NCBI GenBank assembly: GCA_963169325.1
Contig: CAUJEY010000233.1
Coordinates: forward strand, 1 to 64,000
Source: Bacteroidota bacterium
GTDB taxonomy: Bacteria > Bacteroidota > Bacteroidia > Chitinophagales > Saprospiraceae
Direction: 5' to 3'
DNA length: 64,000 nt
The notes under the pieces are model-generated. The model made no database searches. It saw nothing but the letters and a program-made list of their open reading frames with translations, and was not told where the DNA came from. A program made the translations under genes and the position numbers. Positions 1 to 64,000 of this stretch are shown here, one piece after another (within the stretch, counting starts at the first letter, position 1; each line of letters begins with the position of its first letter).

Positions 1-1
1 A

Positions 2-214
2 CAGATTGGCTTCTACCTGCCGCAGGCATCGGAAGCTACGCTGACGATCTTCGACGAATCGGGCCGTATGATCTTCACGCAAACGGGCGACTTCACGGGC
101 GGTTACAATGCCGTTACGATCGACCGTTCGGTGCTGAACACGACGGGCGTACTGTACTACAAACTGGAAACAGCTACGGACAGCGCAACGAAGAAGATGA
201 TTCAGACGAAGTAA
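2..214 (+). CDS. T9SS type A C-terminal sorting domain, 3' end of a secreted protein (partial)
   Basis: The gene enters the window already open; 70 residues are visible before TAA. They form the usual type A sorting domain: a beta-strand segment with FYLPQAS, then TLTIFDESGRMIF, then GVLYYKLET, ending in basic residues (KKMIQTK). In this family the domain directs export through the type IX machinery and is removed at the outer membrane. The nature of the mature protein lies upstream and cannot be seen. Two hairpin structures follow the stop codon. Confidence 0.85.
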   Translation, partial: QIGFYLPQASEATLTIFDESGRMIFTQTGDFTGGYNAVTIDRSVLNTTGVLYYKLETATDSATKKMIQTK

Positions 215-215
215 A

Positions 216-287
216 AGTTTTGGGTTTTGAGTTTTGGGTTTTGAGTTACTTGTGCAACTCGAAACTCAAAACTCAAAACTCGAAACT
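216..287 (+). terminator. Inverted repeat built of TTTTGAG/TTTTGGG words
   Basis: Two 32-nt arms (216-247 and 256-287) are separated by 8 nt. Each arm is a tandem array of a 7-8 nt word (GTTTTGAG/GTTTTGGG, complement AAAACTC). The mismatches between arms are all G-to-A or T-to-C changes that still allow G-U pairing in RNA. It starts 2 nt after the stop of the secreted-protein gene, so a 3'-end role is likely. A second palindrome lies at 326-333/341-348 (CGATTTTA and its complement). Confidence 0.6.
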
Positions 288-360
288 AAAAAGCGGCATC
301 GAGCCTTGCCGTATAGACTGGGAAGCGATTTTACATACTTTAAAATCGGTTTTTGGGATG

Positions 361-392
361 GCCTCTCTCCACAGGTGGAGGGGGGCTTTTTT
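361..392 (+). terminator. Rho-independent-type terminator
   Basis: A G+C-rich stem (361-372 with 375-386, two G-U pairs) is followed directly by a T-run at 387-392. It is the last structure before the DUF1569 gene. With the inverted repeat at 216-287 it gives two stacked 3'-end signals behind one gene, or bounds a short structured transcript between them. Confidence 0.6.
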
Positions 393-470
393 ATTTGAAG
401 GCAAAAGGTAAAAGTCAAAATGTAAAAGTCAAAAGGGACACTACGAGATATTTCTCATCTTTGTACGGGT

Positions 471-920
471 ATGAACAAAGCAACCATCTTCCATACGGGC
501 GACTTTAACGCGATGCTCCGTCGCATCGAAATCCTGCGGCCCGACTCCCCGCGCCAATGGGGCAAGATGACGTCTGCCCAAATGCTGGCCCACCTCAATG
601 TACCATTGGAAACCGGCCTCGGGAAAATAAACCCGCCACGGGAAGGTAATATGTTTACCAGACCTCTGGCACGCTGGTACGTGACGACCAGAGCCCGCTT
701 CCCCCGTAACCTGCCCACTCTGAAAGCTTTTGTGATTCGGGAGCAACGCGATTTCAACCGGGAGAAACAGCGGTTGCTTACCAACCTGCACGACAGTTTT
801 GCACTCGGAATGAACGGCTATTGGCATCCGCATCATGCCTTCGGGGCACTGTCCGCACAGCAATGGGGGGAACTGACCCACCTGCACCTCGACCACCACC
901 TTCGGCAATTTGGCGTTTGA
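471..920 (+). CDS. DUF1569 family protein (DinB-like fold)
   Basis: A 149-residue protein with the hallmarks of DUF1569, a branch of the DinB/YfiT metal-binding four-helix family: WGKMTSAQMLAHLNV near residues 37-51, and a C-terminal run with HPHHAFGALS, WGELTHLHLDHHL and a final RQFGV. The histidines (one in AHLN, others in HLHLDHH) are the likely metal ligands. Its substrate is unknown; related proteins are often called thiol-dependent or stress enzymes, but nothing here shows that. The stop lies 5 nt before the Crp/Fnr gene, so the two are probably co-transcribed. A CATCTTTG element 7 nt upstream of the ATG (456-463) resembles the Bacteroidota -7 box. Confidence 0.8.
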   Translation: MNKATIFHTGDFNAMLRRIEILRPDSPRQWGKMTSAQMLAHLNVPLETGLGKINPPREGNMFTRPLARWYVTTRARFPRNLPTLKAFVIREQRDFNREKQRLLTNLHDSFALGMNGYWHPHHAFGALSAQQWGELTHLHLDHHLRQFGV

Positions 921-925
921 ATAAT

Positions 926-1522
926 ATGATTACACCGGGCGAAAAACTCTTTTCTTTTCTCAGCAAACAGCCGCAACTCACACAGGAGGCTGCGCTACAT
1001 CTGCACGAACACTGGCAGACACAACGCCGCCTGCGCCGGGGCGATTTTTTATGCGCGCCCGGAAAAACGGAACAACATGTCTGGTTTGTTGCCGAGGGTG
1101 TGCTTCGCCTGTACTATCCCGTCGAAGAAGAGGAGGTATGCGTGGGTTTTGCCTACGAAAATAATGTACTGAGTTCCTTCCCTTCTTACGTCCGGCAGCA
1201 ACCTTCCTCTTTTTCCATTCAGGCTCTGGCAGACTGCACCGTACTGGGTATCAGTCGCTCCGATTTCCAGCAGGCCCGGGAGCGCTGGCCGGGCGTTGCG
1301 CTATTCTGGGGAGACCTCCTGGCCTTTGTACTGGTTGGTATTATCGAGCGGGAAATTGAAATTGCCACCACCACGCCCGAAACGCGTTACCACAATTTGC
1401 TGGCCCGGGCGCCACACCTCTTCCAGTTAGTACCGCTGAAATATATCGCCTCTTATTTGCGAATAAAGCCGGAAACCCTGAGCCGGGTACGGGCGGAAGC
1501 ATCGTCGAAACGGAATATCTGA
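926..1522 (+). CDS. Crp/Fnr family transcriptional regulator
   Basis: A 198-residue protein. I chose the ATG at 926, 5 nt after the DUF1569 stop; a longer frame overlaps that gene and has no family support. Residues about 20-130 look like a cyclic-nucleotide-binding beta-barrel (RRGDFLCAPGKTEQHVWFVAEGVLRLYY). The C-terminus has the short helix-turn-helix typical of Bacteroidota Crp-like proteins (KYIASYLRIKPETLSRVRAE). Such proteins usually act as DNA-binding sensors in the cytoplasm; the effector is unknown and the cAMP-contact residues are not evident. Pairing with DUF1569 suggests it regulates, or responds with, its neighbour (inference). Confidence 0.85.
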   Translation: MITPGEKLFSFLSKQPQLTQEAALHLHEHWQTQRRLRRGDFLCAPGKTEQHVWFVAEGVLRLYYPVEEEEVCVGFAYENNVLSSFPSYVRQQPSSFSIQALADCTVLGISRSDFQQARERWPGVALFWGDLLAFVLVGIIEREIEIATTTPETRYHNLLARAPHLFQLVPLKYIASYLRIKPETLSRVRAEASSKRNI

Positions 1523-1706
1523 AGTTGTAATTTATGAAAAAACCGGTCATTATCCGGATATCCGCTATTCAGGCGATTTTACGTTCGTCATCCTGGGGAT
1601 ACATCTGGACGCCGGATACCTCCCAAATTCATTTGGAATTGATGCTGAAGGAGTGACAGCCCTAAATGAACTTGGAATCTCTTCTGCGGAATGTAAAAAA
1701 CCTTGA
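1521..1706 (+). pseudogene. Possible coding remnant without a start codon
   Basis: The frame from the Crp stop region to TGA at 1704-1706 reads a protein-like sequence of about 60 residues, including YEKTGHYPDIRYSGDF, FVILGIHLDAGYLP and GVTALNELGISSAECKKP. It has no ATG, GTG or TTG start, and no family was recognised. A different frame holds a 40-codon ORF from ATG 1534 to TGA 1656 with less protein-like content. I read this as the 3' remnant of a lost gene, but it could be chance. Confidence 0.3.
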
Positions 1707-1781
1707 TCCCGATCAATTTTTACCAACATTTCCATCCGGACTTTTGTGCCATCATTTTTTCATCAACACAAAAGTTTCGTT

Positions 1782-2219
1782 ATGAAAACGCATCTCTGGA
1801 TTTCCCGCATTTTTCTGATTCTGTTGGGGCTGTCGGCTCTGAACATTGCCTTGCAAGCCATTGCCGACCCGCAAACGGTGATGAACTTCGTCGACGTCCA
1901 ACTCGGGAACGTCACCGCCCGCAACTCTATCCGCGCACTTTATGGCGGCGTCAACCTGGCTTTTGCATTGTTCTGGCTTTACGCCGCTTTCCGCGCCCGG
2001 CGGGAAGGACTGATTCTGGGTGCATTATACACCGGCGGCTTCTCTCTGGGGCGTCTGCTCAGTATTGCGCTGGACGGGATGCCGGGCGCTTTTGCGATGC
2101 AGTGGCTGGTGGTGGAAAGTGTTTTTGCGGTGGGGGCAATTGTTTTGCTGGCACTGTATCCCAAGGCTTACCAAATACCTGCAACGGTTTCGTCGGCCGG
2201 CCGGCCGATACCCGGTTGA
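1782..2219 (+). CDS. DUF4345 family integral membrane protein
   Basis: A 145-residue protein starting at MKTHLWISR. It has four hydrophobic segments (roughly residues 7-27, 50-70, 76-95 and 102-122), matching the small four-helix DUF4345 family. The motif LYGGVNLAFALFWLYAAFR and the later GFSLGRLLSIALDG are typical. It sits in the inner membrane; its role is unknown. The frame extends 12 codons upstream, but the internal ATG gives the usual family N-terminus. It stands alone on this strand and is followed by a large inverted repeat shared with a converging gene fragment. Confidence 0.8.
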   Translation: MKTHLWISRIFLILLGLSALNIALQAIADPQTVMNFVDVQLGNVTARNSIRALYGGVNLAFALFWLYAAFRARREGLILGALYTGGFSLGRLLSIALDGMPGAFAMQWLVVESVFAVGAIVLLALYPKAYQIPATVSSAGRPIPG

Positions 2220-2250
2220 TTACCCGATACCACACTTGTTGGGCGTTTTT

Positions 2251-2332
2251 ATTTCACGCGAGACGCAAAGTAAGAGGGGTTAAACTTATTACATCCCCTC
2301 TTACTTTGCGTCTTTGCGCCTTTGCGTGAAAT
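2251..2332. repeat. Intergenic inverted repeat with CGCAAAG words
   Basis: The left arm (2251-2279) and right arm (2295-2332) are complementary over about 28 nt. The right arm carries an extra CTTTGCGC copy that bulges out. The words ACGCAAAG and TAAGAGGGG dominate. It lies between the convergent DUF4345 gene and a T9SS-tail remnant, a place for a bidirectional terminator. Confidence 0.6.
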
Positions 2333-2340
2333 AAAATAAC

Positions 2341-2565
2341 CTACATCCGCATGATTTTATAAACATACCCTTGCCCTTCCACCTTCGTTTCCACCCGCAA
2401 AACATTCATTCCCAGCGAAAGCGCCGCCGCCGGAATTTCAATGCTGCCACCCGCTTCCACGCCGGCCTGAAACAGGAGGCGCCCCTGTGTATCAGACAGG
2501 ATCAGCGCAACCGTACGGGTCGCTTCAAAAAAAATTGCCCGCTGGCCGTTGCCGGCAGCAGGCAA
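2341..2565 (-). pseudogene. Truncated T9SS sorting-domain fragment
   Basis: The reading frame encodes about 74 residues resembling only the last part of a type A sorting domain: AIFFEATRTVALILSDTQGRLLFQ, then a GMNVLRVET strand and a short basic end. An in-frame stop (2566-2568) precedes it, the only start is TTG, and no signal peptide or cargo domain is present. The preceding bases in another frame read LLPATASGQFF, which would fit the start of such a domain after a frameshift. I read it as the eroded 3' end of a secreted-protein gene. Confidence 0.55.
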
Positions 2566-2664
2566 TTATTAGAACCATGAAATTTCTGTTTTGAAGGACT
2601 TGCAAGTCAACAGGTGAATTGTAGGCGCAATGACCACAATGACGGCAAATGACGCAATGTCCTC

Positions 2665-3012
2665 TTAAAGATGCAATTGCTCTTTTTTCCCCAGCAACTG
2701 CTCCTTTGTTTCTGAACGATCCGGGTCAGGTACACAACAATCTACGGGGCACACCGCGGCGCATTGCGGTTCTTCGTGAAATCCGACACATTCGGTACAT
2801 TTATCCGGTACAATGTAGTAGTAATCATCGGAAACGGGCATGTTTTTATGATGCGCATCCACTACCGTTCCGTCTTCAAGGGTATAAGCGCCTTTTACCG
2901 TATTGCCGTCGGATATCGCCCATTGCACACCGCCTTCATAAATGGCGTTGTTGGGGCATTCGGGTTCACAAGCGCCGCAGTTGATACATTCATCCGTAAT
3001 AATAATGGCCAT
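2665..3012 (-). CDS. 2[4Fe-4S] ferredoxin
   Basis: A 115-residue ferredoxin. The start at [12 protein letters not shown] is the standard family N-terminus; a longer upstream frame has no support. Cluster-binding cysteines are CxxCxxCxxxCP ([12 protein letters not shown]) and CxxCx8CxxxCP ([18 protein letters not shown]), the pattern of the Allochromatium-type/YfhL group with a lengthened second loop. An acidic insert between the cluster motifs (about residues 26-65) is common in Bacteroidota homologues. It should carry electrons in the cytoplasm; the partner is not visible nearby. A TATCTTTG element lies 118 nt upstream (3131-3138). Confidence 0.92.
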
Positions 3013-3130
3013 ATTTCGTCGTGTTGGTTGGGCTGTTTTGTAAACAGGTGATTGCCGGTGTTTATGTTGAATACAATATTGCTTCTTTAGTTTGGGGAAA
3101 CAACACCTATTAGTGTAAAGTTTTGCGAGG

Positions 3131-3138
3131 CAAAGATA
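3131..3138 (-). promoter_or_regulatory. Candidate -7 element (TATCTTTG) for the ferredoxin gene
   Basis: The minus strand reads TATCTTTG, an exact match to the Bacteroidota -7 consensus TAnnTTTG. No clear TTTG was found at the -33 spacing, so support is partial. It implies a leader of about 110 nt. Confidence 0.4.
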
Positions 3139-3169
3139 TAAAGTAATCCTGAGCCTTCGGGTATCTGTA

Positions 3170-3210
3170 AACAACGCCCGATTCGGAAAAAATCCGAATC
3201 GGGCGTTGTT
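3170..3210 (-). terminator. Perfect 18-bp hairpin downstream of the OmpA-family gene
   Basis: Arms 3170-3187 and 3193-3210 are perfectly complementary (AACAACGCCCGATTCGGA) with a 5-nt A/T loop. It lies 30 nt past the stop of the 3241-5598 gene and before the ferredoxin gene. The T-run expected after the stem on the minus strand is weak. Confidence 0.65.
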
Positions 3211-3240
3211 TTAAAATTTGGATAAATGCCGGGTTGAATG

Positions 3241-5598
3241 TCAACTCTTCGGCAAAGCCCGGACAAAAGAATCGATATTTTCCTTGTCTAACTGGCGCTT
3301 CAGGCTATCGGCATCGCGGCGGCTGTTAAATTTGTCGACGCACACCGAATGATACGGCGAGTTTGGGAACCGTATAACCTGGACATTGCTGTGACCGGCT
3401 TCCTGTATTTTTTGCAAATGCGAATTGGCACGCGAGGCTTCCAAAAAAGAGCCTGCGACCACGTAGTACTGATCGGAATCTCCGCTGGACACCGATACGG
3501 ACGATGACGGCGGCGCAGTGTTGATATTGGATTTGGCCGGCGCTCCGGCTGATGCCGGTGCGGACGGTGCGGATTCATCGGCCGGTGGCTCGAAGCCCGC
3601 CTGGCCGTCCACATACACCATGGCTGCTCCTTGAACCCCTGTCAGGATACGCACTTCGGTGCGGCGGTTGCGCCCGTGTTCCTGCTCGGTGCAGCTGACG
3701 CCGTCCTGGCAATTGTTGCGTGGCTCGCTTTCGCCATAGCCGACCGGTTTGAGGCGGCTGCGGCTAATGTCCTTGGACACCAGGTAATCTACCACGCCAT
3801 TGGCCCTGCGCTGACTGAGTTCCTGGTTGTATTTGGAACTGCCGCGGCAATCGGTGTGGCTGGCCAATTCAATCGTAATCGTAGGCTGTTGTTTCATCAG
3901 CGATACCAAGAGGTCAAGGTCTTTACGGGCATCGGGCCGAAGCGTCGCATCGTTGAAATTGTAATAGATGTTCGGTAATTCAATGACGGTTCCTGGCAGC
4001 AAGGGCGCCACCGAGAAATTTTGCATCATGATCTGGTTGGGCAGACTCCAGCCGGCCGTATTGATGTCGGTACTTCCGATCAATCGCCCGCCCTGATGCA
4101 AGTCCACTTTGTACTTGGTGGTAGGGGAGAGATAGTGGTCGATCAGGCCGTTGGCGTCGGCAATGACGGTATCTTTTTCATTGCTGGTCTGGTTTGTCAG
4201 CACCAGTAAGGCCCCGGCAAGCGGCGCATTAGTCACATAGTTGAATACGGAAGCATTCCAGCGCACCTTTCCGGAGCCGGGGGCTTTTTCCAGTGCGGCG
4301 GTGAGCTCGTTGCCCGGTTTGGAGATGGTCAGGCGCAATTGTTTGGTTTGATACCCTTCCTTCGATATAATGACCACATAGTTGCCCGGTTTAACGGCCG
4401 TGGAAAAATTCCCCTGGTTATCCGTTTCACCGGTAATTCCTTTGTCGGGCGGCAGGGCCACCATGACGTCCTGGCCATTCACTTTTTGAATGGTGATGAG
4501 GTTGCCATTTTCGTCGCGTCCGATCACGGTATTGGCATCGTAGTTCAGCACACGTATGTCGGCGGCGCCGATGGGTGTACCGGTGAGTTTGTCCGTTACG
4601 GCGACTTTTACGTCCAGGTCGCGGTCGGGTACACGCTGATTTTGCAACAGATAATCGTCGAGATTGCCATTTTCGGTGTGAAAACTCAGAATATCGTCGC
4701 CTCCTTTGGTCACTTGCCCGTTGGACGAAAAATATCCGTTGATTTTATTCAAGTCTACGATCAGGCCGAAATCGTCGCCCGCCGTATTGAACGGTTCGCC
4801 CATGTTGACCGGCTTTGTCCATTCGGAGCCTTCCGGAATAACGTAGTACAAGTCGAAACCGCCCTGGCCGCTCAAGCCGTCGGAGGCATAGTACAACGTA
4901 TTATCGGCATGAATAAACGGAAAGGCTTCGTTGCCTTTGGAGTTGACGCCGCCACCGAGGTTGACGGGTTCACTCCAGGATTCACCGACCCGGTAAGACA
5001 CCCAAATATCCATGCCGCCAAATCCGCCGGGGCGGTTGGAGGCGAAAAACAGCTTGTCTCCATCGATGCTGATCACCGGGTGGCAATCGTCGAATTCGTT
5101 GTTGTTGAAGGGCAACGGTTGCGGCTCACTCCAGGTCTGACCGGTTTTTTGCGACGAATACAAACGCATTTTCAACTGATCGTCTTTGGCGTATTTGGCT
5201 TTGCCGCCGATCACCGCATTCCGGGAAAAATAAATCGTTTCCGCCGTGCGGTCGAAACAAACAGGCCCTTCGTGATACAGCGATGATAACTCCACGGCAA
5301 AGGGTACGGGTGTGGCCAGGGCGCCGTCGGTGTTGCGTTGCGAACGGAGGATCGACATGGACGGCAGTTTCAACTTTTCGTCGGTACGTTTTTTCAAACC
5401 GGCGGTGTTGGTGGAAATAAACACAATGCCATCTTCATAAAAAGTCGGACTGAAGTCCAGGCCTTCGGTATTCACCGCAGCTTCGTTTTTTACATCGACG
5501 GTTACCGGCGCCGTGCTGCCGGATGATGTTTGCGCTGCCGCGAAACCCATGTGAAGCAGCAGGCTGAATGATAATGCTAAATGCTTAAAGGCACTCAT
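3241..5598 (-). CDS. OmpA-family envelope protein with PD40 propeller and SPOR domain
   Basis: A 785-residue exported protein. In order: signal peptide (residues 1-22, ending FAAAQ); PD40/WD40-like repeats (about 45-310; motifs DDCHPVISIDGDKLFFASNR, NEAFPFIHADNTLYYASDG); two carboxypeptidase-regulatory-like beta-sandwiches (about 330-540); an OmpA peptidoglycan-binding domain (about 550-660, ending in LKPVGYGESEPRNNC); a low-complexity Ala/Ser/Pro linker; and a C-terminal SPOR domain (from about 705, YYVVAGSFLEASRA). The propeller-CRD-OmpA order resembles PorE of the T9SS, but the N-terminal TPRs of PorE are absent and a SPOR domain, a second peptidoglycan-binding module, is added. It follows a PorP/SprF gene, so anchoring a T9SS surface complex to the wall is plausible. 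It probably works in the periplasm. Confidence 0.88.
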   Translation of the reverse strand: MSAFKHLALSFSLLLHMGFAAAQTSSGSTAPVTVDVKNEAAVNTEGLDFSPTFYEDGIVFISTNTAGLKKRTDEKLKLPSMSILRSQRNTDGALATPVPFAVELSSLYHEGPVCFDRTAETIYFSRNAVIGGKAKYAKDDQLKMRLYSSQKTGQTWSEPQPLPFNNNEFDDCHPVISIDGDKLFFASNRPGGFGGMDIWVSYRVGESWSEPVNLGGGVNSKGNEAFPFIHADNTLYYASDGLSGQGGFDLYYVIPEGSEWTKPVNMGEPFNTAGDDFGLIVDLNKINGYFSSNGQVTKGGDDILSFHTENGNLDDYLLQNQRVPDRDLDVKVAVTDKLTGTPIGAADIRVLNYDANTVIGRDENGNLITIQKVNGQDVMVALPPDKGITGETDNQGNFSTAVKPGNYVVIISKEGYQTKQLRLTISKPGNELTAALEKAPGSGKVRWNASVFNYVTNAPLAGALLVLTNQTSNEKDTVIADANGLIDHYLSPTTKYKVDLHQGGRLIGSTDINTAGWSLPNQIMMQNFSVAPLLPGTVIELPNIYYNFNDATLRPDARKDLDLLVSLMKQQPTITIELASHTDCRGSSKYNQELSQRRANGVVDYLVSKDISRSRLKPVGYGESEPRNNCQDGVSCTEQEHGRNRRTEVRILTGVQGAAMVYVDGQAGFEPPADESAPSAPASAGAPAKSNINTAPPSSSVSVSSGDSDQYYVVAGSFLEASRANSHLQKIQEAGHSNVQVIRFPNSPYHSVCVDKFNSRRDADSLKRQLDKENIDSFVRALPKS

Positions 5599-5662
5599 AT
5601 TCCTTTTATTGGAAAGTCAACAGATTAAGTTAAATTCGTGGTTTATACTACAAATGTTGTTT

Positions 5663-5700
5663 TATTCAGCGGGTAATTTTTTAAAGTCACCCGCTGAATA
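5663..5700 (-). terminator. 12-bp hairpin between the PorP/SprF and OmpA-family genes
   Basis: Perfect 12-bp arms (5663-5674 and 5689-5700, TATTCAGCGGGT and its complement) enclose a 14-nt A/T-rich loop, 22 nt beyond the PorP/SprF stop. No strong T-run follows. It may reduce read-through into the OmpA-family gene rather than fully separate them. Confidence 0.45.
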
Positions 5701-5722
5701 GTCGAAATATTACCAGGACGGC

Positions 5723-6685
5723 CTACATAAAGAAGCGCGGATTGGACATTGGTTTGTTTCTACCACCACTACTGCTGCGTTTTAAATCGACCTGTAACAA
5801 CAATTCAATAGAGCCGGCCGAGTAGTCTTTCACATCAGACAGGGTAACATCATACGCTACGCCTACGCCGAACTGCGGGTGTGCCTTCCAGAACAACAGC
5901 AGATCCACCGATTCGCCCGGGCCGTCGCCACCGACACGGTAAGAGAGGCCGGCGGTGAATTTGTCCCGGATTTCCAGATTAACGTTCAAATCGATATCCA
6001 GCGGCGCATTTTTCACATATTTAACCAGGAAGGCCGGCATCAGGTTGAAGTCTTCGTTCAGCGGAAGAATTGCCCCGGCCATTGCATAAAAGTGCTGGTA
6101 TTCCTTGGCGGTCAGGCTGGCACTGGGGTTATTAAAACTGATGTCATTGGAATACATCCGCGGCATCGACAAGCCGATATAGAACCGGCTCGAAATGGTC
6201 GCATACAGCCCGGCGCCGACGTTGGCGTAAAACGAATTATTTTTTTCGGTATCCAGCGATTGATCACCGCCCGTATTGGCCGGCATGGCCTTGGTAAAGT
6301 CGGTGCTTAACGAACGCACCGATCCCATAATTCCAGCACGCAGCGAAAATTCCTCCTGGCCGATCAGGTCATAAGAATAGGCCATAGTGGCGGCAAACTC
6401 CTTATCCAGACCGATTTGAAAATGCGACATGGTGACGCCCACACCTACCCGAGGCGAAATGAACGGTGAGTTGAAAGATGCCAAGACCGATTTTGGCGCA
6501 CCGTCGAATCCCATCCACTGGTTCCGGTAAATGGCCGTCGCAAACGGTACGCCACGTGCACCGGAATAAGCCGGGTTTATCAGCAGTTTGTTGTACATAA
6601 ACTGCGTATAGTGGCGCTCTTGCTGGGCCTGGAGGCCGGCAACGACGCCCGCCGATATGAGGAGAAGTAGAATAAGTTTCTTCAT
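5723..6685 (-). CDS. PorP/SprF family type IX secretion membrane protein
   Basis: A 320-residue outer-membrane beta-barrel candidate with signal peptide (1-20, ending AGLQAQ). The start of the mature protein is diagnostic of PorP/SprF: HYTQFMYNKLLINPAYSG, then YRNQWMGFDGAPKS. In Flavobacterium, SprF is needed to export the adhesin SprB, and paralogues typically sit just downstream of the type B-tailed cargo they serve. Here the cargo gene with a CHU_C tail ends 127 nt upstream, which fits that arrangement. Alternating hydrophobic strands continue to the C-terminus. This is the best-supported functional link in the window. Confidence 0.92.
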   Translation of the reverse strand: MKKLILLLLISAGVVAGLQAQQERHYTQFMYNKLLINPAYSGARGVPFATAIYRNQWMGFDGAPKSVLASFNSPFISPRVGVGVTMSHFQIGLDKEFAATMAYSYDLIGQEEFSLRAGIMGSVRSLSTDFTKAMPANTGGDQSLDTEKNNSFYANVGAGLYATISSRFYIGLSMPRMYSNDISFNNPSASLTAKEYQHFYAMAGAILPLNEDFNLMPAFLVKYVKNAPLDIDLNVNLEIRDKFTAGLSYRVGGDGPGESVDLLLFWKAHPQFGVGVAYDVTLSDVKDYSAGSIELLLQVDLKRSSSGGRNKPMSNPRFFM

Positions 6686-6733
6686 GATGGAGATAGTTGC
6701 TGTTGATGAAGGGCTTTTTAGCGTTGATGAAGA

Positions 6734-6806
6734 TTTATGTCGGTTTATGAAAGTTTATAGAGATTTATAAATAATTATAAACCGGCATAAACCTTCATAA
6801 ACCTCA
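6734..6806. repeat. Imperfect inverted repeat of TTTATG/CATAAA words
   Basis: The left half repeats TTTAT(G/A) units and the right half repeats CATAAACC units, so the transcript can fold into an imperfect hairpin. It lies between the stop of the CHU_C-tailed gene and the start of PorP/SprF, so it may attenuate transcription within this cluster. Confidence 0.45.
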
Positions 6807-6812
6807 GATTTA

Positions 6813-9800
6813 TCATCTGTAAATTTGAACAAATCCCTTTTTGGGCGGCTCGTTAGTGCCGGTATTGAGCACATAGAAATAAACGCCGTCGGGTAAATCC
6901 TTTCCGGGTTCATTGTTCAGTCTTCCTCTCCAGGCGGTCTGCGGATCGTTGGTATATCCGGCGGCTTCAAACACCTTGTCGCCCCACTGGTTGTAAATAA
7001 CGATCGTGTTGTCCCGGAATAATCCGGAATCCAGACAGGGTATTGTGAAATAGTCATTTACGTCATCGTCGTTCGGCGTGATGATGTTCGGGATAAAATT
7101 ACAATCTTCATCTCTCACCTGAATCGTCACCAGCGCCACCGTATCGCACACGTTCGGGCAGGTCTCCGAACAAAGTTCGTAGAAGAACCTGGCGGTTCGG
7201 TTGGTCTCCGTTGCCAGGAAGGTGAACACGCCGCCGCCTAAGTCTGTCAGCCCTTCCGGCATCGGATCCACTAACGGTGTCACCACAAAATCGCCGGGCG
7301 GGAAAATAAGATCATTATTCGCTACATTGAAGGTGTCGACTATGCCGATATTTACCTTGAACGTATCGGCAACCGCCTGAATGACCGGCAATATCACCTC
7401 AACAGAATCGACAGGCGTCGTACATCCGTTGATTTCTGCGAATACTGTGTACGTGCCGGCATTCTGTGGGCTGGCAATCACGATGATCTGGCTATTGTTC
7501 GGGTATTGCTGCTGCGGCCCCGTCCAGGTGTAGGTGGCGCCGGAGATAGAATCCACCGTCAAAATCACTTCATCGCCGGGGCAGGCTACCGGCGGGTCAA
7601 CCGACGCAACAAGTGCCCCAAGGGACTGTACCACCACGTTCACCACGCACAGGGCTGTATTGCCCACGGCATCGGAAGCCTGGAAGGTCAGTGTATGCGT
7701 CGAATCAGCAGCAAAAACAAGCCCGGAGAACTGCCCGGTCGTTTGTGCAACCAGAGGATCATCGGTACAGTTATCGGTAGCCAACGGTAAACTAAAGGTC
7801 AGGTTGACCCCGTCGCAGGTGGAAATAGTGTCGATGGAATCGATAAACTCACCCGGGTCGGAAACAACGATACCGCCGACATTCACGACCACTTCCGCAG
7901 ACGGGCAATCGATGAGCGGCGGCGTATCTTCCACAATCGTTATGGTAAACGTATCGCTGTGTACCAATGCGCCACTGGAATCCAGGGCTAAGTACACAAT
8001 CTTCGTGACGCCTATGGGGAACGTATCGCCCGGCATGATCGTGTCAGGTACCTGGGTGATGATGGGCGGTTCGCAGAAGTTGGAACCGGCCGTAGGAATC
8101 GTCCAGGTGATGGTTTGGGCACAACCCGACATGGTAACGTCCGCCGGGAAATTATTGAACGTCGGCGGCACGATCACTACGTCTAAGGTTATCGTGAAGG
8201 CGCAAGTGTCGGAATTGTTGCTCGCGTCCACAGCAAAAACCAATACGTTGGTTATTTGCGAGAAAAGGGTGTCGGTCGGCAATTTTGTCGCGGTGATGGA
8301 CTCCAGTTGGCAGTTATCGGTAGCCGTCGGCCATTGCCAGTTCACCACAACGCCGCAGGGACTGGCGTTTGCTATGATCGTATCGCCCGGGCAACTGGTA
8401 AATACCGGCGGGATAATATCCTGTACCGTCACCGTAAACGTACAGATGGACGTATTGCCTGTTGCGTCGAAAGCCGTGTAGGTAACAAGGTGGGTTCCGG
8501 TGGAAAACGTAGTGCCGGGCTGGTTTGTCGTCGTGAGAGAATCTAATGCGCAATTATCCGTCGCAGTAGGCGGCGTCCAGGTCACGAGGGTATCGCATCT
8601 GCTAGCCGGCAAAATAAATACCTGGTCCATGGGGCAACCCGCGATTACCGGCGGTACATTTTCCGAAACGGTCACCGAGAATAAACAATTGACCGTATTG
8701 CCGCTGTTATCCGCCGCCAGGTACTCCACTATGGTAGTACCGACCGGGAAAAATGCCCCGGAACTGTCTGTCGAAGTAAGGGTTACGTTAGGATCACAAT
8801 CGTCGGTAACCCCTGGCGCGGTCCACGTGGCGAAAGCGCCGCAGGTATCCGGTAGTGCTATCAGGGATATATCAGCCGGGCAGGTATCCAGCGCCGGCGT
8901 ACTCACATCAAGTACCGAAATGGTAAAAGAACAAGTCGTCTGGTTCCCATAATCGTCCGTTGCAGAATACGTCACTACCGTTTCGCCGGTTGGCAGGGTA
9001 GTGTCGGGTTGTAAATTGCTATCCAGCGACAGATCCAGGTCGCAGTTGTCGGATGGGGTGGGTACCGCCCAGGTGACGATTGCCGTGCAGGTAGTGTCCA
9101 AGACGGTTTGCGTGAAATCGCCCGGACAAATAAGCGTCGGATTTATCGTGTCGCGCACCATTACCGTGAAAGAACAGACGGCTGAATCACCGAAAATATC
9201 GATGGCCGTGTACGTCACTAAGCTGTCGCCAATCGGAAATTCGGCGCCGGGCAGCGCGGAGGATACGAGTTGCGGCGTCGAATTCGGGTTACACGGATCA
9301 AAAGCGGTAGGCGCCGTCCAGGAAACCGGGGTAAAACAATCCTGTGGCCCAAGGTCGACGGAAATGTCGGTGGGGCAACCAAAAATTTGTGGTGGCAGGC
9401 TGTCCTGAACGGTCACCGACATGGTGCAAGTGGCCGTGTTGCCGGCATTGTCTACTATAGTAAAAGTAACGATGGTCACACCGGAAGGGTAAATATCGTC
9501 CGTTTGATCGTTGGTAATGCTCGCGATCCCGCTGCATGCGTCCGTCGCTTGCGCCATATCGATGGTCACGTTGGCATTACATTCGCTCCCCACGGCTTTT
9601 ACCAGCGTATCTGCCGGGCAGAACGGCGTGGGCGGTGTGAGGTCGACGCTTTCAAAATAACCGTTTACGGTCAGGATCGGTACCGAGTTGAACGCACTGT
9701 TCACGGCATCTATCGTACCGGAAAAGCTGATATCAGTAGCCGCGTTGGCGTTTTTCACCGTAAAACATATCGTAACGAATGTGCTGTCGTCCGGAATATT

Positions 9801-11555
9801 CGGCCAGCCGCCCGAGTTGCCGCCGAAAAACTGAAGGGTGCCGCCGGATGTGGAAGTAAAGCCAAAAAACATGGTGGGCGACAGGTTCAATCCCGGGTAT
9901 TGGTTGGTGACGGAATCGAAACTCAACACCGCCATATCCCAAACTACATTGAACTGCAAACCGATGATGTCTACGAAATCGCGTACCGACAGGTCAACGC
10001 AAACCTTTGGGTCACCCCCCTGACAATCATTGCCCACTGTATCGAGCAGCAGGGTCAGCGGGGTGCCGGCGTCCACCATTACGGTGAACGAGCAGGTTGC
10101 CGTATTTCCGGCCGCATCGGCGGCGGTATATGTAACGGTGGTGGTGCCGGCATTGTACACGCCGTTGGCCGGGCCCTGGCCCTGTCCGGAAGTCACGCCG
10201 GACTGCTGGTAAGAGAGCGAAACGCCGCCGCAATTGTCCGTCAGTGTCGTGGGTTCCAGGTTGTTTACCGTGGCGGTGATGCTGCCGGTAGGCGCCATCA
10301 CCGACACATTGCCCGGGCAAACGATCGACGGCGGTTCCGTGTCGAGAATAGTGACCGAGCCGTTTACAGTTAGAAATCCGATTTCATCCGGCGGATTGAT
10401 AATAAAAGCAGACAAATCAGTAGGAAAATTACCGAACAGAATACCTGAATTGGTATTGTTTCCGCCAGTTACGGTGAATGTGAGGCTAAAAAGGGTGTCG
10501 CCATTGGCCAGCGTGATACCGGCCAGCAGGTTGGGTGTCGTCCAGGCAAAACCCAGGAAACCGTTGCCGGTTTGGGCGTTTCCGAAATTGGATACGTCCA
10601 ACTGCATTGCAGGGTTGAAGTTGCCAAAAGTGTCGAATTGCAGAATCGCCGGGTTCCAACCTAAGGAAAATTGCAGGCCGGCCAGTGAATCGAAATTGAG
10701 GGTGGTGATATAAACGGTCACCGTTTCACCGCAGGAGGCCGTTTCATTGGAAGCGATCAGTGTGAGCGAATCGCCGGGCATTAGTTGCAGATCGATTAAG
10801 AAGGAGCAGGCACTGGTATTGCCTCCCACGTCGGTCACGGTATAAGTTACCGTCGATTGGCCGATATTAAAAACGGCGCCGCTTGCATCCGGATCGTTAG
10901 GGAAATTGGCCGTTGTAGCGCCGGAAGAGGTCCAGCCGGTCGATTGAACGATACAATTGTCCAACACCGAAATTGGCGCGATGTTGTTTACTGCTGTTGG
11001 GCCAGTTACCGGAAGAATAAGACTATCCGGGCAACTGATCGTCGGCGGCTCCGTATCGATGGGGTTGACGAGGCCGGGCGTGGTGTTCACGACCAGTTCA
11101 TTACCCAATGGATCGATAGCCACGATGTCCGTTATAGTATTGGTAAACTCAACCAGTGTTGCCGGGCCGCCAATCCGGATAAAAGCGACCGACATCAATA
11201 TCGAGGAGTCCGGTATGCTCAGGCCACCAATGGCCGTCCAGGAAAACGTAAAATTTCCTGAATTGACAAGGGTGTTGGTCGTATCGAAGCCGATGCTTTG
11301 AAATGCCGGGTTGATTTGTGTGATATAAGCGTAATCCAGATGGGCGGCATTCCAGGAAAACGTGAATTGCAGCCCGGCGACGTTTGTAAAATCATACAAA
11401 CGCAGCGGTATCAGAAACGTATCCGCTGCCTGGCAGGGAACGGTGACTGAATCGGCTTTTAAGAACACTGTCTGGGCCCTTGTAATGGCCGGAGCAAACA
11501 GCGCCGCAAAAAAGATGAGGATTAGTAGTTTATTTCTCATGGTTTTAATTGTCAT
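6813..11555 (-). CDS. Giant secreted protein with cohesin-like and HYR repeats and a type B (CHU_C) tail
   Basis: A 1,580-residue exoprotein. A signal peptide ends near residue 28 (FAPAITRAQT); the ATG at 11540 is an equally good start. Three cohesin-like beta-sandwiches (about 28-165, 262-400 and 498-625) share a pattern such as VAGLQFTFSWNAAHLDY and LAGLQFSLGWNPAILQF. HYR domains separate them, and a tandem run of further HYR units follows (about ten in all; motif CPxD...DNC...TYxAxD). Near residue 1350 is an Ig-like domain, and at about 1490-1580 a gliding-motility-associated type B tail (FIPNIITPNDDDVNDYF, VIYNQWGDKVFEA). Type B cargo needs a PorP/SprF partner; one lies directly downstream. 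Likely a surface adhesin or matrix protein. Confidence 0.9.
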   Translation of the reverse strand: MTIKTMRNKLLILIFFAALFAPAITRAQTVFLKADSVTVPCQAADTFLIPLRLYDFTNVAGLQFTFSWNAAHLDYAYITQINPAFQSIGFDTTNTLVNSGNFTFSWTAIGGLSIPDSSILMSVAFIRIGGPATLVEFTNTITDIVAIDPLGNELVVNTTPGLVNPIDTEPPTISCPDSLILPVTGPTAVNNIAPISVLDNCIVQSTGWTSSGATTANFPNDPDASGAVFNIGQSTVTYTVTDVGGNTSACSFLIDLQLMPGDSLTLIASNETASCGETVTVYITTLNFDSLAGLQFSLGWNPAILQFDTFGNFNPAMQLDVSNFGNAQTGNGFLGFAWTTPNLLAGITLANGDTLFSLTFTVTGGNNTNSGILFGNFPTDLSAFIINPPDEIGFLTVNGSVTILDTEPPSIVCPGNVSVMAPTGSITATVNNLEPTTLTDNCGGVSLSYQQSGVTSGQGQGPANGVYNAGTTTVTYTAADAAGNTATCSFTVMVDAGTPLTLLLDTVGNDCQGGDPKVCVDLSVRDFVDIIGLQFNVVWDMAVLSFDSVTNQYPGLNLSPTMFFGFTSTSGGTLQFFGGNSGGWPNIPDDSTFVTICFTVKNANAATDISFSGTIDAVNSAFNSVPILTVNGYFESVDLTPPTPFCPADTLVKAVGSECNANVTIDMAQATDACSGIASITNDQTDDIYPSGVTIVTFTIVDNAGNTATCTMSVTVQDSLPPQIFGCPTDISVDLGPQDCFTPVSWTAPTAFDPCNPNSTPQLVSSALPGAEFPIGDSLVTYTAIDIFGDSAVCSFTVMVRDTINPTLICPGDFTQTVLDTTCTAIVTWAVPTPSDNCDLDLSLDSNLQPDTTLPTGETVVTYSATDDYGNQTTCSFTISVLDVSTPALDTCPADISLIALPDTCGAFATWTAPGVTDDCDPNVTLTSTDSSGAFFPVGTTIVEYLAADNSGNTVNCLFSVTVSENVPPVIAGCPMDQVFILPASRCDTLVTWTPPTATDNCALDSLTTTNQPGTTFSTGTHLVTYTAFDATGNTSICTFTVTVQDIIPPVFTSCPGDTIIANASPCGVVVNWQWPTATDNCQLESITATKLPTDTLFSQITNVLVFAVDASNNSDTCAFTITLDVVIVPPTFNNFPADVTMSGCAQTITWTIPTAGSNFCEPPIITQVPDTIMPGDTFPIGVTKIVYLALDSSGALVHSDTFTITIVEDTPPLIDCPSAEVVVNVGGIVVSDPGEFIDSIDTISTCDGVNLTFSLPLATDNCTDDPLVAQTTGQFSGLVFAADSTHTLTFQASDAVGNTALCVVNVVVQSLGALVASVDPPVACPGDEVILTVDSISGATYTWTGPQQQYPNNSQIIVIASPQNAGTYTVFAEINGCTTPVDSVEVILPVIQAVADTFKVNIGIVDTFNVANNDLIFPPGDFVVTPLVDPMPEGLTDLGGGVFTFLATETNRTARFFYELCSETCPNVCDTVALVTIQVRDEDCNFIPNIITPNDDDVNDYFTIPCLDSGLFRDNTIVIYNQWGDKVFEAAGYTNDPQTAWRGRLNNEPGKDLPDGVYFYVLNTGTNEPPKKGFVQIYR

Positions 11556-11573
11556 GCGATGAGAGAATTCTTT

Positions 11574-11720
11574 TTAAGGTTTAAGGTTTAGGGTTTGGGG
11601 TTTAGGGTTTGGGGGTTTAGGATTTAGGGTTTAGGATTTAGGGTTGAAAACCCCGCCTCCAAACCTCCAACCCCCAAACCTCCAACCCCCAAACCCCCAA
11701 ACCTCCAAACCTCCAAACCT
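11574..11720. repeat. G-rich inverted repeat of TTTAGGG/TTTGGGG words
   Basis: From 11574 to about 11645 the plus strand is a series of TTTAGGG, TTTGGGG and TTTAGGA words; from 11652 to 11720 it is a series of CCTCCAAA and CCCCCAAA words, so the halves are complementary. The runs of three to five G in regular spacing could also form G-quadruplexes on either strand. It separates the stop of the 2,854-residue gene from the start of the CHU_C-tailed gene. Confidence 0.6.
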
Positions 11721-11721
11721 T

Positions 11722-14700
11722 TTAGTCAATCAAAATCATCTTTTTGCGGTCACTATGCGTCGTGCTTTCCAGTTCGTACCAGTAAACGCCGGGGGCGCCC
11801 AGTTCGTACTTTTGGAAATCCACGGTATTGTATCCCTGGGCAAAGTTGCCCACTACCATTTTAACCAGACGGCCGTCGGTGCTGAACACACGCAGGATAG
11901 CGCGGCCGCTTTGCGGCAGGCGGAATCCGATCGTGGTTTGCTCGCGGAACGGGTTCGGCTGGTTTTGGTACAGCGCAAACGCCGTGCGGTCGGCCTCGTT
12001 GTTGCTCGACGCCAGGTTCCAGTCGAACTCGATGCTCATCGAATTACCGTCGGAATCAAGTGCTTCGGCGTAGGTGATTTCCGAACTCGGGCGCAGCAGA
12101 TCCGACAAGGACTGGCTGTTGCCCGTGGCGCGGAACGTCAACGTGAAGAGTACGTCGCCCTCTGCCAGCGTCACCGGATTGGTGCTCACCCACAGATTCG
12201 TGAGGTAGCCGTCGGCCAGATTTGCGGTGCCAAAGTTAGCGTTACCGAGGTTGGGCAGCACACCGGGCTGGATGTCGGCCAGTTCAAGCATATTCGGATC
12301 GAACTGAATCGTCATCTGGTAAGCGTGGCGCCCGTTGAAATCGCTTGCCCGGAACGGCACCGAGATCAGTTCACCGGCACGCACGGTTTGTTCATCCAGA
12401 CGGAATTTGAACACGTTGCCGGAGCGGTCGTTGATGTCGCTGTTGATATTGTTCACCGGGGCGTTACCCGTTACGTCGCCGATGCGGACTGCTGTGAAAT
12501 TCATGATGGAATCATTACAGCATACGAAAGACGATGTTTGCGGATAAGGCACACTGAGTGGGTTAGGCGACGGGAACATGTACAAAGACGGCACAAATTT
12601 CCAGTCTGGCGCGTTATTGCTATAGTGCTGCACCGTACCCAAAATAAGTTGTTGTACGAGCAGGTAGTCAGGAAGGTCCACTTTACCGTTGTTGTTCACG
12701 TCGCCAGCCACGTATTGGTATGGGTTCTGTAGCGTGATGACACTGGCTGCGTGATTTTGAATGGCCAGCAGGTCGCCCACGTTGATGCCCTGGCTGAAGT
12801 TGGACGTCACCGATTTTTTCGGGGTGAGTGTTCCGGTTGATGTGAAGGGCAGGGTAAACAAATAGTTACCCGCAACATCGGTTAGTTTGGAATCTGTTAC
12901 GCTACCCGTCAGGTCTACGGTTACATTCGGCACCGGGGTACCGGTACCTGCCCAGGTTTTTATCAGACCCGAGATTTCAATATCGTTGAGCATGACGCTG
13001 TCGATGGTTACCGAGCCGTTCATCAGGTCGGCCATAGTGGCCACAGGGCTGCCCGCCGAATCCTGCTGGAAACTCAATGCCGTCGGCGTACCGTCGATAG
13101 TCACGGGGCTGGTAGAACCGATGGGGGCATTGCCCAACAATACATTCAGGTTGAACAGTACCGAGCCGTTGGGCAGGTTTACCGGCGTACCGCCGGCCCA
13201 GAAGACCGTAAGGCTGTTGCCGACTACGTTCAGACCGCCGCCCAGACCTGTCAGGCCTGCATTCGGGCTGGAAGAACCGGTAATGGTTCCCACTGCATTG
13301 TTCGTCACATTCAGGCTGAAAGAGAGACCTACCATGGCGTTGAAATTATCCACAGTCACCGGCACTTGTACCGTTTGGCCTTGCGAGCCGCTGACATTGC
13401 CCAGGGTGATTTTCAGTTTGGCGCCCGCTAAAACGATTGCCGTATCTGTTTGCAGACAACCGGTTGTGGTGTCTGTCACTGTTATGGTATAGGTGCCGGC
13501 GCTCAGGTTGGTGAGCGCGGCCACATTGCCACTGTTGCTCCAGGCGTAAGAGAAGTTGCCGGAACCACCTGTAGCCACTGCCGTTGCGGTGCCGTTATCG
13601 GCGCCGAAATAGCTTTCCGGCGTACCGGTGGTCACCAGGTTGAAGCCCGCGCCGTTGCCCAGCGTGACATTGACGTTCACCGTGCAGGTGTTCTCGTTGC
13701 CGTATGGGTCTACAACAGTCAATGTAACTGCTTGCGGGCCGAGATCGGCGCAATCGAAGGTAGCAACGTTCAGGAACATCGTATCGATACCGCAGTTGTC
13801 GCTGCTACCCAGGTCGATGTCGTCGGGCTGGATAGTAGCTTTGCCGTCGGTACCTAAGGAGATGACCACGTTGTTGTTACAGATAGCGGTCGGCTTGCTA
13901 TTATCCACTACGACTACAATCACCGAATCTTTGCCCACATTGCCGCAGGGGTCGGTTGCCGTAAAACGAACCTTGTAGGTTCCCACGGCGTAGTTTCCGC
14001 CGGCATCGAGGGAATCATTGCCATGCGGGGCGTCGTTCAGGACTAAAAGTTCATTGATCGGCGCGCAATCCACGATATACTGCGCCGCATTCAGTGCCAC
14101 CGGCACCAAACAATTGGAGTTGGCCGGGAAGTTGGCCGAGGAGAACGTGAGCGTGTCCGGCAAACCCGGGAATTTCGGCGCCTCGTTATCTACAACCGTG
14201 ATTGTATTCGTATAAGTCTCCGTGTTACCGCAGTCATCAACTGCCGTGCGGGTACGGGTGATTTTGTAGCTGTATTTGCCGCACAATCCTTGCGAAATGT
14301 CGGTCGTGTCCTGTACAAAAACAACGGCTACACTATCCGTACAGTTGTCGCTTGCCGTGATATTGCTGGGCGGCGACAGGTTTTCGCTGCAGGAAATGGT
14401 GATGTTTACCGGATATTGCGACAATACTGGCGCTATCGTATCAATCACGCTGAAGGTTTGTACGCAGGAAACCGTGTTATTAGCCAGGTCGGAGGCAATC
14501 CATATCCGGTTTATCAGGTAACAATGTTGTCCGGAAGTATCCGCAGCCAGGGAATCACTAAAGGAAATCGTCACATTATTCGGGCAATTGTCGGTCGCCA
14601 GCGCCGTGCCATGAACCTGCGTAGAAAGAGCATCCGTGCAAAGCACAGTTTTTCCTTGTGGGCACAACGTGATGGTCGGATCAACATTATCCTGAATGAC

Positions 14701-17700
14701 GATGTAGGTTTCGCACATCGACATATTTCCGGAAGCGTCGGTTACAAACAGTTTGATCGGATGTTGCGTCACGCCGTCGGCATCGTTGCAATCATATGTC
14801 AGGGTATTGGTCGGCGCTTGCAGGGTATCTTTATCCAAACGCTGGATTTTCAGGTCCAACTGGCCGGCGCCGGTGCAGTTGTCGCTGCTGTTGTTATTGA
14901 ACTGGGCGGTGTTTACCACTACTGTTCCGGAGGGTTGAAGGGCCGCGCTAACGCCGTTGATACAAACCGCCGTTGGTGGCGTACCGTCTTTCACTACTAC
15001 CGTCACGGTGTATGTCGCGGAATTGCCGCTGATGTCGGCTGCGGTAAAAATAACCGTGTGGGTGCCAACAGTAAAGATGGCGCTCAGGTTGCCACCGTCG
15101 CCGGGCTCCTTGTTGTTGGTCACCGAAAGGTCGGCGCCGGTTGCGCAATCTTTTACAAAAGGCAAAATGTTGATGCTTACGGTGTCATCGCAGGTAATGC
15201 GGTCCGGGTCGGTAACCACCATAATCATCGTGGGAGCGCCCACGAAGGTTGGTTTTTTCGTATCTTTTACCGTAATCGAACGCGAAGCCGAAGTGGAATT
15301 ACCGGAGGCATCGCTGCTGGTCCAGGTACGGGTAATCGTGTAGTTGTATTTCAGGAATCCGCCGGAGGTGTCCTGTGTGGATACTTGCACCGGTGTTATC
15401 ATCGAGGTGCCGGCGCAGGCGTCGGTGGACGTCAGAATAGCCGGAGCCGGGATCGTATCGCAGGCTTCGATGGTTACGTTTACCGGCGGAGTCGACAAAG
15501 CAGGAGCAGTCACGTCTTTCACCGTAATGCTGGTAGTACAAGTGGCGGGGTTGTTTTTAACATCGCGCACCGTCAGCGTTACAACGGTCGGGCTGGGGCC
15601 TGCGTTGGCGCAAGTCAACGTATCGGGACTGACGCTGAAGGTCAGCGGGCCGCAATCGTTCGGGTCGAAGCTGCCATTGTTTAACTGGGCAGCCGAAATA
15701 CCGGCCTTTCCGGTCGTACCGCTCAGGTTTACGGTCAGGTTCGGTACACAAATCGCCACCGGCGGGAAAATATCGTTCAGCACCGTGATGTTCTGCGGTT
15801 GCGTGCTGATATTGCCGTTGCCGTCGTTGTACACCCAGGTGATTACGTAGTTACCCGGGTTGAGCTGGTACGACGGTGGATTGGTGTTCAGGAATGTGCC
15901 GACCGGTGTAGAGGGCGATCCGAAAATCGTATCGGCGGCCGGGTTGCAGGGATCAAGTGCGGAAGGGGCAAATACCACCAGGGTGCCGCAAGAGTCGATC
16001 AGTGCCGGCAGGTTGGCCACTGTCGGGATCGGCGCATCGCCGTCTTGCAGGGTCACCGTGAAGGAACAGGTGGAACTGTTATATCCGTCATTGCCCGTTA
16101 CCACAATGGTAAACTGATTGCCGGCAGCCGGCGGATTGGGGGCGAAAATAGCGCCCAGTGTAGTACCCGGAGCAATGCTTTGAGACATTTGCACATTGTT
16201 ACCGCAGTTATCTGCCACGGCAACCAGGTTAGTATAGTTTGGAATCTGTGCGGTTGGGCAGGTGGCCAGCAGCGTTTGATTCGGCGGGCAGGTAAGCGTC
16301 GGCGCTTGCGTATCCTGTATTTCTACGGTGAAAGCGCAGGTGGAGGTATTACCTTCTGCATCCGTCGCCGTGTAGGTTACGGTTGTGATGCCTACCGGGA
16401 ATTGTGCCGTGGGGAAAATCTGGAACGACAGCGTGGCATTGTAATTAAACGGATTGGTCAGGTTAAGGGCAGATTGAACCGTCGGGTTGCTGATTTGCTC
16501 TTGTACGCTGAAATTCAGGCAGTCAAAAACATGATCGAATACTGCATTCGGGCGTGACCAGGTAAATAGGTTCGAGCAAGTGCCGGAAGTATTCGGCAAA
16601 ACATAGGTTTTACCGCAGTTGGCTTCGTACCCATTCGTAAATATCGGGGCTTTGGTGTCTTCTACGATAATTGTTACCGAAGAAGAAACTGCATTACCGC
16701 ATTCATCTTCTACATTCCAGGTAACCACCGTAGTGCCGATTGGGAAGAAGCCAACGGGTATCACGGTGCCGGGCGTCGGGATGGTCACATCCACATAGCC
16801 GTAATCGGGTGTCGGATAATTAATGGTATAGGTAATGTCGAAAAGACCGAAATTAGTCGTGCAATTGTCCGAAACACTATCCTGCGTCAATTGCAGATTC
16901 AGCGGAGCGTCGCAAAAGCTAGGATCATCCGTTTGGATCACAATTGTGTTCTGGATATTGAAAATGGGGTCTTCCACATCTTGCACAAAAACAGTGTGCG
17001 ATACCGTGGTCATGTTATTGGAATCGTCGGTCGCTTTCCAGCTGCGAATGATGGAAAAGGAATTCGCGCAGCTGCCCGGAACGAACACATCGGGTTGTTG
17101 AACGACCGCGACATTAAAATCGCAGTTATCGCTAACGCCCGAAAAAGTACCCGTATTAGCCGGGGCGTTGGATTCATCGCAGTTTATCGTGATGTTCGCC
17201 GGAGCCGTGATGGAAGGCGGCGTTACGTCTTTTACGTCTACTACCTGGGTACAGGTAGCCGTATTACCGGCAGCATCCGTCACGCGCAGCGTGAGTAGGC
17301 GGTTGCCCAAATGAATGCAGTTAAATGTAAAGGACGGACCGAATGCGCCGCCATCGAGGGAAACCGCATAAGACATCGCGCATTGCGGGTAAGTATTGTC
17401 CGTGCTGTTGTTGTTTACGGTAGTCGCATTTAGCACAAACGAGCCGTTGGCGTCGAGGTTGATCGGCGAAACGTTCGTACAAAGCGCCACTGGCGGGATC
17501 AGGTCCTGCACCGTAACGACCGATACACAAGTAGCGGTGTTGCCGGAACCGTCGGTGATCTGAAGCGTATAGTTGTTCGGGCCTAAGTTCGTGCAGTTAT
17601 ATGTTGCCGAACCGGAAGAGTAAGAGAAAAAGCAGTTATCGGTGCTCAGGTTGTCCACCTGCGGCGCCGTCACAGTCGCCGATCCCATAGCGTCGAGCGA

Positions 17701-20286
17701 AAGCGTAATGTCTTTACATTTGGCTGTCGGCGCCTGCGTATCCACCACATTTACCGTAAAGGTATGGGTGCCCACATTGCCGACGCCGTCGATGGCCGTA
17801 TAGGTCACCGTGGTAGATCCGAAGGTAAAGAAGGCGCCCGGATTGTGCGTTTTAGTCACGATAACCGGCGGAGTGCAGGCATCGGTGAAGGTCGGATCCG
17901 TCCAGCTCACCTGGGCGATACAGCCGCCGATATTGGCATTTGACGTGATGGTGCTGCCCGGCGCCTGGCCGGTACCGGTCCAAACCGGCGGCGTGTTGTC
18001 GAGTACGTTTACGGAGAAGTTGCAAACGGCATTGTTGCCGCTGCCATCCGTAACCGTGTAGGTAACCGTGGTGACACCTTTATTGAACGCAGTGGCCACC
18101 GGAACCGAGCCGGAGCCCGAACCCATGGTGGCGCCGCTGAGTTGCCAGGCAACCGAAGCGCCGGTGCAATTGTCGGAGAACTGTCCCGACAAAAGCGGGG
18201 TGTTTGCCATAATGAGGCTCATGCCGAGGCCGGCGATGTTATCGGCCGTACAACCCGAATTGGTCGTGACCGTTTTACTGCCGGGGCAGAGGACCTGTGG
18301 AGCGAGGTTGTCCACTACATCCACGGTGACCGTGCAGGTAGCGGTATTCGTAGCAGCGTCCGTCACGGTCAGGGTCACAACGTGCGTGCCCGCCAGATCG
18401 GCGCAGGAAAAAGCCGTTTGCGAGAGCGCGAGGGTCACGCCGGAGCAGTTGTCGTTGGAACCATTGTTCACCATAGCCGTCGTCAGTGTGGCTTCGCCGT
18501 TAGTATTAACGGGCAAAGTAACCAGCGCGGGTTGGCAAATAGCCACGGGCGGTACGTTTTCAAACACATTGATGATCACGAGTTCGGTAGAGTCGTTACC
18601 GGCCTGGTCCTTCCAGGTATAGGGGATAATGGTTTGTCCCACCGGGAATTGCATCGTCACACCGGCGCCGAAAATAAGGTTCATCCGGCCGGAGAACGGG
18701 TCGAAAGCCGGCAGCGCCGGGAATAGGAAACCCGGATCTACCATGCCGTTCACCGTTGCCGGGCCTTCCGTCAGGATAACCGGCGGGGTGCATTCATCCG
18801 GGTTGTAGAAAAACAGGCCCGGATATTCGTACGAAACCGTGGCCGAGCAATCGCCCGGCGTTACATTTACATTGATGACCTGCGCGGCGCCCGGACCGGC
18901 CGGAGAATCCACATCTTCAACCGTCAGGCTAAAGGAGCAGGTTTTGGTGTTGGCGGAGGGGTCGGTTGCCGTCCAGATAATATTAGTAGTACCCAATAGG
19001 AATGACTCGCCGTTCAGGGAGGCCGTGCCGTCGATATTGTTGGTCGGCGTAACGGAAGAGCAGTTATCGCTGATCGTGAGGTAGTCGAGTTCCGTACCGG
19101 CCACATAATTACAAGCCAGCGGAGCGGCTGCCGTAACTGTCATATCTGCAGGGCAGGTGATCGTTGGTAATTCCATGTCAGCAACCACTACGTCAAAATT
19201 ACAGCTGGCCGTGAGGCCGCCGGCATCTTTAGCGGTAAAGGTCACCGTGGTCGTTCCAAGCGGGAAAGTTGCTGTCAGGTTATTAATACCCGTCACGGCC
19301 GAAGCGGCGGGGGAGGCGCCCGGAGCCGTCCAGGAGAGGACGGTCACGGCGCAGTTGTCGCTCAGCGCAGCCGGGGCAAGGTTGGTCACCGTGGCTGTGC
19401 ATATACCCGGCGCCGTATTTATATTTTGGTTGGCCGGGCAGGTGATTACTGGGTTTTCATCGTCGATCACCGTAACGTTCACCGTTATCACTAAAGGTGT
19501 CAGGTGCATTGGATCGGCGAGGTCGTCGTATATACGGTAGGTAACGGTTGTTACACCGGCATTGAAGGTTAAAATGCCGGCATCAAATGAATTAGGCGCA
19601 AATTCCACCGGGGTGTTATCCGCTACGGTTTCCGGTATGATCGTCGCTCCGGAAAATTGATACGTGACCGTCAGGCTATCCAAACAATTGTCTGTAAACT
19701 CGCTTTGGCCCAGCGGGGGCGCAGGAACGCCGAAAATGGCAATATCCTGGAAGGTACTGGCAAAGATATCGGTGAGGGTGCAGTTGCCCGAGCCATCGTC
19801 CGACGTATTCACCGTCACGTTGAGCGGGGAAGGCCCTGCGGTGGGTAATTTCAAATCAATAATGGTGAGTTGAATCGGCACGGCCGCGCTTTCGCTGGCG
19901 GGATTCAGGCTCATATTACCGGTGGTGCCGTCGTTGATGGCAACCCAAATGGTAACCGTCTGGCCGACGTCGCTGCAATCGTAGAGCAGGTGATACGGCG
20001 CTCCGGGATTCACAAAGGTCGTTTTGGCGGCGGTAGTGTAAAACCGAACTTTGTTATCGTTCAGTGGGCCGCACATCGAGCTGGTAACGCCGTTAGCCGC
20101 CACCGGGATATGATTCAATTCAGCATCGCCCGTAACCGGATCGATAACTAAGGAGAATTGTACCGGATTTGGGCTGCTCGGCCAAGTGATGTCACACTGA
20201 GCCTGTGCGCGCAGTGCAAACCCTAAAAGCACTATCACGGGCATGGCTACGCGAGCCAACCAACGCTGAGTCAGGTTGCTGTTCAT
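11722..20286 (-). CDS. Giant T9SS type A exoprotein: HYR repeats, SprB repeat, cohesin- and dockerin-like modules
   Basis: A 2,854-residue protein. I chose the ATG at 20286 (MNSNLTQRW) because it starts 25 residues before a hydrophobic core that ends in LRAQAQC; the longer frame adds 24 residues of poor signal character. About twenty HYR-type beta-sandwiches run in tandem (recurring SDNC and TYTVTD/FTATD motifs). After them come a SprB-like repeat (GADNGTATAVATGGSGNFSY), a cohesin-like domain (SGSQGQTVQVPVTVDNF), a carboxypeptidase-regulatory-like domain, a dockerin-like Ca-binding module (VAGDVNNNGKVDLPDYLLVQ, then NNAPDWKFVPS), a second cohesin-like domain, and a type A tail (NQPNPFREQTTIGF ... 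KKMILID). Likely a filamentous surface or released matrix protein. Confidence 0.9.
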   Translation of the reverse strand: MNSNLTQRWLARVAMPVIVLLGFALRAQAQCDITWPSSPNPVQFSLVIDPVTGDAELNHIPVAANGVTSSMCGPLNDNKVRFYTTAAKTTFVNPGAPYHLLYDCSDVGQTVTIWVAINDGTTGNMSLNPASESAAVPIQLTIIDLKLPTAGPSPLNVTVNTSDDGSGNCTLTDIFASTFQDIAIFGVPAPPLGQSEFTDNCLDSLTVTYQFSGATIIPETVADNTPVEFAPNSFDAGILTFNAGVTTVTYRIYDDLADPMHLTPLVITVNVTVIDDENPVITCPANQNINTAPGICTATVTNLAPAALSDNCAVTVLSWTAPGASPAASAVTGINNLTATFPLGTTTVTFTAKDAGGLTASCNFDVVVADMELPTITCPADMTVTAAAPLACNYVAGTELDYLTISDNCSSVTPTNNIDGTASLNGESFLLGTTNIIWTATDPSANTKTCSFSLTVEDVDSPAGPGAAQVINVNVTPGDCSATVSYEYPGLFFYNPDECTPPVILTEGPATVNGMVDPGFLFPALPAFDPFSGRMNLIFGAGVTMQFPVGQTIIPYTWKDQAGNDSTELVIINVFENVPPVAICQPALVTLPVNTNGEATLTTAMVNNGSNDNCSGVTLALSQTAFSCADLAGTHVVTLTVTDAATNTATCTVTVDVVDNLAPQVLCPGSKTVTTNSGCTADNIAGLGMSLIMANTPLLSGQFSDNCTGASVAWQLSGATMGSGSGSVPVATAFNKGVTTVTYTVTDGSGNNAVCNFSVNVLDNTPPVWTGTGQAPGSTITSNANIGGCIAQVSWTDPTFTDACTPPVIVTKTHNPGAFFTFGSTTVTYTAIDGVGNVGTHTFTVNVVDTQAPTAKCKDITLSLDAMGSATVTAPQVDNLSTDNCFFSYSSGSATYNCTNLGPNNYTLQITDGSGNTATCVSVVTVQDLIPPVALCTNVSPINLDANGSFVLNATTVNNNSTDNTYPQCAMSYAVSLDGGAFGPSFTFNCIHLGNRLLTLRVTDAAGNTATCTQVVDVKDVTPPSITAPANITINCDESNAPANTGTFSGVSDNCDFNVAVVQQPDVFVPGSCANSFSIIRSWKATDDSNNMTTVSHTVFVQDVEDPIFNIQNTIVIQTDDPSFCDAPLNLQLTQDSVSDNCTTNFGLFDITYTINYPTPDYGYVDVTIPTPGTVIPVGFFPIGTTVVTWNVEDECGNAVSSSVTIIVEDTKAPIFTNGYEANCGKTYVLPNTSGTCSNLFTWSRPNAVFDHVFDCLNFSVQEQISNPTVQSALNLTNPFNYNATLSFQIFPTAQFPVGITTVTYTATDAEGNTSTCAFTVEIQDTQAPTLTCPPNQTLLATCPTAQIPNYTNLVAVADNCGNNVQMSQSIAPGTTLGAIFAPNPPAAGNQFTIVVTGNDGYNSSTCSFTVTLQDGDAPIPTVANLPALIDSCGTLVVFAPSALDPCNPAADTIFGSPSTPVGTFLNTNPPSYQLNPGNYVITWVYNDGNGNISTQPQNITVLNDIFPPVAICVPNLTVNLSGTTGKAGISAAQLNNGSFDPNDCGPLTFSVSPDTLTCANAGPSPTVVTLTVRDVKNNPATCTTSITVKDVTAPALSTPPVNVTIEACDTIPAPAILTSTDACAGTSMITPVQVSTQDTSGGFLKYNYTITRTWTSSDASGNSTSASRSITVKDTKKPTFVGAPTMIMVVTDPDRITCDDTVSINILPFVKDCATGADLSVTNNKEPGDGGNLSAIFTVGTHTVIFTAADISGNSATYTVTVVVKDGTPPTAVCINGVSAALQPSGTVVVNTAQFNNNSSDNCTGAGQLDLKIQRLDKDTLQAPTNTLTYDCNDADGVTQHPIKLFVTDASGNMSMCETYIVIQDNVDPTITLCPQGKTVLCTDALSTQVHGTALATDNCPNNVTISFSDSLAADTSGQHCYLINRIWIASDLANNTVSCVQTFSVIDTIAPVLSQYPVNITISCSENLSPPSNITASDNCTDSVAVVFVQDTTDISQGLCGKYSYKITRTRTAVDDCGNTETYTNTITVVDNEAPKFPGLPDTLTFSSANFPANSNCLVPVALNAAQYIVDCAPINELLVLNDAPHGNDSLDAGGNYAVGTYKVRFTATDPCGNVGKDSVIVVVVDNSKPTAICNNNVVISLGTDGKATIQPDDIDLGSSDNCGIDTMFLNVATFDCADLGPQAVTLTVVDPYGNENTCTVNVNVTLGNGAGFNLVTTGTPESYFGADNGTATAVATGGSGNFSYAWSNSGNVAALTNLSAGTYTITVTDTTTGCLQTDTAIVLAGAKLKITLGNVSGSQGQTVQVPVTVDNFNAMVGLSFSLNVTNNAVGTITGSSSPNAGLTGLGGGLNVVGNSLTVFWAGGTPVNLPNGSVLFNLNVLLGNAPIGSTSPVTIDGTPTALSFQQDSAGSPVATMADLMNGSVTIDSVMLNDIEISGLIKTWAGTGTPVPNVTVDLTGSVTDSKLTDVAGNYLFTLPFTSTGTLTPKKSVTSNFSQGINVGDLLAIQNHAASVITLQNPYQYVAGDVNNNGKVDLPDYLLVQQLILGTVQHYSNNAPDWKFVPSLYMFPSPNPLSVPYPQTSSFVCCNDSIMNFTAVRIGDVTGNAPVNNINSDINDRSGNVFKFRLDEQTVRAGELISVPFRASDFNGRHAYQMTIQFDPNMLELADIQPGVLPNLGNANFGTANLADGYLTNLWVSTNPVTLAEGDVLFTLTFRATGNSQSLSDLLRPSSEITYAEALDSDGNSMSIEFDWNLASSNNEADRTAFALYQNQPNPFREQTTIGFRLPQSGRAILRVFSTDGRLVKMVVGNFAQGYNTVDFQKYELGAPGVYWYELESTTHSDRKKMILID

Positions 20287-20833
20287 GGTCAAAATGTTTG
20301 ATGAATAGGGAAAATAATTAATGGGAAGGATTCTGAAGAAGTGTATTATTCTCTTCATTAAAGCGATCGGTTTGGAATGATAAATAATAGTTTACAATAG
20401 ACTTCGCACTGGGTTGAAACCAAAAGTGAGACCATCAAGAGAAACCATAACGATTATACCGACCGTAGGCAGCGATTAAAGGATTAAAAAACGGCGCAAG
20501 TTTACGGCTAAAACTCCAAACGATTGTAACAATTTTTCATGTCGGGTTTAGGCAAATCAGGCATAAACCGCTGAAAACAAAAAAATTAAGTATTCTAATC
20601 GTTCATCAAGATTTTTTTGGTAAAACATCCGGGCAGTGGTCTGCGGGCACGTCGTTTTTCGCAATGTCGTACAAATGCCAAAAACCGTACCAATTTAGCG
20701 GTACGTCATAATTGCGCGTTAAATTCCATATTTAACATCCCTGCAATCCCTTGCATTTCAGAAGTTTTTACGTTTTCAGCGCAAATTTTTGTTTTCTTCA
20801 TTTTTTGCCCGACTCGCAAACTACTTTTGCTCC
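20287..20833. other. Divergent intergenic region upstream of the giant exoprotein and corA
   Basis: This 547-nt A+T-rich spacer holds the promoters of two divergent genes. I see a palindrome at 20718-20736 (GTTAAAT, 5-nt loop, ATTTAAC) and a TACTTTTG element next to corA. No gene, tRNA or clear promoter for the giant gene was recognised. Confidence 0.5.
20822..20829 (+). promoter_or_regulatory. Candidate -7 element (TACTTTTG) for corA
   Basis: Exact TAnnTTTG match ending only 4 nt before the corA ATG, which would make the transcript essentially leaderless. A TTTG at 20804-20807 lies 14 nt upstream, shorter than the usual spacing. Confidence 0.45.
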
Positions 20834-21892
20834 ATGAGCAAAAAACGGCACAAAAAAATTCGCAAAAAAGGTTTGCCCCCCGGCTCCCTGATCTACACCG
20901 GACACCGCGAGGAGAACCCGGCGCTGGTTCAGACGGTCCGCTTTAGCCCCGATCAGTACGCGGAACACCAAGGGTATGCGCAGGCGCCGGCTCAGCCCGG
21001 TGAATTGGTCTGGATTGACGTCCGCGGGCTAACCGATACGGCAATGGTTGAACGGGTCGGCAGCGATTTCGAGTTACATCCCCTGGTTTTAGAAGATGTA
21101 CTGAACACGCAACAACGCGCCAAATTAGAAGAATACGACAACGGCCTGTTCTTTATCGTACACCACCTCCGCCTGGATACAGAACCATTGGAGTTGAACA
21201 GCGAACAAATTGCCGTTTTTATCGGCCAGCAGTTTGTGATTTCCTTTCAGGAGGACCCCGACGATACCCTGCTGACCGTGCGCAAACGTATCCAGGAAGG
21301 GGTCGGCCGGCTCCGCAAAAAAGGTTCCGATTACCTCGCCTACGCCATACTCGATACCATTGTGGACAACTACTACCTGGTGCTGGATGAAATTGAAAAC
21401 ACCCTGCTGGAAATTGAGGGGACGCTGAACGACGCCGACAGTGCGGAACCGGTTTCCAAAGCCCGGATATTCGAACTTAAACACATCATCAACAATTTTC
21501 GCCACCGGGTAATGCCCCTGCGCGACGCCGCCGCCCGGTTCTACCGAACCGATTGCCCCTTCGTCGACGATTCCAACCGGCTTTACCTCCGCGATCTGAT
21601 GGATCACGTAACGCAAATTTTAGACAGCATCGATAATTACCGTGAAATTCTGTCGGGGGTGGAATCGCTTTACCAGGCAGAAATCAGCAACCGGCTGAAT
21701 AACGTCATGCGCCTACTCACCATCATCAGCACCATTTTTATCCCGCTCTCTTTTATCGCCGGCCTCTACGGCATGAATTTCGACAACATGCCGGAACTGC
21801 ACTGGCACTTGGGTTATTTTTTCGTGCTGGGATCGATGCTGCTCGCTTCGCTGAGTATGTTGTATTATTTCCGGAGAAACAAGTGGTTGTAA
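20834..21892 (+). CDS. corA: CorA family magnesium/cobalt transporter
   Basis: A 352-residue protein starting at MSKKRHKKIRKK, with the basic N-terminus seen in Bacteroidota CorA. The long cytoplasmic funnel (about 1-285) includes ELVWIDVRGL and HPLVLEDVLN. Two C-terminal helices follow: the first ends in the signature YGMNF (GMN motif), which forms the ion-selectivity loop, and the second (FFVLGSMLLASLSMLYYF) is followed by a positive end (RRNKW). It should act as a homopentamer in the inner membrane, passing Mg2+ (and Co2+/Ni2+). It stands alone, convergent with the PspC gene. Confidence 0.95.
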   Translation: MSKKRHKKIRKKGLPPGSLIYTGHREENPALVQTVRFSPDQYAEHQGYAQAPAQPGELVWIDVRGLTDTAMVERVGSDFELHPLVLEDVLNTQQRAKLEEYDNGLFFIVHHLRLDTEPLELNSEQIAVFIGQQFVISFQEDPDDTLLTVRKRIQEGVGRLRKKGSDYLAYAILDTIVDNYYLVLDEIENTLLEIEGTLNDADSAEPVSKARIFELKHIINNFRHRVMPLRDAAARFYRTDCPFVDDSNRLYLRDLMDHVTQILDSIDNYREILSGVESLYQAEISNRLNNVMRLLTIISTIFIPLSFIAGLYGMNFDNMPELHWHLGYFFVLGSMLLASLSMLYYFRRNKWL

Positions 21893-21893
21893 T

Positions 21894-22055
21894 AAAAAGG
21901 TTTGAAGGTTTGGGGGGTTGGAGGTTTGGGGGTTTAGGGGTTTGAAGGTTTCTGGTTTGAGCCCAACCATCTACACTAACCTGTAACCTTCCAACCAGAA
22001 ACCTTCAAACCTTCCAACCAGAAACCTTCAAACCCCCAAACCTTCAAACCTTTTT
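21894..22055. repeat. Large inverted repeat of GGTTTGAA/TTCAAACC words between convergent genes
   Basis: The outer arms (AAAAAGGTTTGAAGGTTTGG near 21896 and its complement ending at 22055) are near-perfect. The inner part repeats GTTTGGGGG, GGTTTCTGG, ACCAGAAACC and TTCAAACC in varied order. It fills the gap between corA and the PspC gene and reaches the PspC stop codon, so it is likely a bidirectional terminator. The phrase CCAGAAACCTTCAAA recurs at 56674-56751. Confidence 0.6.
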
Positions 22056-22290
22056 ATTCCCACAACACACTTCGCCCGCGCCGGATATACCGGCGCAAAT
22101 TCACCCAAAAAGCCACCATGAGATAGAGAATCAGCGGCGAGCCCACGGCAATAAAGGAGGTGTAAATAAAATATTTGCGCACTTCGGCAGGCGCCACGTG
22201 CATTTTTTCTCCCAGATATTGGCATACGCCGAAAGCGTGCCGTTCTACCAGGTCTTTTATCCAGTTTTGAAGCATGGGCAGGCGGAACAT
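22054..22290 (-). CDS. PspC-domain small membrane protein
   Basis: A 78-residue protein starting at MFRLPMLQNW. The pattern HAFGVCQYLGEKMHVAPAEV followed by one long hydrophobic helix (YFIYTSFIAVGSPLILYLMVAFWV) and a basic tail (NLRRYIRRGRS) is that of PspC-like proteins, which modulate envelope-stress responses from the inner membrane. A longer frame begins inside the upstream fucosidase gene and is not supported. A TACTTTTG element lies 11 nt upstream. No pspA, B or F partner is near. Confidence 0.75.
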   Translation of the reverse strand: MFRLPMLQNWIKDLVERHAFGVCQYLGEKMHVAPAEVRKYFIYTSFIAVGSPLILYLMVAFWVNLRRYIRRGRSVLWE

Positions 22291-22301
22291 TAAATTTACG
22301 A

Positions 22302-22309
22302 CAAAAGTA
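22302..22309 (-). promoter_or_regulatory. Candidate -7 element (TACTTTTG) for the PspC-like gene
   Basis: Exact TAnnTTTG match on the minus strand, 11 nt before the ATG at 22290. A start point just downstream would give a leader of only a few bases. No clear -33 TTTG. Confidence 0.4.
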
Positions 22310-22364
22310 ACAGATTTTCCCGACAGATGTTGAATCGGCGGTTTGTTGATTTGCGCCGCCCGTA

Positions 22365-23819
22365 TCAAATCCGCACCTTAAACACCCAGGCGTAATCGCA
22401 GGGCGGATATTGCCGGGCGGTTTGCGGGGTTTGTAAAACGGTATCATCTCCGGCAATTATCCACGAAACAGTGCCCGGGGTCCCCAAGAGCTCTACCCGG
22501 GCGCCCTCCGGAAGATGCAGGCTGGAGAGCCGGATTTCATCGGGCATTTGTGTCTCGCCTTCTTTTGCTAAATAAATGGCATACCAATCCTTGCCCTTTT
22601 GGGTAAAGGCAAAATTGTCGCGTTGGAACACGCCGTTAAGTGGCGTCGTGGTACCGTAAATGGCTTCTCCGTTCACGGTCATCCAATTGCCGATAGCGCG
22701 CAGGCGTTCGTACGCAGCAGGGTCCCAAGCACCGTCGGGGCCGGGCGCGATATTCAGGAGCAGGTTGCCGCCCTTGCTCACCACATCGCAGAGGGTATGG
22801 ATGAGGCGGCGCGGGCTCTTGTAATTTTCATTAAAAATATAGGACCACGAATCGCCCATGGTCATACAGGTTTCCCAGGGGACGCCGAGCGGCGCCGGCG
22901 GGATGCCCTGCTCCGGGGTGAGGTAGTTTTCGTATTCGCCCGGAATCCAGCGATCCACCACCATGATGCCGGGCTGGCGTTTGCGGGCCATCGCGGCGAT
23001 ACGCGGCATGTCTGCGTCCTGCCCTTCCGGAATACCGCGCTGCCAGGATTCTTCCCGGTTGATGGTGCGGGCCGGGCGCACCCAGGCGCCGTCGAGCCAC
23101 AGCAGGTCGAGGCGGCCGTAGTTGGTACATAGTTCTTCCAGTTGCCGGAAAGTAAATTCTTTAAATTGTTTGTATCGCTCCGGGTATTTTTTCAGGTCGT
23201 AATTGATATTGCGGTCTTTCGGCGGGAAATAAGGCCACCAGAAATCGGTGCTGTGCCAGTCGGGTTTTGAAAAATAAGCGCCCACCTTAAAACCCTGTGC
23301 CCGGAAAGCATTGAAAATTTCAAGGGTCACATCCGCCTTTGGATTTTTGGAAAAAGCGCATTGCGGATCGGTAATTTTATAATCCGTTTGTTTGGTGTCG
23401 AACATGCAAAAACCGTCGTGGTGTTTGGTCGTAAATACTACGTAGCGCATGCCGGCTTGTTGGGCGGCGGCGGCCCATTGTTCCGGTGCAAAACGCAGCG
23501 GATAAAAGGTCGCCGGCAACTGATCGTACGCTTTTTTATAACCGTGCCAATCGCCGGCATACGGCCCCCGGCGTTCGCACCAACCCTCGTCCTCGGGGCA
23601 GAGGCTCCAGCTTTCCACCACGCCCCACTGGCTGTACGGCCCCCAGTGCATCAGCAGCCCGAATTTCAGGCCTTGCCATTCGGCCAGATTTTGGCGCACG
23701 AGGGAATCGGTAGGCACGACGTATTGCCGGGTGTTGTGTTGTGCAGCGGCATATAGTGACCCGAATAACAAAAATATAATGGCAGCGGCGCCACGGATTG
23801 AAACTGGATTGAAAGACAT
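22365..23819 (-). CDS. Alpha-L-fucosidase, GH29 family
   Basis: A 484-residue exported enzyme with signal peptide (1-26, ending SLYAAAQ). GH29 hallmarks: GLKFGLLMHWGPYSQWG (50-66), YVVFTTKHHDGFCMFD (126-141), and LDLLWLDGAW, where D243 is the likely nucleophile. The (beta/alpha)8 barrel spans to about residue 370 (KGGNLLLNIAPGPDG) and a C-terminal beta-sandwich follows. It should release fucose from glycans in the periplasm or outside the cell. There is no T9SS tail and no lipobox, so a periplasmic place is most likely. No SusC/SusD pair or other glycosidase is adjacent, so it is not in a typical polysaccharide utilisation locus. Confidence 0.92.
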   Translation of the reverse strand: MSFNPVSIRGAAAIIFLLFGSLYAAAQHNTRQYVVPTDSLVRQNLAEWQGLKFGLLMHWGPYSQWGVVESWSLCPEDEGWCERRGPYAGDWHGYKKAYDQLPATFYPLRFAPEQWAAAAQQAGMRYVVFTTKHHDGFCMFDTKQTDYKITDPQCAFSKNPKADVTLEIFNAFRAQGFKVGAYFSKPDWHSTDFWWPYFPPKDRNINYDLKKYPERYKQFKEFTFRQLEELCTNYGRLDLLWLDGAWVRPARTINREESWQRGIPEGQDADMPRIAAMARKRQPGIMVVDRWIPGEYENYLTPEQGIPPAPLGVPWETCMTMGDSWSYIFNENYKSPRRLIHTLCDVVSKGGNLLLNIAPGPDGAWDPAAYERLRAIGNWMTVNGEAIYGTTTPLNGVFQRDNFAFTQKGKDWYAIYLAKEGETQMPDEIRLSSLHLPEGARVELLGTPGTVSWIIAGDDTVLQTPQTARQYPPCDYAWVFKVRI

Positions 23820-23844
23820 GACTATATCGTGTAAGTTAGATGCG

Positions 23845-24897
23845 CTAATCTGGGTGATTTTCCAATATTGCCCTTATCTCGCCAAGTGGCAGGTTGAAAA
23901 TATCCGCGAGCTTTTCCGGATCAGTTCCGGAAGCATGTATCGTTATGATGGCTCTTTCAAGTTGTTCCCTTTTTTTGAGCAATTCTTTATCCTTTTCCGA
24001 TATGGTTTTTTCTTTTTCCGATATGGTTTTATCCTTTTCCGATATGGTTTTTTCCTTCTCCGATATGGTTTTTTCCTTCTCCAGTATGGTTTCTTCTTTT
24101 TCTGATATGGTTTTTTCCTTCTCTGCAAGGAAGGCTTCTTTTGAAGAGATTAACCGCTGATAATCTTTAATTTCTTCGATTATTTCATCCTCTGCTTCCA
24201 TCGTTTGCCGTACAGTAGGATCGGCCACAGCTTTTTGAAGTCTGCGCAGTAGCGGCCGGTAGCGTTCAGGCAAGTCGTCTTCATTTACGGTCAGGAAATG
24301 GGGATCATCCGTAGCACCGGATTGGTCGAAAAGGGCGAGCAGTTGTTCCAGTTCGGTACGGCGCCTGCCTTTGAGATATGGAATTTGAATAATGATACTG
24401 TCGTGGGTTAGGCTTTCGATAAATTCCTCTTTTTCCAGAATTTGTTCGCCGGTGGCGGCATCCGAGTATACGCGGTTTACGCGCACCACGGGCGCTTTTA
24501 CGTGGTCGAGCGTATGCCCCAGGAAGTAAATGCTGAGGATGGGTAGTGCGCGCCGGAAGGGGTACTCGGGCGCCGGTTCGCGCACCACGTTTTCTTTACT
24601 TCCGTATTGTTCGCCCAGGTAGCGGCGGAAGCGCATTATATCACTGGCTAATTTGGCCTTTTGCAGTTCGAGAATAATGAGTTTCTGGTTGCCATCTTCG
24701 TCGAGAATGCGGGCGCTGAAATCCATACGGAGCACTGTGAGCATTTCTCCGATGGGGAAATGGTGTTCGGTAGGCCGGAATTCCAGCGAAAGCACCTCTT
24801 TGCCGATGATGGCGGAGAGTAGCAGTTTGGCTACCTTCTCGTCGTTCATCATATACTTGAAAACGACGTCGTAGATTGGGTTGGCTATTTGTACCAT
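23845..24897 (-). CDS. PD-(D/E)XK nuclease family transposase-like protein, copy A
   Basis: A 350-residue member of the Rpn/PDDEXK_2 group (recombination-promoting nuclease or putative transposase). The N-terminal nuclease part contains NPIYDVVFKYMMNDEKVAKL and the core MDF...IILELQKAK, with D59 and E77-x-Q79 as likely metal ligands. The C-terminal part is a heptad coiled coil of EKEKTIS units (about 265-315) and a short helical end. It is nearly identical over the first 260 residues to the gene at 45600-46574 on the other strand, but its coiled coil is longer. No terminal inverted repeats or target duplication were found. Confidence 0.85.
   Translation of the reverse strand: MVQIANPIYDVVFKYMMNDEKVAKLLLSAIIGKEVLSLEFRPTEHHFPIGEMLTVLRMDFSARILDEDGNQKLIILELQKAKLASDIMRFRRYLGEQYGSKENVVREPAPEYPFRRALPILSIYFLGHTLDHVKAPVVRVNRVYSDAATGEQILEKEEFIESLTHDSIIIQIPYLKGRRRTELEQLLALFDQSGATDDPHFLTVNEDDLPERYRPLLRRLQKAVADPTVRQTMEAEDEIIEEIKDYQRLISSKEAFLAEKEKTISEKEETILEKEKTISEKEKTISEKDKTISEKEKTISEKDKELLKKREQLERAIITIHASGTDPEKLADIFNLPLGEIRAILENHPD
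23986..24127 (-). repeat. 21-nt tandem repeat encoding the coiled-coil heptads of copy A
   Basis: Six units, each with the core GATATGG followed by a pyrimidine-rich stretch, encode seven-residue EK(E/D)KTIS blocks in the minus-strand gene. Unit length is a multiple of three, so copy-number change alters coiled-coil length without breaking the frame. Copy B at about 46371-46440 has only three comparable units. Confidence 0.75.
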
Positions 24898-24945
24898 GAT
24901 GCGTTGTATGGATGGTTGAAGGGCCGTTTCATCCGGTTATACACG

Positions 24946-24953
24946 CAAAATTA
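24946..24953 (-). promoter_or_regulatory. Candidate -7 element (TAATTTTG) for nuclease copy A
   Basis: Exact TAnnTTTG match on the minus strand, 48 nt before the ATG. Copy B has an independent TATATTTG element, so the two copies have different upstream regions despite near-identical coding starts. Confidence 0.35.
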
Positions 24954-25064
24954 AAACAAAAAGTTTTTATATGTCGTTTTTTCAGCACTTCATCACGAAA
25001 ATAGTTCGGTGGTTTTTATAAAAATACTGAAAATCAATATTTTATAAGTCTGTTAGATAAAAGT

Positions 25065-26660
25065 CTACTCCTTCCCCCGCACCACCAATACTCGCTTGCT
25101 ACCTAAATACCGCTCGTCCAACCACAATCGTAATGCATACACGCCCGCGGGCAGGCCTTGCGTAACTAATCGCAATTGACCGCCCGGCTGCTCCGCGCTC
25201 CCTACAAGCATACCCTGAACGTTGTGCAGTGTAGCCCGCAGCGTCCCCCCGGAATAATCCGGATAATCTACAAGCAGGAAATCCTGAACAGGGTTGGGGC
25301 GTATGCGGAAAGCATCGGGTAAAGCGGACAATTCAGGCGCGCCTACAATGCCGAGCGTATCGCAGATACTGCCGGCCAAACTGGTGAGACGGTAGTTGGG
25401 CAGATGCGGCAGCGTGCGAACGTTGGACACCGGGAGTGGCACGCCGCGTGCGCGGAAATCCAATTTAGCGACAGCAATGGTATCGCTATCTGGGTTGCGC
25501 AAGGCGTGCAGGTGCTTAGCCCGCGAAGGAATGTTTCCGTAAATGCGCCCGTCCGGCCCATTCACCAGGGCATGAAACGTATTGCCCGGCACGTCGAACG
25601 GACTCTCCCGGAGCGGATCGTAGGAAAAACGAACGGTATCTAACCGGATCGGCCCCGGCAGATCGGGCTGCAAGTCGGCGCGGAAGAGCACGTTTTGCGA
25701 TGTGGCGTACAGGTATCGCCCGCTTGGAGAGAACGCTACACCGCCGCCGGGAATCCAGTGCGTGGGCGCAGGTAGTTCCAGCGCATTGGCGAATACGCCT
25801 GCACAGCGGTCGAAGTCCAGCACCGTCACCTTGCAGTCACCCCAATTGGCCAAGCGGTCGCCCTGAAGCGAGGCCGTTGTGCCGATATGTTTTTCGCATT
25901 CGACTTCTGAAAGCAGCATGGTTTGCGGCGGCATCGGTGAAAACCCGTCCGGCCCGAGCAGAAATGTGTGCCAGACCCTGTTGCCAAACTCCGGTAAGAT
26001 GACCCACCAGTCGCGTCCGTTGCCGTGGCGCACAGCCGTGAAAGTGCCGAGATCGCCCGCTTGCAATATGTTGTTTTTGGCGGTTACGTCGCCAAGGCCG
26101 TTTTGCAAGGACATGTCTACCCCTGTAAAGTATAGCGGCCCGAGGCGCAGTTTGCGCACGGGATCGTAGGATGCGCCTGTGTGCAGCAGGTAGTACCGGG
26201 CAGGGTTGCCAGGATCGGGCAGAATCATGGCGCCTTGCGGTACGATGTAGCCTTTTCCGGGACATACCATGTCGCCTATGTCTCCTGGATTCAGCCCGGC
26301 TCCGTTGGGCATTACCTGGTGGTGGCGGTCGGCCACTTCGCAGCCGTTGGTATAAAAAAGCAGGTTGCCGTCCGGGCCGGTCATAACGGCCACGGTGCTT
26401 TCGAAGTTGAAGGCCAGGGCGGCCGGTTCCACCAGTACGGTATCGTCAGATATCCGGATTTGAGCATGGCCATACCCCGGCATACCCGGAAATTCATCAT
26501 ACCCCGCGAGCCATAAACTGCCGGATTTTTGGGCAATGGCAGCATGACACAGCGTCAAACAAATAATACACAATAGTGGACGAATGACAAAATTCCAAGC
26601 GCGGCAAGCATGCACTCTGTTTGGTTGCCGACCTTTTTTAATGGTAAAAAAGCGCTTCAT
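25065..26660 (-). CDS. Secreted propeller-like protein with T9SS type A tail
   Basis: A 531-residue protein. The ATG at 26660 lies 11 nt after the stop of the upstream paralogue and gives a long basic N-region followed by a hydrophobic core ending HAAIAQKSGS. The body has repeated strand patterns typical of a beta-propeller (GNLLFYTNGCEVADR, GRDWWVILPEFGNRVW, GVAFSPSGRYLYATSQ, GPDGRIYGNIPS). The end is a type A sorting domain (FRIRPNPVQDFLLVDYP ... KRVLVVRGKE). It is paralogous to the gene at 26672-28129 and probably co-transcribed with it. Function unknown; likely a cell-surface binding protein. Confidence 0.8.
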   Translation of the reverse strand: MKRFFTIKKGRQPNRVHACRAWNFVIRPLLCIICLTLCHAAIAQKSGSLWLAGYDEFPGMPGYGHAQIRISDDTVLVEPAALAFNFESTVAVMTGPDGNLLFYTNGCEVADRHHQVMPNGAGLNPGDIGDMVCPGKGYIVPQGAMILPDPGNPARYYLLHTGASYDPVRKLRLGPLYFTGVDMSLQNGLGDVTAKNNILQAGDLGTFTAVRHGNGRDWWVILPEFGNRVWHTFLLGPDGFSPMPPQTMLLSEVECEKHIGTTASLQGDRLANWGDCKVTVLDFDRCAGVFANALELPAPTHWIPGGGVAFSPSGRYLYATSQNVLFRADLQPDLPGPIRLDTVRFSYDPLRESPFDVPGNTFHALVNGPDGRIYGNIPSRAKHLHALRNPDSDTIAVAKLDFRARGVPLPVSNVRTLPHLPNYRLTSLAGSICDTLGIVGAPELSALPDAFRIRPNPVQDFLLVDYPDYSGGTLRATLHNVQGMLVGSAEQPGGQLRLVTQGLPAGVYALRLWLDERYLGSKRVLVVRGKE

Positions 26661-26671
26661 ATTTCTTCTTT

Positions 26672-28129
26672 TTAATGTTTTCCCTCCTGTTTTTCCCATA
26701 CCTCACCTTCCCTCGTCTCTTGTTCCCGCCGTTGTTCCTCCAGCCGCCGCAGGGCCATCTCGGCCATGCCCGGAGGTTTGATCCTGGGCTTGTCCGAAGG
26801 TTTTCCTATCGGCGGCAGCAGGGTATAGCCGGCTGTGCCGCGCCGCTGAGCGGGCGGCTCGTACACCCGATGCTCGAAGCCGCCGCCCGGCCCTTGGTAG
26901 CCCAGGGTGTCGCAGGGCGAGCCGGCCCACCTACCCAGCCGGTAGTTGGGGAAGAGACACATGGTGCCGTCGTTAAATTTTGGAAGATCCAGACCGTGCT
27001 GCTGCATGTCGGCCCCAAAGCCTGGCAGGATAGGACTGTGAATGACGTGCATGGCAAGTGTACTATTCGTGGTGGCATAGTATATTTTGCCGTCCGGGCC
27101 GAGGTTTGGATTCCAATAACCTGTTACGAAAGGCTGAAAAGGTGATGCCTGACCATCTAAATATGCCAAGGTGTCAAGGGTTGCGGCAATGTCGGTCGCA
27201 TACAAGTCCAGCACCGTGACAAACCGACGGGAGGATACATATAAATGCCGGGAGTCCGGCGCGAACACCGTGGCGAACCCGAAGAATTCCGGATCGGCAA
27301 AGGGAAGCACGCGCAGGCCGCCGAACGTGCCGGTGCAGCGGTCGAAATCATAGATGTGCAAACCGTTTATACCGTCGCAACGGATGTAAGTACGCCCGTC
27401 GGGCGACATGGCGTTGACGGACTGGTACTCATCGCCGGGAAAATCGAAAGCCATTTCGGTCTCGAAAGGCCCATGCACCCCATCCGGGTCGAGCAGGAAG
27501 GTGTAAATCGTGGGTGTTGAGAGCGCGCCGGTGATGATCCACCAGTCGCGCCCGTTGCCATGCTTCACTGCCACCGGGTCTATATAATCTCCAGCCACCG
27601 GCAACAACACCTGGTTCTTTTTTGTCACAGCTCCCAAACCATTGTTGACGTTCATGTCGATCAAAGTGAAATAAAAAGGTGAGGTAATTACTGTTGTCGT
27701 AATTGCCGTACCCATGTGAAAGAAATAGTACTGGTTGGAGGCTCCGGGCGCCGGCAACCCAAAACAAAACGGCCCATTCGGGTATGAATCATGCTGCCAA
27801 TTGAGCCAGACTGGGCCGGGATTGATGGTATCGCCGTTGAGCATGACATTGTGGGTCGTGTCCCGAATAGAAATACCGTTGGTGTAAAAGAGCAGACGTC
27901 CCAATGAGTCACTACACACACCGCAGTAGAAGCTCATGTTAACTTTTTTCTGTTGTCGATAGATGAAGGGAGGGGCATAATTGAAGTTTATATTTGCGCC
28001 ACCGAGTAATGTGTCACTACTATTATTTAAATAGCCAAAAATCCAGTTATAGTCGTGCTTTTGGGCAATAGAAATAGTTGGTACTTGCAAAATCAACATA
28101 AGTATCCGCCAATAATATATACTGTGCAT
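26672..28129 (-). CDS. Secreted propeller-like protein, paralogue lacking a sorting domain
   Basis: A 485-residue protein with signal peptide (1-22, ending TISIAQ). It follows its downstream neighbour motif by motif (GRLLFYTNGISIRD, GNGRDWWIITG, AMSPDGRTYIRCDG, GPDGKIYYATTN, PNYRLGRWAGSPCDTLG). After the shared CDTLG point the two differ: instead of a T9SS tail it has a Pro/Gly-rich stretch and a charged helical end (ALRRLEEQRREQETREG). It may therefore stay in the periplasm or leave by another route, or its tail was replaced. Function unknown. Confidence 0.75.
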   Translation of the reverse strand: MHSIYYWRILMLILQVPTISIAQKHDYNWIFGYLNNSSDTLLGGANINFNYAPPFIYRQQKKVNMSFYCGVCSDSLGRLLFYTNGISIRDTTHNVMLNGDTINPGPVWLNWQHDSYPNGPFCFGLPAPGASNQYYFFHMGTAITTTVITSPFYFTLIDMNVNNGLGAVTKKNQVLLPVAGDYIDPVAVKHGNGRDWWIITGALSTPTIYTFLLDPDGVHGPFETEMAFDFPGDEYQSVNAMSPDGRTYIRCDGINGLHIYDFDRCTGTFGGLRVLPFADPEFFGFATVFAPDSRHLYVSSRRFVTVLDLYATDIAATLDTLAYLDGQASPFQPFVTGYWNPNLGPDGKIYYATTNSTLAMHVIHSPILPGFGADMQQHGLDLPKFNDGTMCLFPNYRLGRWAGSPCDTLGYQGPGGGFEHRVYEPPAQRRGTAGYTLLPPIGKPSDKPRIKPPGMAEMALRRLEEQRREQETREGEVWEKQEGKH

Positions 28130-28162
28130 AATTGCTGTATAGGGAAAGTGAAACGGGAAATA

Positions 28163-28192
28163 GGGCTACTGCCGTTCTGCACGACAGTAGCC
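28163..28192 (-). terminator. Hairpin downstream of the beta-helix gene
   Basis: Nine-bp arms GGGCTACTG and CAGTAGCCC flank a 12-nt loop, 22 nt beyond the stop of the 28214-30976 gene and before the next gene on the same strand. The following T-content on the minus strand is modest. Confidence 0.5.
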
Positions 28193-28213
28193 CATAGAGA
28201 ATAATCCATAAAA

Positions 28214-30976
28214 TCAGCGAATAATCGCAAGCTTGGTGAGGAATTGTTGCGCTTCCTCAGTATGGGCTTCGAGCAAATATATCCCGGAGGGCAGCTCTTG
28301 GGTATTGAGATCGAGTATGGTCGTTTCCGACACATTAATGCTGCGCACGGCCTGACCGTGCAGGTTGCGCACAATCAATGCTCCGTTCATCGGCCGGTCG
28401 AATACGATACGGCACCGATCTTTAGCAGGATTGGGCGAAATTGCCGCATTCAATCTGTGGGCATTAGAGACGGCGCTGATACGTTCCTCGGAGAAACCGG
28501 GGCACATTTCCTCGTCGTCGTAGTCGAACTGCCCGATGGCTGCCCGGGCGAATACTACCCCAATACCACCCTCATGCCGGCATTGGTCCGCGATGGATAA
28601 CAGGGTGTCGTAGTGCGCGGTGGTCCATTCTGTTTCTTCTGCATCCTGCAAGCGCTCTACAAAAATAGCCAGCACCTTCACCAGGTTTTGTTCCCATATA
28701 TCTTCGGTTATGATATAACCCAGGTCCAAGGCTAGTTGGTCGGCCCGGTCGGCCACGTCGGACAAGTACTCGTCCGCAAGGTCTTCATTGTCTTCCTGAA
28801 GGCCGGCGAGGTCCTCGTACAACGCGGTGAGGACAAGAGCGATACCCTCTTGTAATGTATCGGCCGCGGTCTCCATTGCGGCTACCTTTACGGCAACCGT
28901 ATCGAGCTTGTGGCCGATAGCAGTCGTATTTGCAACCCAATCGGATTCAAAGCCTGTCGTCAGCCGGGGGATGGCGGCCCAGTCTTTCATCGCCCGGTAT
29001 ATTTTACCGATATTGGTCGTATCATTTTCGCCGTAAAAGTCGGACTCCGGGGTGGAGCCGCCAAGGAGGCCGGGGTTGTTGTCCAGTGTACCGAAAGCCC
29101 GCAGGGCTGCTTCCCACTCCGAGGCAGGATAACTTTTGTACGCCTCGAACTCTTCGTCGATTATCATCGCGTCGGAGACCGAAGGCGGAAGCGGGAGCGT
29201 CCGGTAGCAGTGCAGAATATTGCTCTCCTGACCGCCAGAGTATACAAACCAGTCGTCTGTCGGAAGCCTCGGATCGGCCCAAAATGTCGAGCTCGGGTTG
29301 GACGAATTGATCCAAAATTTGGACATCAAAATCAACCCTTGCCCCGGATTGCCATCGAAATGCGCTTCAGCCACGCCGCCGCCGGGCAGGCTTCCGAGCC
29401 ATTTGTTTTCGTGCTCGAATTGTGCTCCGATGATGGCGCCTGGCCACAGGTTCAGGCCGGTCAGGTTGTCCTCCATGGTATTGTGACGAAAGGTGGTTTG
29501 GTCGCAGGCGGGCCCCTGAAAACGGAAGCCTTGGTTAAAGCCCTCGCTGTGGTTGCAAGCAATGAGATTGTTGCCGGACTCCCACGCGTCAATACCCCGG
29601 TAATTGGAATCTTCTTCAACGGAAGGCCCAAAGTTGCCGTAAAACAAGTTGTTGCGTATTTCGTTTTCAGGCGCCACATTAAGCCATATTCCCCTGTATT
29701 CACGCCTTTCATCAGTGTCGAAATTCTGGTAAAAATTGTTATATTCTATTTCCAGATTGGAAGAATTGGTAAGGGTTATTCCCCTGTTATCGTAAAATTC
29801 ACCAGGAGAAGTGGTGTTGATTTTTTCCTCATCATAAAAATAGTTGCCCGTAATTCCTGCCGTGGTATTCGTGCCGATAATCTGGTTTTCTGCCCAGCGG
29901 ATTCCGCTTGTTGTAAAACTTAAATCATTGTTGTCGAAGAACTTGTTATCTTCAATTTCTACACCCAGAAATGTCGATTGGACAACTTCTATTGCAGCAA
30001 AGGAGTAATCTTCAAACCGGTTGTTCGACAACACCAAACGGGAAGGCAGGTTGCTTTCCCCTATCCTGATCATAGCGCGGTCAACGGTGGTTAGGAAATT
30101 GGCATTTTCGATTCTAAGGTTGTAGTTTCGGGCATCCACGCCTAACCGGTAGTTTTCAATAAACGGCGGGTCTGTCTCATCATTTCCCAGACCGAATATA
30201 TTGGCGGTATGAACCCCTCCTATACCTCTCAACATAATTCCCGTTCCCAGCGGTCGATCCGAAAATTTTGAGTTGTGCACGTCTATACCGGAATTGGTGG
30301 CAGAAATTCCGAAATAGTTGATGAATTGATTCGGATCGCCAGAGCCGGACGGGTTGCCAATAGTGATATGGGGAACATTGTTTAATACAATTGCCGCCCG
30401 GGTATTAACTCCAAAACAAGGCGTAATGCTGTAATTGTTGCCATCGAAGGTATTATGCGCGATACCTCTTCCTAAAAGGTTCACGTTGCCGAAGGCCTGG
30501 ATACATTTGCCGTTGTCAATAAAATTATTGAGTATGATCTCAGCATCGGAACCTGAACTCAGGATAATTCCTTCGCATGCCTGAGCCATTTCACTGTTTT
30601 TCATACGAAGTGTGCCGTTGGCGAAAACCTGTATGCCGGTCCAGGGATCAGCGCAACCGAACATATTAACTCCGTCAAAAACGACTTCTTTGCGAATGCT
30701 CAGCTGGGTACCCGGCAGCATAAATATCTGAGAACCCGGCGCAAAAATATATGGTTGAGGATCGGTTGGATCGTTAAAGTTTATCTCGTCTTCCACGATA
30801 ATGTATTGAATCTCACCGGGAGCGTGATCATAGTCCTCCAGGTCGCCGGCGTCTATCAATTCGTCCAACGTTCGGCCATTTGACTTGATACATTTGTAGG
30901 GTGGTGTTGGGTATAAAGAGCAATCACAAGTCTGCCCATATAGGTGGGGTGCGAAAAAAGCGCTAAACAAGATCAT
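28214..30976 (-). CDS. Right-handed beta-helix surface protein with T9SS type A tail
   Basis: A 920-residue protein. The ATG at 30976 leaves a short signal (MILFSAFFAPHLYGQ); the open frame continues upstream (KNQILIF) without an ATG, so a non-ATG start is possible. Residues about 110-540 repeat short Asn/Gly-rich turns (IILNNFIDNGKCIQAFGNVN, NNLFYGNFG, CNHSEGFNQGFRFQG) characteristic of parallel beta-helix (PbH1) repeats, often sugar-binding or pectate-lyase-like, but no catalytic set is evident. A helical segment follows (about 690-830). The end is a type A sorting domain (NAAISPNPAKDRCRIVF ... LTKLAIIR). A ten-base G/C run sits 45 nt upstream. Confidence 0.82.
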   Translation of the reverse strand: MILFSAFFAPHLYGQTCDCSLYPTPPYKCIKSNGRTLDELIDAGDLEDYDHAPGEIQYIIVEDEINFNDPTDPQPYIFAPGSQIFMLPGTQLSIRKEVVFDGVNMFGCADPWTGIQVFANGTLRMKNSEMAQACEGIILSSGSDAEIILNNFIDNGKCIQAFGNVNLLGRGIAHNTFDGNNYSITPCFGVNTRAAIVLNNVPHITIGNPSGSGDPNQFINYFGISATNSGIDVHNSKFSDRPLGTGIMLRGIGGVHTANIFGLGNDETDPPFIENYRLGVDARNYNLRIENANFLTTVDRAMIRIGESNLPSRLVLSNNRFEDYSFAAIEVVQSTFLGVEIEDNKFFDNNDLSFTTSGIRWAENQIIGTNTTAGITGNYFYDEEKINTTSPGEFYDNRGITLTNSSNLEIEYNNFYQNFDTDERREYRGIWLNVAPENEIRNNLFYGNFGPSVEEDSNYRGIDAWESGNNLIACNHSEGFNQGFRFQGPACDQTTFRHNTMEDNLTGLNLWPGAIIGAQFEHENKWLGSLPGGGVAEAHFDGNPGQGLILMSKFWINSSNPSSTFWADPRLPTDDWFVYSGGQESNILHCYRTLPLPPSVSDAMIIDEEFEAYKSYPASEWEAALRAFGTLDNNPGLLGGSTPESDFYGENDTTNIGKIYRAMKDWAAIPRLTTGFESDWVANTTAIGHKLDTVAVKVAAMETAADTLQEGIALVLTALYEDLAGLQEDNEDLADEYLSDVADRADQLALDLGYIITEDIWEQNLVKVLAIFVERLQDAEETEWTTAHYDTLLSIADQCRHEGGIGVVFARAAIGQFDYDDEEMCPGFSEERISAVSNAHRLNAAISPNPAKDRCRIVFDRPMNGALIVRNLHGQAVRSINVSETTILDLNTQELPSGIYLLEAHTEEAQQFLTKLAIIR

Positions 30977-31021
30977 GAATATGAGTATTTGGTTTTTCAG
31001 ATTAGCCAGGGGTGGTTTTAT

Positions 31022-31031
31022 CCCCCCCCCC
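31022..31031. repeat. Ten-base C homopolymer (G on the transcribed sense)
   Basis: A run of ten C lies 45 nt upstream of the beta-helix gene's ATG. Such runs are prone to slippage. It could alter promoter spacing or, given the open frame without ATG that crosses it, reading frame. Confidence 0.6.
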
Positions 31032-31265
31032 GATAGATCCGGAATGGCAAACTACATTTAGGCTTCTGTGGTCAGCATGCGTACGGAAGGGCGTCAATGT
31101 CGCAACGTGGTGCATGCAATTTTGTTTTACATTCTTTTTCATGTAAAAGAGGTTTAAAGTAAAGAAAAATGTGTCAATCCTGCCGAATAACCGGCAGGGA
31201 ATTAACTCCCATGAAAAACAATACGGATTACCGAAAGGGGATTATCGGGCGAAAAACCGCCCGGG

Positions 31266-31293
31266 TCGGCTATGTGCGCACATAATGAGCCGA
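31266..31293. promoter_or_regulatory. Operator-like palindrome
   Basis: The core TATGTGCGCACATA (31271-31284) is a perfect 14-bp palindrome. An outer pair TCGGCT (31266-31271) and AGCCGA (31288-31293) adds further dyad symmetry. It lies about 290 nt upstream of the beta-helix gene and 117 nt beyond the mpgP stop. A dimeric regulator site is plausible; the protein is unknown. Confidence 0.4.
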
Positions 31294-31409
31294 ATGATGT
31301 GCAAGATAGGGAAATAGCCTGATAGAAACAAGAGCGGCAGGCAAGAATTAACACAAGCGCGACTGTTTGAAACGGAGATCAAATAGTTTATAAGCGCGTC
31401 CCGCAAATT

Positions 31410-32246
31410 TTATATACTTTCCGTTGCTATCAAAAGTTGTACCACCAACGAAAAACCCGCCGGGCCCACGCCTTCCACTCGACTCATACCCGGAATATCC
31501 ATATCAGCCCAGGATTTGTCCGGGCGTTGCACCAGAAACGGCAAATCTACCACCTCCAGCATCGGCGCATCGTTGGGGCTATCCCCTATCGCTGCAAAAA
31601 GCGGGGTTTGCGGTGATGTTTTACAAAAAATATCCATCATCCATCGAGCGGCTTTGCCTTTGTTTACATCGGCCGACTGTGCGGTGTAAAACCGCCCGCC
31701 CCGGCTGAGTACGAACCCTTGTGGTTTTAATATCGCATGTAGCGCATCCACCCGGTCCTGGTTCAGTGGAGTCAGTAGGGTTTCTGTGAACCAACGCGTC
31801 CGGGCGCGTTGAAGCGCCGCCCCGGCAAGGCCGGTTGCGGCGGAGAGTTCGGCGTCGGAAGTGTCGGCAAACCCTTTTATCCCCTCCATTTGTGCCAGCA
31901 CAGCGCGCAGGACCCGGGCATCGGCATGCGCGAAAACGACAATATCGTAGCCGTTTTCGCACCTGGAGGCGCTGTACGGCCGTTCCGAAAAAAAGCCGGC
32001 GGGGATAGCCGCGGCACTGCCATTTTCGAAAATAAACGGTTGGTTTATCCCAAGCAAACGTTGCAAATGGACCTGCTCTGCAAATGTTTTGGAAGAACAA
32101 AACACGAGCGGTATCCGGCGCGCAGCCAGGGTTTGTATAGCCGCTTCGCTTTCGCGCGTTTCGTAGTTATAGTGATCGATCAGCGTGCCGTCGAGATCGG
32201 TGAAAATGACAAGCGGCCGGTCGGCCGGAAGGGCTGAGTGGATCAT
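31410..32246 (-). CDS. mpgP: Mannosyl-3-phosphoglycerate phosphatase (HAD family)
   Basis: A 278-residue HAD hydrolase of the IIB type. It removes phosphate from mannosyl-3-phosphoglycerate to give mannosylglycerate, a compatible solute. Visible motifs: VIFTDLDGTLID (motif I, nucleophile and acid/base Asp), PLVFCSSKTF (motif II Ser), NKGKAARW (motif III Lys) and FAAIGDSPNDAPML (motif IV). The ATG at 32246 overlaps the stop of mpgS as ATGA, which fixes the start and implies translational coupling; the longer frame to 32276 lies inside mpgS. The upstream synthase confirms the pathway. Confidence 0.92.
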   Translation of the reverse strand: MIHSALPADRPLVIFTDLDGTLIDHYNYETRESEAAIQTLAARRIPLVFCSSKTFAEQVHLQRLLGINQPFIFENGSAAAIPAGFFSERPYSASRCENGYDIVVFAHADARVLRAVLAQMEGIKGFADTSDAELSAATGLAGAALQRARTRWFTETLLTPLNQDRVDALHAILKPQGFVLSRGGRFYTAQSADVNKGKAARWMMDIFCKTSPQTPLFAAIGDSPNDAPMLEVVDLPFLVQRPDKSWADMDIPGMSRVEGVGPAGFSLVVQLLIATESI

Positions 32247-33439
32247 ACCGGTTTGTAGTTGCCGTATTGGGCCCAATCTATTTTACGGACGGCGGCATCA
32301 AAGTGAAGGGTGGAAAGCACCGGATACTGCCGGAGTTTTATGGGTTCCCCGTTTTTACGAACGATTTTTAAACGGCGCAATTCGCTGGAAATGTCTTTTT
32401 TCAAGGTGGCAGGGCAGATGCCTGAGTGCCAGAGGACGGAGAGCGAGTATTCGACCATTTCCTTGATATGTTCGTCGCCTTTGGCCACTTCGTGCAAGTG
32501 CGGGTTGCGCGATTCGATCTGAAAAACTTCTACTCCACGCTTCATGATTTCCGGGAAAGGGCTGGGGAGTACGCCGCCGAACTTTTCCATCAGACTCACG
32601 AACTGGTACGTTTCCACCGAAAACCCGGTAGAATAGTCGAGCGCCAGCGCCAGGGGCATGGAAAGGGCATGCTCGCCGGCATTTCCTGTTCGCAACAACT
32701 CGGTTTCATAGCCGGTGAAATGGCTGAGAAACTGGTTGAGGTACTGATTGGTGATACGCGACACCCGCCCCCATTTGGTAAAAAAAAGTTCGGCGTCTAC
32801 AATTTTGGGTTTGCTGTGCCACTGTATGCGCACCATAGAATAGGGGGATTTGCCTTGGGAAAGCCCTGCTGAAAAAATGCGCACATACTCGAATACGGCT
32901 CCGGGAAAATAATTATCCGAATCGATAAAGCCCACGTATTTTTTGCCCGCCAGTTTAGCCAGCACAATACCGGCCAACATGCCCTCGGCTTTTCCATGCC
33001 GCACCAGTCCGTCGTCGTCCAACAGGTGCAGATAACCGCCGTCTTTAAAAATACGGGCGAGTTCGGGCGACCGCTGATGCGCGATGAGGTACTTTTTTTT
33101 TGCATGGCGACAAAAAGTATCCACCATGTTCTGCTCCATTCGAAACCGGTCGATCGGTTCGCTTTTACTGTTGGAAAGAACGATGGGCAGGCAGGCGTGC
33201 GGGATGCCGCACAAAACGCCTTCCAGCAGTCGCAAGCGCTCGTCTTTCACCGGAATAACGATCGCCATATCTTTTTCAATTTCGTGCAGCCGTTCGTAGG
33301 AAATTTGCTGAATCACGTGAAAAGGATTGTCGAACTCCGAATCGACACCGTAGCCGCCGTCGAGTTCATAAATTTTTTGAACCTGGTAAAATAAATTGGC
33401 GCCGAAACGTTCGGCATTGGTTGGTATTTCAAGTCGCAT
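32243..33439 (-). CDS. mpgS: Mannosyl-3-phosphoglycerate synthase (GT55)
   Basis: A 398-residue cytoplasmic glycosyltransferase that transfers mannose from GDP-mannose to 3-phosphoglycerate. It follows the family along its full length: MAIVIPVKDERLRLLEGVL (58-76), IVLSNSKSEPIDRFR, GKAEGMLAGIVLAKL, YVGFIDSDNYFPGAV (168-182, metal and sugar-nucleotide site), KPKIVDAELFFTKWGRVS, and GNAGEHALSM. The usual family length is about 390-400. It is first in an operon with mpgP and divergent from the GH63 hydrolase gene. Mannosylglycerate is associated with salt and heat stress, so osmotic control is likely, but not shown. Confidence 0.94.
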   Translation of the reverse strand: MRLEIPTNAERFGANLFYQVQKIYELDGGYGVDSEFDNPFHVIQQISYERLHEIEKDMAIVIPVKDERLRLLEGVLCGIPHACLPIVLSNSKSEPIDRFRMEQNMVDTFCRHAKKKYLIAHQRSPELARIFKDGGYLHLLDDDGLVRHGKAEGMLAGIVLAKLAGKKYVGFIDSDNYFPGAVFEYVRIFSAGLSQGKSPYSMVRIQWHSKPKIVDAELFFTKWGRVSRITNQYLNQFLSHFTGYETELLRTGNAGEHALSMPLALALDYSTGFSVETYQFVSLMEKFGGVLPSPFPEIMKRGVEVFQIESRNPHLHEVAKGDEHIKEMVEYSLSVLWHSGICPATLKKDISSELRRLKIVRKNGEPIKLRQYPVLSTLHFDAAVRKIDWAQYGNYKPV

Positions 33440-33470
33440 AATTTTTGTGTTTAGGAAAATCCGGAAAAAC

Positions 33471-33480
33471 GAAACGTTTC
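33471..33480. promoter_or_regulatory. LacI-family-like operator (GAAACGTTTC)
   Basis: A perfect 10-bp palindrome with central CG lies in the 225-nt gap between divergent mpgS and the GH63 hydrolase, 32 nt upstream of mpgS. Operators of LacI/GalR regulators such as RbsR contain the same core. No such regulator gene is in the window. Confidence 0.4.
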
Positions 33481-33664
33481 ATTCAAACTTCCGGCGTCCG
33501 GTGCGTGGCTACAGGTAAAACAAATGGAATAGAATAGCAGTTTAAATAATCCTAATTAGCGCGAAGATAGCAAATCCGGAGTTAAAACCGGTAAAACGCG
33601 GGATCAAATGGTCGCTTCGCAAATAAATAATCTACTGAATCACCCACAACCGCTTCATACATCT

Positions 33665-35023
33665 ATGAATGATTTACCGCCACACTTCGATTCCGCTGCA
33701 ACCTCGAACATGGTTGCGGCGGCCAAAAATGTTTTAAAAAGCAACATCCTCGGCGCCTTTACCAAACCGGCGCCGAGTTTGTATCCCCACCAGTGGAACT
33801 GGGATGCCGGGTTTATTGCGCTCGGTTATGCCCGCTCCGATTTCCGCCAGGCCTGTTCCGAAATGACCGCACTTTTTCGCGGCCAATGGGCCCACGGGAT
33901 GGTTCCGCAGATTGTTTTTTCCGTTAAAAACGTGGGCAAATACTTTCCGGGTTATTTTTTCTGGGATACGCGCGACGTACCGCTTAAACCCCGGAATACG
34001 CGCACCTCGGGCATATCCATGCCGCCCGTACACGGATTTGTTCTGAACCGCCTGCTACAGCTCACGCCCGACCAAAAGGCATACCGGCCGTTTTTCCGGC
34101 GTATGTTCGACCGCGTTTTGTTGCTCCATCAATACTATTACCAATTCCGCGACCCCGACCGCGAAGGGCTGGCCTTTATTTGCCATCCCTGGGAATCCGG
34201 CATGGACAACCTGCCCACTTGGGAAGAAGTATTTTCGCAGATACATTTTAACGATTCTGAGGTGCCGCCTTATGAGCGCCGGGACCTGGAACACGTGGAC
34301 GCTTTATACCGCCCGCGTCAGCAAAGCTACGACCGCTATATTTACTTGGTCAACCGGATGCGGCAACAACGTTATCAGGAGCCTGAAATGTGGGACGACT
34401 TTCCGTTCCAGGTGCAGGAGCCGATGTTCAACGCCATACTCAGTCACAGCAATGAAGCGCTGCTTGAAATTGGCGCCTGGCTTCGGCGCGACACCGGCCA
34501 ACTCCGCGAGTGGCATACGCAAACGAACCGGGCCATCAACGACAAACTCTGGTCGGAAAGCCGGGGCATTTATGTTTCTTACGACCGGGTGCAGCGCCGG
34601 CAAATTCCGCTCACCACGGCAGGCGGATTGATCCCGCTACTCTGCAGCGCGCCCGATGCGGCCCAAACGGCCCGCATGGTCGCGTTGCTGCAAAGCCCGG
34701 TTTTTGCGGGCGAACCGGAACATCCCGCCTGGCTGTGCGCTTCCACAGCGCTTAACGAACCGGGCTTCGACCCGCACCGGTATTGGCGGGGCCCGGTTTG
34801 GATCAATATGAACTGGATGTTGTACCACGGATTGCGCCGTTACGGGCATCATCCGCTTGCAGAACGGATTCGCGCGGATTCGCTCGAACTGGTACGCAAA
34901 TACGGTTTCTGGGAATATTTCAACCCCTGGAAGAATTTGCCGGAAGGCGAAACCAAAGGCGGATACGGCTCCAACCAGTTTTCATGGACGGCGGCATTGA
35001 CGCTGGATTGGTTGGAAAGGTAA
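33665..35023 (+). CDS. GH63 mannosylglycerate/glucosylglycerate hydrolase-like protein
   Basis: A 452-residue (alpha/alpha)6-barrel glycosidase; I use the ATG at 33665 because the extra 19 upstream codons look non-coding. Motifs include PSLYPHQWNWDAGFIALGYA, AHGMVPQIVF, ICHPWESGMDNLPTWE, and RYWRGPVWINMNWMLYHGL, all typical of bacterial GH63 enzymes of the Thermus mannosylglycerate hydrolase type. No signal peptide is seen, so it acts in the cytoplasm. Its position divergent from mpgS-mpgP strongly suggests it hydrolyses mannosylglycerate to mannose and glycerate when the solute is no longer needed. Glucosylglycerate as the substrate cannot be excluded. Confidence 0.87.
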   Translation: MNDLPPHFDSAATSNMVAAAKNVLKSNILGAFTKPAPSLYPHQWNWDAGFIALGYARSDFRQACSEMTALFRGQWAHGMVPQIVFSVKNVGKYFPGYFFWDTRDVPLKPRNTRTSGISMPPVHGFVLNRLLQLTPDQKAYRPFFRRMFDRVLLLHQYYYQFRDPDREGLAFICHPWESGMDNLPTWEEVFSQIHFNDSEVPPYERRDLEHVDALYRPRQQSYDRYIYLVNRMRQQRYQEPEMWDDFPFQVQEPMFNAILSHSNEALLEIGAWLRRDTGQLREWHTQTNRAINDKLWSESRGIYVSYDRVQRRQIPLTTAGGLIPLLCSAPDAAQTARMVALLQSPVFAGEPEHPAWLCASTALNEPGFDPHRYWRGPVWINMNWMLYHGLRRYGHHPLAERIRADSLELVRKYGFWEYFNPWKNLPEGETKGGYGSNQFSWTAALTLDWLER

Positions 35024-35066
35024 AAGTGGAGCCGGACTCCATTTATTTCCCGCATCTTTGCAGGAT

Positions 35067-36644
35067 ATGGATATTGTAAAAATACGCCCGCTTAGCATCG
35101 ACGACTACGCCGGCTTGAAAACCTGCATGGTTCGCGCTTACGCGCAAATGCCGGAGGCTTTTTGGAAAGAACCTCAGATCAAACGCCTGCTCGATATTTT
35201 CCCGGAAGGGCAACTTGTTGTGACGCTCAACGATCAAATCGTCGGTTGTGCCTTGTCGATTATCGTCCGGTACGACCGTTTTGGCGACAACCACACCTAC
35301 CGGGAAATCACCGGCAATTTCACCTTCACTACCCACGATGCGGCAGGCGATACCCTGTACGGCATCGACGTGTTTGTTGACCCCGATTTTCGGGGCCGCC
35401 GCCTGGGCCGCCGCCTGTATGATGCCCGCAAAGAGCTGTGTGAGCACCTCAATTTGTCGGGCATCGTTTTCGGCGGGCGTATCCCGAAATATCACGAACA
35501 CGCGCACGAACTCTCGCCGCGCGCCTACATCGAAAAGGTAAAAAATAAAGAACTGCAAGACCCCACACTCGATTTTCAACTCTCCAACGACTTCCACGTG
35601 CGCAAGGTGTTGCGGGGTTATCTCTTGGGTGATGAAGAATCCAAAGAGTTTGCCACCTTGCTTCGTTGGGATAATATCTACTACACGCCCGTCACATCCA
35701 ATACAGAGAGCGCTTCTAAATCCGTGGTGCGGCTCGGCCTGGTGCAGTGGCAGATGCGCTCTTACCGCACCTTGGAGGAGTTGTTTGAGCAAATGGAATA
35801 TTTTGTGGATGCCGTGTCGGGTTACCGCAGCGATTTTGCCCTGTTCCCCGAGTTTTTCAATGCCCCGCTCATGGCCCAATACAATAGCCTGCCGGAAGGT
35901 GAAGCGATCCGGGCTTTAGCCGAATATACCGAGGCTATTCGCGATAAATTTGCCGAACTCGCTTTGGGCTACAACATCAACATTATCAGCGGGAGTATGC
36001 CTTTGTTGCGCAACAACCAACTCTACAACGTCGGTTACCTGTGCCGGCGCGACGGGAGTATCGACGAATATGAAAAACTGCACGTCACCCCGGATGAAGT
36101 CAAATGCTGGGGATTAAAAGGCGGGAACAAACTGCGCACCTTTGACACCGATTGTGGAAGAATTGGTATTTTGATCTGTTACGATGTGGAGTTTCCGGAG
36201 TTGTCGCGACTGTTGGCCGCAGAAGGAATGAACATCCTCTTCGTACCCTTCCTGACTGACACACAAAACGGTTTTTCCAGAGTGCAACTATGCGCACGGG
36301 CCCGGGCGATAGAAAATGAGTGTTTTGTAGCCATCGCCGGCAGCGTCGGCAACCTGCCCAAAGTGCATAACATGGATATGCAATACGCACAAAGCGCCGT
36401 GTTTACGCCCTGCGATTTTGCTTTCCCGGTCAACGGGATCAAAGCGGAGGCCACTCCCAATACGGAGATGCTGGTTGTGGCCGACGTAGACCTCGAACTG
36501 CTGCACGATCTGCGGCATTCGGGCAGTGTGCGCAACATGAAAGACCGGCGGACCGATTTGTACAGCATTGATTTTCAACAGGAAGGCGAGGATAAAACGA
36601 AAAAACGTGTCCATTTTCCGATTTTAGACGACAATATGGCCTGA
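35067..36644 (+). CDS. Bifunctional GNAT acetyltransferase / nitrilase-superfamily amidohydrolase
   Basis: A 525-residue fusion starting at MDIVKIRPLS. Residues about 1-200 form a GNAT domain (VFVDPDFRGRRLGRRLYDARK, the acetyl-CoA loop RGRRLG). Residues about 220-515 form a carbon-nitrogen hydrolase with the Glu-Lys-Cys triad visible: E262 (LFPEFFNAP), K337 (YEKLHVTPDE) and C371 (GILICYDVEFPE). This fusion is a known family; the substrate is usually undetermined. A CATCTTTG element ends 6 nt before the ATG. It is 43 nt downstream of the GH63 gene, so co-transcription is possible, but a link to mannosylglycerate is not evident. Confidence 0.9.
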   Translation: MDIVKIRPLSIDDYAGLKTCMVRAYAQMPEAFWKEPQIKRLLDIFPEGQLVVTLNDQIVGCALSIIVRYDRFGDNHTYREITGNFTFTTHDAAGDTLYGIDVFVDPDFRGRRLGRRLYDARKELCEHLNLSGIVFGGRIPKYHEHAHELSPRAYIEKVKNKELQDPTLDFQLSNDFHVRKVLRGYLLGDEESKEFATLLRWDNIYYTPVTSNTESASKSVVRLGLVQWQMRSYRTLEELFEQMEYFVDAVSGYRSDFALFPEFFNAPLMAQYNSLPEGEAIRALAEYTEAIRDKFAELALGYNINIISGSMPLLRNNQLYNVGYLCRRDGSIDEYEKLHVTPDEVKCWGLKGGNKLRTFDTDCGRIGILICYDVEFPELSRLLAAEGMNILFVPFLTDTQNGFSRVQLCARARAIENECFVAIAGSVGNLPKVHNMDMQYAQSAVFTPCDFAFPVNGIKAEATPNTEMLVVADVDLELLHDLRHSGSVRNMKDRRTDLYSIDFQQEGEDKTKKRVHFPILDDNMA

Positions 36645-36764
36645 CAGGCCGGGGTGGGGCAGTTACTTTTTTGGCATTGTTCTTGAATTATCACCTGCAA
36701 CCACCCTTAAACCTTGAGCAAAACAATCTTCCATCCAATTCACCATTCTAAAATTGCTTAAGGT

Positions 36765-36866
36765 ATGATTATCCTCTATTTGGCACTGGGCTTGTTCCTG
36801 GTCGGCGGCAGCCTCATTACCCTGACGAATGCGGCGTCCAAACGCGATGCCGGCCCGCGTCAGTAA
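36765..36866 (+). CDS. 33-residue single-helix membrane peptide
   Basis: A short ORF reads MIILYLALGLFLVGGSLITL followed by TNAASKRDAGPRQ and TAA. One hydrophobic helix with a basic polar end is what small membrane proteins look like. An AAGG stretch lies just before the ATG. It sits 120 nt after the nitrilase fusion and 72 nt before the TlpA-like gene, in a gap otherwise without explanation. Function unknown; conservation in relatives would be the test. Confidence 0.5.
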   Translation: MIILYLALGLFLVGGSLITLTNAASKRDAGPRQ

Positions 36867-36908
36867 TGTTCGTCATCGATAAACCTTTGTGTTGTCGCAC
36901 CGTTTCAT

Positions 36909-36938
36909 ATCGCGCAAACTACATTAGTTTTGCGCGAT
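36909..36938 (+). promoter_or_regulatory. Promoter-overlapping dyad upstream of the TlpA-like gene
   Basis: Arm 36909-36921 (ATCGCGCAAACTA) pairs with 36925-36938 (TAGTTTTGCGCGAT) across a 3-nt loop, with one extra T. The right arm contains TAGTTTTG (36925-36932), an exact -7 consensus, and ends directly against the ATG at 36939. It could be an operator covering the promoter or, if transcribed from further upstream, a hairpin hiding the start codon. Confidence 0.5.
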
Positions 36939-38264
36939 ATGAACATGACATCTCTTTTTCGCTACGGGCCTTTCGCCCTGTTACTCGTTTTCTTATTTGC
37001 CGGTTGCCTGACCACCGATAATGCTTTCACCCGCGTAGCGCCCGGGAAATGGCGCGGCGTACTCGAACTGGAAAAATTCAGCGTGCCGGTTCGGGACAAA
37101 GACACCATCTACACCCTGAAAGAACAATTCCGGGAAGGCGAATTGCCGTTCAATTTCGAGGTAACCTACCTGGATGACGAACGCTTTTATATCGACATCG
37201 TCAACGGTTCGGAACGTATCCGCTGCGACAGCATCCGCTACGGCCGCAACCGGTCCACCGCCCGCGATACGTTCAATATTTATTTCCCGGAATACGCCTC
37301 CTACATCCATGCCGACGTGCGTGGCGGCGTGATGCAGGGCGAATGGGTGGTGACCACCAAAGACAACTACCGGATACCCTTCTATGCGCATGCCGGACGC
37401 GACTACCGCTTCACGTCGCTCAACCAGGCGCCCGTGGCCGACCTGAGCGGCGAATGGGCCGCTTTGCTGGGCATCGATACGGAAAAACCGGAACAGGCCA
37501 TCGGCGAGTTCCGGCAAAACGGCAACCACCTGGAAGGCACTTTCCGCACCGAAACCGGCGATTACCGCTTCCTGGAAGGGACCGTACAGGGCCGCAAATT
37601 CTGGCTCTCCTGTTTCGACGGCGCACACGCTTACCTGTTTTCCGGCAGTATCAGCGGCGATACCCTGCGGGGAGAGTTTCGCTCCGGCAAACACTACCGC
37701 TCCCTGTGGTCGGCCTGGCGCGATCCGAATGCCCAACTCGGCCATCCCGATTCACTGACGACCTTGAAAGCAGGCGCCCAACCGATCAATTTTTCCCTGC
37801 CCACACCCGAAGGCAAACCCATCACCTTTCCCGCCCCGGAATTTGACGGCAAAATCAAAATATTTACCATCATGGGCACCTGGTGCCCCAACTGCCGCGA
37901 CGAACAAAATTTCCTGGTGGATTATTTGCAAAAAAATCCGGCCATAGCCGGTAAAATGGCTGTCGTCGGTTTTGCGTTTGAACGGCATAAAGACCCGGCA
38001 CAAGCCAAAGCGCACCTTTTGACCTATAAAAAGAAAATGGGCATACCTTTTGAATTGGTATATGCAGGCAATTCCGGTACGGCAGAAGCGGCCAAAATAT
38101 TTCCGTCTCTGAATAAGGTCATGGCGTTTCCTACCATGATCATTTTAGACAAACAAAACCGGGTGCGCCGCATTCATACCGGCTTCGACGGACCGGCTAC
38201 TTCGAAATATGCGGAGTTTCAAAAAGAATTCGGAACGTTGATGGAAGAATTGGTGAAAGAATGA
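36939..38264 (+). CDS. TlpA-like thioredoxin-fold lipoprotein
   Basis: A 441-residue protein. The ATG at 36939 gives a signal with lipobox FLFAGC (Cys23 as lipid-bearing residue), so it is anchored to a membrane on the periplasmic side. Residues about 35-270 are a beta-rich domain with no recognised family, possibly two repeats (GKWRGVLELEKF and GEWAALLGIDTE). Residues about 290-441 form a TlpA/AhpC-type thioredoxin domain with the redox pair WCPNC (IMGTWCPNCRDEQNF) and the cis-proline loop MAFPTMIIL. Likely a periplasmic disulfide reductase. Similar fusions are common in Bacteroidota. The next gene starts after a large inverted repeat. Confidence 0.85.
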   Translation: MNMTSLFRYGPFALLLVFLFAGCLTTDNAFTRVAPGKWRGVLELEKFSVPVRDKDTIYTLKEQFREGELPFNFEVTYLDDERFYIDIVNGSERIRCDSIRYGRNRSTARDTFNIYFPEYASYIHADVRGGVMQGEWVVTTKDNYRIPFYAHAGRDYRFTSLNQAPVADLSGEWAALLGIDTEKPEQAIGEFRQNGNHLEGTFRTETGDYRFLEGTVQGRKFWLSCFDGAHAYLFSGSISGDTLRGEFRSGKHYRSLWSAWRDPNAQLGHPDSLTTLKAGAQPINFSLPTPEGKPITFPAPEFDGKIKIFTIMGTWCPNCRDEQNFLVDYLQKNPAIAGKMAVVGFAFERHKDPAQAKAHLLTYKKKMGIPFELVYAGNSGTAEAAKIFPSLNKVMAFPTMIILDKQNRVRRIHTGFDGPATSKYAEFQKEFGTLMEELVKE

Positions 38265-38340
38265 GGAGCCGGGCGTTACAAAATGAATCAGAAAAGACTA
38301 GTTACATTATAATTTAAGTTTCTTGACAATTTGTGTTATT

Positions 38341-38487
38341 TGTTCAACCCCCCCCCATCCCCTCCCCCAAATGGGAGGGGGGCTTGATTTCGTGTTTTTT
38401 TTGGGGTTTTCGTACCCGGAATCAAAGAGCGACGTGAGTGCAAGCCCCCCTCCCATTTGGGGGAGGGGATGGGGGTGGGGTTGAACA
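38341..38487. repeat. 46-bp near-perfect inverted repeat rich in C and G
   Basis: Arms 38341-38386 and 38441-38487 differ by one inserted base and one change, across a 54-nt loop. Each arm contains its own smaller palindrome (CCCTCCCCC AAATGGGAGGGG). It lies between two plus-strand genes, 76 nt beyond the TlpA stop, and would form a very stable stem. It looks like a dispersed intergenic element. Confidence 0.7.
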
Positions 38488-38533
38488 GAAGGAGTAAATT
38501 GCCCCCTAATTTCCACACATCAAAAATCGATTC

Positions 38534-41122
38534 ATGTCTACCATTCAACTTGTTTACTGCCGCGACAACGCAGATATAGCCGAAAAATTAGCCCATGAAC
38601 TGGGCCGGATCGGCATACCATTTCAGCATCATACCAACCGGCCCGACGACCCGCCCGGGCATTTAGCCCGGCAGGTGCAGGCATCGACCGATATGGTATT
38701 GCTATTGCTGACCGATAATTTTTTGAGAAGCGAAGCCTGTATGCAAGGCGTGTTGGCGATGTTTCAAACACTGACACGGCAAAACCGGCTGCTCACCATC
38801 GTAGCCGACGGCCGCGTCAGCCGGGACGGCGGCCACACATTCGAGCCGGTTTCTACCCAGTTCGACCGTGTGGTGCATGCCATTCAATACATGAATTTTT
38901 GGCAAACGGCCTACCTGGACCGCAATGCCGGATCGTCGCAGACGCCGCAGGCGGAAAAAGAAACCTACGAACAAGGGCTGGACGTGGTGCGTAGCATTGC
39001 CAATGAAATCGGCGAGTTGTTCAGCGTCCTGCGCGATGCGGGCTATTACACCTGGGATCAGTTTGAAGCCGACGATTACGCCTTGTTTTTCCGACATTTC
39101 GGCCTGCAAGACTGGTATGAACAATACCGCAAACTTTCAGCCCTGGAAGCCGAAATGAATGTGCCGCCTATTCCGGAGCAGGCGTCGGCCACACTCGTCG
39201 TGGAAACGCCGGCTTTTACCGGCCTGCTGGCGCCCGCGCCCACTGAAGCGGAAGATGATATTCAGATAGAAGAACCGCATGTTTTCAATGGAATAAATGG
39301 TCTTTTACGGGAAATAGAAGCCGAAGAAGTACAACCGGAACCGGAAATGGTTTCCCCGGCTCTCGGGCAGGAATTGCCGCCCTTGAAACGGCCGGACGTG
39401 CCCGGAAACGTTTCGTTGCCCGGCCGGGACGATGCCCAATCGGTTTTGGAACGATTGATCGGCGAAACCGAGCCGTCCCCCGAAGCCGCAGAAGCCGAAG
39501 CCCGGCAAATGGCGCAGGATGCCTGGTTTTGGCTGGAAAAAGGCCACACCGAACGCGGCCTGGAGCTGTTCCGGCTGGCTATCGAACAGCACCCGGAGCA
39601 GGAAAACCTGCGAGCTGAATACGGAAAAGCGCAGGCACAGTACGGCCGGCATGAACCGGAAATGGTGGTGGCGGAGCAACCGGCAGCGCAACCGGAACCG
39701 CCCGTGGAATCGCCGGCACAGGATCACGCCCAGGAGGCCACGTCGTACTTCCAAATGGGTGAAAATGCCCTGTCAAAAGGGGATTATCTCTTGGCAAAAT
39801 ATTGCTGGGACCGCGTCACGGAACTTCAACCACAGTTCCCCGGCATCTACCACAAATTAGCCCTGCTGACCTGCGATCACCTGACCGATTATAAAGAAAC
39901 CGCTGCGCATTACCTCGAAGAAGCCCTGGCTGTCGAGCCGGACAATGCCGACCTGCACTTCCGTTTAGCCCAACTCCTGCGCGATCACTTAGATCAGCCC
40001 GCTCCTGCGCTACAGCATTTTCGCGATACCGTCGTATTACAACCCGATCATGCACCCGCCTGGCTTGCCCTGGCGCAATGTACCCTCGACGCCGGCGACG
40101 AAGCCGAGGCAGAAACGCTTTACCGGCACGCCATCCAACTGAACCCCGGTCTGCATTCGGAGGCGCTCGATGCCCGCTTCCTGCCCCCGGCGCCCCCGGC
40201 GGAACAACCGGTGGAAGAACTTCCCGAGCCGGCCTTTGGCAGCGAATCTTTCCCGGAGCTGGAAATGGCTACCGAGCGTTCAGTCGAAATGCCTGCGCCG
40301 CCAGAATCTGACCAAACACCCCAAGCAGAACCCGTGCCGGTTCGGAAAAAAACGGAAGAAATCCTCACAGTGCTCATTACCGGCGCCACCTCCGGAATCG
40401 GACGGGCTACTGCTGCGGAATTTGCCCGGCACGGGCATCGCGTCATCCTCACCGGACGCCGCGACGACCGCCTTGAGGACCTGAAACGATCCTTTGAATC
40501 CGATTACGAATCGGAGGTACGCCTGCTTACTTTTGATGTGCGCGACCCCGAAGCGGTGAGCCGGCACCTCGAAACGCTCCCGGAAAACTGGCAAAATATC
40601 GATCTGCTCATCAACAATGCGGGCCTGGCCAAGGGCTTGTCACCGATCCACGAGGGTAGCCTGGACCACTGGGACACCATGATCGATACTAATATCAAAG
40701 GACTGCTGTACGTCACGCGCTGCATTGCGCCCGGTATGGTACGCCGTCGCAAAGGGCATATTATCAATGTCGGTTCCGTTGCCGGAAAGGAGGCGTACCC
40801 GAAAGGTAATGTGTACTGCGCCACCAAATTTGCCGTGGATGCCTTAACCAGCGCCATGCGCTTCGATCTGCATGCCTTCAATATCCGCGTCAGCCAGGTC
40901 AGCCCCGGCGCTGTGGAAGAAACGGAATTTGCCATCAACCGCTTCGACGGCGACGCGGAAAAAGCCCGGATTTACGACGATTTTCAGCCGCTGAAAGCCT
41001 CCGATGTGGCCGATGCTATTTATTTTATCGCCACGAGGCCGGCACATGTGAATATTCAGGATATTCTGATGTTCGGGACGCAGCAGGCGAGCGCGACGGT
41101 GGTGGATCGGTCGGGTAGATAA
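38534..41122 (+). CDS. TIR-like / TPR / short-chain dehydrogenase fusion protein
   Basis: An 862-residue cytoplasmic protein. Residues 1-95 resemble a TIR domain (IQLVYCRDNADIAEKLAHEL; PGHLARQVQASTDMVLLLLT; DNFLRSEACMQGVL). In catalytic TIRs the last block reads SxWCxxEL; here Gly72 stands where the catalytic Glu belongs, so NAD cleavage is doubtful. A helical region (130-210) and acidic, Pro-rich linkers follow. TPR-like helices lie at about 324-362 and 401-540. Residues 613-862 are a complete SDR: TGATSGIG (616-623), NNAG (694-697), catalytic Ser748, Tyr761 and Lys765 (YCATK), closest to YdfG-type NADP-dependent dehydrogenases. All parts are in one uninterrupted frame. TIR to SDR linkage is unusual; function unknown. 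Confidence 0.8.
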   Translation: MSTIQLVYCRDNADIAEKLAHELGRIGIPFQHHTNRPDDPPGHLARQVQASTDMVLLLLTDNFLRSEACMQGVLAMFQTLTRQNRLLTIVADGRVSRDGGHTFEPVSTQFDRVVHAIQYMNFWQTAYLDRNAGSSQTPQAEKETYEQGLDVVRSIANEIGELFSVLRDAGYYTWDQFEADDYALFFRHFGLQDWYEQYRKLSALEAEMNVPPIPEQASATLVVETPAFTGLLAPAPTEAEDDIQIEEPHVFNGINGLLREIEAEEVQPEPEMVSPALGQELPPLKRPDVPGNVSLPGRDDAQSVLERLIGETEPSPEAAEAEARQMAQDAWFWLEKGHTERGLELFRLAIEQHPEQENLRAEYGKAQAQYGRHEPEMVVAEQPAAQPEPPVESPAQDHAQEATSYFQMGENALSKGDYLLAKYCWDRVTELQPQFPGIYHKLALLTCDHLTDYKETAAHYLEEALAVEPDNADLHFRLAQLLRDHLDQPAPALQHFRDTVVLQPDHAPAWLALAQCTLDAGDEAEAETLYRHAIQLNPGLHSEALDARFLPPAPPAEQPVEELPEPAFGSESFPELEMATERSVEMPAPPESDQTPQAEPVPVRKKTEEILTVLITGATSGIGRATAAEFARHGHRVILTGRRDDRLEDLKRSFESDYESEVRLLTFDVRDPEAVSRHLETLPENWQNIDLLINNAGLAKGLSPIHEGSLDHWDTMIDTNIKGLLYVTRCIAPGMVRRRKGHIINVGSVAGKEAYPKGNVYCATKFAVDALTSAMRFDLHAFNIRVSQVSPGAVEETEFAINRFDGDAEKARIYDDFQPLKASDVADAIYFIATRPAHVNIQDILMFGTQQASATVVDRSGR

Positions 41123-41138
41123 TGCTGTTATGTTGTGC

Positions 41139-41195
41139 TGTGGGGCGAATTTTTAATCCGCCCGTTGAGCTGGCGAATTAAAAATTCGCCCCACA
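41139..41195. repeat. Dispersed inverted repeat, copy 1
   Basis: 24-nt arms (TGTGGGGCGAATTTTTAATC... and complement) with one mismatch and a 9-nt loop, ending at the stop of the converging helical-protein gene. The arms match those at 46586-46642, so this is one repeat family with at least two copies, both between convergent genes. A bidirectional terminator is likely. Confidence 0.65.
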
Positions 41196-42563
41196 TCATA
41201 CCAGTTTCTCCACCTGTTCCAGCAGCCATTCCTTCTCCGTGAGCGGCTCCTCGGCCTGTACCTGCCGGCGCAATTCCTGCAGGGCTTTTTTATCAAATAC
41301 ATTAATGGTCAATAAACGCTGCGTGAGCCGGATCAGGTTCAGGTAATTGGTCCGATGGTAACCGATGACCCGTTTGCGGTGGATAAAAGTGCGCATGGCT
41401 GTCAGGTGATTTTGCAGCACGTCGGGTTCGTCGAGTTCGTAGTAAATTTTCAGCGCCAGGGCTTTAGCGGGCAGGTTGAGCAGGAGGTCGCGATAGTTGG
41501 CCGTTTGCAGCAGGCCGAGGGCATCGCGCAGGCGGCCGCGGGCGTAGGCGAGTTTGGCCCGGTTGAAACTGTATGTGCTGTCGCGGTAAGTGCGTTCCAT
41601 GGCGTTTTTGTATTGATCCATAAAATGGTCGACCCAGGTCAGTTCTCCGCATTGAAGGCCGGCTGCCACGATGTTGTGATACGTGAAACGGGAGAGATAG
41701 CCATTTTCGAGCAGCGTGTCTTTGTGCAGTCCTTCCCGGTACAGGTCGAGCGCCTCGTGGAAGTAACTTCGGTTGCTGACATTGATCTGCCGGATGCAGA
41801 AATTGAGCGCAATCAGGTGTAATTCGCGCAATTCTTCCAGGGAAAAACAAGCTGCGTGGTCGAAAAGCGCCGTTTTGAGCTGCTGAAAAAACGGCTCGGC
41901 CGATTCCTCGCTCAGGAGGCGGTAAGCAAAATAATAGGCCCCGATAACCGGGTGTTCCTTCAGGTTTTCCGTTTCCACGTATTGTATTGCCTCCGGCAAA
42001 AATGCGATAGGCACCTCCATGCGATACACTTTTTTACGGTTGAGCAGGAGGCATATCTGCCGGAGTTTTCGTGCCAGCCAGGCATGATCGAGCGCTTCAA
42101 ACAACTGGCGTACGGGGGCTTCGTCTTCGGCAGGCGTGGTTTCCCGGTCGTACAATTGTTCGAAACGCAGGTGATACAGCCAGTCGAAATAGCCGGCGTT
42201 GCGCAATGGGTCTTCCTGCAAAGCGTCCAATGCCTGTCCCATAACCCGTTCTGCATCGGTTTTTAGCCGGCGTTTTTTGTAACTATGCGCCAGATGCCAA
42301 CTAAGCGCCGTTGTGTTTTGCTGCATTTCTTCGAAGATCATAAACTGTTCCAGTAAACGGAACAGATAACTGGCAACCAAGCGCCTGTTTTTTTCATCCT
42401 GCTCATTTAATTCCGGCTCAACATTGGATTGAGCCAACGAATCGAACAGTTCCAGCACGTCTGTACGGGTGTTGAAATACGGCGATTGCAGAAATTTTCG
42501 GAATTTCCGTTTTTCCGTGTTATTTAGCGTACCTATTGTTCGTTGTAACCGAACATGATTCAT
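41196..42563 (-). CDS. Helical-repeat protein of unknown function
   Basis: A 455-residue protein that appears wholly alpha-helical. It begins MNHVRLQRTIGTLNNTEKRK and then FRKFLQSPYFNTRTDVLELF, a start I associate with a Bacteroidota hypothetical family. Paired helices throughout (for example FNRAKLAYARGRLRDALGLL) suggest a TPR-like superhelix. No signal peptide, membrane segment or catalytic motif is seen. It is convergent with the TIR-TPR-SDR gene and divergent from a T9SS cargo gene, so context gives no firm clue. Confidence 0.7.
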   Translation of the reverse strand: MNHVRLQRTIGTLNNTEKRKFRKFLQSPYFNTRTDVLELFDSLAQSNVEPELNEQDEKNRRLVASYLFRLLEQFMIFEEMQQNTTALSWHLAHSYKKRRLKTDAERVMGQALDALQEDPLRNAGYFDWLYHLRFEQLYDRETTPAEDEAPVRQLFEALDHAWLARKLRQICLLLNRKKVYRMEVPIAFLPEAIQYVETENLKEHPVIGAYYFAYRLLSEESAEPFFQQLKTALFDHAACFSLEELRELHLIALNFCIRQINVSNRSYFHEALDLYREGLHKDTLLENGYLSRFTYHNIVAAGLQCGELTWVDHFMDQYKNAMERTYRDSTYSFNRAKLAYARGRLRDALGLLQTANYRDLLLNLPAKALALKIYYELDEPDVLQNHLTAMRTFIHRKRVIGYHRTNYLNLIRLTQRLLTINVFDKKALQELRRQVQAEEPLTEKEWLLEQVEKLV

Positions 42564-42607
42564 ATTTTATGAAATAAAGTTATCTTTTGTTTATCAACAA
42601 TTTAAGT

Positions 42608-42628
42608 GCCAATTCGTCAGGAATTGGC
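42608..42628. promoter_or_regulatory. Palindrome in the divergent gap (GCCAATTC...GAATTGGC)
   Basis: Perfect 8-bp arms with a 5-nt loop, located 45 nt upstream of the helical-protein gene and 23 nt before the putative -33 box of the plus-strand gene. A regulatory site for either gene is possible. Confidence 0.4.
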
Positions 42629-42650
42629 GCTATAAACTTTAAAATTTGTG

Positions 42651-42682
42651 TTTGCCGGGCCGTTTCGTTTGAATCACTTTTG
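42651..42682 (+). promoter_or_regulatory. Promoter with TTTG and CACTTTTG boxes spaced by 20 nt
   Basis: TTTG (42651-42654), 20 nt, then CACTTTTG (42675-42682): the spacing and both boxes fit the Bacteroidota -33/-7 promoter apart from C for T at the first -7 position. It would drive the T9SS cargo gene at 42834 with a leader of about 145 nt. Confidence 0.55.
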
Positions 42683-42833
42683 TACCGTGAAAAAAGTTGT
42701 ACAACACACTGTTTGATTTTTGCTCTAATCCACACCTGATATGTTACATCAATTTAAACTCCCCGCAGACAACACCTTACGAGATTTTCATTTTTTACAC
42801 ACGGGCAAAACGAAACCCGTCAATTACAATCCT

Positions 42834-45335
42834 ATGAAAAAGAGATACTTTCAACATGGCTGCCCCGGCTTTTTTTCGGTTTTACTGATGGCTGTTCTGG
42901 GCCTCATTTTACCTGCCGGCCTGCAAGCGCAAACTGACTGCGACAACGATACCGAACCACCGGCCTGTATCGCACCGCCCAATGTGACGGACACCTGTTT
43001 CAACGCCCTCAACTGGACTAACCTGGGGAACAAAGCCCAATTGCAGTCCTTGTTCGGCATGGCCACGGCTACCGACAACTGTGTGGCTTTCATTTCTGAA
43101 ATGGCGCCCAATTTAGCCGCCGCCGACACTAATTGCAAAAAGGGAATCATCAAAAGAACCTTTCTGGCTGCCGATACTTCCGGTAATACGAGCACCTGCC
43201 AGCAGACGATTACGATGCTGTATTACCAGCATTTCAGCGTCGGAATTCCGCCCGATATTTTTGGGGGATGTGCTGCCGGGCAAACCGATCCGAATGGCAA
43301 TATCACCACTTCCCAGGTCAGTTGCGGTATTAATGGTATATCCTTTTCTGATCAGGTATTTCAATTGGCCGGCCCCTGCCTCCGGATTGAGCGTACCTGG
43401 TTGATTATTGATTGGTGTACCTATAATCCGAACAACCCGTTCACAGAAGTGGCCCGGCGCGACTTGAACAACGACGGACAAGTTGGCGATGCCTTCACGA
43501 TCGTTCAATTTGGCGACAACTATTACCTGGATTCGATCTCGCCCGGCACCCTGATCGGCCCTTCGAACAATGGCTTCCGGTACCTTCAAATCATGGAGTG
43601 CAACTGTAATTCCGTCGAAGGAAACGTCTTTTTGGACGCCATACCTAATTGTACAAAGGACGGCGCAGAAGCAAATTTGGCCAATTGGCAGGTGGTATCG
43701 GAAGCTTTCCCGTCACATACCAAATCCCAGGCGGGCACAGATGCTAATGGCAATTTTTCGGTGGGAATATCCCATACGTCGTCCGACACATTAATCCAGG
43801 TGTCTCTGATCTCGCCGCTCAACCTTGGTGCTGCCTGTTCCCCGGTGTATTATATCAATCCGGATACACTGACCAGCAATGCCGTGTATACGCATCATTT
43901 TCCCGTCCGCCTGGTCGACAGATGTCCGCAATTGGTAACTGATATCGGCGCACCGCGCCTGCGGCGTTGTTTCGACAACAATCAAATCACGGTATCCTAC
44001 GGCAACTATGGCGGCCAAACCGCTACCAACGCTTATGTGGATGTGACGCTTGATCCTCTGCTGGAAGTACAAAGCAGCAGTATCCCCTGGTCGACCGTCA
44101 CCGGGAATACCTATCAGTTCAATCTGGGCAATATCGTGCCGGGCGGCGCCGGCGCCTTCCAAATCACGGTGAAGGTGAATTGTAATGCGGAATTGGGTCA
44201 ACAGCATTGTATGGAAGCGCATATTTATCCCGATACCTCGTGTACGCCCGACCTCTGGAACGGCGCCAATGTAGAAGCATTGACCGTATGCGATGGCGAT
44301 TCGGTGCGGTTAATCCTCAAAAACACCGGAACCGGCCACATGCAGCAAATGCAACAATACCTGATTGTGGAGGATGTGATTATGTACTTCAACGGTAATT
44401 TCCAGCTGAATGCCGGGGAGGAGACTGAATTTGCCATGGCTGCCAACGGCGCTACCTGGCACCTGGCGGCCGACCAGGAACCGGGTAATCCGGCCGGCAA
44501 TCGGGTATATTCCACGCTGGAGGGTTGCGGTACCAATGGCCAGGGCACTTTTACAGTTGGCGTTGCAGGTCAATTCCCGCCGTCATCCCCCCCGCCTGCT
44601 GCGGCGACCTATTGCCTTGCAAATATCGGCGCCTACGACCCCAACGACAAACAAGGTTTTCCTGCCGGATACGGCGCGGCACACTACCTGGAGCCCAATG
44701 TGCCCATCGAATATATGATCCGTTTTCAAAACACCGGTACGGATACGGCCTTCACCGTTGTGGTGAGAGACCAATTGTCGCCCCTGCTTGATATGGAATC
44801 TGTCCGGCCGGGTATCTCCAGCCATCCCTATACTTTTTTAATGGATGAAAATGGCGCGATGCAGTTTGTGTTCAACAATATCCTGCTGCCCGACAGCACC
44901 ACCAACCTGGCCGGCTCACAGGGTTTTGTGAAGTTCAAAGTCGCGCAAAACCCCGACTTGTCCGATGGTTTGATCATTGAAAATACGGCCAATATCTATT
45001 TCGATTTCAATGAGCCCATTCAAACGAATACGGTGCAACACACCATCGGCCGGGCATTCGTGGTCATCAGCCAGCAGGAAGTATTCCTGCCCGGCGCCAC
45101 GGTACGGCTCTATCCGAACCCCTTCCGTTATGAAGCCCAGGTGGAAGTAAACGGCCTGCCGGAAGAGGATTGGCAACTGCATATCTTCGACCTGACCGGC
45201 CGTATTGTCTGGGAGTCGCGGGGACAAAACGCCGTGCCGGCAACTATCCGGCCTGCACTGACTCCGGGGCTGTACAGCTGGCGGATTACGAGCGGCGGTC
45301 GCGCAGTGAGTGCCGGGAGAATGGTTCGGCAGTAG
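42834..45335 (+). CDS. Secreted T9SS type A protein with HYR-like and DUF11/DUF7619-type domains
   Basis: An 833-residue exoprotein. The ATG at 42834 (MKKRYFQHG) gives a proper signal peptide ending LQAQTDC; an ATG at 42741 in the same frame would bury it by 31 residues. An HYR-like unit (to about residue 140) is followed by beta-sandwich domains. Near residues 600-770 is the conserved stretch IGAYDPNDKQGFPAGYG, VPIEYMIRFQNTGTDTAFTV, ANIYFDFNEPIQTNTV, which marks the DUF7619 family often seen before sorting domains. The tail (VRLYPNPFRYEAQVEVNG ... AGRMVRQ) is type A. A strong terminator follows. Likely a surface or matrix protein. Confidence 0.85.
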   Translation: MKKRYFQHGCPGFFSVLLMAVLGLILPAGLQAQTDCDNDTEPPACIAPPNVTDTCFNALNWTNLGNKAQLQSLFGMATATDNCVAFISEMAPNLAAADTNCKKGIIKRTFLAADTSGNTSTCQQTITMLYYQHFSVGIPPDIFGGCAAGQTDPNGNITTSQVSCGINGISFSDQVFQLAGPCLRIERTWLIIDWCTYNPNNPFTEVARRDLNNDGQVGDAFTIVQFGDNYYLDSISPGTLIGPSNNGFRYLQIMECNCNSVEGNVFLDAIPNCTKDGAEANLANWQVVSEAFPSHTKSQAGTDANGNFSVGISHTSSDTLIQVSLISPLNLGAACSPVYYINPDTLTSNAVYTHHFPVRLVDRCPQLVTDIGAPRLRRCFDNNQITVSYGNYGGQTATNAYVDVTLDPLLEVQSSSIPWSTVTGNTYQFNLGNIVPGGAGAFQITVKVNCNAELGQQHCMEAHIYPDTSCTPDLWNGANVEALTVCDGDSVRLILKNTGTGHMQQMQQYLIVEDVIMYFNGNFQLNAGEETEFAMAANGATWHLAADQEPGNPAGNRVYSTLEGCGTNGQGTFTVGVAGQFPPSSPPPAAATYCLANIGAYDPNDKQGFPAGYGAAHYLEPNVPIEYMIRFQNTGTDTAFTVVVRDQLSPLLDMESVRPGISSHPYTFLMDENGAMQFVFNNILLPDSTTNLAGSQGFVKFKVAQNPDLSDGLIIENTANIYFDFNEPIQTNTVQHTIGRAFVVISQQEVFLPGATVRLYPNPFRYEAQVEVNGLPEEDWQLHIFDLTGRIVWESRGQNAVPATIRPALTPGLYSWRITSGGRAVSAGRMVRQ

Positions 45336-45423
45336 GACGGTCTGATTGGCGTGGCTGCATCTTAAGTCTGTAATTGCAGCAACAGTTGTGGCGAAGGCTC
45401 GGGATTAATTGTCCTGCGCTGGA

Positions 45424-45465
45424 GGCCGTCTCGTAAGTCATACTTATGAGGCGGCCTTTTTTTTT
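45424..45465 (+). terminator. Rho-independent terminator of the T9SS cargo gene
   Basis: A 15-bp stem (45424-45438 with 45442-45456, 13 matches) has a 3-nt loop and is followed by nine T (45457-45465). This is the clearest classical terminator in the window. Confidence 0.85.
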
Positions 45466-45488
45466 GTAAGACAAATTTGAAAATAGCC

Positions 45489-45520
45489 TTGGCAATTACC
45501 AACAGAATGTTTTATATTTG
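45489..45520 (+). promoter_or_regulatory. Promoter of nuclease copy B (TTGG - 20 nt - TATATTTG)
   Basis: TATATTTG (45513-45520) matches TAnnTTTG exactly. TTGG at 45489-45492 sits at the expected 20-nt spacing as a weak -33 box. Predicted leader about 75 nt. Confidence 0.5.
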
Positions 45521-45599
45521 TCCGAATTAAGACCGTTGCATTTTTTGCTTTTTGGAATGGCGATCTTTACATTTAAAGATAATCCGAAAAAAACGCATC

Positions 45600-46574
45600 A
45601 TGGTACAAATAGCCAACCCGATCTACGACGTCGTTTTTAAGTATATGATGAACGACGAAAAAGTAGCGAAACTGCTGCTCTCCGCCATCATCGGCAAAGA
45701 GGTGCTTTCGCTGGAATTTCGGCCCACCGAACACCATTTCCCCATCGGAGAACAGCTCACCGTGCTCCGCATGGATTTCAGCGCCCGCATTCTCGACGAA
45801 GACGGCAACCAGAAACTCATCATTCTTGAATTGCAAAAAGCCAAATTAGCCACCGATATCATGCGCTTCCGCCGCTACTTAGGCGAACAGTACGGAAGCA
45901 AAGAAAACATGGTGCATGAACCGGCGCCCGAATACCCCTACCGGCGCGCGCTGCCCATCCTCAGCATTTACTTCCTGGGACATACGCTCGACCACGTAAA
46001 AGCACCTGTAGTGCGCGTAAACCGCGTGTACTCGGATGCCGCCACCGGAGAACAAATTCTTGAAAAAGAGGAATTTATCGAAAGCCTCACCCACGACAGT
46101 ATCATTATTCAAATTCCATATCTCAAAGGCAGGCGCCGAACCGATCTGGAACAACTGCTCGCCCTCTTCGACCAGTCCGGCGCTACGGACGACCCCCATT
46201 TCCTGACCGTAAATGAAGACGATCTGCCCGAACGCTACCGGCCGCTGCTGCGCAGACTGCAAAAAGGCGTGGCCGATCCGACAGTACGGCAAACGATGGA
46301 AGCAGAAGATGAAATAATCGAAGAAATTAAAGATTATCAGCGGTTGATCTCTGCAAAAGAAGCCTTCATTGTGGAAAAGGAAAAAGCCATAGAAGAGAAG
46401 GAAAAAACTATCGAAGAGAAGGAAAAAACTATTTGGGAAAATCGCCGACAATTAGGGAATGCCATACTCGATTTATCTGCTGCGGGTATGAGCATAGAAA
46501 AACTGGCTGCCGTTTTCCGGCTGAGTGAGGCAGAAATAGAAGCATTGCTAAACACTGCAAAAAGCGGTAGTTAA
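45600..46574 (+). CDS. PD-(D/E)XK nuclease family transposase-like protein, copy B
   Basis: A 324-residue paralogue of the gene at 23845-24897. About eight replacements occur in the first 260 residues (for example NMVHEP for NVVREP); D59 and E77-x-Q79 are kept. The shared sequence begins just before the ATG (CGCATCATGG) and ends in the coiled coil, which here has three heptads (EKEKAIE, EKEKTIE, EKEKTIW) instead of about seven. The C-terminal ends are unrelated in detail but similar in kind (IEKLAAVFRLSEAEIEALL against PEKLADIFNLPLGEIRAIL). Role probably DNA cleavage in recombination or transposition; no mobile-element ends found. Confidence 0.85.
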   Translation: MVQIANPIYDVVFKYMMNDEKVAKLLLSAIIGKEVLSLEFRPTEHHFPIGEQLTVLRMDFSARILDEDGNQKLIILELQKAKLATDIMRFRRYLGEQYGSKENMVHEPAPEYPYRRALPILSIYFLGHTLDHVKAPVVRVNRVYSDAATGEQILEKEEFIESLTHDSIIIQIPYLKGRRRTDLEQLLALFDQSGATDDPHFLTVNEDDLPERYRPLLRRLQKGVADPTVRQTMEAEDEIIEEIKDYQRLISAKEAFIVEKEKAIEEKEKTIEEKEKTIWENRRQLGNAILDLSAAGMSIEKLAAVFRLSEAEIEALLNTAKSGS

Positions 46575-46585
46575 CGTGGTAATGG

Positions 46586-46642
46586 TGTGGGGCGAATTTT
46601 TAATTCGCCTATAACGCATGCGAATTAAAAATTCACCCCACA
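46586..46642. repeat. Dispersed inverted repeat, copy 2
   Basis: 23-nt arms with one mismatch and an 11-nt loop. Arms are the same sequence as at 41139-41195 (TGTGGGGCGAATTTTTAATT). It lies between nuclease copy B and the converging SNF2 gene, 4 nt from the SNF2 stop. Confidence 0.65.
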
Positions 46643-46645
46643 ACT

Positions 46646-49318
46646 TTACCGCCCTAACCCCGCCAACAACCCGCCCAACAACTTCACCGCATTTTCCACC
46701 ACCGCCGCGTTTTCCACCGGAATTTTCAAATACGTCTGGCCCGTTGTTTCGTCGGTTGCCACGATCGACTGCACCAGTTCCTGCGTCTTTTCGGGACTGC
46801 TCAGCGTTTGCGCCAGCCCGGCAAAAAACGACACGCCGGTTTGGATCAGTTCCTGCGGGGTAGCGGGTGCTGCGCCGGCGGTTTTCCGCTCGCCGGTAGG
46901 GGTAGGGGAGAGGTTGTTACTCTCGCGGGCCGGCGTTTTTTCCGGCTCAACTGTGGCGCCTGAAATGGTTTCCGGTCCGGAGCTGCGCGATGGACGTGGC
47001 GCTGCGGGTGTCGGCTCGGCGGCCACGTCGTCGTCGCCGGCGAATGTTTCCGGTTCGGCTTTGGGCTTGCGTTCAGGTTCGGGCGCCGAAGGGGTGGGTG
47101 GGAGTTCGAAATCTTCACTTTCGGCGTGTTCCGTTGTTGTTTCCGAGGGTTCGGTTGCAGGAGTCTGCCAGCCTTCTCCCGATAACGATTCCACGTTTTC
47201 CATAAATTTTTTGAACTTCGAATCCGAGAGGAAGATCGTGTCGTCGCCGTCGGGATCGAGCACACCTTGGGCCATGGAGGCTTTGAATTCCAGCACGCCG
47301 AGCATGCGGTGTTCGATACTTTCGGCGGAAACCATGTTGATGACCGTCACGTTTTCGGTTTGGCCCATGCGGTGTATCCGCCCGATACGTTGTTCGAGGA
47401 TGGCGGGGTTCCAGGGGATATCGAGGTTGATGAGCAGGGAAGCCGATTGCAGGTTGAGGCCCACGCCGCCGGCATCGGTGGAAAGGAACACCCGGCAGTT
47501 GGAGTCTTCGCGGAAGCGGGTGAGCAGGCCGGCGCGGTCGGCGCTGGGGATGCCGCCGTGCAGGTAGGCAAAACCGGTGTCGCGGGCTTCGAGTTCCTGT
47601 GCCACAAGCCGGGTCATCCGTTCCCACTGACTGAAGATCACGATCTTCTGTTCGGGGTTGGCCAGCGCCTCTTCAAAGATGCACATCACCTCGTCGATCT
47701 TGGTATCGAAGCGGGTTTGCTGGTCGAGGACGAAAGTGCTGTCGGCCACCATACGCATTTGCGAGAGACAGAGAATGAGCATGCGCCTGTCTGTTTCGTT
47801 GAGGAAGTGAAAACGCCTCCACTTGGCCACAAGACGCGCCACAGCGTCGGCCAGATCGCGGTGGATTTCTTTTTGCTGCTGCGTCATAGGCACGAACAGC
47901 ACCTTGTCCATCCGTTTCGGCAGGTCTTTGAGTACCTCTTTTTTCAGGCGCCGGATGAGGCAATCGGAGAGGTTTTCGCCGATTTCTTTCAGGTTTTTAT
48001 AGCCCATCACCTGTCCGTTGTCTCCCATAATTTGATAGCGGTCGAGAAAGCGGTACAAGGGGGGCAGTTTGTATTGATCAATGAACTGCGTAACGGCGTA
48101 CAGGTCTTCCAGTTTGTTTTCCAGCGGAGTGCCGGTGAGCACGAAGCAATAGGGTGTTCGTACTTTTTTAAGTTGAATAGAGACCTTGGTGCGGAAATTT
48201 TTGATCCGTTGGGCCTCGTCGATGATGAGCAGGTCGGCGCTCAGAATCTGGAGGTAGTCGGCGTCGTTGGTGACGGTATTGTAACTGGCGATGTAAAAAA
48301 ACGCCTCCGTCGTTTCGTACTGTTTGATCCGTTTGGTTTGCGGGCCTTCTACCACGTGTACTGGCGCGCCGGTGAATTTTTCGATTTCCGATTTCCACTG
48401 GTATTTCAGGGAGGTAGGGCACACGACCAGCACTTTTTGGATGCCCAGTTCGCGGCGCAGCAGTTCGGCCGCACCGATTGCCTGGATGGTTTTTCCGAGG
48501 CCCATTTCATCGGCCAGCAGGCAGCGGCCCGCATTGGCGGCAAACCAGACACCGCGTTTCTGGTAAGGGAACAGTTTGACTTTCAGCAGTTTGTTCAAAT
48601 ACGGGCTGTCCGGACCTTTTGGCAGCGATTTTTGTAACAAAGTCTGCCGGCGGAGGCGTTCGCGTTGTTCTATGATGAGGTCGAAGGCGTCGTCGTAGCA
48701 TTTGAATTCCGGTTGCAATTTGCGCGCTTCTTCCAACACCGTTTCAAAAGATTGAAATCCCGGGGCGGAAAGAAAACCCTCCGGATCGAACCATTTCCGG
48801 GCCCATTTTTTCAGTTTATTTTCCTGTTCGGCTCCGATGTACAAGCGAATACGCGGTCCTTGCCGGTAGTCGACATACACGGCCGCATGCGGCGGGCGGA
48901 AACCGGCGGACAGCGCTTTTTTTGCGCCGCGTCGTTTACGTACCTGGTGTAAAACGGCGCTGATGTGTTTGCACAGGCCGAGCCGGTTGGTTTTGAAATC
49001 CTGGCAGCTGCAAAAATTACCGGCCTGCGTCAGGGTATTCTCCAGCGGCAGGCCTTTTTTGGGGATATCCGAACGAATCGCCACGTAGTAGCTGTTGCGC
49101 GTGGCGGGGTTCCACACAATGAACTCCGAAAAGACCGGTTCTGCACCGGTATTAGTGATATGAAAATCGTTTTCTTCGCCGAATTGTTTGCGCAGACCCA
49201 GTTGCCACAAATCGAGATGCATATCCTGCGGGCGACGGTGGTAAGAAACGCGGACGGGCTTTTTCGGTTTCGCTTTTTTAGCGGCTTTTTTGGCAGATGC
49301 GGCGGTTTTTGCCATCAT
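46646..49318 (-). CDS. SWIM zinc-finger SNF2-family ATPase/helicase (890 residues)
   Basis: After a Lys/Ala-rich start, a SWIM zinc finger is formed by C103, C105, C116 and H118 (CSCQDFKTNRLGLCKH). The SNF2 core has Walker A DEMGLGKT (270-277), the box LLIIDEAQRIKN, LTGTPLENKLEDLY, and the helicase C part (FLSTDAGGVGLNLQ, EQRIGRIHRMGQT). The last 200 residues are a Pro/Glu-rich linker and an Ala-rich end without known domain. Such proteins translocate on double-stranded DNA and remodel protein-DNA complexes, possibly polymerase (RapA-like). It is divergent from a second SWIM-SNF2 gene with a 141-nt shared gap. The ATG three bases downstream is an equal start. Confidence 0.9.
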   Translation of the reverse strand: MMAKTAASAKKAAKKAKPKKPVRVSYHRRPQDMHLDLWQLGLRKQFGEENDFHITNTGAEPVFSEFIVWNPATRNSYYVAIRSDIPKKGLPLENTLTQAGNFCSCQDFKTNRLGLCKHISAVLHQVRKRRGAKKALSAGFRPPHAAVYVDYRQGPRIRLYIGAEQENKLKKWARKWFDPEGFLSAPGFQSFETVLEEARKLQPEFKCYDDAFDLIIEQRERLRRQTLLQKSLPKGPDSPYLNKLLKVKLFPYQKRGVWFAANAGRCLLADEMGLGKTIQAIGAAELLRRELGIQKVLVVCPTSLKYQWKSEIEKFTGAPVHVVEGPQTKRIKQYETTEAFFYIASYNTVTNDADYLQILSADLLIIDEAQRIKNFRTKVSIQLKKVRTPYCFVLTGTPLENKLEDLYAVTQFIDQYKLPPLYRFLDRYQIMGDNGQVMGYKNLKEIGENLSDCLIRRLKKEVLKDLPKRMDKVLFVPMTQQQKEIHRDLADAVARLVAKWRRFHFLNETDRRMLILCLSQMRMVADSTFVLDQQTRFDTKIDEVMCIFEEALANPEQKIVIFSQWERMTRLVAQELEARDTGFAYLHGGIPSADRAGLLTRFREDSNCRVFLSTDAGGVGLNLQSASLLINLDIPWNPAILEQRIGRIHRMGQTENVTVINMVSAESIEHRMLGVLEFKASMAQGVLDPDGDDTIFLSDSKFKKFMENVESLSGEGWQTPATEPSETTTEHAESEDFELPPTPSAPEPERKPKAEPETFAGDDDVAAEPTPAAPRPSRSSGPETISGATVEPEKTPARESNNLSPTPTGERKTAGAAPATPQELIQTGVSFFAGLAQTLSSPEKTQELVQSIVATDETTGQTYLKIPVENAAVVENAVKLLGGLLAGLGR

Positions 49319-49434
49319 GGTACTGCTGTTGATGATTATTTACGATCGGGTAAATGTAATAGCAGAACAGATCAACAAGAATTACAGGAAGGAAAGTAGT
49401 TGTTGATTGTTCCCTACCGGGCAAATGTAATGCG

Positions 49435-49442
49435 TATTTTTG
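49435..49442 (+). promoter_or_regulatory. Candidate -7 element (TATTTTTG) for the 1,509-residue SNF2 gene
   Basis: Exact TAnnTTTG match 17 nt before the ATG. A TTG at 49408 is too far upstream for the normal spacing. The opposite strand has TACATTTA nearby for the divergent gene. Confidence 0.4.
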
Positions 49443-49459
49443 CGCCGCAAAAAACAACC

Positions 49460-52400
49460 ATGTCCAATATAACGCTCCATAACTTCGAACAATATATTCC
49501 GGCGGCCATCGTCCAGCGCGGTCGCCAACTCTGGAAACAATGGGGTGTTCGCAGTTTGATGGAAGAAGTGCCGAATGAATGGAGGGCCACCGTAGAGGGT
49601 TCGTCACACGATGACTACCAGGTGTACATCGGGCTGGAAGGCGATACCCTGGAGCACTCGGAATGTGCCTGCCCGTACGACCAGGGCATTTGTAAACACC
49701 GGGTTGCCGTGTTATTCAAAATCAGGGAAATTCGCGCAACTGCACGGCCGGCTACCGGAACGACGGTGTACGGCAAACCGAAATCCCGCGCCGAAATACT
49801 GGCGCAAGCCCGCGCGGACCGGCTGACCCGGGCAAGAAACATCATCACCCTGCATCAGCAGAGCAGAGATACGGCTACCGCGGTTGCCGGCTCACCATTA
49901 TACACTAACCGGGATACAACAGAACTCTTCGACGAATATGTACGCCTGGATGAAACGGCAGAACAGATCGTCAAAATCGCCGCGGTGGCCTGGGAGCCGC
50001 TCAGCCAAACCAAACTGGCCGAAATATTCAACGCCTGCGGGTTCAAAAACAAGGGGCTGAGCCTGTATGTCAAAGATATGGCCGTGATCCTGCCCCGGCT
50101 ACTGTCGGCCGGTTTTTTGAAACCCAGTGGCAGCCAGTACCAATGCGAGCCGGCTTTTGCGCAGACGCTTTGCGACCGGCAGTTTGCCCGCGATACCGAT
50201 TTTCAAAAAATAGCGCAGGCCGTCCGCCAACAACTTCCGTTGGGCTGGCACGCCGGCAGTTCCGATACCGAACGTTTGTTCCGGGAAATGCGCCTGACCC
50301 GGTATCTGGACCGCCCCGGCGAGTTTAGCCGTTTTTTTTACGATCTGATCAATCGGCAGAGCAGCGGCATTACCCAACAAATGCTGATTGATTATTGGCT
50401 GCCGCCGGTTTTCGACCTTGAAAAATTAGAAATGTTGCCCCTGGGGATAAGGGCATTTTTGCTGTGCGAAAAAATGACCCGGCAAACTTTTTACTTGCTG
50501 CCTGCGGATGGTTATTTTTTCTATACCGTGGAAAACCTCGCTGAATTGGGCGAAAATTCGGCCCGTTTGGCCGGCCAGTTGCTGTTGCTCCGGGGCGACC
50601 GGGCGGGGCTGCTCAAGTGCCTGAAACAGCTCGGCCCGGTGAATGCCGGTGCATTTGCCGGTTTTCAACACCTGCTCGACGGCGATGCGGCACAAAGTGT
50701 CGCGACGTTCCAGCAAACGCTCAAAGAATTGCGCCGCGAAACCCGCAGTACCACCAATGTTTTGACCAACCTGGGCGGTATTTTCCAGATCATGGCCCAG
50801 TTGAAAACGCGGGACGTCGCGTTTTATCCCAAAATAGAAACGCACATCACCAAGGTGTTTAAAGACGGCACCGCCTACGTCCAGGTTTACCAGTTGCTGC
50901 GCGGAGTGCTGCATTTTTTGCAAAATAATAAAAAACCCGCACTGGCAATCCTGAGGGCAAACTACGCCGACTCCTTTCCGCTGGTGCATTTTTTCCTGTA
51001 CCTGTGCCAGTTTTGGGTGGATGAAACCCTCATAGATCACGAAAAACTCGGGGTGTATCACGAAGAACTCGTCCGGAATGAATACGCCTGGCTTGCTGCC
51101 GAAATGCTTGTCCTGCGCGCTGAACTCGACCCTTCGAATTCGGACCTGCGTACTGAAAGCGACCGGCAAATGGCCGCACTCCGGATAGAACCTCTTGTCC
51201 GGCTGCTGCCCCACGTGGAAGAATGGGAAAATGCACTGAACCTGCTGCTTGGCATGGCCGCAAAGCCGGGCGCTGCAACGCCCGAAAACGACACCCGTGT
51301 TGTGTGGCTTGTCGATTTTGAACAAAAAAGCGTGCAACCGAAAGAACAGAGTTTTGGAAAAAAAGGCTGGACTGCCGGACGTACAGTGCCCGATTACCGC
51401 CTTCGATCCGCCGATTTGACCGGCATGACTGATCAGGACAAACGGATTGCACAGGCGCTCAACTTTGGGTCGTACTATTATTTGGACAAATCTGTTGCCG
51501 TATGGAAAGCCCTGGTTGGGCATCCGCTGTTGTTTTTAGCCAAATCGCCCGATATCGCGGTGCAACTGACGGAAGCCCAGCCCGAATTAATCGTCAAACA
51601 GGTGGATGGCGGCTTCCAATTGCAGTTTTCGCACCCTTTTGAGGAGGAGGGTTTTGTGATCGTAAAAGAAACGCCTACCCGGTACAAATTGCTGACGATC
51701 AGTGAGGAACAGGCCCAAATAGCCCGGGCGTTCAATGGGCAGGCGCTTTTTGTGCCCGAAAAGGGCGCCGACCGCCTGAACGCCGCTATCGCCGGGTTGT
51801 CGAAACGGATTCCGGTGCAGTCGGCCTTTGAAGACCAGGATTTGCCCGTCGTAGCTGCTGACGCCCGCGTGTGCGTACACCTGCTGCCGGTGGGCGATGG
51901 ATTTCATGTGGAACTCTATGCCAAGCCTTTTACCGATGTGCCGCCCTACCTGTCACCCGGCGCCGGCGAGCCATCCGTCACTGCATTGGTCGACGGTCAG
52001 AAAGTACGCACCACGCGCAGCCTGAAAGCAGAAAAAACAAATCTGGCCAAACTGAAAAAACAGGTAGAGGTGCTGCAAACCGTCACTCCTCACGACGGCG
52101 TGTGGGCACTCGAAAACGCCCAGGAATGTCTCGAACTGCTCACCCAACTCCACCCCCTGGCGCAAAACGGTGATATTATACTCGAATGGCCCAAGGGAGA
52201 AAAAATGCGCGTCACTGCGGTGGTGGGTTTCGATCAGTTCAAGATGCGCATCAAGGGTGAACACAACTGGTTCGAGGTGGACGGCGAGTTGCGCGTGGAT
52301 GAAAACCGGGTGCTGACGATGCAGGAACTGTTGGCCATGAGCGCGTCGGGAAAACAATTCGTGGAGATCGGTCCCGGCCAGTTTATCGCTCTCACCAATG

Positions 52401-53989
52401 AATTCCGTCGCCGCCTGCGCCAGATCGACGGCCTGATGGCCTCCCGGAAAAACGGTCCCCTGCAATTGCACCCCCTTGCGGCCGGCGCCCTCGATGCGTT
52501 TACCAACCTGGTGCAACATGCCGATTTTGATAAAAAATTTCAGGAAAACCGCGAAAAACTGCGCGCCGCCTTCGAGGTTGAATACCCATTGCCCAAAAAA
52601 TTCAATGCCGAACTGCGTACTTACCAGCGGGAAGGATTCGAGTGGCTAAGCCGCTGTGCCGCCGCCGGACTGGGCGCCTGCCTGGCCGACGATATGGGCC
52701 TGGGTAAAACCGTGCAGGCCCTGGCATTCCTCACCACCCGTGCCAAACTCGGCCCCGCACTCGTAGCCGCCCCGGCCAGCGTATGCCGCAACTGGGTGGC
52801 CGAAACCCGAAAATTCGCCCCGGCCCTGCGCCCCATCCTGTTCGGCGAGGGCGACCGCGCCGCAGTGATTGACCAGGCCGGGAAAGGCGACCTGCTTATC
52901 GTTACTTACGACCTGATGACCCGTTCGAGCGAACATTTTATCAAAAAACAATTCAGTACCGTACTGCTCGACGAGGCGCAGTTTATCAAAAACCGCGCGA
53001 CCAAACGCAGCGAAACGGCCATGCAACTTCGCGGCGATTTCCGCCTCATCATGACCGGCACCCCGCTCGAAAACCACCTTGGCGAACTGTGGAACCTGTT
53101 TCAGTTTGCCAACCCCGGACTGCTGGGCTCCATCGAACACTTCAACGAACGGTTCGCCCTGCCCATCGAAAAATTTCGCGATGAAGACCGCCGCGACCAA
53201 CTGCGGCGGCTGGTGCAACCTTTTATCCTGCGCCGCCGCAAAGATGAAGTGCTGCGCGAACTGCCGGCCAAAACCGAAATCACGCTCAGCGTACCCCTCT
53301 CGCACGAGGAGCGCGTTTTTTACGAAGCCCTGCGCCGCAACGCGCTCGAAACCCTGAGCGCCGACAACAACAGCGGCGCCGGCGAAAAACACCTGCGCAT
53401 ACTGGCCGAGATCATGCGCCTGCGCCGCGCCGCCTGCCACCCCAACCTGGCCGACGCCAAAGCAGGCTTCAAAACGAGCGCCAAACTCGAACTGTTCGGC
53501 GAGGTTGTGGATGAACTGCTGGATAACGGCCACAAAGCGTTGGTGTTCAGTCAGTTCGTCGGGCACCTGGCGATTTTGGAAGCCTACCTCAAAAAGAAAA
53601 ATATCCGCTACCAATACCTCGACGGCCAAACGCCGCTGGCCGTACGCCAACAAAGAATTGAAGCCTTCCAATCGGGCGACGGCGATTTATTCCTCATCAG
53701 CCTCCGGGCTGGCGGTACGGGCCTCAACCTCACCGCCGCCGATTACGTCATCCACACCGACCCCTGGTGGAACCCCGCCGTGGAAGACCAGGCCACCGAC
53801 CGCGCGCACCGCATCGGCCAGGAAAAACCGGTAACAGTGTACCGTCTGGTGGCCGAACAAACGATTGAGGAAAAAATACTGCAATTGCACGCGCACAAAC
53901 GCGACCTGGCGGATTCGTTGCTCAGCGGCGCGGATGTGAGTGCGAAACTAACGGCGGACGATCTTTTGCAATTGATTGCGGAGGGGTAG
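49460..53989 (+). CDS. SWIM zinc-finger SNF2-family ATPase/helicase (1,509 residues)
   Basis: The ATG at 49460 (MSNITLHNFEQY) follows the -7 box; the longer frame has no support. SWIM finger: C69, C71, C78 and H80 (CACPYDQGICKH). A long helical and beta region of about 1,000 residues precedes the motor, as in bacterial HepA/Snf2-N proteins. Motor motifs: LRTYQREGFEWL, CLADDMGLGKTVQAL (Walker A), TVLLDEAQFIKN, MTGTPLENHLGELW, LFLISLRAGGTGLNLT and DRAHRIGQ. Its 3' end overlaps the converging cyclase gene by 68 nt. Likely DNA translocase acting on nucleoprotein complexes; not clearly part of a known defence system from its neighbours. Confidence 0.9.
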   Translation: MSNITLHNFEQYIPAAIVQRGRQLWKQWGVRSLMEEVPNEWRATVEGSSHDDYQVYIGLEGDTLEHSECACPYDQGICKHRVAVLFKIREIRATARPATGTTVYGKPKSRAEILAQARADRLTRARNIITLHQQSRDTATAVAGSPLYTNRDTTELFDEYVRLDETAEQIVKIAAVAWEPLSQTKLAEIFNACGFKNKGLSLYVKDMAVILPRLLSAGFLKPSGSQYQCEPAFAQTLCDRQFARDTDFQKIAQAVRQQLPLGWHAGSSDTERLFREMRLTRYLDRPGEFSRFFYDLINRQSSGITQQMLIDYWLPPVFDLEKLEMLPLGIRAFLLCEKMTRQTFYLLPADGYFFYTVENLAELGENSARLAGQLLLLRGDRAGLLKCLKQLGPVNAGAFAGFQHLLDGDAAQSVATFQQTLKELRRETRSTTNVLTNLGGIFQIMAQLKTRDVAFYPKIETHITKVFKDGTAYVQVYQLLRGVLHFLQNNKKPALAILRANYADSFPLVHFFLYLCQFWVDETLIDHEKLGVYHEELVRNEYAWLAAEMLVLRAELDPSNSDLRTESDRQMAALRIEPLVRLLPHVEEWENALNLLLGMAAKPGAATPENDTRVVWLVDFEQKSVQPKEQSFGKKGWTAGRTVPDYRLRSADLTGMTDQDKRIAQALNFGSYYYLDKSVAVWKALVGHPLLFLAKSPDIAVQLTEAQPELIVKQVDGGFQLQFSHPFEEEGFVIVKETPTRYKLLTISEEQAQIARAFNGQALFVPEKGADRLNAAIAGLSKRIPVQSAFEDQDLPVVAADARVCVHLLPVGDGFHVELYAKPFTDVPPYLSPGAGEPSVTALVDGQKVRTTRSLKAEKTNLAKLKKQVEVLQTVTPHDGVWALENAQECLELLTQLHPLAQNGDIILEWPKGEKMRVTAVVGFDQFKMRIKGEHNWFEVDGELRVDENRVLTMQELLAMSASGKQFVEIGPGQFIALTNEFRRRLRQIDGLMASRKNGPLQLHPLAAGALDAFTNLVQHADFDKKFQENREKLRAAFEVEYPLPKKFNAELRTYQREGFEWLSRCAAAGLGACLADDMGLGKTVQALAFLTTRAKLGPALVAAPASVCRNWVAETRKFAPALRPILFGEGDRAAVIDQAGKGDLLIVTYDLMTRSSEHFIKKQFSTVLLDEAQFIKNRATKRSETAMQLRGDFRLIMTGTPLENHLGELWNLFQFANPGLLGSIEHFNERFALPIEKFRDEDRRDQLRRLVQPFILRRRKDEVLRELPAKTEITLSVPLSHEERVFYEALRRNALETLSADNNSGAGEKHLRILAEIMRLRRAACHPNLADAKAGFKTSAKLELFGEVVDELLDNGHKALVFSQFVGHLAILEAYLKKKNIRYQYLDGQTPLAVRQQRIEAFQSGDGDLFLISLRAGGTGLNLTAADYVIHTDPWWNPAVEDQATDRAHRIGQEKPVTVYRLVAEQTIEEKILQLHAHKRDLADSLLSGADVSAKLTADDLLQLIAEG

Positions 53990-55766
53990 GTGTGCCGGAA
54001 TTTCCCGCCAAATACATCCTTACCCACCCAATCCCTTTCACTTCCACCGGCTCACGTGGCGTGGCCTCCACGGCATCGCCCAACAATTGCCGGGTTGTTT
54101 CAGACAGATTGATCCGGCCCGGTACGCCGAATTGTTCCATCCGAGCCGCGGTATTTACGGTGTCGCCCCAAATGTCGTAGGCGTATTTGGTTTTGCCGGC
54201 TACTCCCGCTACCACCGGGCCGGAATGCATACCGATACGCAACTGCAAATGCGGCCGGCCGTCGGGAAAGGTGGTGTTTTGTTGCGCCCACGCGAGCATA
54301 TCGGAGGCGGCCTGATACATCAGAAATGCGTGTTGCGGGTGGTCATTTGGCAGTCCGCTGGCGCACATGTACGAATCGCCGATGGTTTTTATTTTTTCTA
54401 TGCCGTAGTGGCCGATGATTTTGTCGAAGGCCTGGTAGTAGCGGTCGATGAGGCCGACCAGGTTTTCCGGCGGCAGAGAGTGGCCCAGTTCGGTGAAACC
54501 GACGAGGTCGGCAAACAGCACGGTCACGGCATCGTGGCGTTTGGGCAACACCTTGCCCGTGTGCCGCAACTCTGCGGCCACTGCCACAGGGAGGATATTG
54601 TGCAACAATTGATCCGTACGGCGTTGGTGGCGCCTGACAGTCCAAACCAAAGCGCCCAGTAACAGGGCGACGGCCAATAACCCGGCCAGAACGAATCGTT
54701 GCTGCTCGAGCCGGAGCGCCTGCGTTTCGCTTTCCCGGTTCAGCAGGGCAATTTCCTGTTCTTTTTTCTCCGTTTCGTACTGCACCTGCATGTCCTGGAT
54801 ATACCGGGTGTTTTCTTCGTTGACCAGTGAATCTTTGTAAATATGGTACCGTTCGAGCGATTCGTAAGCCTCCTTGTAATGCCCGGTCTTGCTGTATAAG
54901 CCGGCCAGATTGAGGTAAGCCAATCGGTACAATGCCTTTTCACGGCTTTGCGAAAGCCGGGCCAATGCCTGTTGATTCGCCTCCAGTGCTTCCTTGTATT
55001 GGTGCTGGTATTCCAGGATCGTAGCGCCGTTGAGCACCGCCCGGATAGCGCCGGCCTGATCGCCGATGCTGTCGCAAAGGGCCCGGGCTTTCCGGTAACA
55101 GTCGAGGGATTCGCGAAATCGTTTGGCATACTCCATGGTGACGCCGAGATTGTTCCAGGCCTGGGCCATGCCACCGGGATTGTTCGCTTGCTCATGGATG
55201 CGCAAGGCGCGACGGTGATAACTCTCGGCGCTGTCCAGTTGATTCGTTTCAGAAAAAACAGAACCTATATTGCTGTAAACCTTCCCCAGCCAGGCTGGCG
55301 GACCTTGTTTTTCAAAAAAATTGGCCGCCTGTTTCCAAAAACGAATCGCCGCGTCGAATTGATTCAGATAGTAGTTCAACGCACCGAGGTTTGCCCGGGT
55401 ATTGGCCTCACCGCGTTCATCGCCGGCGGATTCAAACAATCGAATAGCTTGCATGAGCTGTTCGGATGATTGCTGGTAATTGCCCTGGTCCATACAGGAA
55501 ATGCCGCTTTGGCGCAATAACTCTGCGCGCAAACGCGGGCTGTTTTCAACGGTAATGGCTTTAAGCGACTGTTCCAGTTCCACACTCAGTTGTTCCGGCG
55601 ACAAGGAAGTGGTGTCGAACCAGGCCTGCAAAGCGGACCAGGCCGCCGTGTCGGCGGGTGCGTATTGAATTTTGACGAGGAGTTCGGAGAGCGAGGAGGG
55701 TTTTCGGGCAAAAAGGGCAGTAAAACCCAGGCACAGGGCAAGGAAGAGGAGGATCGTTTTTTTCAT
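53922..55766 (-). CDS. Class III adenylate cyclase with TPR sensor region
   Basis: About 614 residues from MKKTILLFLALCLGFTALFA, a signal sequence placing the TPR region (about 80-330; for example GMAQAWNNLGVTMEYAKRF) outside the cytoplasm. A coiled coil and a single membrane helix (FVLAGLLAVALLLGALVWTV) follow. The cytoplasmic cyclase domain has metal-binding Asp in VLFADLVGFT and TIGDSY, the Lys of IEKIKTIG and Asp of YDIWGDTVN (adenine selection), and NTAARME. Together these predict ATP as substrate, giving cAMP. TPR-TM-cyclase proteins are common in Saprospiria. The reading end overlaps the SNF2 gene. The start position is set by frame and could be off by one base. Confidence 0.88.
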   Translation of the reverse strand: MKKTILLFLALCLGFTALFARKPSSLSELLVKIQYAPADTAAWSALQAWFDTTSLSPEQLSVELEQSLKAITVENSPRLRAELLRQSGISCMDQGNYQQSSEQLMQAIRLFESAGDERGEANTRANLGALNYYLNQFDAAIRFWKQAANFFEKQGPPAWLGKVYSNIGSVFSETNQLDSAESYHRRALRIHEQANNPGGMAQAWNNLGVTMEYAKRFRESLDCYRKARALCDSIGDQAGAIRAVLNGATILEYQHQYKEALEANQQALARLSQSREKALYRLAYLNLAGLYSKTGHYKEAYESLERYHIYKDSLVNEENTRYIQDMQVQYETEKKEQEIALLNRESETQALRLEQQRFVLAGLLAVALLLGALVWTVRRHQRRTDQLLHNILPVAVAAELRHTGKVLPKRHDAVTVLFADLVGFTELGHSLPPENLVGLIDRYYQAFDKIIGHYGIEKIKTIGDSYMCASGLPNDHPQHAFLMYQAASDMLAWAQQNTTFPDGRPHLQLRIGMHSGPVVAGVAGKTKYAYDIWGDTVNTAARMEQFGVPGRINLSETTRQLLGDAVEATPREPVEVKGIGWVRMYLAGNSGTPTPPQSIAKDRPPLVSHSHPRR

Positions 55767-55908
55767 CGGTAGCGGAATAGCACCGATGTGAGACGGGGGG
55801 AGGTGAGGAAAGGTGGCAGCGTAGAGTCGCTTTTTCCAAGCCTGCAGCGAACGGGCTCTGTGGATGACGGCAATGACCCGAACTTTAGCCTGTAAAAGTA
55901 ATTTGAAT

Positions 55909-56529
55909 TTACGTCTCCGCTTCCGCAGCCAGTACCGGCTGCTCAAAAATGTCGTTGACGCTCATTTCAAAACCCGGCAAGGCGGGCGCTGCCGAACAAA
56001 TCATCGCTCCGGTACAAATTGCCGGTTCGCCACCGGCATAAACATGGACTTGCCCGAGTTTGGGTGAGATGAGCCAGATCACCGCTACATCGGCATCGTG
56101 GTAATCTTTTAATTTATCCAGGAGATTGTCGACAATATCATTATCGGATATGATTTCAATAACGAAGTTCGGTATCTGGTTTTCACGCCGCGCCATCCGG
56201 GCGACTTGTTCGTCAGTGAACCAGGCCATATCCGGACGGCGATGGGCGTTTTTCAGAAAGAACGTATCCACTTCCGGGAGAAATTCGCCCTGTGCCTTTT
56301 GCTCCTGTTTAAGGCGGGTAAAATGTCGCTGAATATTCAGCAAAATGTAGTACTGATACTGATTCATTGCCCGGGGGGTTTTAACGACCGCGCCCCTGAC
56401 CCATTCGTATTTGAAAGCGTCTTCGCGGTTCAGGTATTGTGATTCAAACTCCTGCCAGGAAACAGGCTGCCGTACTTCAGCCATTTCCCGAACCGCGACT
56501 CCCGGAATATTAACGGCGGTAGATGCCAT
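55909..56529 (-). CDS. Uma2 family (DUF820) PD-(D/E)XK-fold protein
   Basis: A 206-residue protein starting at MASTAVNIPG; the frame continues upstream but the promoter lies there. The restriction-endonuclease-like core is visible: RRPDMAWF (Asp), NFVIEIISDND (Glu-x-Ile), KLKDYHDADVAVIWLISP. Uma2 proteins are widespread in cyanobacteria and Bacteroidota, and their role is not settled. A good promoter precedes it and no partner gene is attached. Confidence 0.85.
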   Translation of the reverse strand: MASTAVNIPGVAVREMAEVRQPVSWQEFESQYLNREDAFKYEWVRGAVVKTPRAMNQYQYYILLNIQRHFTRLKQEQKAQGEFLPEVDTFFLKNAHRRPDMAWFTDEQVARMARRENQIPNFVIEIISDNDIVDNLLDKLKDYHDADVAVIWLISPKLGQVHVYAGGEPAICTGAMICSAAPALPGFEMSVNDIFEQPVLAAEAET

Positions 56530-56549
56530 GATTTTTTTTATTTTAAAGA

Positions 56550-56581
56550 CAAAAATAACCGATACGAAGCGGAACGCCAAA
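56550..56581 (-). promoter_or_regulatory. Canonical promoter of the Uma2 gene (TTTG - 20 nt - TATTTTTG)
   Basis: On the minus strand TTTG (56578-56581) is followed by 20 nt and then TATTTTTG (56550-56557), matching both boxes of the Bacteroidota housekeeping promoter at the expected spacing. The ATG lies 20 nt beyond. A second -7-like TATCTTTG overlaps the -33 box. Confidence 0.7.
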
Positions 56582-56673
56582 GATACGTAAAAAAACTATT
56601 TGTTTTAAATAAAAAATTTGTTTTAAATTTGCTCCCGGAGAATGCTGTTCATTTGGGTCATTCGGTCATTGCG

Positions 56674-56751
56674 AACCAAAAACCTTCAAACCAGAAACCT
56701 TCAAACCAGAAACCTTCCAAAACCAGAAACCTTCAAACCAGCAACCCTCAA
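56674..56751. repeat. Tandem repeat of AAACCTTCAAACCAG
   Basis: About four and a half copies of a 15-nt unit with small changes. The same phrase occurs in the large inverted repeat at 21894-22055. Here there is no complementary arm, and the place is upstream of parE rather than behind a gene, unlike the other word repeats. Confidence 0.65.
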
Positions 56752-56865
56752 ATTTTTTCAATCGGTTAAAACTGCATTACTTTGGGCGCTCAACACAAAA
56801 TCGCAAATCAGAAGAAGCCGGGCAAATCCGTTGCCCCGCCGACAGACAAGTCAGTAAAACCAAAA

Positions 56866-58758
56866 ATGGCAGAAGTTAGGTATACCGAAGACGAAATCAA
56901 ATCACTCGACTGGCGCGAGCATATCCGCCTGCGCCCCGGCATGTACATCGGCAAACTCGGCGACGGCTCCAGCCCCGAAGACGGCATCTACGTGCTGCTC
57001 AAAGAGGTGTTGGACAACTCCATCGACGAGTACGCCATGGGCTATGGCAAACAAATTGACGTGGCCATCAATGAGCAGGGCGTGTTCGTGCGCGACTTCG
57101 GGCGCGGCATCCCCTTGGGTAAGGTGGTGGATGTGGTCAGTAAAATAAACACCGGCGCCAAATACGATTCCCAGGCCTTCAAAAAATCCGTGGGGCTCAA
57201 CGGCGTGGGTACCAAGGCCGTCAACGCTTTGTCGGAGTATTTTAAAGTAACCGCCGTGCGCGAGGGCCAGGCTAAATGGGCCGAATTCCAGTTCGGTAAC
57301 CTGAAAAAAGAAAGCAAAGTGGAGCCGACCAAAGAGGAAAACGGCACCATCATCCACTTCAAACCCGACAACGGCATGTTTCGCAATTTTCGCTGGGTCA
57401 ACGAATATGTGGAGCAGCAACTGTGGAACTACGCCTATCTCAACGCCGGACTAAAAATTAATTTCAACGGCAAAACCTTTCATTCCAAAAACGGCCTGCT
57501 CGACCTGCTGAGCAAAAAAACCAGCGCTGAAAACGTCCGTTATCCCATTATTCACCTGCTCGGCGACGATGTAGAAATCGCCATGACCCACGGCGAACAC
57601 TACGGCGAGCAGTATTATTCTTTCGTAAACGGTCAGAATACCACACAGGGCGGCACCCACCTCAGCGCGTTTCGCGAGGCCCTGGTAAAAACCGTGCGCG
57701 ACTTTTTCAAAAAACAATTCGACGCCAAGGACATCCGCGAAAGCATCATCGCCGCGGTCAGCGTGCGCGTGGAAGAACCCGTGTTCGAGTCGCAAACCAA
57801 GACGCGGCTCGGCTCCGAAAAGATCAGCCCGGACGGGCAAAACATCCGAACGTGGATGAATGATTTCCTGTCCAAAGCGCTCGACGACTTTTTGCATAAA
57901 AATCCGGAAGTGGCGAAGGAAATGCTCAAACGCATCCAGCAATCGGAGCGCGAGCGCAAGGAAATTGCCGATGTCAAAAAATTGGCCAACCAGCGCGCCA
58001 AGGCCGCCAATATCCACAATAAAAAACTGCGCGACTGCCGCTTTCACCTCAATGAAAAGGGCACGGAAGAAGGCCGGATGAATAGCACCATTTTCATCAC
58101 CGAGGGTGACTCGGCCAGCGGCTCCATCACCAAAGCCCGCGACGTGGACAGCCAGGCCGTGTTCAGCTTGCGCGGTAAACCGCTCAATTGCTACGGCCTG
58201 ACCAAAAAAATAGTGTATCAAAACGAGGAGTTCAATCTGCTCCAGCACGCCCTTAATATTGAAGACTCTCTGGACGACTTGCGCTACAACCGCGTGGTCA
58301 TCGCCACCGATGCCGACGTCGACGGGATGCACATACGCCTGCTGTTGCTCACCTTTTTCCTCCAGTTTTTCCCCGACCTGGTGCGCAACGGCCACCTCTA
58401 TATCCTGGTGACACCGCTGTTCCGGGTGCGCGACAAACAGCAAACCTTCTATTGCTACTCCGAGACCGAAAAACAAGCGGCGATGAAAAAACTGCGTGGC
58501 AAACCGGAGATCACCCGTTTTAAGGGTCTGGGTGAAATTTCCCCCAACGAATTTGGCGGCTTTATCGGGGCCGATATGCGCCTCGACCCGGTTATTTTGC
58601 CGGAAGAAACCAACCTCGACCACGTGCTGGATTATTACATGGGCAAAAACACGCCGGAGCGGCAGGAGTTTATCATCGGCAATCTTCGATTCGAGATTGA
58701 CGTGATTGATGCTCCGGAAGAAGAAGCCCCGGTGATTCCGGAGGAAGTAGCCGCTTAA
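56866..58758 (+). CDS. parE: DNA topoisomerase IV subunit B
   Basis: A 630-residue type IIA topoisomerase ATPase subunit from [17 protein letters not shown] site: [37 protein letters not shown]. Transducer Lys near [14 protein letters not shown] metal site: [12 protein letters not shown] and [15 protein letters not shown]-terminal [13 protein letters not shown]. The short form without the GyrB insert and the DEYAMGYGK pattern fit Bacteroidota ParE rather than GyrB. It decatenates daughter chromosomes with ParC, whose gene is not in the window. A MFS gene starts 5 nt downstream. Confidence 0.93.
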
Positions 58759-58763
58759 ATGGT

Positions 58764-60140
58764 ATGGAAATAGCCTCCTCTGACACCCCGCTCGCCCAGT
58801 CCCCGGCGCCCGATCCACCTCCCATGCGGGTGCTGGTATTGTACGCGATCGGCCAGTTGGGCTGGTCGCTGGCCAGTTACAGTGTAGCCAACTTGCTGAT
58901 CTATTTTTACATGCCTCCTGAAACCGGGCAGGCGGTTTTTCCGTCATTTATGCACCAGGGCGCAGTGGTGGGCGTATTTACCCTGATCGGCCTGCTGAGC
59001 GCGGCCGGCCGTTTTTTTGATGCCGTTATCGATCCGGTGGTGGCCAATTGGAGTGATCGCTCCACGGCAAAGCAGGGCAAACGGCGCCGGTTTATGCTGG
59101 TCGGTGCGGTTCCGTTTGTGCTGAGTAGTTTTTTGGTGTTTTATCCGCTCTCGCAGGCGGAAAGTGCGGGCAATTTTATGTGGCTCGCCTTATGCCTTGG
59201 GGTGTATTATTTTTTCTTTACAGTTTATGTCATACCCTATACTGCGCTGATTGCCGAACTCGGGCACCGGCCCAAAGACCGGATGCTGATCAGCACCCTG
59301 CTTTCTGTGGCCTGGGCGCTGGGGTTTGTGGCAGGCAATGGTACTTATGCGTTACAAAGTTATTTTGAGCAACAGGGGAAAATGCCGTTGCAAGCCTTTC
59401 AGCAGGCTTTGATGTTGGTAAATACCTTTGCGCTAGTTTGTTTGCTGCTGCCGGCATTGTTTCTGAATGAAAAACGATATGCCCGTCAGGCAGCATCGGA
59501 ACACGGGCTGCGCCAATCGCTTTTTACCGTATGGGCAAATGCCAACTTCCGGCAATTTCTGCTCTCGGATTTGCTCTATTGGCTGGCACTGAGTTTTATA
59601 CAACTCGGCATCGGTTTTTATACCACTTTGTTGTTAGGCCTGGATAAAAGTTACGCTTTCCTGTTTTCCCTGGTGAGTTTTGCAGCGAGTTTTTTGTTTT
59701 ATGTGCCGGTAAACTTTCTCGCCCAAAAGGTGGGTAAAAGACGCCTGGTGCTGCTGGCGTTTCTGGTTTTCGCCCTGGTTTTTGCCGCTGTTGCCGGTAT
59801 AGGCGCCATTCCTTTACCCAAACAAGCGTTGCTTTACGGGTTGGGTATCGCGGCGGCGTTCCCGCTGGCCGTATTCGGGATTTTACCCAACGCCATTATC
59901 GCCGATGTTGTGGAACAGGAAGAACGCTCCAGCGGCCGCCAGTTGGCCGGTATGTTTTTCGGCGTACGCACTTTTGTGATGAAGGTCGGTATTTCCTTAG
60001 CCAACCTGATTTTTCCCTCTCTGCTCCTCCTGGGTAAAAGCGCGCAAAACCCCGCCGGCGTTCAGCTGACTGCCGGCGCTGCGATCCTCTTTTGCCTCGC
60101 GGGCTGGCAGGCCTTCCGGAAGTTTAATGATGAGTTATGA
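58764..60140 (+). CDS. MFS transporter, glycoside-pentoside-hexuronide symporter type
   Basis: A 458-residue inner-membrane protein with about twelve hydrophobic helices. Family marks of MFS_2/GPH symporters: FDAVIDPVVANWSDRS (loop 2-3, with KQGKRRRFMLVGA), VYVIPYTALIAELG and the paired DLLYWLALSFIQLGIGFY. Sugar or glycoside uptake with a cation is the family's usual role; the substrate is unknown. It begins 5 nt after parE, so it may be co-transcribed with it, which looks accidental in function. The stop codon lies within the inverted repeat that follows. Confidence 0.85.
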   Translation: MEIASSDTPLAQSPAPDPPPMRVLVLYAIGQLGWSLASYSVANLLIYFYMPPETGQAVFPSFMHQGAVVGVFTLIGLLSAAGRFFDAVIDPVVANWSDRSTAKQGKRRRFMLVGAVPFVLSSFLVFYPLSQAESAGNFMWLALCLGVYYFFFTVYVIPYTALIAELGHRPKDRMLISTLLSVAWALGFVAGNGTYALQSYFEQQGKMPLQAFQQALMLVNTFALVCLLLPALFLNEKRYARQAASEHGLRQSLFTVWANANFRQFLLSDLLYWLALSFIQLGIGFYTTLLLGLDKSYAFLFSLVSFAASFLFYVPVNFLAQKVGKRRLVLLAFLVFALVFAAVAGIGAIPLPKQALLYGLGIAAAFPLAVFGILPNAIIADVVEQEERSSGRQLAGMFFGVRTFVMKVGISLANLIFPSLLLLGKSAQNPAGVQLTAGAAILFCLAGWQAFRKFNDEL

Positions 60141-60185
60141 GTTATGAGTTATCTTACTCGGCATAACTCATAACTCATAACTCAT
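60130..60185. repeat. Perfect 23-bp inverted repeat of ATGAGTT words
   Basis: Arm 60130-60152 (three copies of ATGAGTT with a spacer A/T) and its exact complement 60163-60185 flank a 10-nt loop. It includes the MFS stop codon and ends 8 nt before the stop of the converging gene, so it can serve both as terminator. Confidence 0.7.
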
Positions 60186-60193
60186 AACTAAAA

Positions 60194-61339
60194 TTAAGGT
60201 TTCACCACTACCAATCGTTTGGTTCCAATAATGACGCCTTCCGGGTCTACCAAACTATACAAATAGGTGCCTTTTTTAAAATCGTCCAGATCCACCCGGA
60301 TGGAGCGATTGCCGGCAATGGTATAAGTGTTTTTCCAGACGACTTTTCCGACGATGTTAAAAATTTTGAGCGTGTAATCGTCGGGCGGGAGATTGGTGCA
60401 ATCGAAACGCACCCATTGCACAGCCGGGTTGGGGAAGGCCTGAACGCCGGCGGCGCCTGGAGCATCTATTTCGGGGGCAGGGGTGAGGTTGCCGAAGTTT
60501 TTAAACCGTACGCCTTCTATCGTTGACCCGTCATTGCTCACGGTAACGATAGCGAGGTCTTCTTTATAAATATTGCTGTAATAGCGGTAAGTGACGGTAG
60601 TATCGGTACCAAGAAAGTTTCCGAGTCCGCCGCCGCCGCCGGTAGAGGGAAGTGGAATCCATCCGAGGAAGGAGTGCACGTCCAGGGCCGTGGTGGTATA
60701 TTCCGTGCGCTTTTCACGCAGTACGTTTTCGGGCATATTCATGCCTGGCACACGCAGGGTACCCCAACCGTCGGCTACTTCGAGGCGCTGGAAATTGATC
60801 CGCACCCGGATAGAGTCAATCAAACTTGCGCCGGGGATATTGGCGAGCAGGCTGTCCGGCAATGCGTCGGTTGAAAAAGGCAGGGTCAGATCGCTGGTTT
60901 GCTGGTTGATGTCGAAAAACATCAGCGGCGAACGGCGATCAATAATCGGCGGCGCAAATTTAGCCAAGACGTCCACGCCCAGATTGGCCGGGTCGCCACC
61001 GGCATACCCCAACAACTCCACTTTATTATTGGTGACGTTGTAATAGGATTCGCCGTTGCCGCCGATAACCAGCAGTTCGGCGCCGGGGTAGTTGGCAGAC
61101 TGATTGCCGGTGTTCGGGTTGCGATAAATCGTTTCCACGGTTTGCTCCCGGTTCAGGTTGGTGAAATCCCATACCTGACCACCTCCGGGCGGCGTAACAA
61201 AATCATCGTTACCGGGGGTGAGGTCGATGGCATAACGCAGGGTGTCGCCAACTACGGGAAAGGTGGCGGCGGTAATGGTAATTTGGGCGGTGGCATTTAC
61301 GCACAGGGCAGAGAGTACGGCCAGTAACATTTTTTTCAT
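60194..61339 (-). CDS. Secreted T9SS type A protein of unknown function
   Basis: A 381-residue protein with signal peptide (1-19, ending CVNATAQ). The body (20-300) begins ITITAATFPVVGDTLRYAID and has VWDFTNLNREQTVETIYRNP; this start is common among Bacteroidota secreted proteins, but no enzyme motif is visible. A Gly-rich spot is followed by a type A sorting domain (VQAFPNPAVQWVRFDCTN ... IGTKRLVVVKP). A TACCTTTG element lies 65 nt upstream. Likely on the cell surface. Confidence 0.82.
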   Translation of the reverse strand: MKKMLLAVLSALCVNATAQITITAATFPVVGDTLRYAIDLTPGNDDFVTPPGGGQVWDFTNLNREQTVETIYRNPNTGNQSANYPGAELLVIGGNGESYYNVTNNKVELLGYAGGDPANLGVDVLAKFAPPIIDRRSPLMFFDINQQTSDLTLPFSTDALPDSLLANIPGASLIDSIRVRINFQRLEVADGWGTLRVPGMNMPENVLREKRTEYTTTALDVHSFLGWIPLPSTGGGGGLGNFLGTDTTVTYRYYSNIYKEDLAIVTVSNDGSTIEGVRFKNFGNLTPAPEIDAPGAAGVQAFPNPAVQWVRFDCTNLPPDDYTLKIFNIVGKVVWKNTYTIAGNRSIRVDLDDFKKGTYLYSLVDPEGVIIGTKRLVVVKP

Positions 61340-61404
61340 CGGATTGTGATGCTAAGGAAGGGCGCAAGCGCGATTAAAGATTTTCTTATTAGTATGTTTT
61401 GCTT

Positions 61405-61412
61405 CAAAGGTA
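61405..61412 (-). promoter_or_regulatory. Candidate -7 element (TACCTTTG)
   Basis: Exact TAnnTTTG match on the minus strand, 65 nt before the ATG at 61339. No TTTG at -33. Confidence 0.35.
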
Positions 61413-61531
61413 CGCCGATTTTTGTTATAACCGGTATGCCGGATTGGGCTAATTTAGGAAAGGATGAAATTATCAATAAGTGTAGCCAATCGTTGTAGGA
61501 ACGGTAGCGCGGCTTACATTTTTGCTGCCGG

Positions 61532-63355
61532 CTAAAGCGCCTGCAACTCTACCAGCTTCCGGTAAATACCGCCTTGCGCCAGCAGTTGTTCATGCGAGCC
61601 GCGCTCCACCATTCGTCCGGCGTCCATCACAATGATTTCATCGGCGTGTTGCACGGTGCTCAGCCGGTGGGCGATGACCAATGCCGTCCGGTTTTGCAAC
61701 AGGCGGTCGAGCGCGGCTTGCACGAGTTGTTCTGATTCACTATCGAGGGCCGAGGTTGCTTCGTCGAGAATTAAAATGGGCGGATTTTTTAACAGGGCCC
61801 GGGCGATAGTCAGGCGCTGGCGTTGTCCGCCGCTGAGTTTGGAGCCCCGGTCGCCGATATTCGTGTCGTATCCTTCCGGCATGGCCGTTATAAAATCATG
61901 CGCGTTGGCGGCTTTTGCCGCAGCCTCGATGGCTGCCCCGGTGGCGTTTTCGTTGCCGAAGGCGATATTGTTGCGCACGGTGTCGTTGAACAGGATGGCT
62001 TCCTGGCTTACGATACCCATGAGGTTGCGCAGGTCGCGCAGACGCAGTTGGCGGATATCGATGCCGTCGATCAGGATTTGGCCGGCCACGGGATCGTAAA
62101 AACGCGGCAGCAGATCGGCCATCGTGCTTTTTCCGGCGCCGGAAGCGCCTACCAGCGCCACGATTTTTCCGGATGGAATGACCAGGTTGATTTCCTGCAC
62201 GGCGGCCCGTTCGGCGTCCTGATAATGAAAAGAGACGTTTTTGAATTCAATTTTATCCTTAAAATCCGTGATCTCCCTTGGGTTGTCGCTGTCGCGGATA
62301 GAGACCGGCGCGTACAACACGGTTTCCACCCGTTCGAGCGCGCCCAAGCCTTTACGAATGCTGAACGCAGCGCCGCTGAGGTGTTTGGCCGGTTCGATGA
62401 CGTTGTAAAAGGCGTATAAAAACGTGATGAAGGTAGCGGCGGTGATTTGACCGGCAAACACTTGTTTGGCGCCGAACCACAGCAGCACCGCCACCGCGGC
62501 AATGCCCAGAAATTCGGATAGGGGAGAGGCCAGGTCGCGACGGCGATACAGGTGCGTCAGGGATTGGGCGTAGCGCAGGTTTTCCCGGCGGAAACGCGCG
62601 ATTTGCCATACTTCGGCATTGAAACCTTTGATGATCCGCAATCCGCCGAGTGTTTCCTCTACCAAGGACCCGATCAGCCCCAGACGGCTCTGCGCTTCTC
62701 CCGATTGTTTGCGCAGGGAACGCCCGACGGTGCCGATGATCAGTCCGGAAAACAACATGAGCCCGATGACGAAAATCAGCAACTGCGGCGACACGAACAC
62801 CATGAAGGCCAGGCTGCCCAGGATGATAATCGGCTCGCGGGCAACGGATTCCACCACGCCCACAATACTGATTTCCACTTCCTGCACATCCGCCGACACC
62901 CGGCTCATCAGGTCGCCTTTTCGTTCTTCGGAAAAATAGGACAACGGCAGATCGAGCATTTTGCGCACCAGTTTTTCCCGTAAATCACTCACGACGCCAT
63001 TCCGGGCCGGCACCAAAAAGTACAACGACAGGTATCGAAACAGATTTTTTCCAAAAAAAGTCAGCACCAGGAAAGCGCAGACGATCAGCAGCGCCTCTTC
63101 GCGGCCGTGATCCCGGATGAGGTCGGCAAAAAAAGCGGTAATTTTTTGCTCAATCGACTGAAAACCGGCGAGCGGCACGGATGGTTTTTTGGCCGGCACG
63201 GCCGCTTCAGACTGCCCGGAGCCGAACAGAATTTGTAAAAACGGCTGCAGTACCGGTATGCTGACCACCATAAACAGCGACATCAGCAGGTTGCACAGCA
63301 CGGCCAGGAGGAGGTGTTTTTTATAAGGCGCGTAGTAGCGGAGGAGACGAAGCAT
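61532..63355 (-). CDS. ABC exporter, MsbA-like half-transporter
   Basis: A 607-residue protein: membrane domain (about 1-340, six helices, with a large periplasmic Pro/Ala-rich insert after helix 1) and nucleotide-binding domain (about 365-607). ATPase motifs: GASGAGKST (Walker A), LSGGQRQR (signature), ILILDEATSALDSESE (Walker B), and VIAHRLST (switch His). Membrane part marks: YFSEERKGDLMSRVSADVQEVE. MsbA homologues flip lipid A core or other lipids across the inner membrane as homodimers; drug export is the alternative. It is single and has a TACCTTTG box 7 nt upstream of the ATG. Confidence 0.88.
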   Translation of the reverse strand: MLRLLRYYAPYKKHLLLAVLCNLLMSLFMVVSIPVLQPFLQILFGSGQSEAAVPAKKPSVPLAGFQSIEQKITAFFADLIRDHGREEALLIVCAFLVLTFFGKNLFRYLSLYFLVPARNGVVSDLREKLVRKMLDLPLSYFSEERKGDLMSRVSADVQEVEISIVGVVESVAREPIIILGSLAFMVFVSPQLLIFVIGLMLFSGLIIGTVGRSLRKQSGEAQSRLGLIGSLVEETLGGLRIIKGFNAEVWQIARFRRENLRYAQSLTHLYRRRDLASPLSEFLGIAAVAVLLWFGAKQVFAGQITAATFITFLYAFYNVIEPAKHLSGAAFSIRKGLGALERVETVLYAPVSIRDSDNPREITDFKDKIEFKNVSFHYQDAERAAVQEINLVIPSGKIVALVGASGAGKSTMADLLPRFYDPVAGQILIDGIDIRQLRLRDLRNLMGIVSQEAILFNDTVRNNIAFGNENATGAAIEAAAKAANAHDFITAMPEGYDTNIGDRGSKLSGGQRQRLTIARALLKNPPILILDEATSALDSESEQLVQAALDRLLQNRTALVIAHRLSTVQHADEIIVMDAGRMVERGSHEQLLAQGGIYRKLVELQAL

Positions 63356-63362
63356 GGGGCGG

Positions 63363-63370
63363 CAAAGGTA
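63363..63370 (-). promoter_or_regulatory. Candidate -7 element (TACCTTTG) for the ABC exporter
   Basis: Exact TAnnTTTG match only 7 nt before the ATG, again implying a leader of almost no length. No TTTG at the -33 position. Confidence 0.4.
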
Positions 63371-63435
63371 GGGATAATTTGCGGTGAAGGGCTTGTAAGT
63401 AATGGAACTGAATTAACCCCGGGCCGGACCTTGTA

Positions 63436-64000
63436 TTACGCCATTGTCGCGGACTTCAACGCCTCCCGCAGCGTTTCCAGCACATAATCCACTTCATCCT
63501 TTGTGATCACCAGGGCGGGCTTTAGATTCAGAATATTACCCTGGATCAATTTGAAGGAAATGCCCCGTGCCATACAAAATTGCATGACCCCTTGGGCCGG
63601 CGCCGTGGCGCGTTGCTTGCTGACGCGGTTCTCCACCAAATCGAGGCCGAGGTTAAGTCCCAGGCCGGTCACCTGCCCGACTGCTTCGAATTCGTTCTGC
63701 AATTCCAGGAGGCCTTTTTTAAAATAAGCGCCCAGTTCCGCCGTTTTTTCAACCAGGCGTTCGCTTTCCACGATATCGATGACGGCCCGGGCAACCGCGC
63801 AACAAAGCGGGTTTTTCTCATGGGTGAAGTGGCCGATCGACTTGTGCTCCAGGACGTTAAAATCGTCCCGGCCGATAATACCGGCAAAGGGCAGTATGCT
63901 TCCGCCAAAACCTTTCCCCACCACGAGGAGGTCCGGTACGATGTCGTAATGTTCGCAGGCAAACATTTTTCCCGTCCGGCCGAAAGCCGTATAAATTTCA
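63436..64000 (-). CDS. Class III PLP-dependent aminotransferase (3' part)
   Basis: The gene runs off the right edge; about 187 C-terminal residues are visible. The stretch before the first internal Met reads EIYTAFGRTGK, then MFACEHYDIVPDLLVVGKG, the family's segment around the PLP lysine (in GKGFGGS). HFTHEKNPLCCAVARAVIDI and LGLNLGLDLVE follow. The group includes acetylornithine, ornithine and 4-aminobutyrate aminotransferases; the visible part does not decide which. The ending HxTHEKNPL differs from the more usual HGSTFGGNPL, so the exact subgroup is uncertain. Confidence 0.88.
   Translation of the reverse strand, partial: EIYTAFGRTGKMFACEHYDIVPDLLVVGKGFGGSILPFAGIIGRDDFNVLEHKSIGHFTHEKNPLCCAVARAVIDIVESERLVEKTAELGAYFKKGLLELQNEFEAVGQVTGLGLNLGLDLVENRVSKQRATAPAQGVMQFCMARGISFKLIQGNILNLKPALVITKDEVDYVLETLREALKSATMA

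Follow-up and report, generated by a model that had tools for sequence, protein, structure and literature searches.

Bacterial TIR domains are best known as defence effectors that cut NAD, and TIR domains, like SDR dehydrogenases, fall into a class of enzymes linked to NAD(P). The gene considered here joins the two in one protein, with tetratricopeptide repeats (TPRs) between them.

PMC7075850 describes a Glu that is critical for the NADase activity of TIR domains, and warns that TIRs which have this Glu are not always active. In its group 6, which is mainly actinobacterial, it places bacterial TIRs that carry many tetratricopeptide repeats at the C-terminus, and it puts the frequency of the Glu at less than 10% within adaptor groups such as MyD88 and TIRAP. 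These adaptor TIRs resemble our protein in the rarity of the catalytic Glu; unlike it, they serve in eukaryotic signalling, have other partners and are not fused to an enzyme. Within the phylum, TIR-TPR and other TIR proteins (L096, L191 and L194; L192, L193 and L107) share the TIR module over 184 columns, and in the first three of them TPRs follow the TIR as in the fusion. They differ at the catalytic site, where the Glu is present in 14 of 16 other TIRs and in only 3 of 70 SDR-linked ones. No SDR domain was found in the other TIR proteins that were scanned (for L193, among the best 25 of 65 families).

On the enzyme side, the protein shares its SDR domain with the NADP+-dependent serine dehydrogenase/YdfG branch (3asu and 3asv from E. 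coli; 3rku, yeast YMR226C; 6ixj, sulfoacetaldehyde reductase). The solved chains of this branch are about 250–290 aa long and have no arm, whereas here about 610 residues precede the SDR domain. The protein encoded directly upstream has a thioredoxin domain with CxxC, as do the thiol-disulfide proteins TlpA, ResA and DsbE, but unlike these it carries some 270 residues before that domain and scores far under the NCBIfam cut-offs. Among the papers listed for a TIR-dehydrogenase fusion, an inactive bacterial TIR or Saprospiraceae TIRs in open-licence PubMed Central, we found none that describes this protein, which agrees with the original prediction, whose author knew of no described system with this domain order.

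The window, that is, the whole stretch of 64,000 nucleotides that was analysed, holds the following features.

36930..38264, + strand: predicted operon partner, lipoprotein-like with a TlpA/ResA-like thioredoxin domain (WCPNC); Redoxin/AhpC-TSA and TlpA/DsbE-like matches, adjacency
38341..38487, no strand: 147-bp palindromic repeat element between both genes; 39-nt arms, 97% complementary
38534..41122, + strand: TIR-like/TPR/SDR fusion gene; one 862-aa frame, stop counted in
38534..38818, + strand: TIR-like core, residues 1–95; Pfam TIR_2, AF2, Foldseek, hhalign
38747..38749, + strand: Gly72 codon, site of the TIR catalytic Glu; alignment of 70 SDR-linked and 16 other TIRs
38819..39157, + strand: helical extension of the TIR module, residues 96–208, with Tyr119 and Trp123; AF2, hhalign
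39179..39475, + strand: disordered linker, residues 216–314; pLDDT <50, alignment-variable
39479..39643, + strand: TPR-like helices, residues 316–370; AF2
39713..40180, + strand: TPR array, residues 394–549; Pfam TPR families, AF2
40205..40351, + strand: disordered linker, residues 558–606; pLDDT <50
40367..41077, + strand: classical SDR domain, residues 612–848; adh_short, nearest solved structures, triad
40775–40777, 40814–40816 and 40826–40828, + strand: SDR triad codons Ser748, Tyr761 and Lys765

The coordinates, the length of 862 aa and the domain order given by the original prediction are correct according to the open reading frame and Pfam. TPRs do lie between TIR and SDR, as it had proposed: TPR_17 (42.2 bits), TPR_2 (38.5 bits) and TPR_14 (37.5 bits) are above their Pfam cut-offs, and AF2 models helices at residues 316–370 and 394–549. 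In the TIR extension the modelled helices span residues 113–132, 139–169, 174–188 and 192–208, with a gap at 180–182 in the full-length model. That model (mean pLDDT 76.4, pTM 0.37) has ordered parts set on disordered stretches with no defined packing between the parts, and several SDR loops are of low confidence. The gene is single copy in its own genome, which holds one strong TIR-module match and one SDR match at E 1e-60; a second TIR-module match, with an E value of 1.39, is at chance level.

The TIR-type module

The N-terminal module is homologous to TIR modules. In Pfam the match is borderline: TIR_2 (PF13676) reaches 28.5 bits over residues 6–94 when residues 1–202 are searched alone (cut-off 28), 24.1 bits on the whole protein, which is under the cut-off, and 27.9 bits in the genome search, or 28.2 with neighbours. 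Among 35 aligned N-terminal parts, 26 give a TIR_2 match at E ≤ 0.1, that of the window included. The AF2 model of residues 1–202, made with 35 aligned sequences, has a mean pLDDT of 93.6 and a pTM of 0.89, and its top nine Foldseek matches in the PDB are all TIR domains (probability 0.99–1.00). The best Foldseek E value is 1.4e-3, with none at 0.001 or better, the query-normalised TM-scores of the top nine are 0.34–0.44, and other Rossmann-like folds come close after the TIRs (PurE in row 10, a WrbA-like protein in row 14). An N-terminal fold unrelated to TIR is not borne out.

Aligning the SDR-linked TIR module (35 rows) with nine genuine TIR modules in hhalign gave a probability of 99.45% and an E value of 4.9e-22, a comparison that is not blind because the nine modules, weaker matches of the same profile (L096, L191, L194, L193, L192, L104, L105, L097 and L099), came from the profile itself. 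Eight of them are by themselves well above the TIR_2 cut-off, at 45.9 bits or more (one of the nine, L104, is a TIR and FGE-sulfatase protein); for the ninth, L193, TIR_2 is not among the best 25 of 65 families. As controls, the same module gave 0.38% against the SDR alignment and 0.27% against the lipoprotein alignment. The match extends over 184 columns and query residues 1–196, so that the helical extension lies within it. As modelled, the TIR core matches the known fold and the C-terminal half is a predicted helical extension. The TIR-like fold that had been proposed for residues 1–95 is thus matched as far as the core goes, but the TIR-related unit runs beyond residue 95. The best PDB matches of the profile are MyD88 chains (E 0.005), a weak match that is no proof of special kinship.

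Where TIR NADases have their catalytic Glu, in helix C, the protein of the window has Gly72, just as the original prediction had it. Across 70 SDR-linked TIRs this site is Gly in 36, Asp in 7, Asn in 6, Arg in 5, Gln in 4, Thr in 3, Glu in 3 and other residues in 6; the Glu of L040, L108 and L116 means that the loss is not absolute. The 16 other TIRs found by the profile have Glu in 14, Lys in one and a gap in one. These 16 also carry BB-loop residues (Asp in 11, Tyr in 12, Lys/Arg in 12) for which no conserved counterparts were found in the SDR-linked set. Trp123 is present in 70 of 70 SDR-linked TIRs and in 15 of the 16 others, and Tyr119 in 70 of 70 and 8 of 16. The set of 70 includes three proteins that are cut off by a contig end and were placed there with no SDR in sight (L041, L062, which is identical to L103, and L117), two with a partial SDR (L022, L037) and three from split or broken loci (L094, L095, L197); L198 was too short and was dropped. 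Going by the loss of the Glu and of the BB-loop residues, the TIR part is unlikely to be an active NADase. A reading of the BB-loop Pro-Gly of the window protein as the Box 2 of animals was also dropped, as Pro occurs in only 20 and Gly in only 29 of the 70.

The TIR, TPR and SDR parts are under purifying selection. Their dN/dS values, which are rough because dS exceeds 1 in several pairs, are 0.03–0.19 for the TIR (9 of 10 pairs with finite dS), 0.02–0.26 for the TPRs (10 of 10) and 0.03–0.12 for the SDR (8 of 10). The linker (residues 203–320) gives 0.15–0.37 in 6 of 10 pairs, the highest of the four regions there. TIR and SDR identities are correlated across 65 proteins (r 0.77, with 0 of 999 permutations as high), as expected from joint inheritance of both parts.

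The dehydrogenase and its operon

The SDR part matches adh_short in Pfam with an E value of 4.6e-55 (residues 612–803). Its best match by sequence is 3asu (E 2.7e-66) and its best matches by fold are 3rku, 3asv and 3asu. It has the TGxxxGIG, NNAG and Ser-Tyr-Lys motifs of a classical SDR, and the intact TGATSGIG and Ser748/Tyr761/Lys765 of the original prediction are present as claimed. Gly617/621/623, Arg642/643, Asn694, Asn720 and the three triad residues are invariant in 98 of 98 rows, which comprise fused, split and stand-alone SDRs; in the aligned fusions the triad and the NNAG motif are each found in 34 of 34. We presume that Arg residues such as Arg642-Arg643 mark NADP use, and their invariance, taken together with the NADP-dependent nearest structures, suggests NADP(H) rather than NAD(H) as the candidate cofactor. 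Since the score for the YdfG equivalog NF007829 (NCBIfam) is 259.2 bits and thus below its cut-off of 411, the substrate class is a guess.

The flanking genes had been called ordinary, and a stand-alone role likely. This is not borne out: we reject a stand-alone role because the upstream TlpA-like gene is conserved. This gene is the immediate upstream neighbour, on the same strand, in 51 of 62 fused loci, a set that requires at least 1.2 kb of upstream sequence, and is not adjacent in the other 11 (L026, L027, L029, L038, L055, L056, L102, L108, L109, L110 and L111). The same position is found in 26 of the 28 loci where the family has a stand-alone SDR (not in L189 and L206, which are without the gene) and in three of three TIR-TPR halves. 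In a wider second class the count is 26 of 33; this class adds to the 28 the three SDR halves behind a TIR-TPR gene and two Bacteroidales/Prevotellaceae loci (L058, L061) with no lipoprotein gene adjacent. With start codons estimated, 49 fusions begin a median of 31 bases after the lipoprotein gene, and for 26 stand-alone SDRs the median is −4; such short gaps speak for one operon. The gap in the window is 269 bases, equal to the largest of the 49 measured; the palindromic repeat between the two genes has many copies in the genome.

The protein is a putative lipoprotein, going by Cys26 after LFAG, and C26, W318, C319 and C322 are invariant in 29 of 29. At E 1e-30, relatives of this protein turn up in 96 of 198 order genomes, those of family f1 (presumably the Saprospiraceae) counted in. 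In 20 loci outside the family no close SDR stands beside them; there are weaker SDR matches, one directly upstream on the same strand (L246, 114 bits) and two further off (L237, 82 bits; L242, 51 bits). The lipoprotein neighbour hints at an envelope thiol-redox context.

Fused and separate genes

The fused gene is widely kept in one bacterial family. The N-terminal query matches in 30 of 36 other genomes of the same genus, 29 times in uninterrupted frames of at least 654 aa and once in a 345-aa frame at a contig end, and gives no match in 23 genomes of the same order outside its own family. The TIR profile matches in 63 of 298 order genomes at E 0.01 (56 of them in f1) and in 9 of 395 phylum genomes at E 0.001 (3 in f1), not all of which are fusions; the 63 include non-fused TIR proteins such as L096 and L097–L100. 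Among named records, the fusion occurs under Saprospiraceae, Aureispira, Bacteroidetes bacterium and, for one contig, Thermoanaerobaculia. We gathered 62 fused loci, and the search for homologues that keep all three parts, which the original prediction had proposed, found fusions with TIR, TPR and SDR in many genomes.

At E 1e-60 this SDR is present in 102 of 120 genomes of the family, in 98 of the 102 as a single match. Its frames have at least 550 aa in 64 genomes (counted as fused, although each was not checked for the TIR part), 420 aa in one and less than 300 aa in 37, a class that includes one split case (G254) and one partial SDR match (G767). That 37 of 102 frames are short means that the arm is dispensable for the SDR. 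One locus with a frame of 570 aa at a contig end (L196) has TPRs and SDR only. L094 and L095, from two genomes of a single genus, have lipoprotein, TIR-TPR and SDR as three adjacent genes, and in L197 a single stop within the TPR region breaks the frame, which is either a true split or an assembly fault. Genomes with frames of at least 550 aa are larger (median 5.4 Mb, n = 64) than those with frames of less than 300 aa (4.1 Mb, n = 35; G254, G767 and G734 excluded), with a p value of 7e-5 that is uncorrected for kinship.

The order of events was addressed with a quick SDR tree of 98 rows, in which 43 of 95 inner branches are open and 9 changes fall between stand-alone SDRs and the rest. Its 62 fused loci had to have a near-complete SDR and differ from the 62 used for adjacency; L114, a duplicate of L053, was dropped. 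AU tests do not reject a single clade of the 28 family stand-alone rows (p 0.338), and they do not reject one that unites the 67 fused, split and long rows either (p 0.457), so that for these 98 rows the tree and the tests decide neither for a late gain nor for a repeated loss of the arm.

What the arm may do

We give a little better than an even chance to the following reading: a TIR-TPR module of the conflict type was joined to a redox operon of the housekeeping kind, where it turned into an arm that assembles or regulates an NADP(H) dehydrogenase without being catalytic itself. The protein would then be an NADP(H)-dependent SDR of the serine-dehydrogenase/YdfG branch with a long N-terminal arm. 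This arm, a TIR-type module without the NADase Glu and BB-loop residues and then TPRs, on flexible linkers, is related to TIR-TPR proteins of the bacterial conflict-system kind and would have been captured by a pre-existing lipoprotein-SDR operon. The SDR part would do the chemistry with NADP(H), while the TIR part would work like adaptor TIRs, through self-association or partner binding, and TIR and TPRs together might gather or place the dehydrogenase, or switch its activity. Several observations weigh against this reading: the Glu that 3 of 70 still have, the short SDR frames, the moderate Foldseek and borderline TIR_2 scores, the full-length model with its undefined packing, the wide gap in the window with a repeat in it, the 11 fusions with no lipoprotein gene next door, and an SDR tree that puts neither the fused nor the stand-alone form first. 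We take the arm to act by binding because the Glu and the BB-loop residues are lost while the TIR is still under selection. The assembly or sensing role that the original prediction had proposed for the TIR part is plausible and agrees with the data, and because the usual TIR pocket residues are lost we favour assembly over NAD(P) sensing.

A sensor in the strict sense would bind a dinucleotide without cutting it and control the SDR by the NAD(P) state. The common link of TIRs and SDRs to NAD(P) fits such a role, and Tyr119 and Trp123, kept in 70 of 70, are candidate residues whose relation to a pocket is putative. We nevertheless think it distinctly unlikely, as the usual pocket is not kept, with the Glu (3 of 70) and the BB-loop residues gone, and Trp123, being kept in 15 of 16 other TIRs too, may serve the fold. 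One could also argue that the fusion is a mere convenient join of two operon genes, with TIR-TPR and SDR acting independently. L094 and L095 have separate adjacent genes, the SDR is alone in many genomes, and the linker is long, disordered and fast-changing. However, long frames are the commonest (64 of 102 at 550 aa or more, the TIR part not checked in each) and the fetched TIR-TPR halves of the family (L094, L095, L197) adjoin an SDR gene, and we regard a mere join as unlikely.

Another possibility is a defence protein whose TIR-TPR part would detect an invader and whose SDR would act as effector, for instance through its use of NADP(H). We consider this improbable. The SDR has a single match in 98 of 102 genomes at E 1e-60, its divergence runs parallel to that of the TIR, the TlpA-like gene upstream is conserved, and sister genomes have this SDR by itself in the same operon. 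PADLOC found no known anti-phage system: it gave just a weak match, PrimPol alone at E 4.7e-4, over the TPR region. What speaks for defence is the company of the TIR module, since its nearest outside relatives include the TIR-TPR proteins L096, L191 and L194, a TIR-WD40 protein (L193, with a middle part that by eye is P-loop NTPase-like) and a Schlafen-AlbA_2-TIR protein (L192), as well as the more weakly related EAD11-TIR proteins L101 and L107. An assembly or sequencing artefact has practically no credit with us. Split or broken loci do exist (L094, L095, L197), and the original prediction had named a separate SDR gene as a sign of error. Such genes were found, in L094 and L095 and as an SDR alone in many genomes, but these homologues are not evidence for a sequencing error in the window because many fused frames are intact. 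With 62 fused loci and stop-free intact frames in the genome searches, independent assemblies carry the intact fusion and we reject the artefact.

To return to the non-catalytic arm, a more specific version of it can be put forward tentatively, at rather less than even odds in our view: the TIR-TPR part would have been domesticated into core redox metabolism, with a NADase-dead TIR that, by polymerising or recruiting, assembles an NADP(H) dehydrogenase and perhaps also links it to the thiol-redox protein of the envelope that the neighbouring gene encodes. If true, this would be a bacterial counterpart of adaptor TIRs that acts on a metabolic enzyme. A widespread TIR that lacks the Glu and is fused to, and inherited with, a dehydrogenase would offer a natural case of a non-catalytic bacterial TIR. 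The family also has built-in controls, namely sister genomes with an armless dehydrogenase and genomes with arm and enzyme as separate neighbours. Overall, the wide retention of the joined gene in one family suggests that an immune module was put to new use in organising or controlling an ordinary enzyme.

Surroundings of the fusion gene

Three features of the window lie around the gene for the TIR-like/TPR/SDR fusion and the lipoprotein gene upstream of it:

35058-36644 (+), a single 528-aa frame in which the domain scan finds GNAT acetyltransferase and carbon-nitrogen hydrolase domains
38341-38487, a palindromic repeat element, 147 bp long, in the gap that separates the fusion gene from the lipoprotein gene
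41196-42563 (-), the downstream neighbour of the fusion, 455 aa, on the opposite strand

A Pfam scan of the 455-aa gene gave no clear family, the best match being TPR_2 (E 0.36). The palindromic element looks like a MITE or a REP-type element. When we searched its own genome, 107 pieces matched it (both strands counted), and one arm was present in 56 copies with at most two mismatches, compared to 0 for the control.

TIR_2 domains in the same genome

Across the whole genome, TIR_2 matches 11 times with an E-value of 0.001 or below, the window's own match included; the frames concerned are 175 to 1135 aa long. Ten of these 11, again counting the window's own, exceed the TIR_2 cut-off.

Fusion and lipoprotein genes in relatives

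At three loci (L109, L110 and L111, in genomes G104, G183 and G115, respectively) the fusion has no lipoprotein gene next door; in all three genomes a relative of that gene is found at another site. Locus L051 lies on a contig titled Thermoanaerobaculia (JAKLJF010000276.1). On this contig the fusion is 73% identical to the window's and the lipoprotein gene 81%, and window gene 53922-55946 also has a relative there (71%). The contig has probably been wrongly binned and probably belongs to a close relative of the organism from which the window comes.
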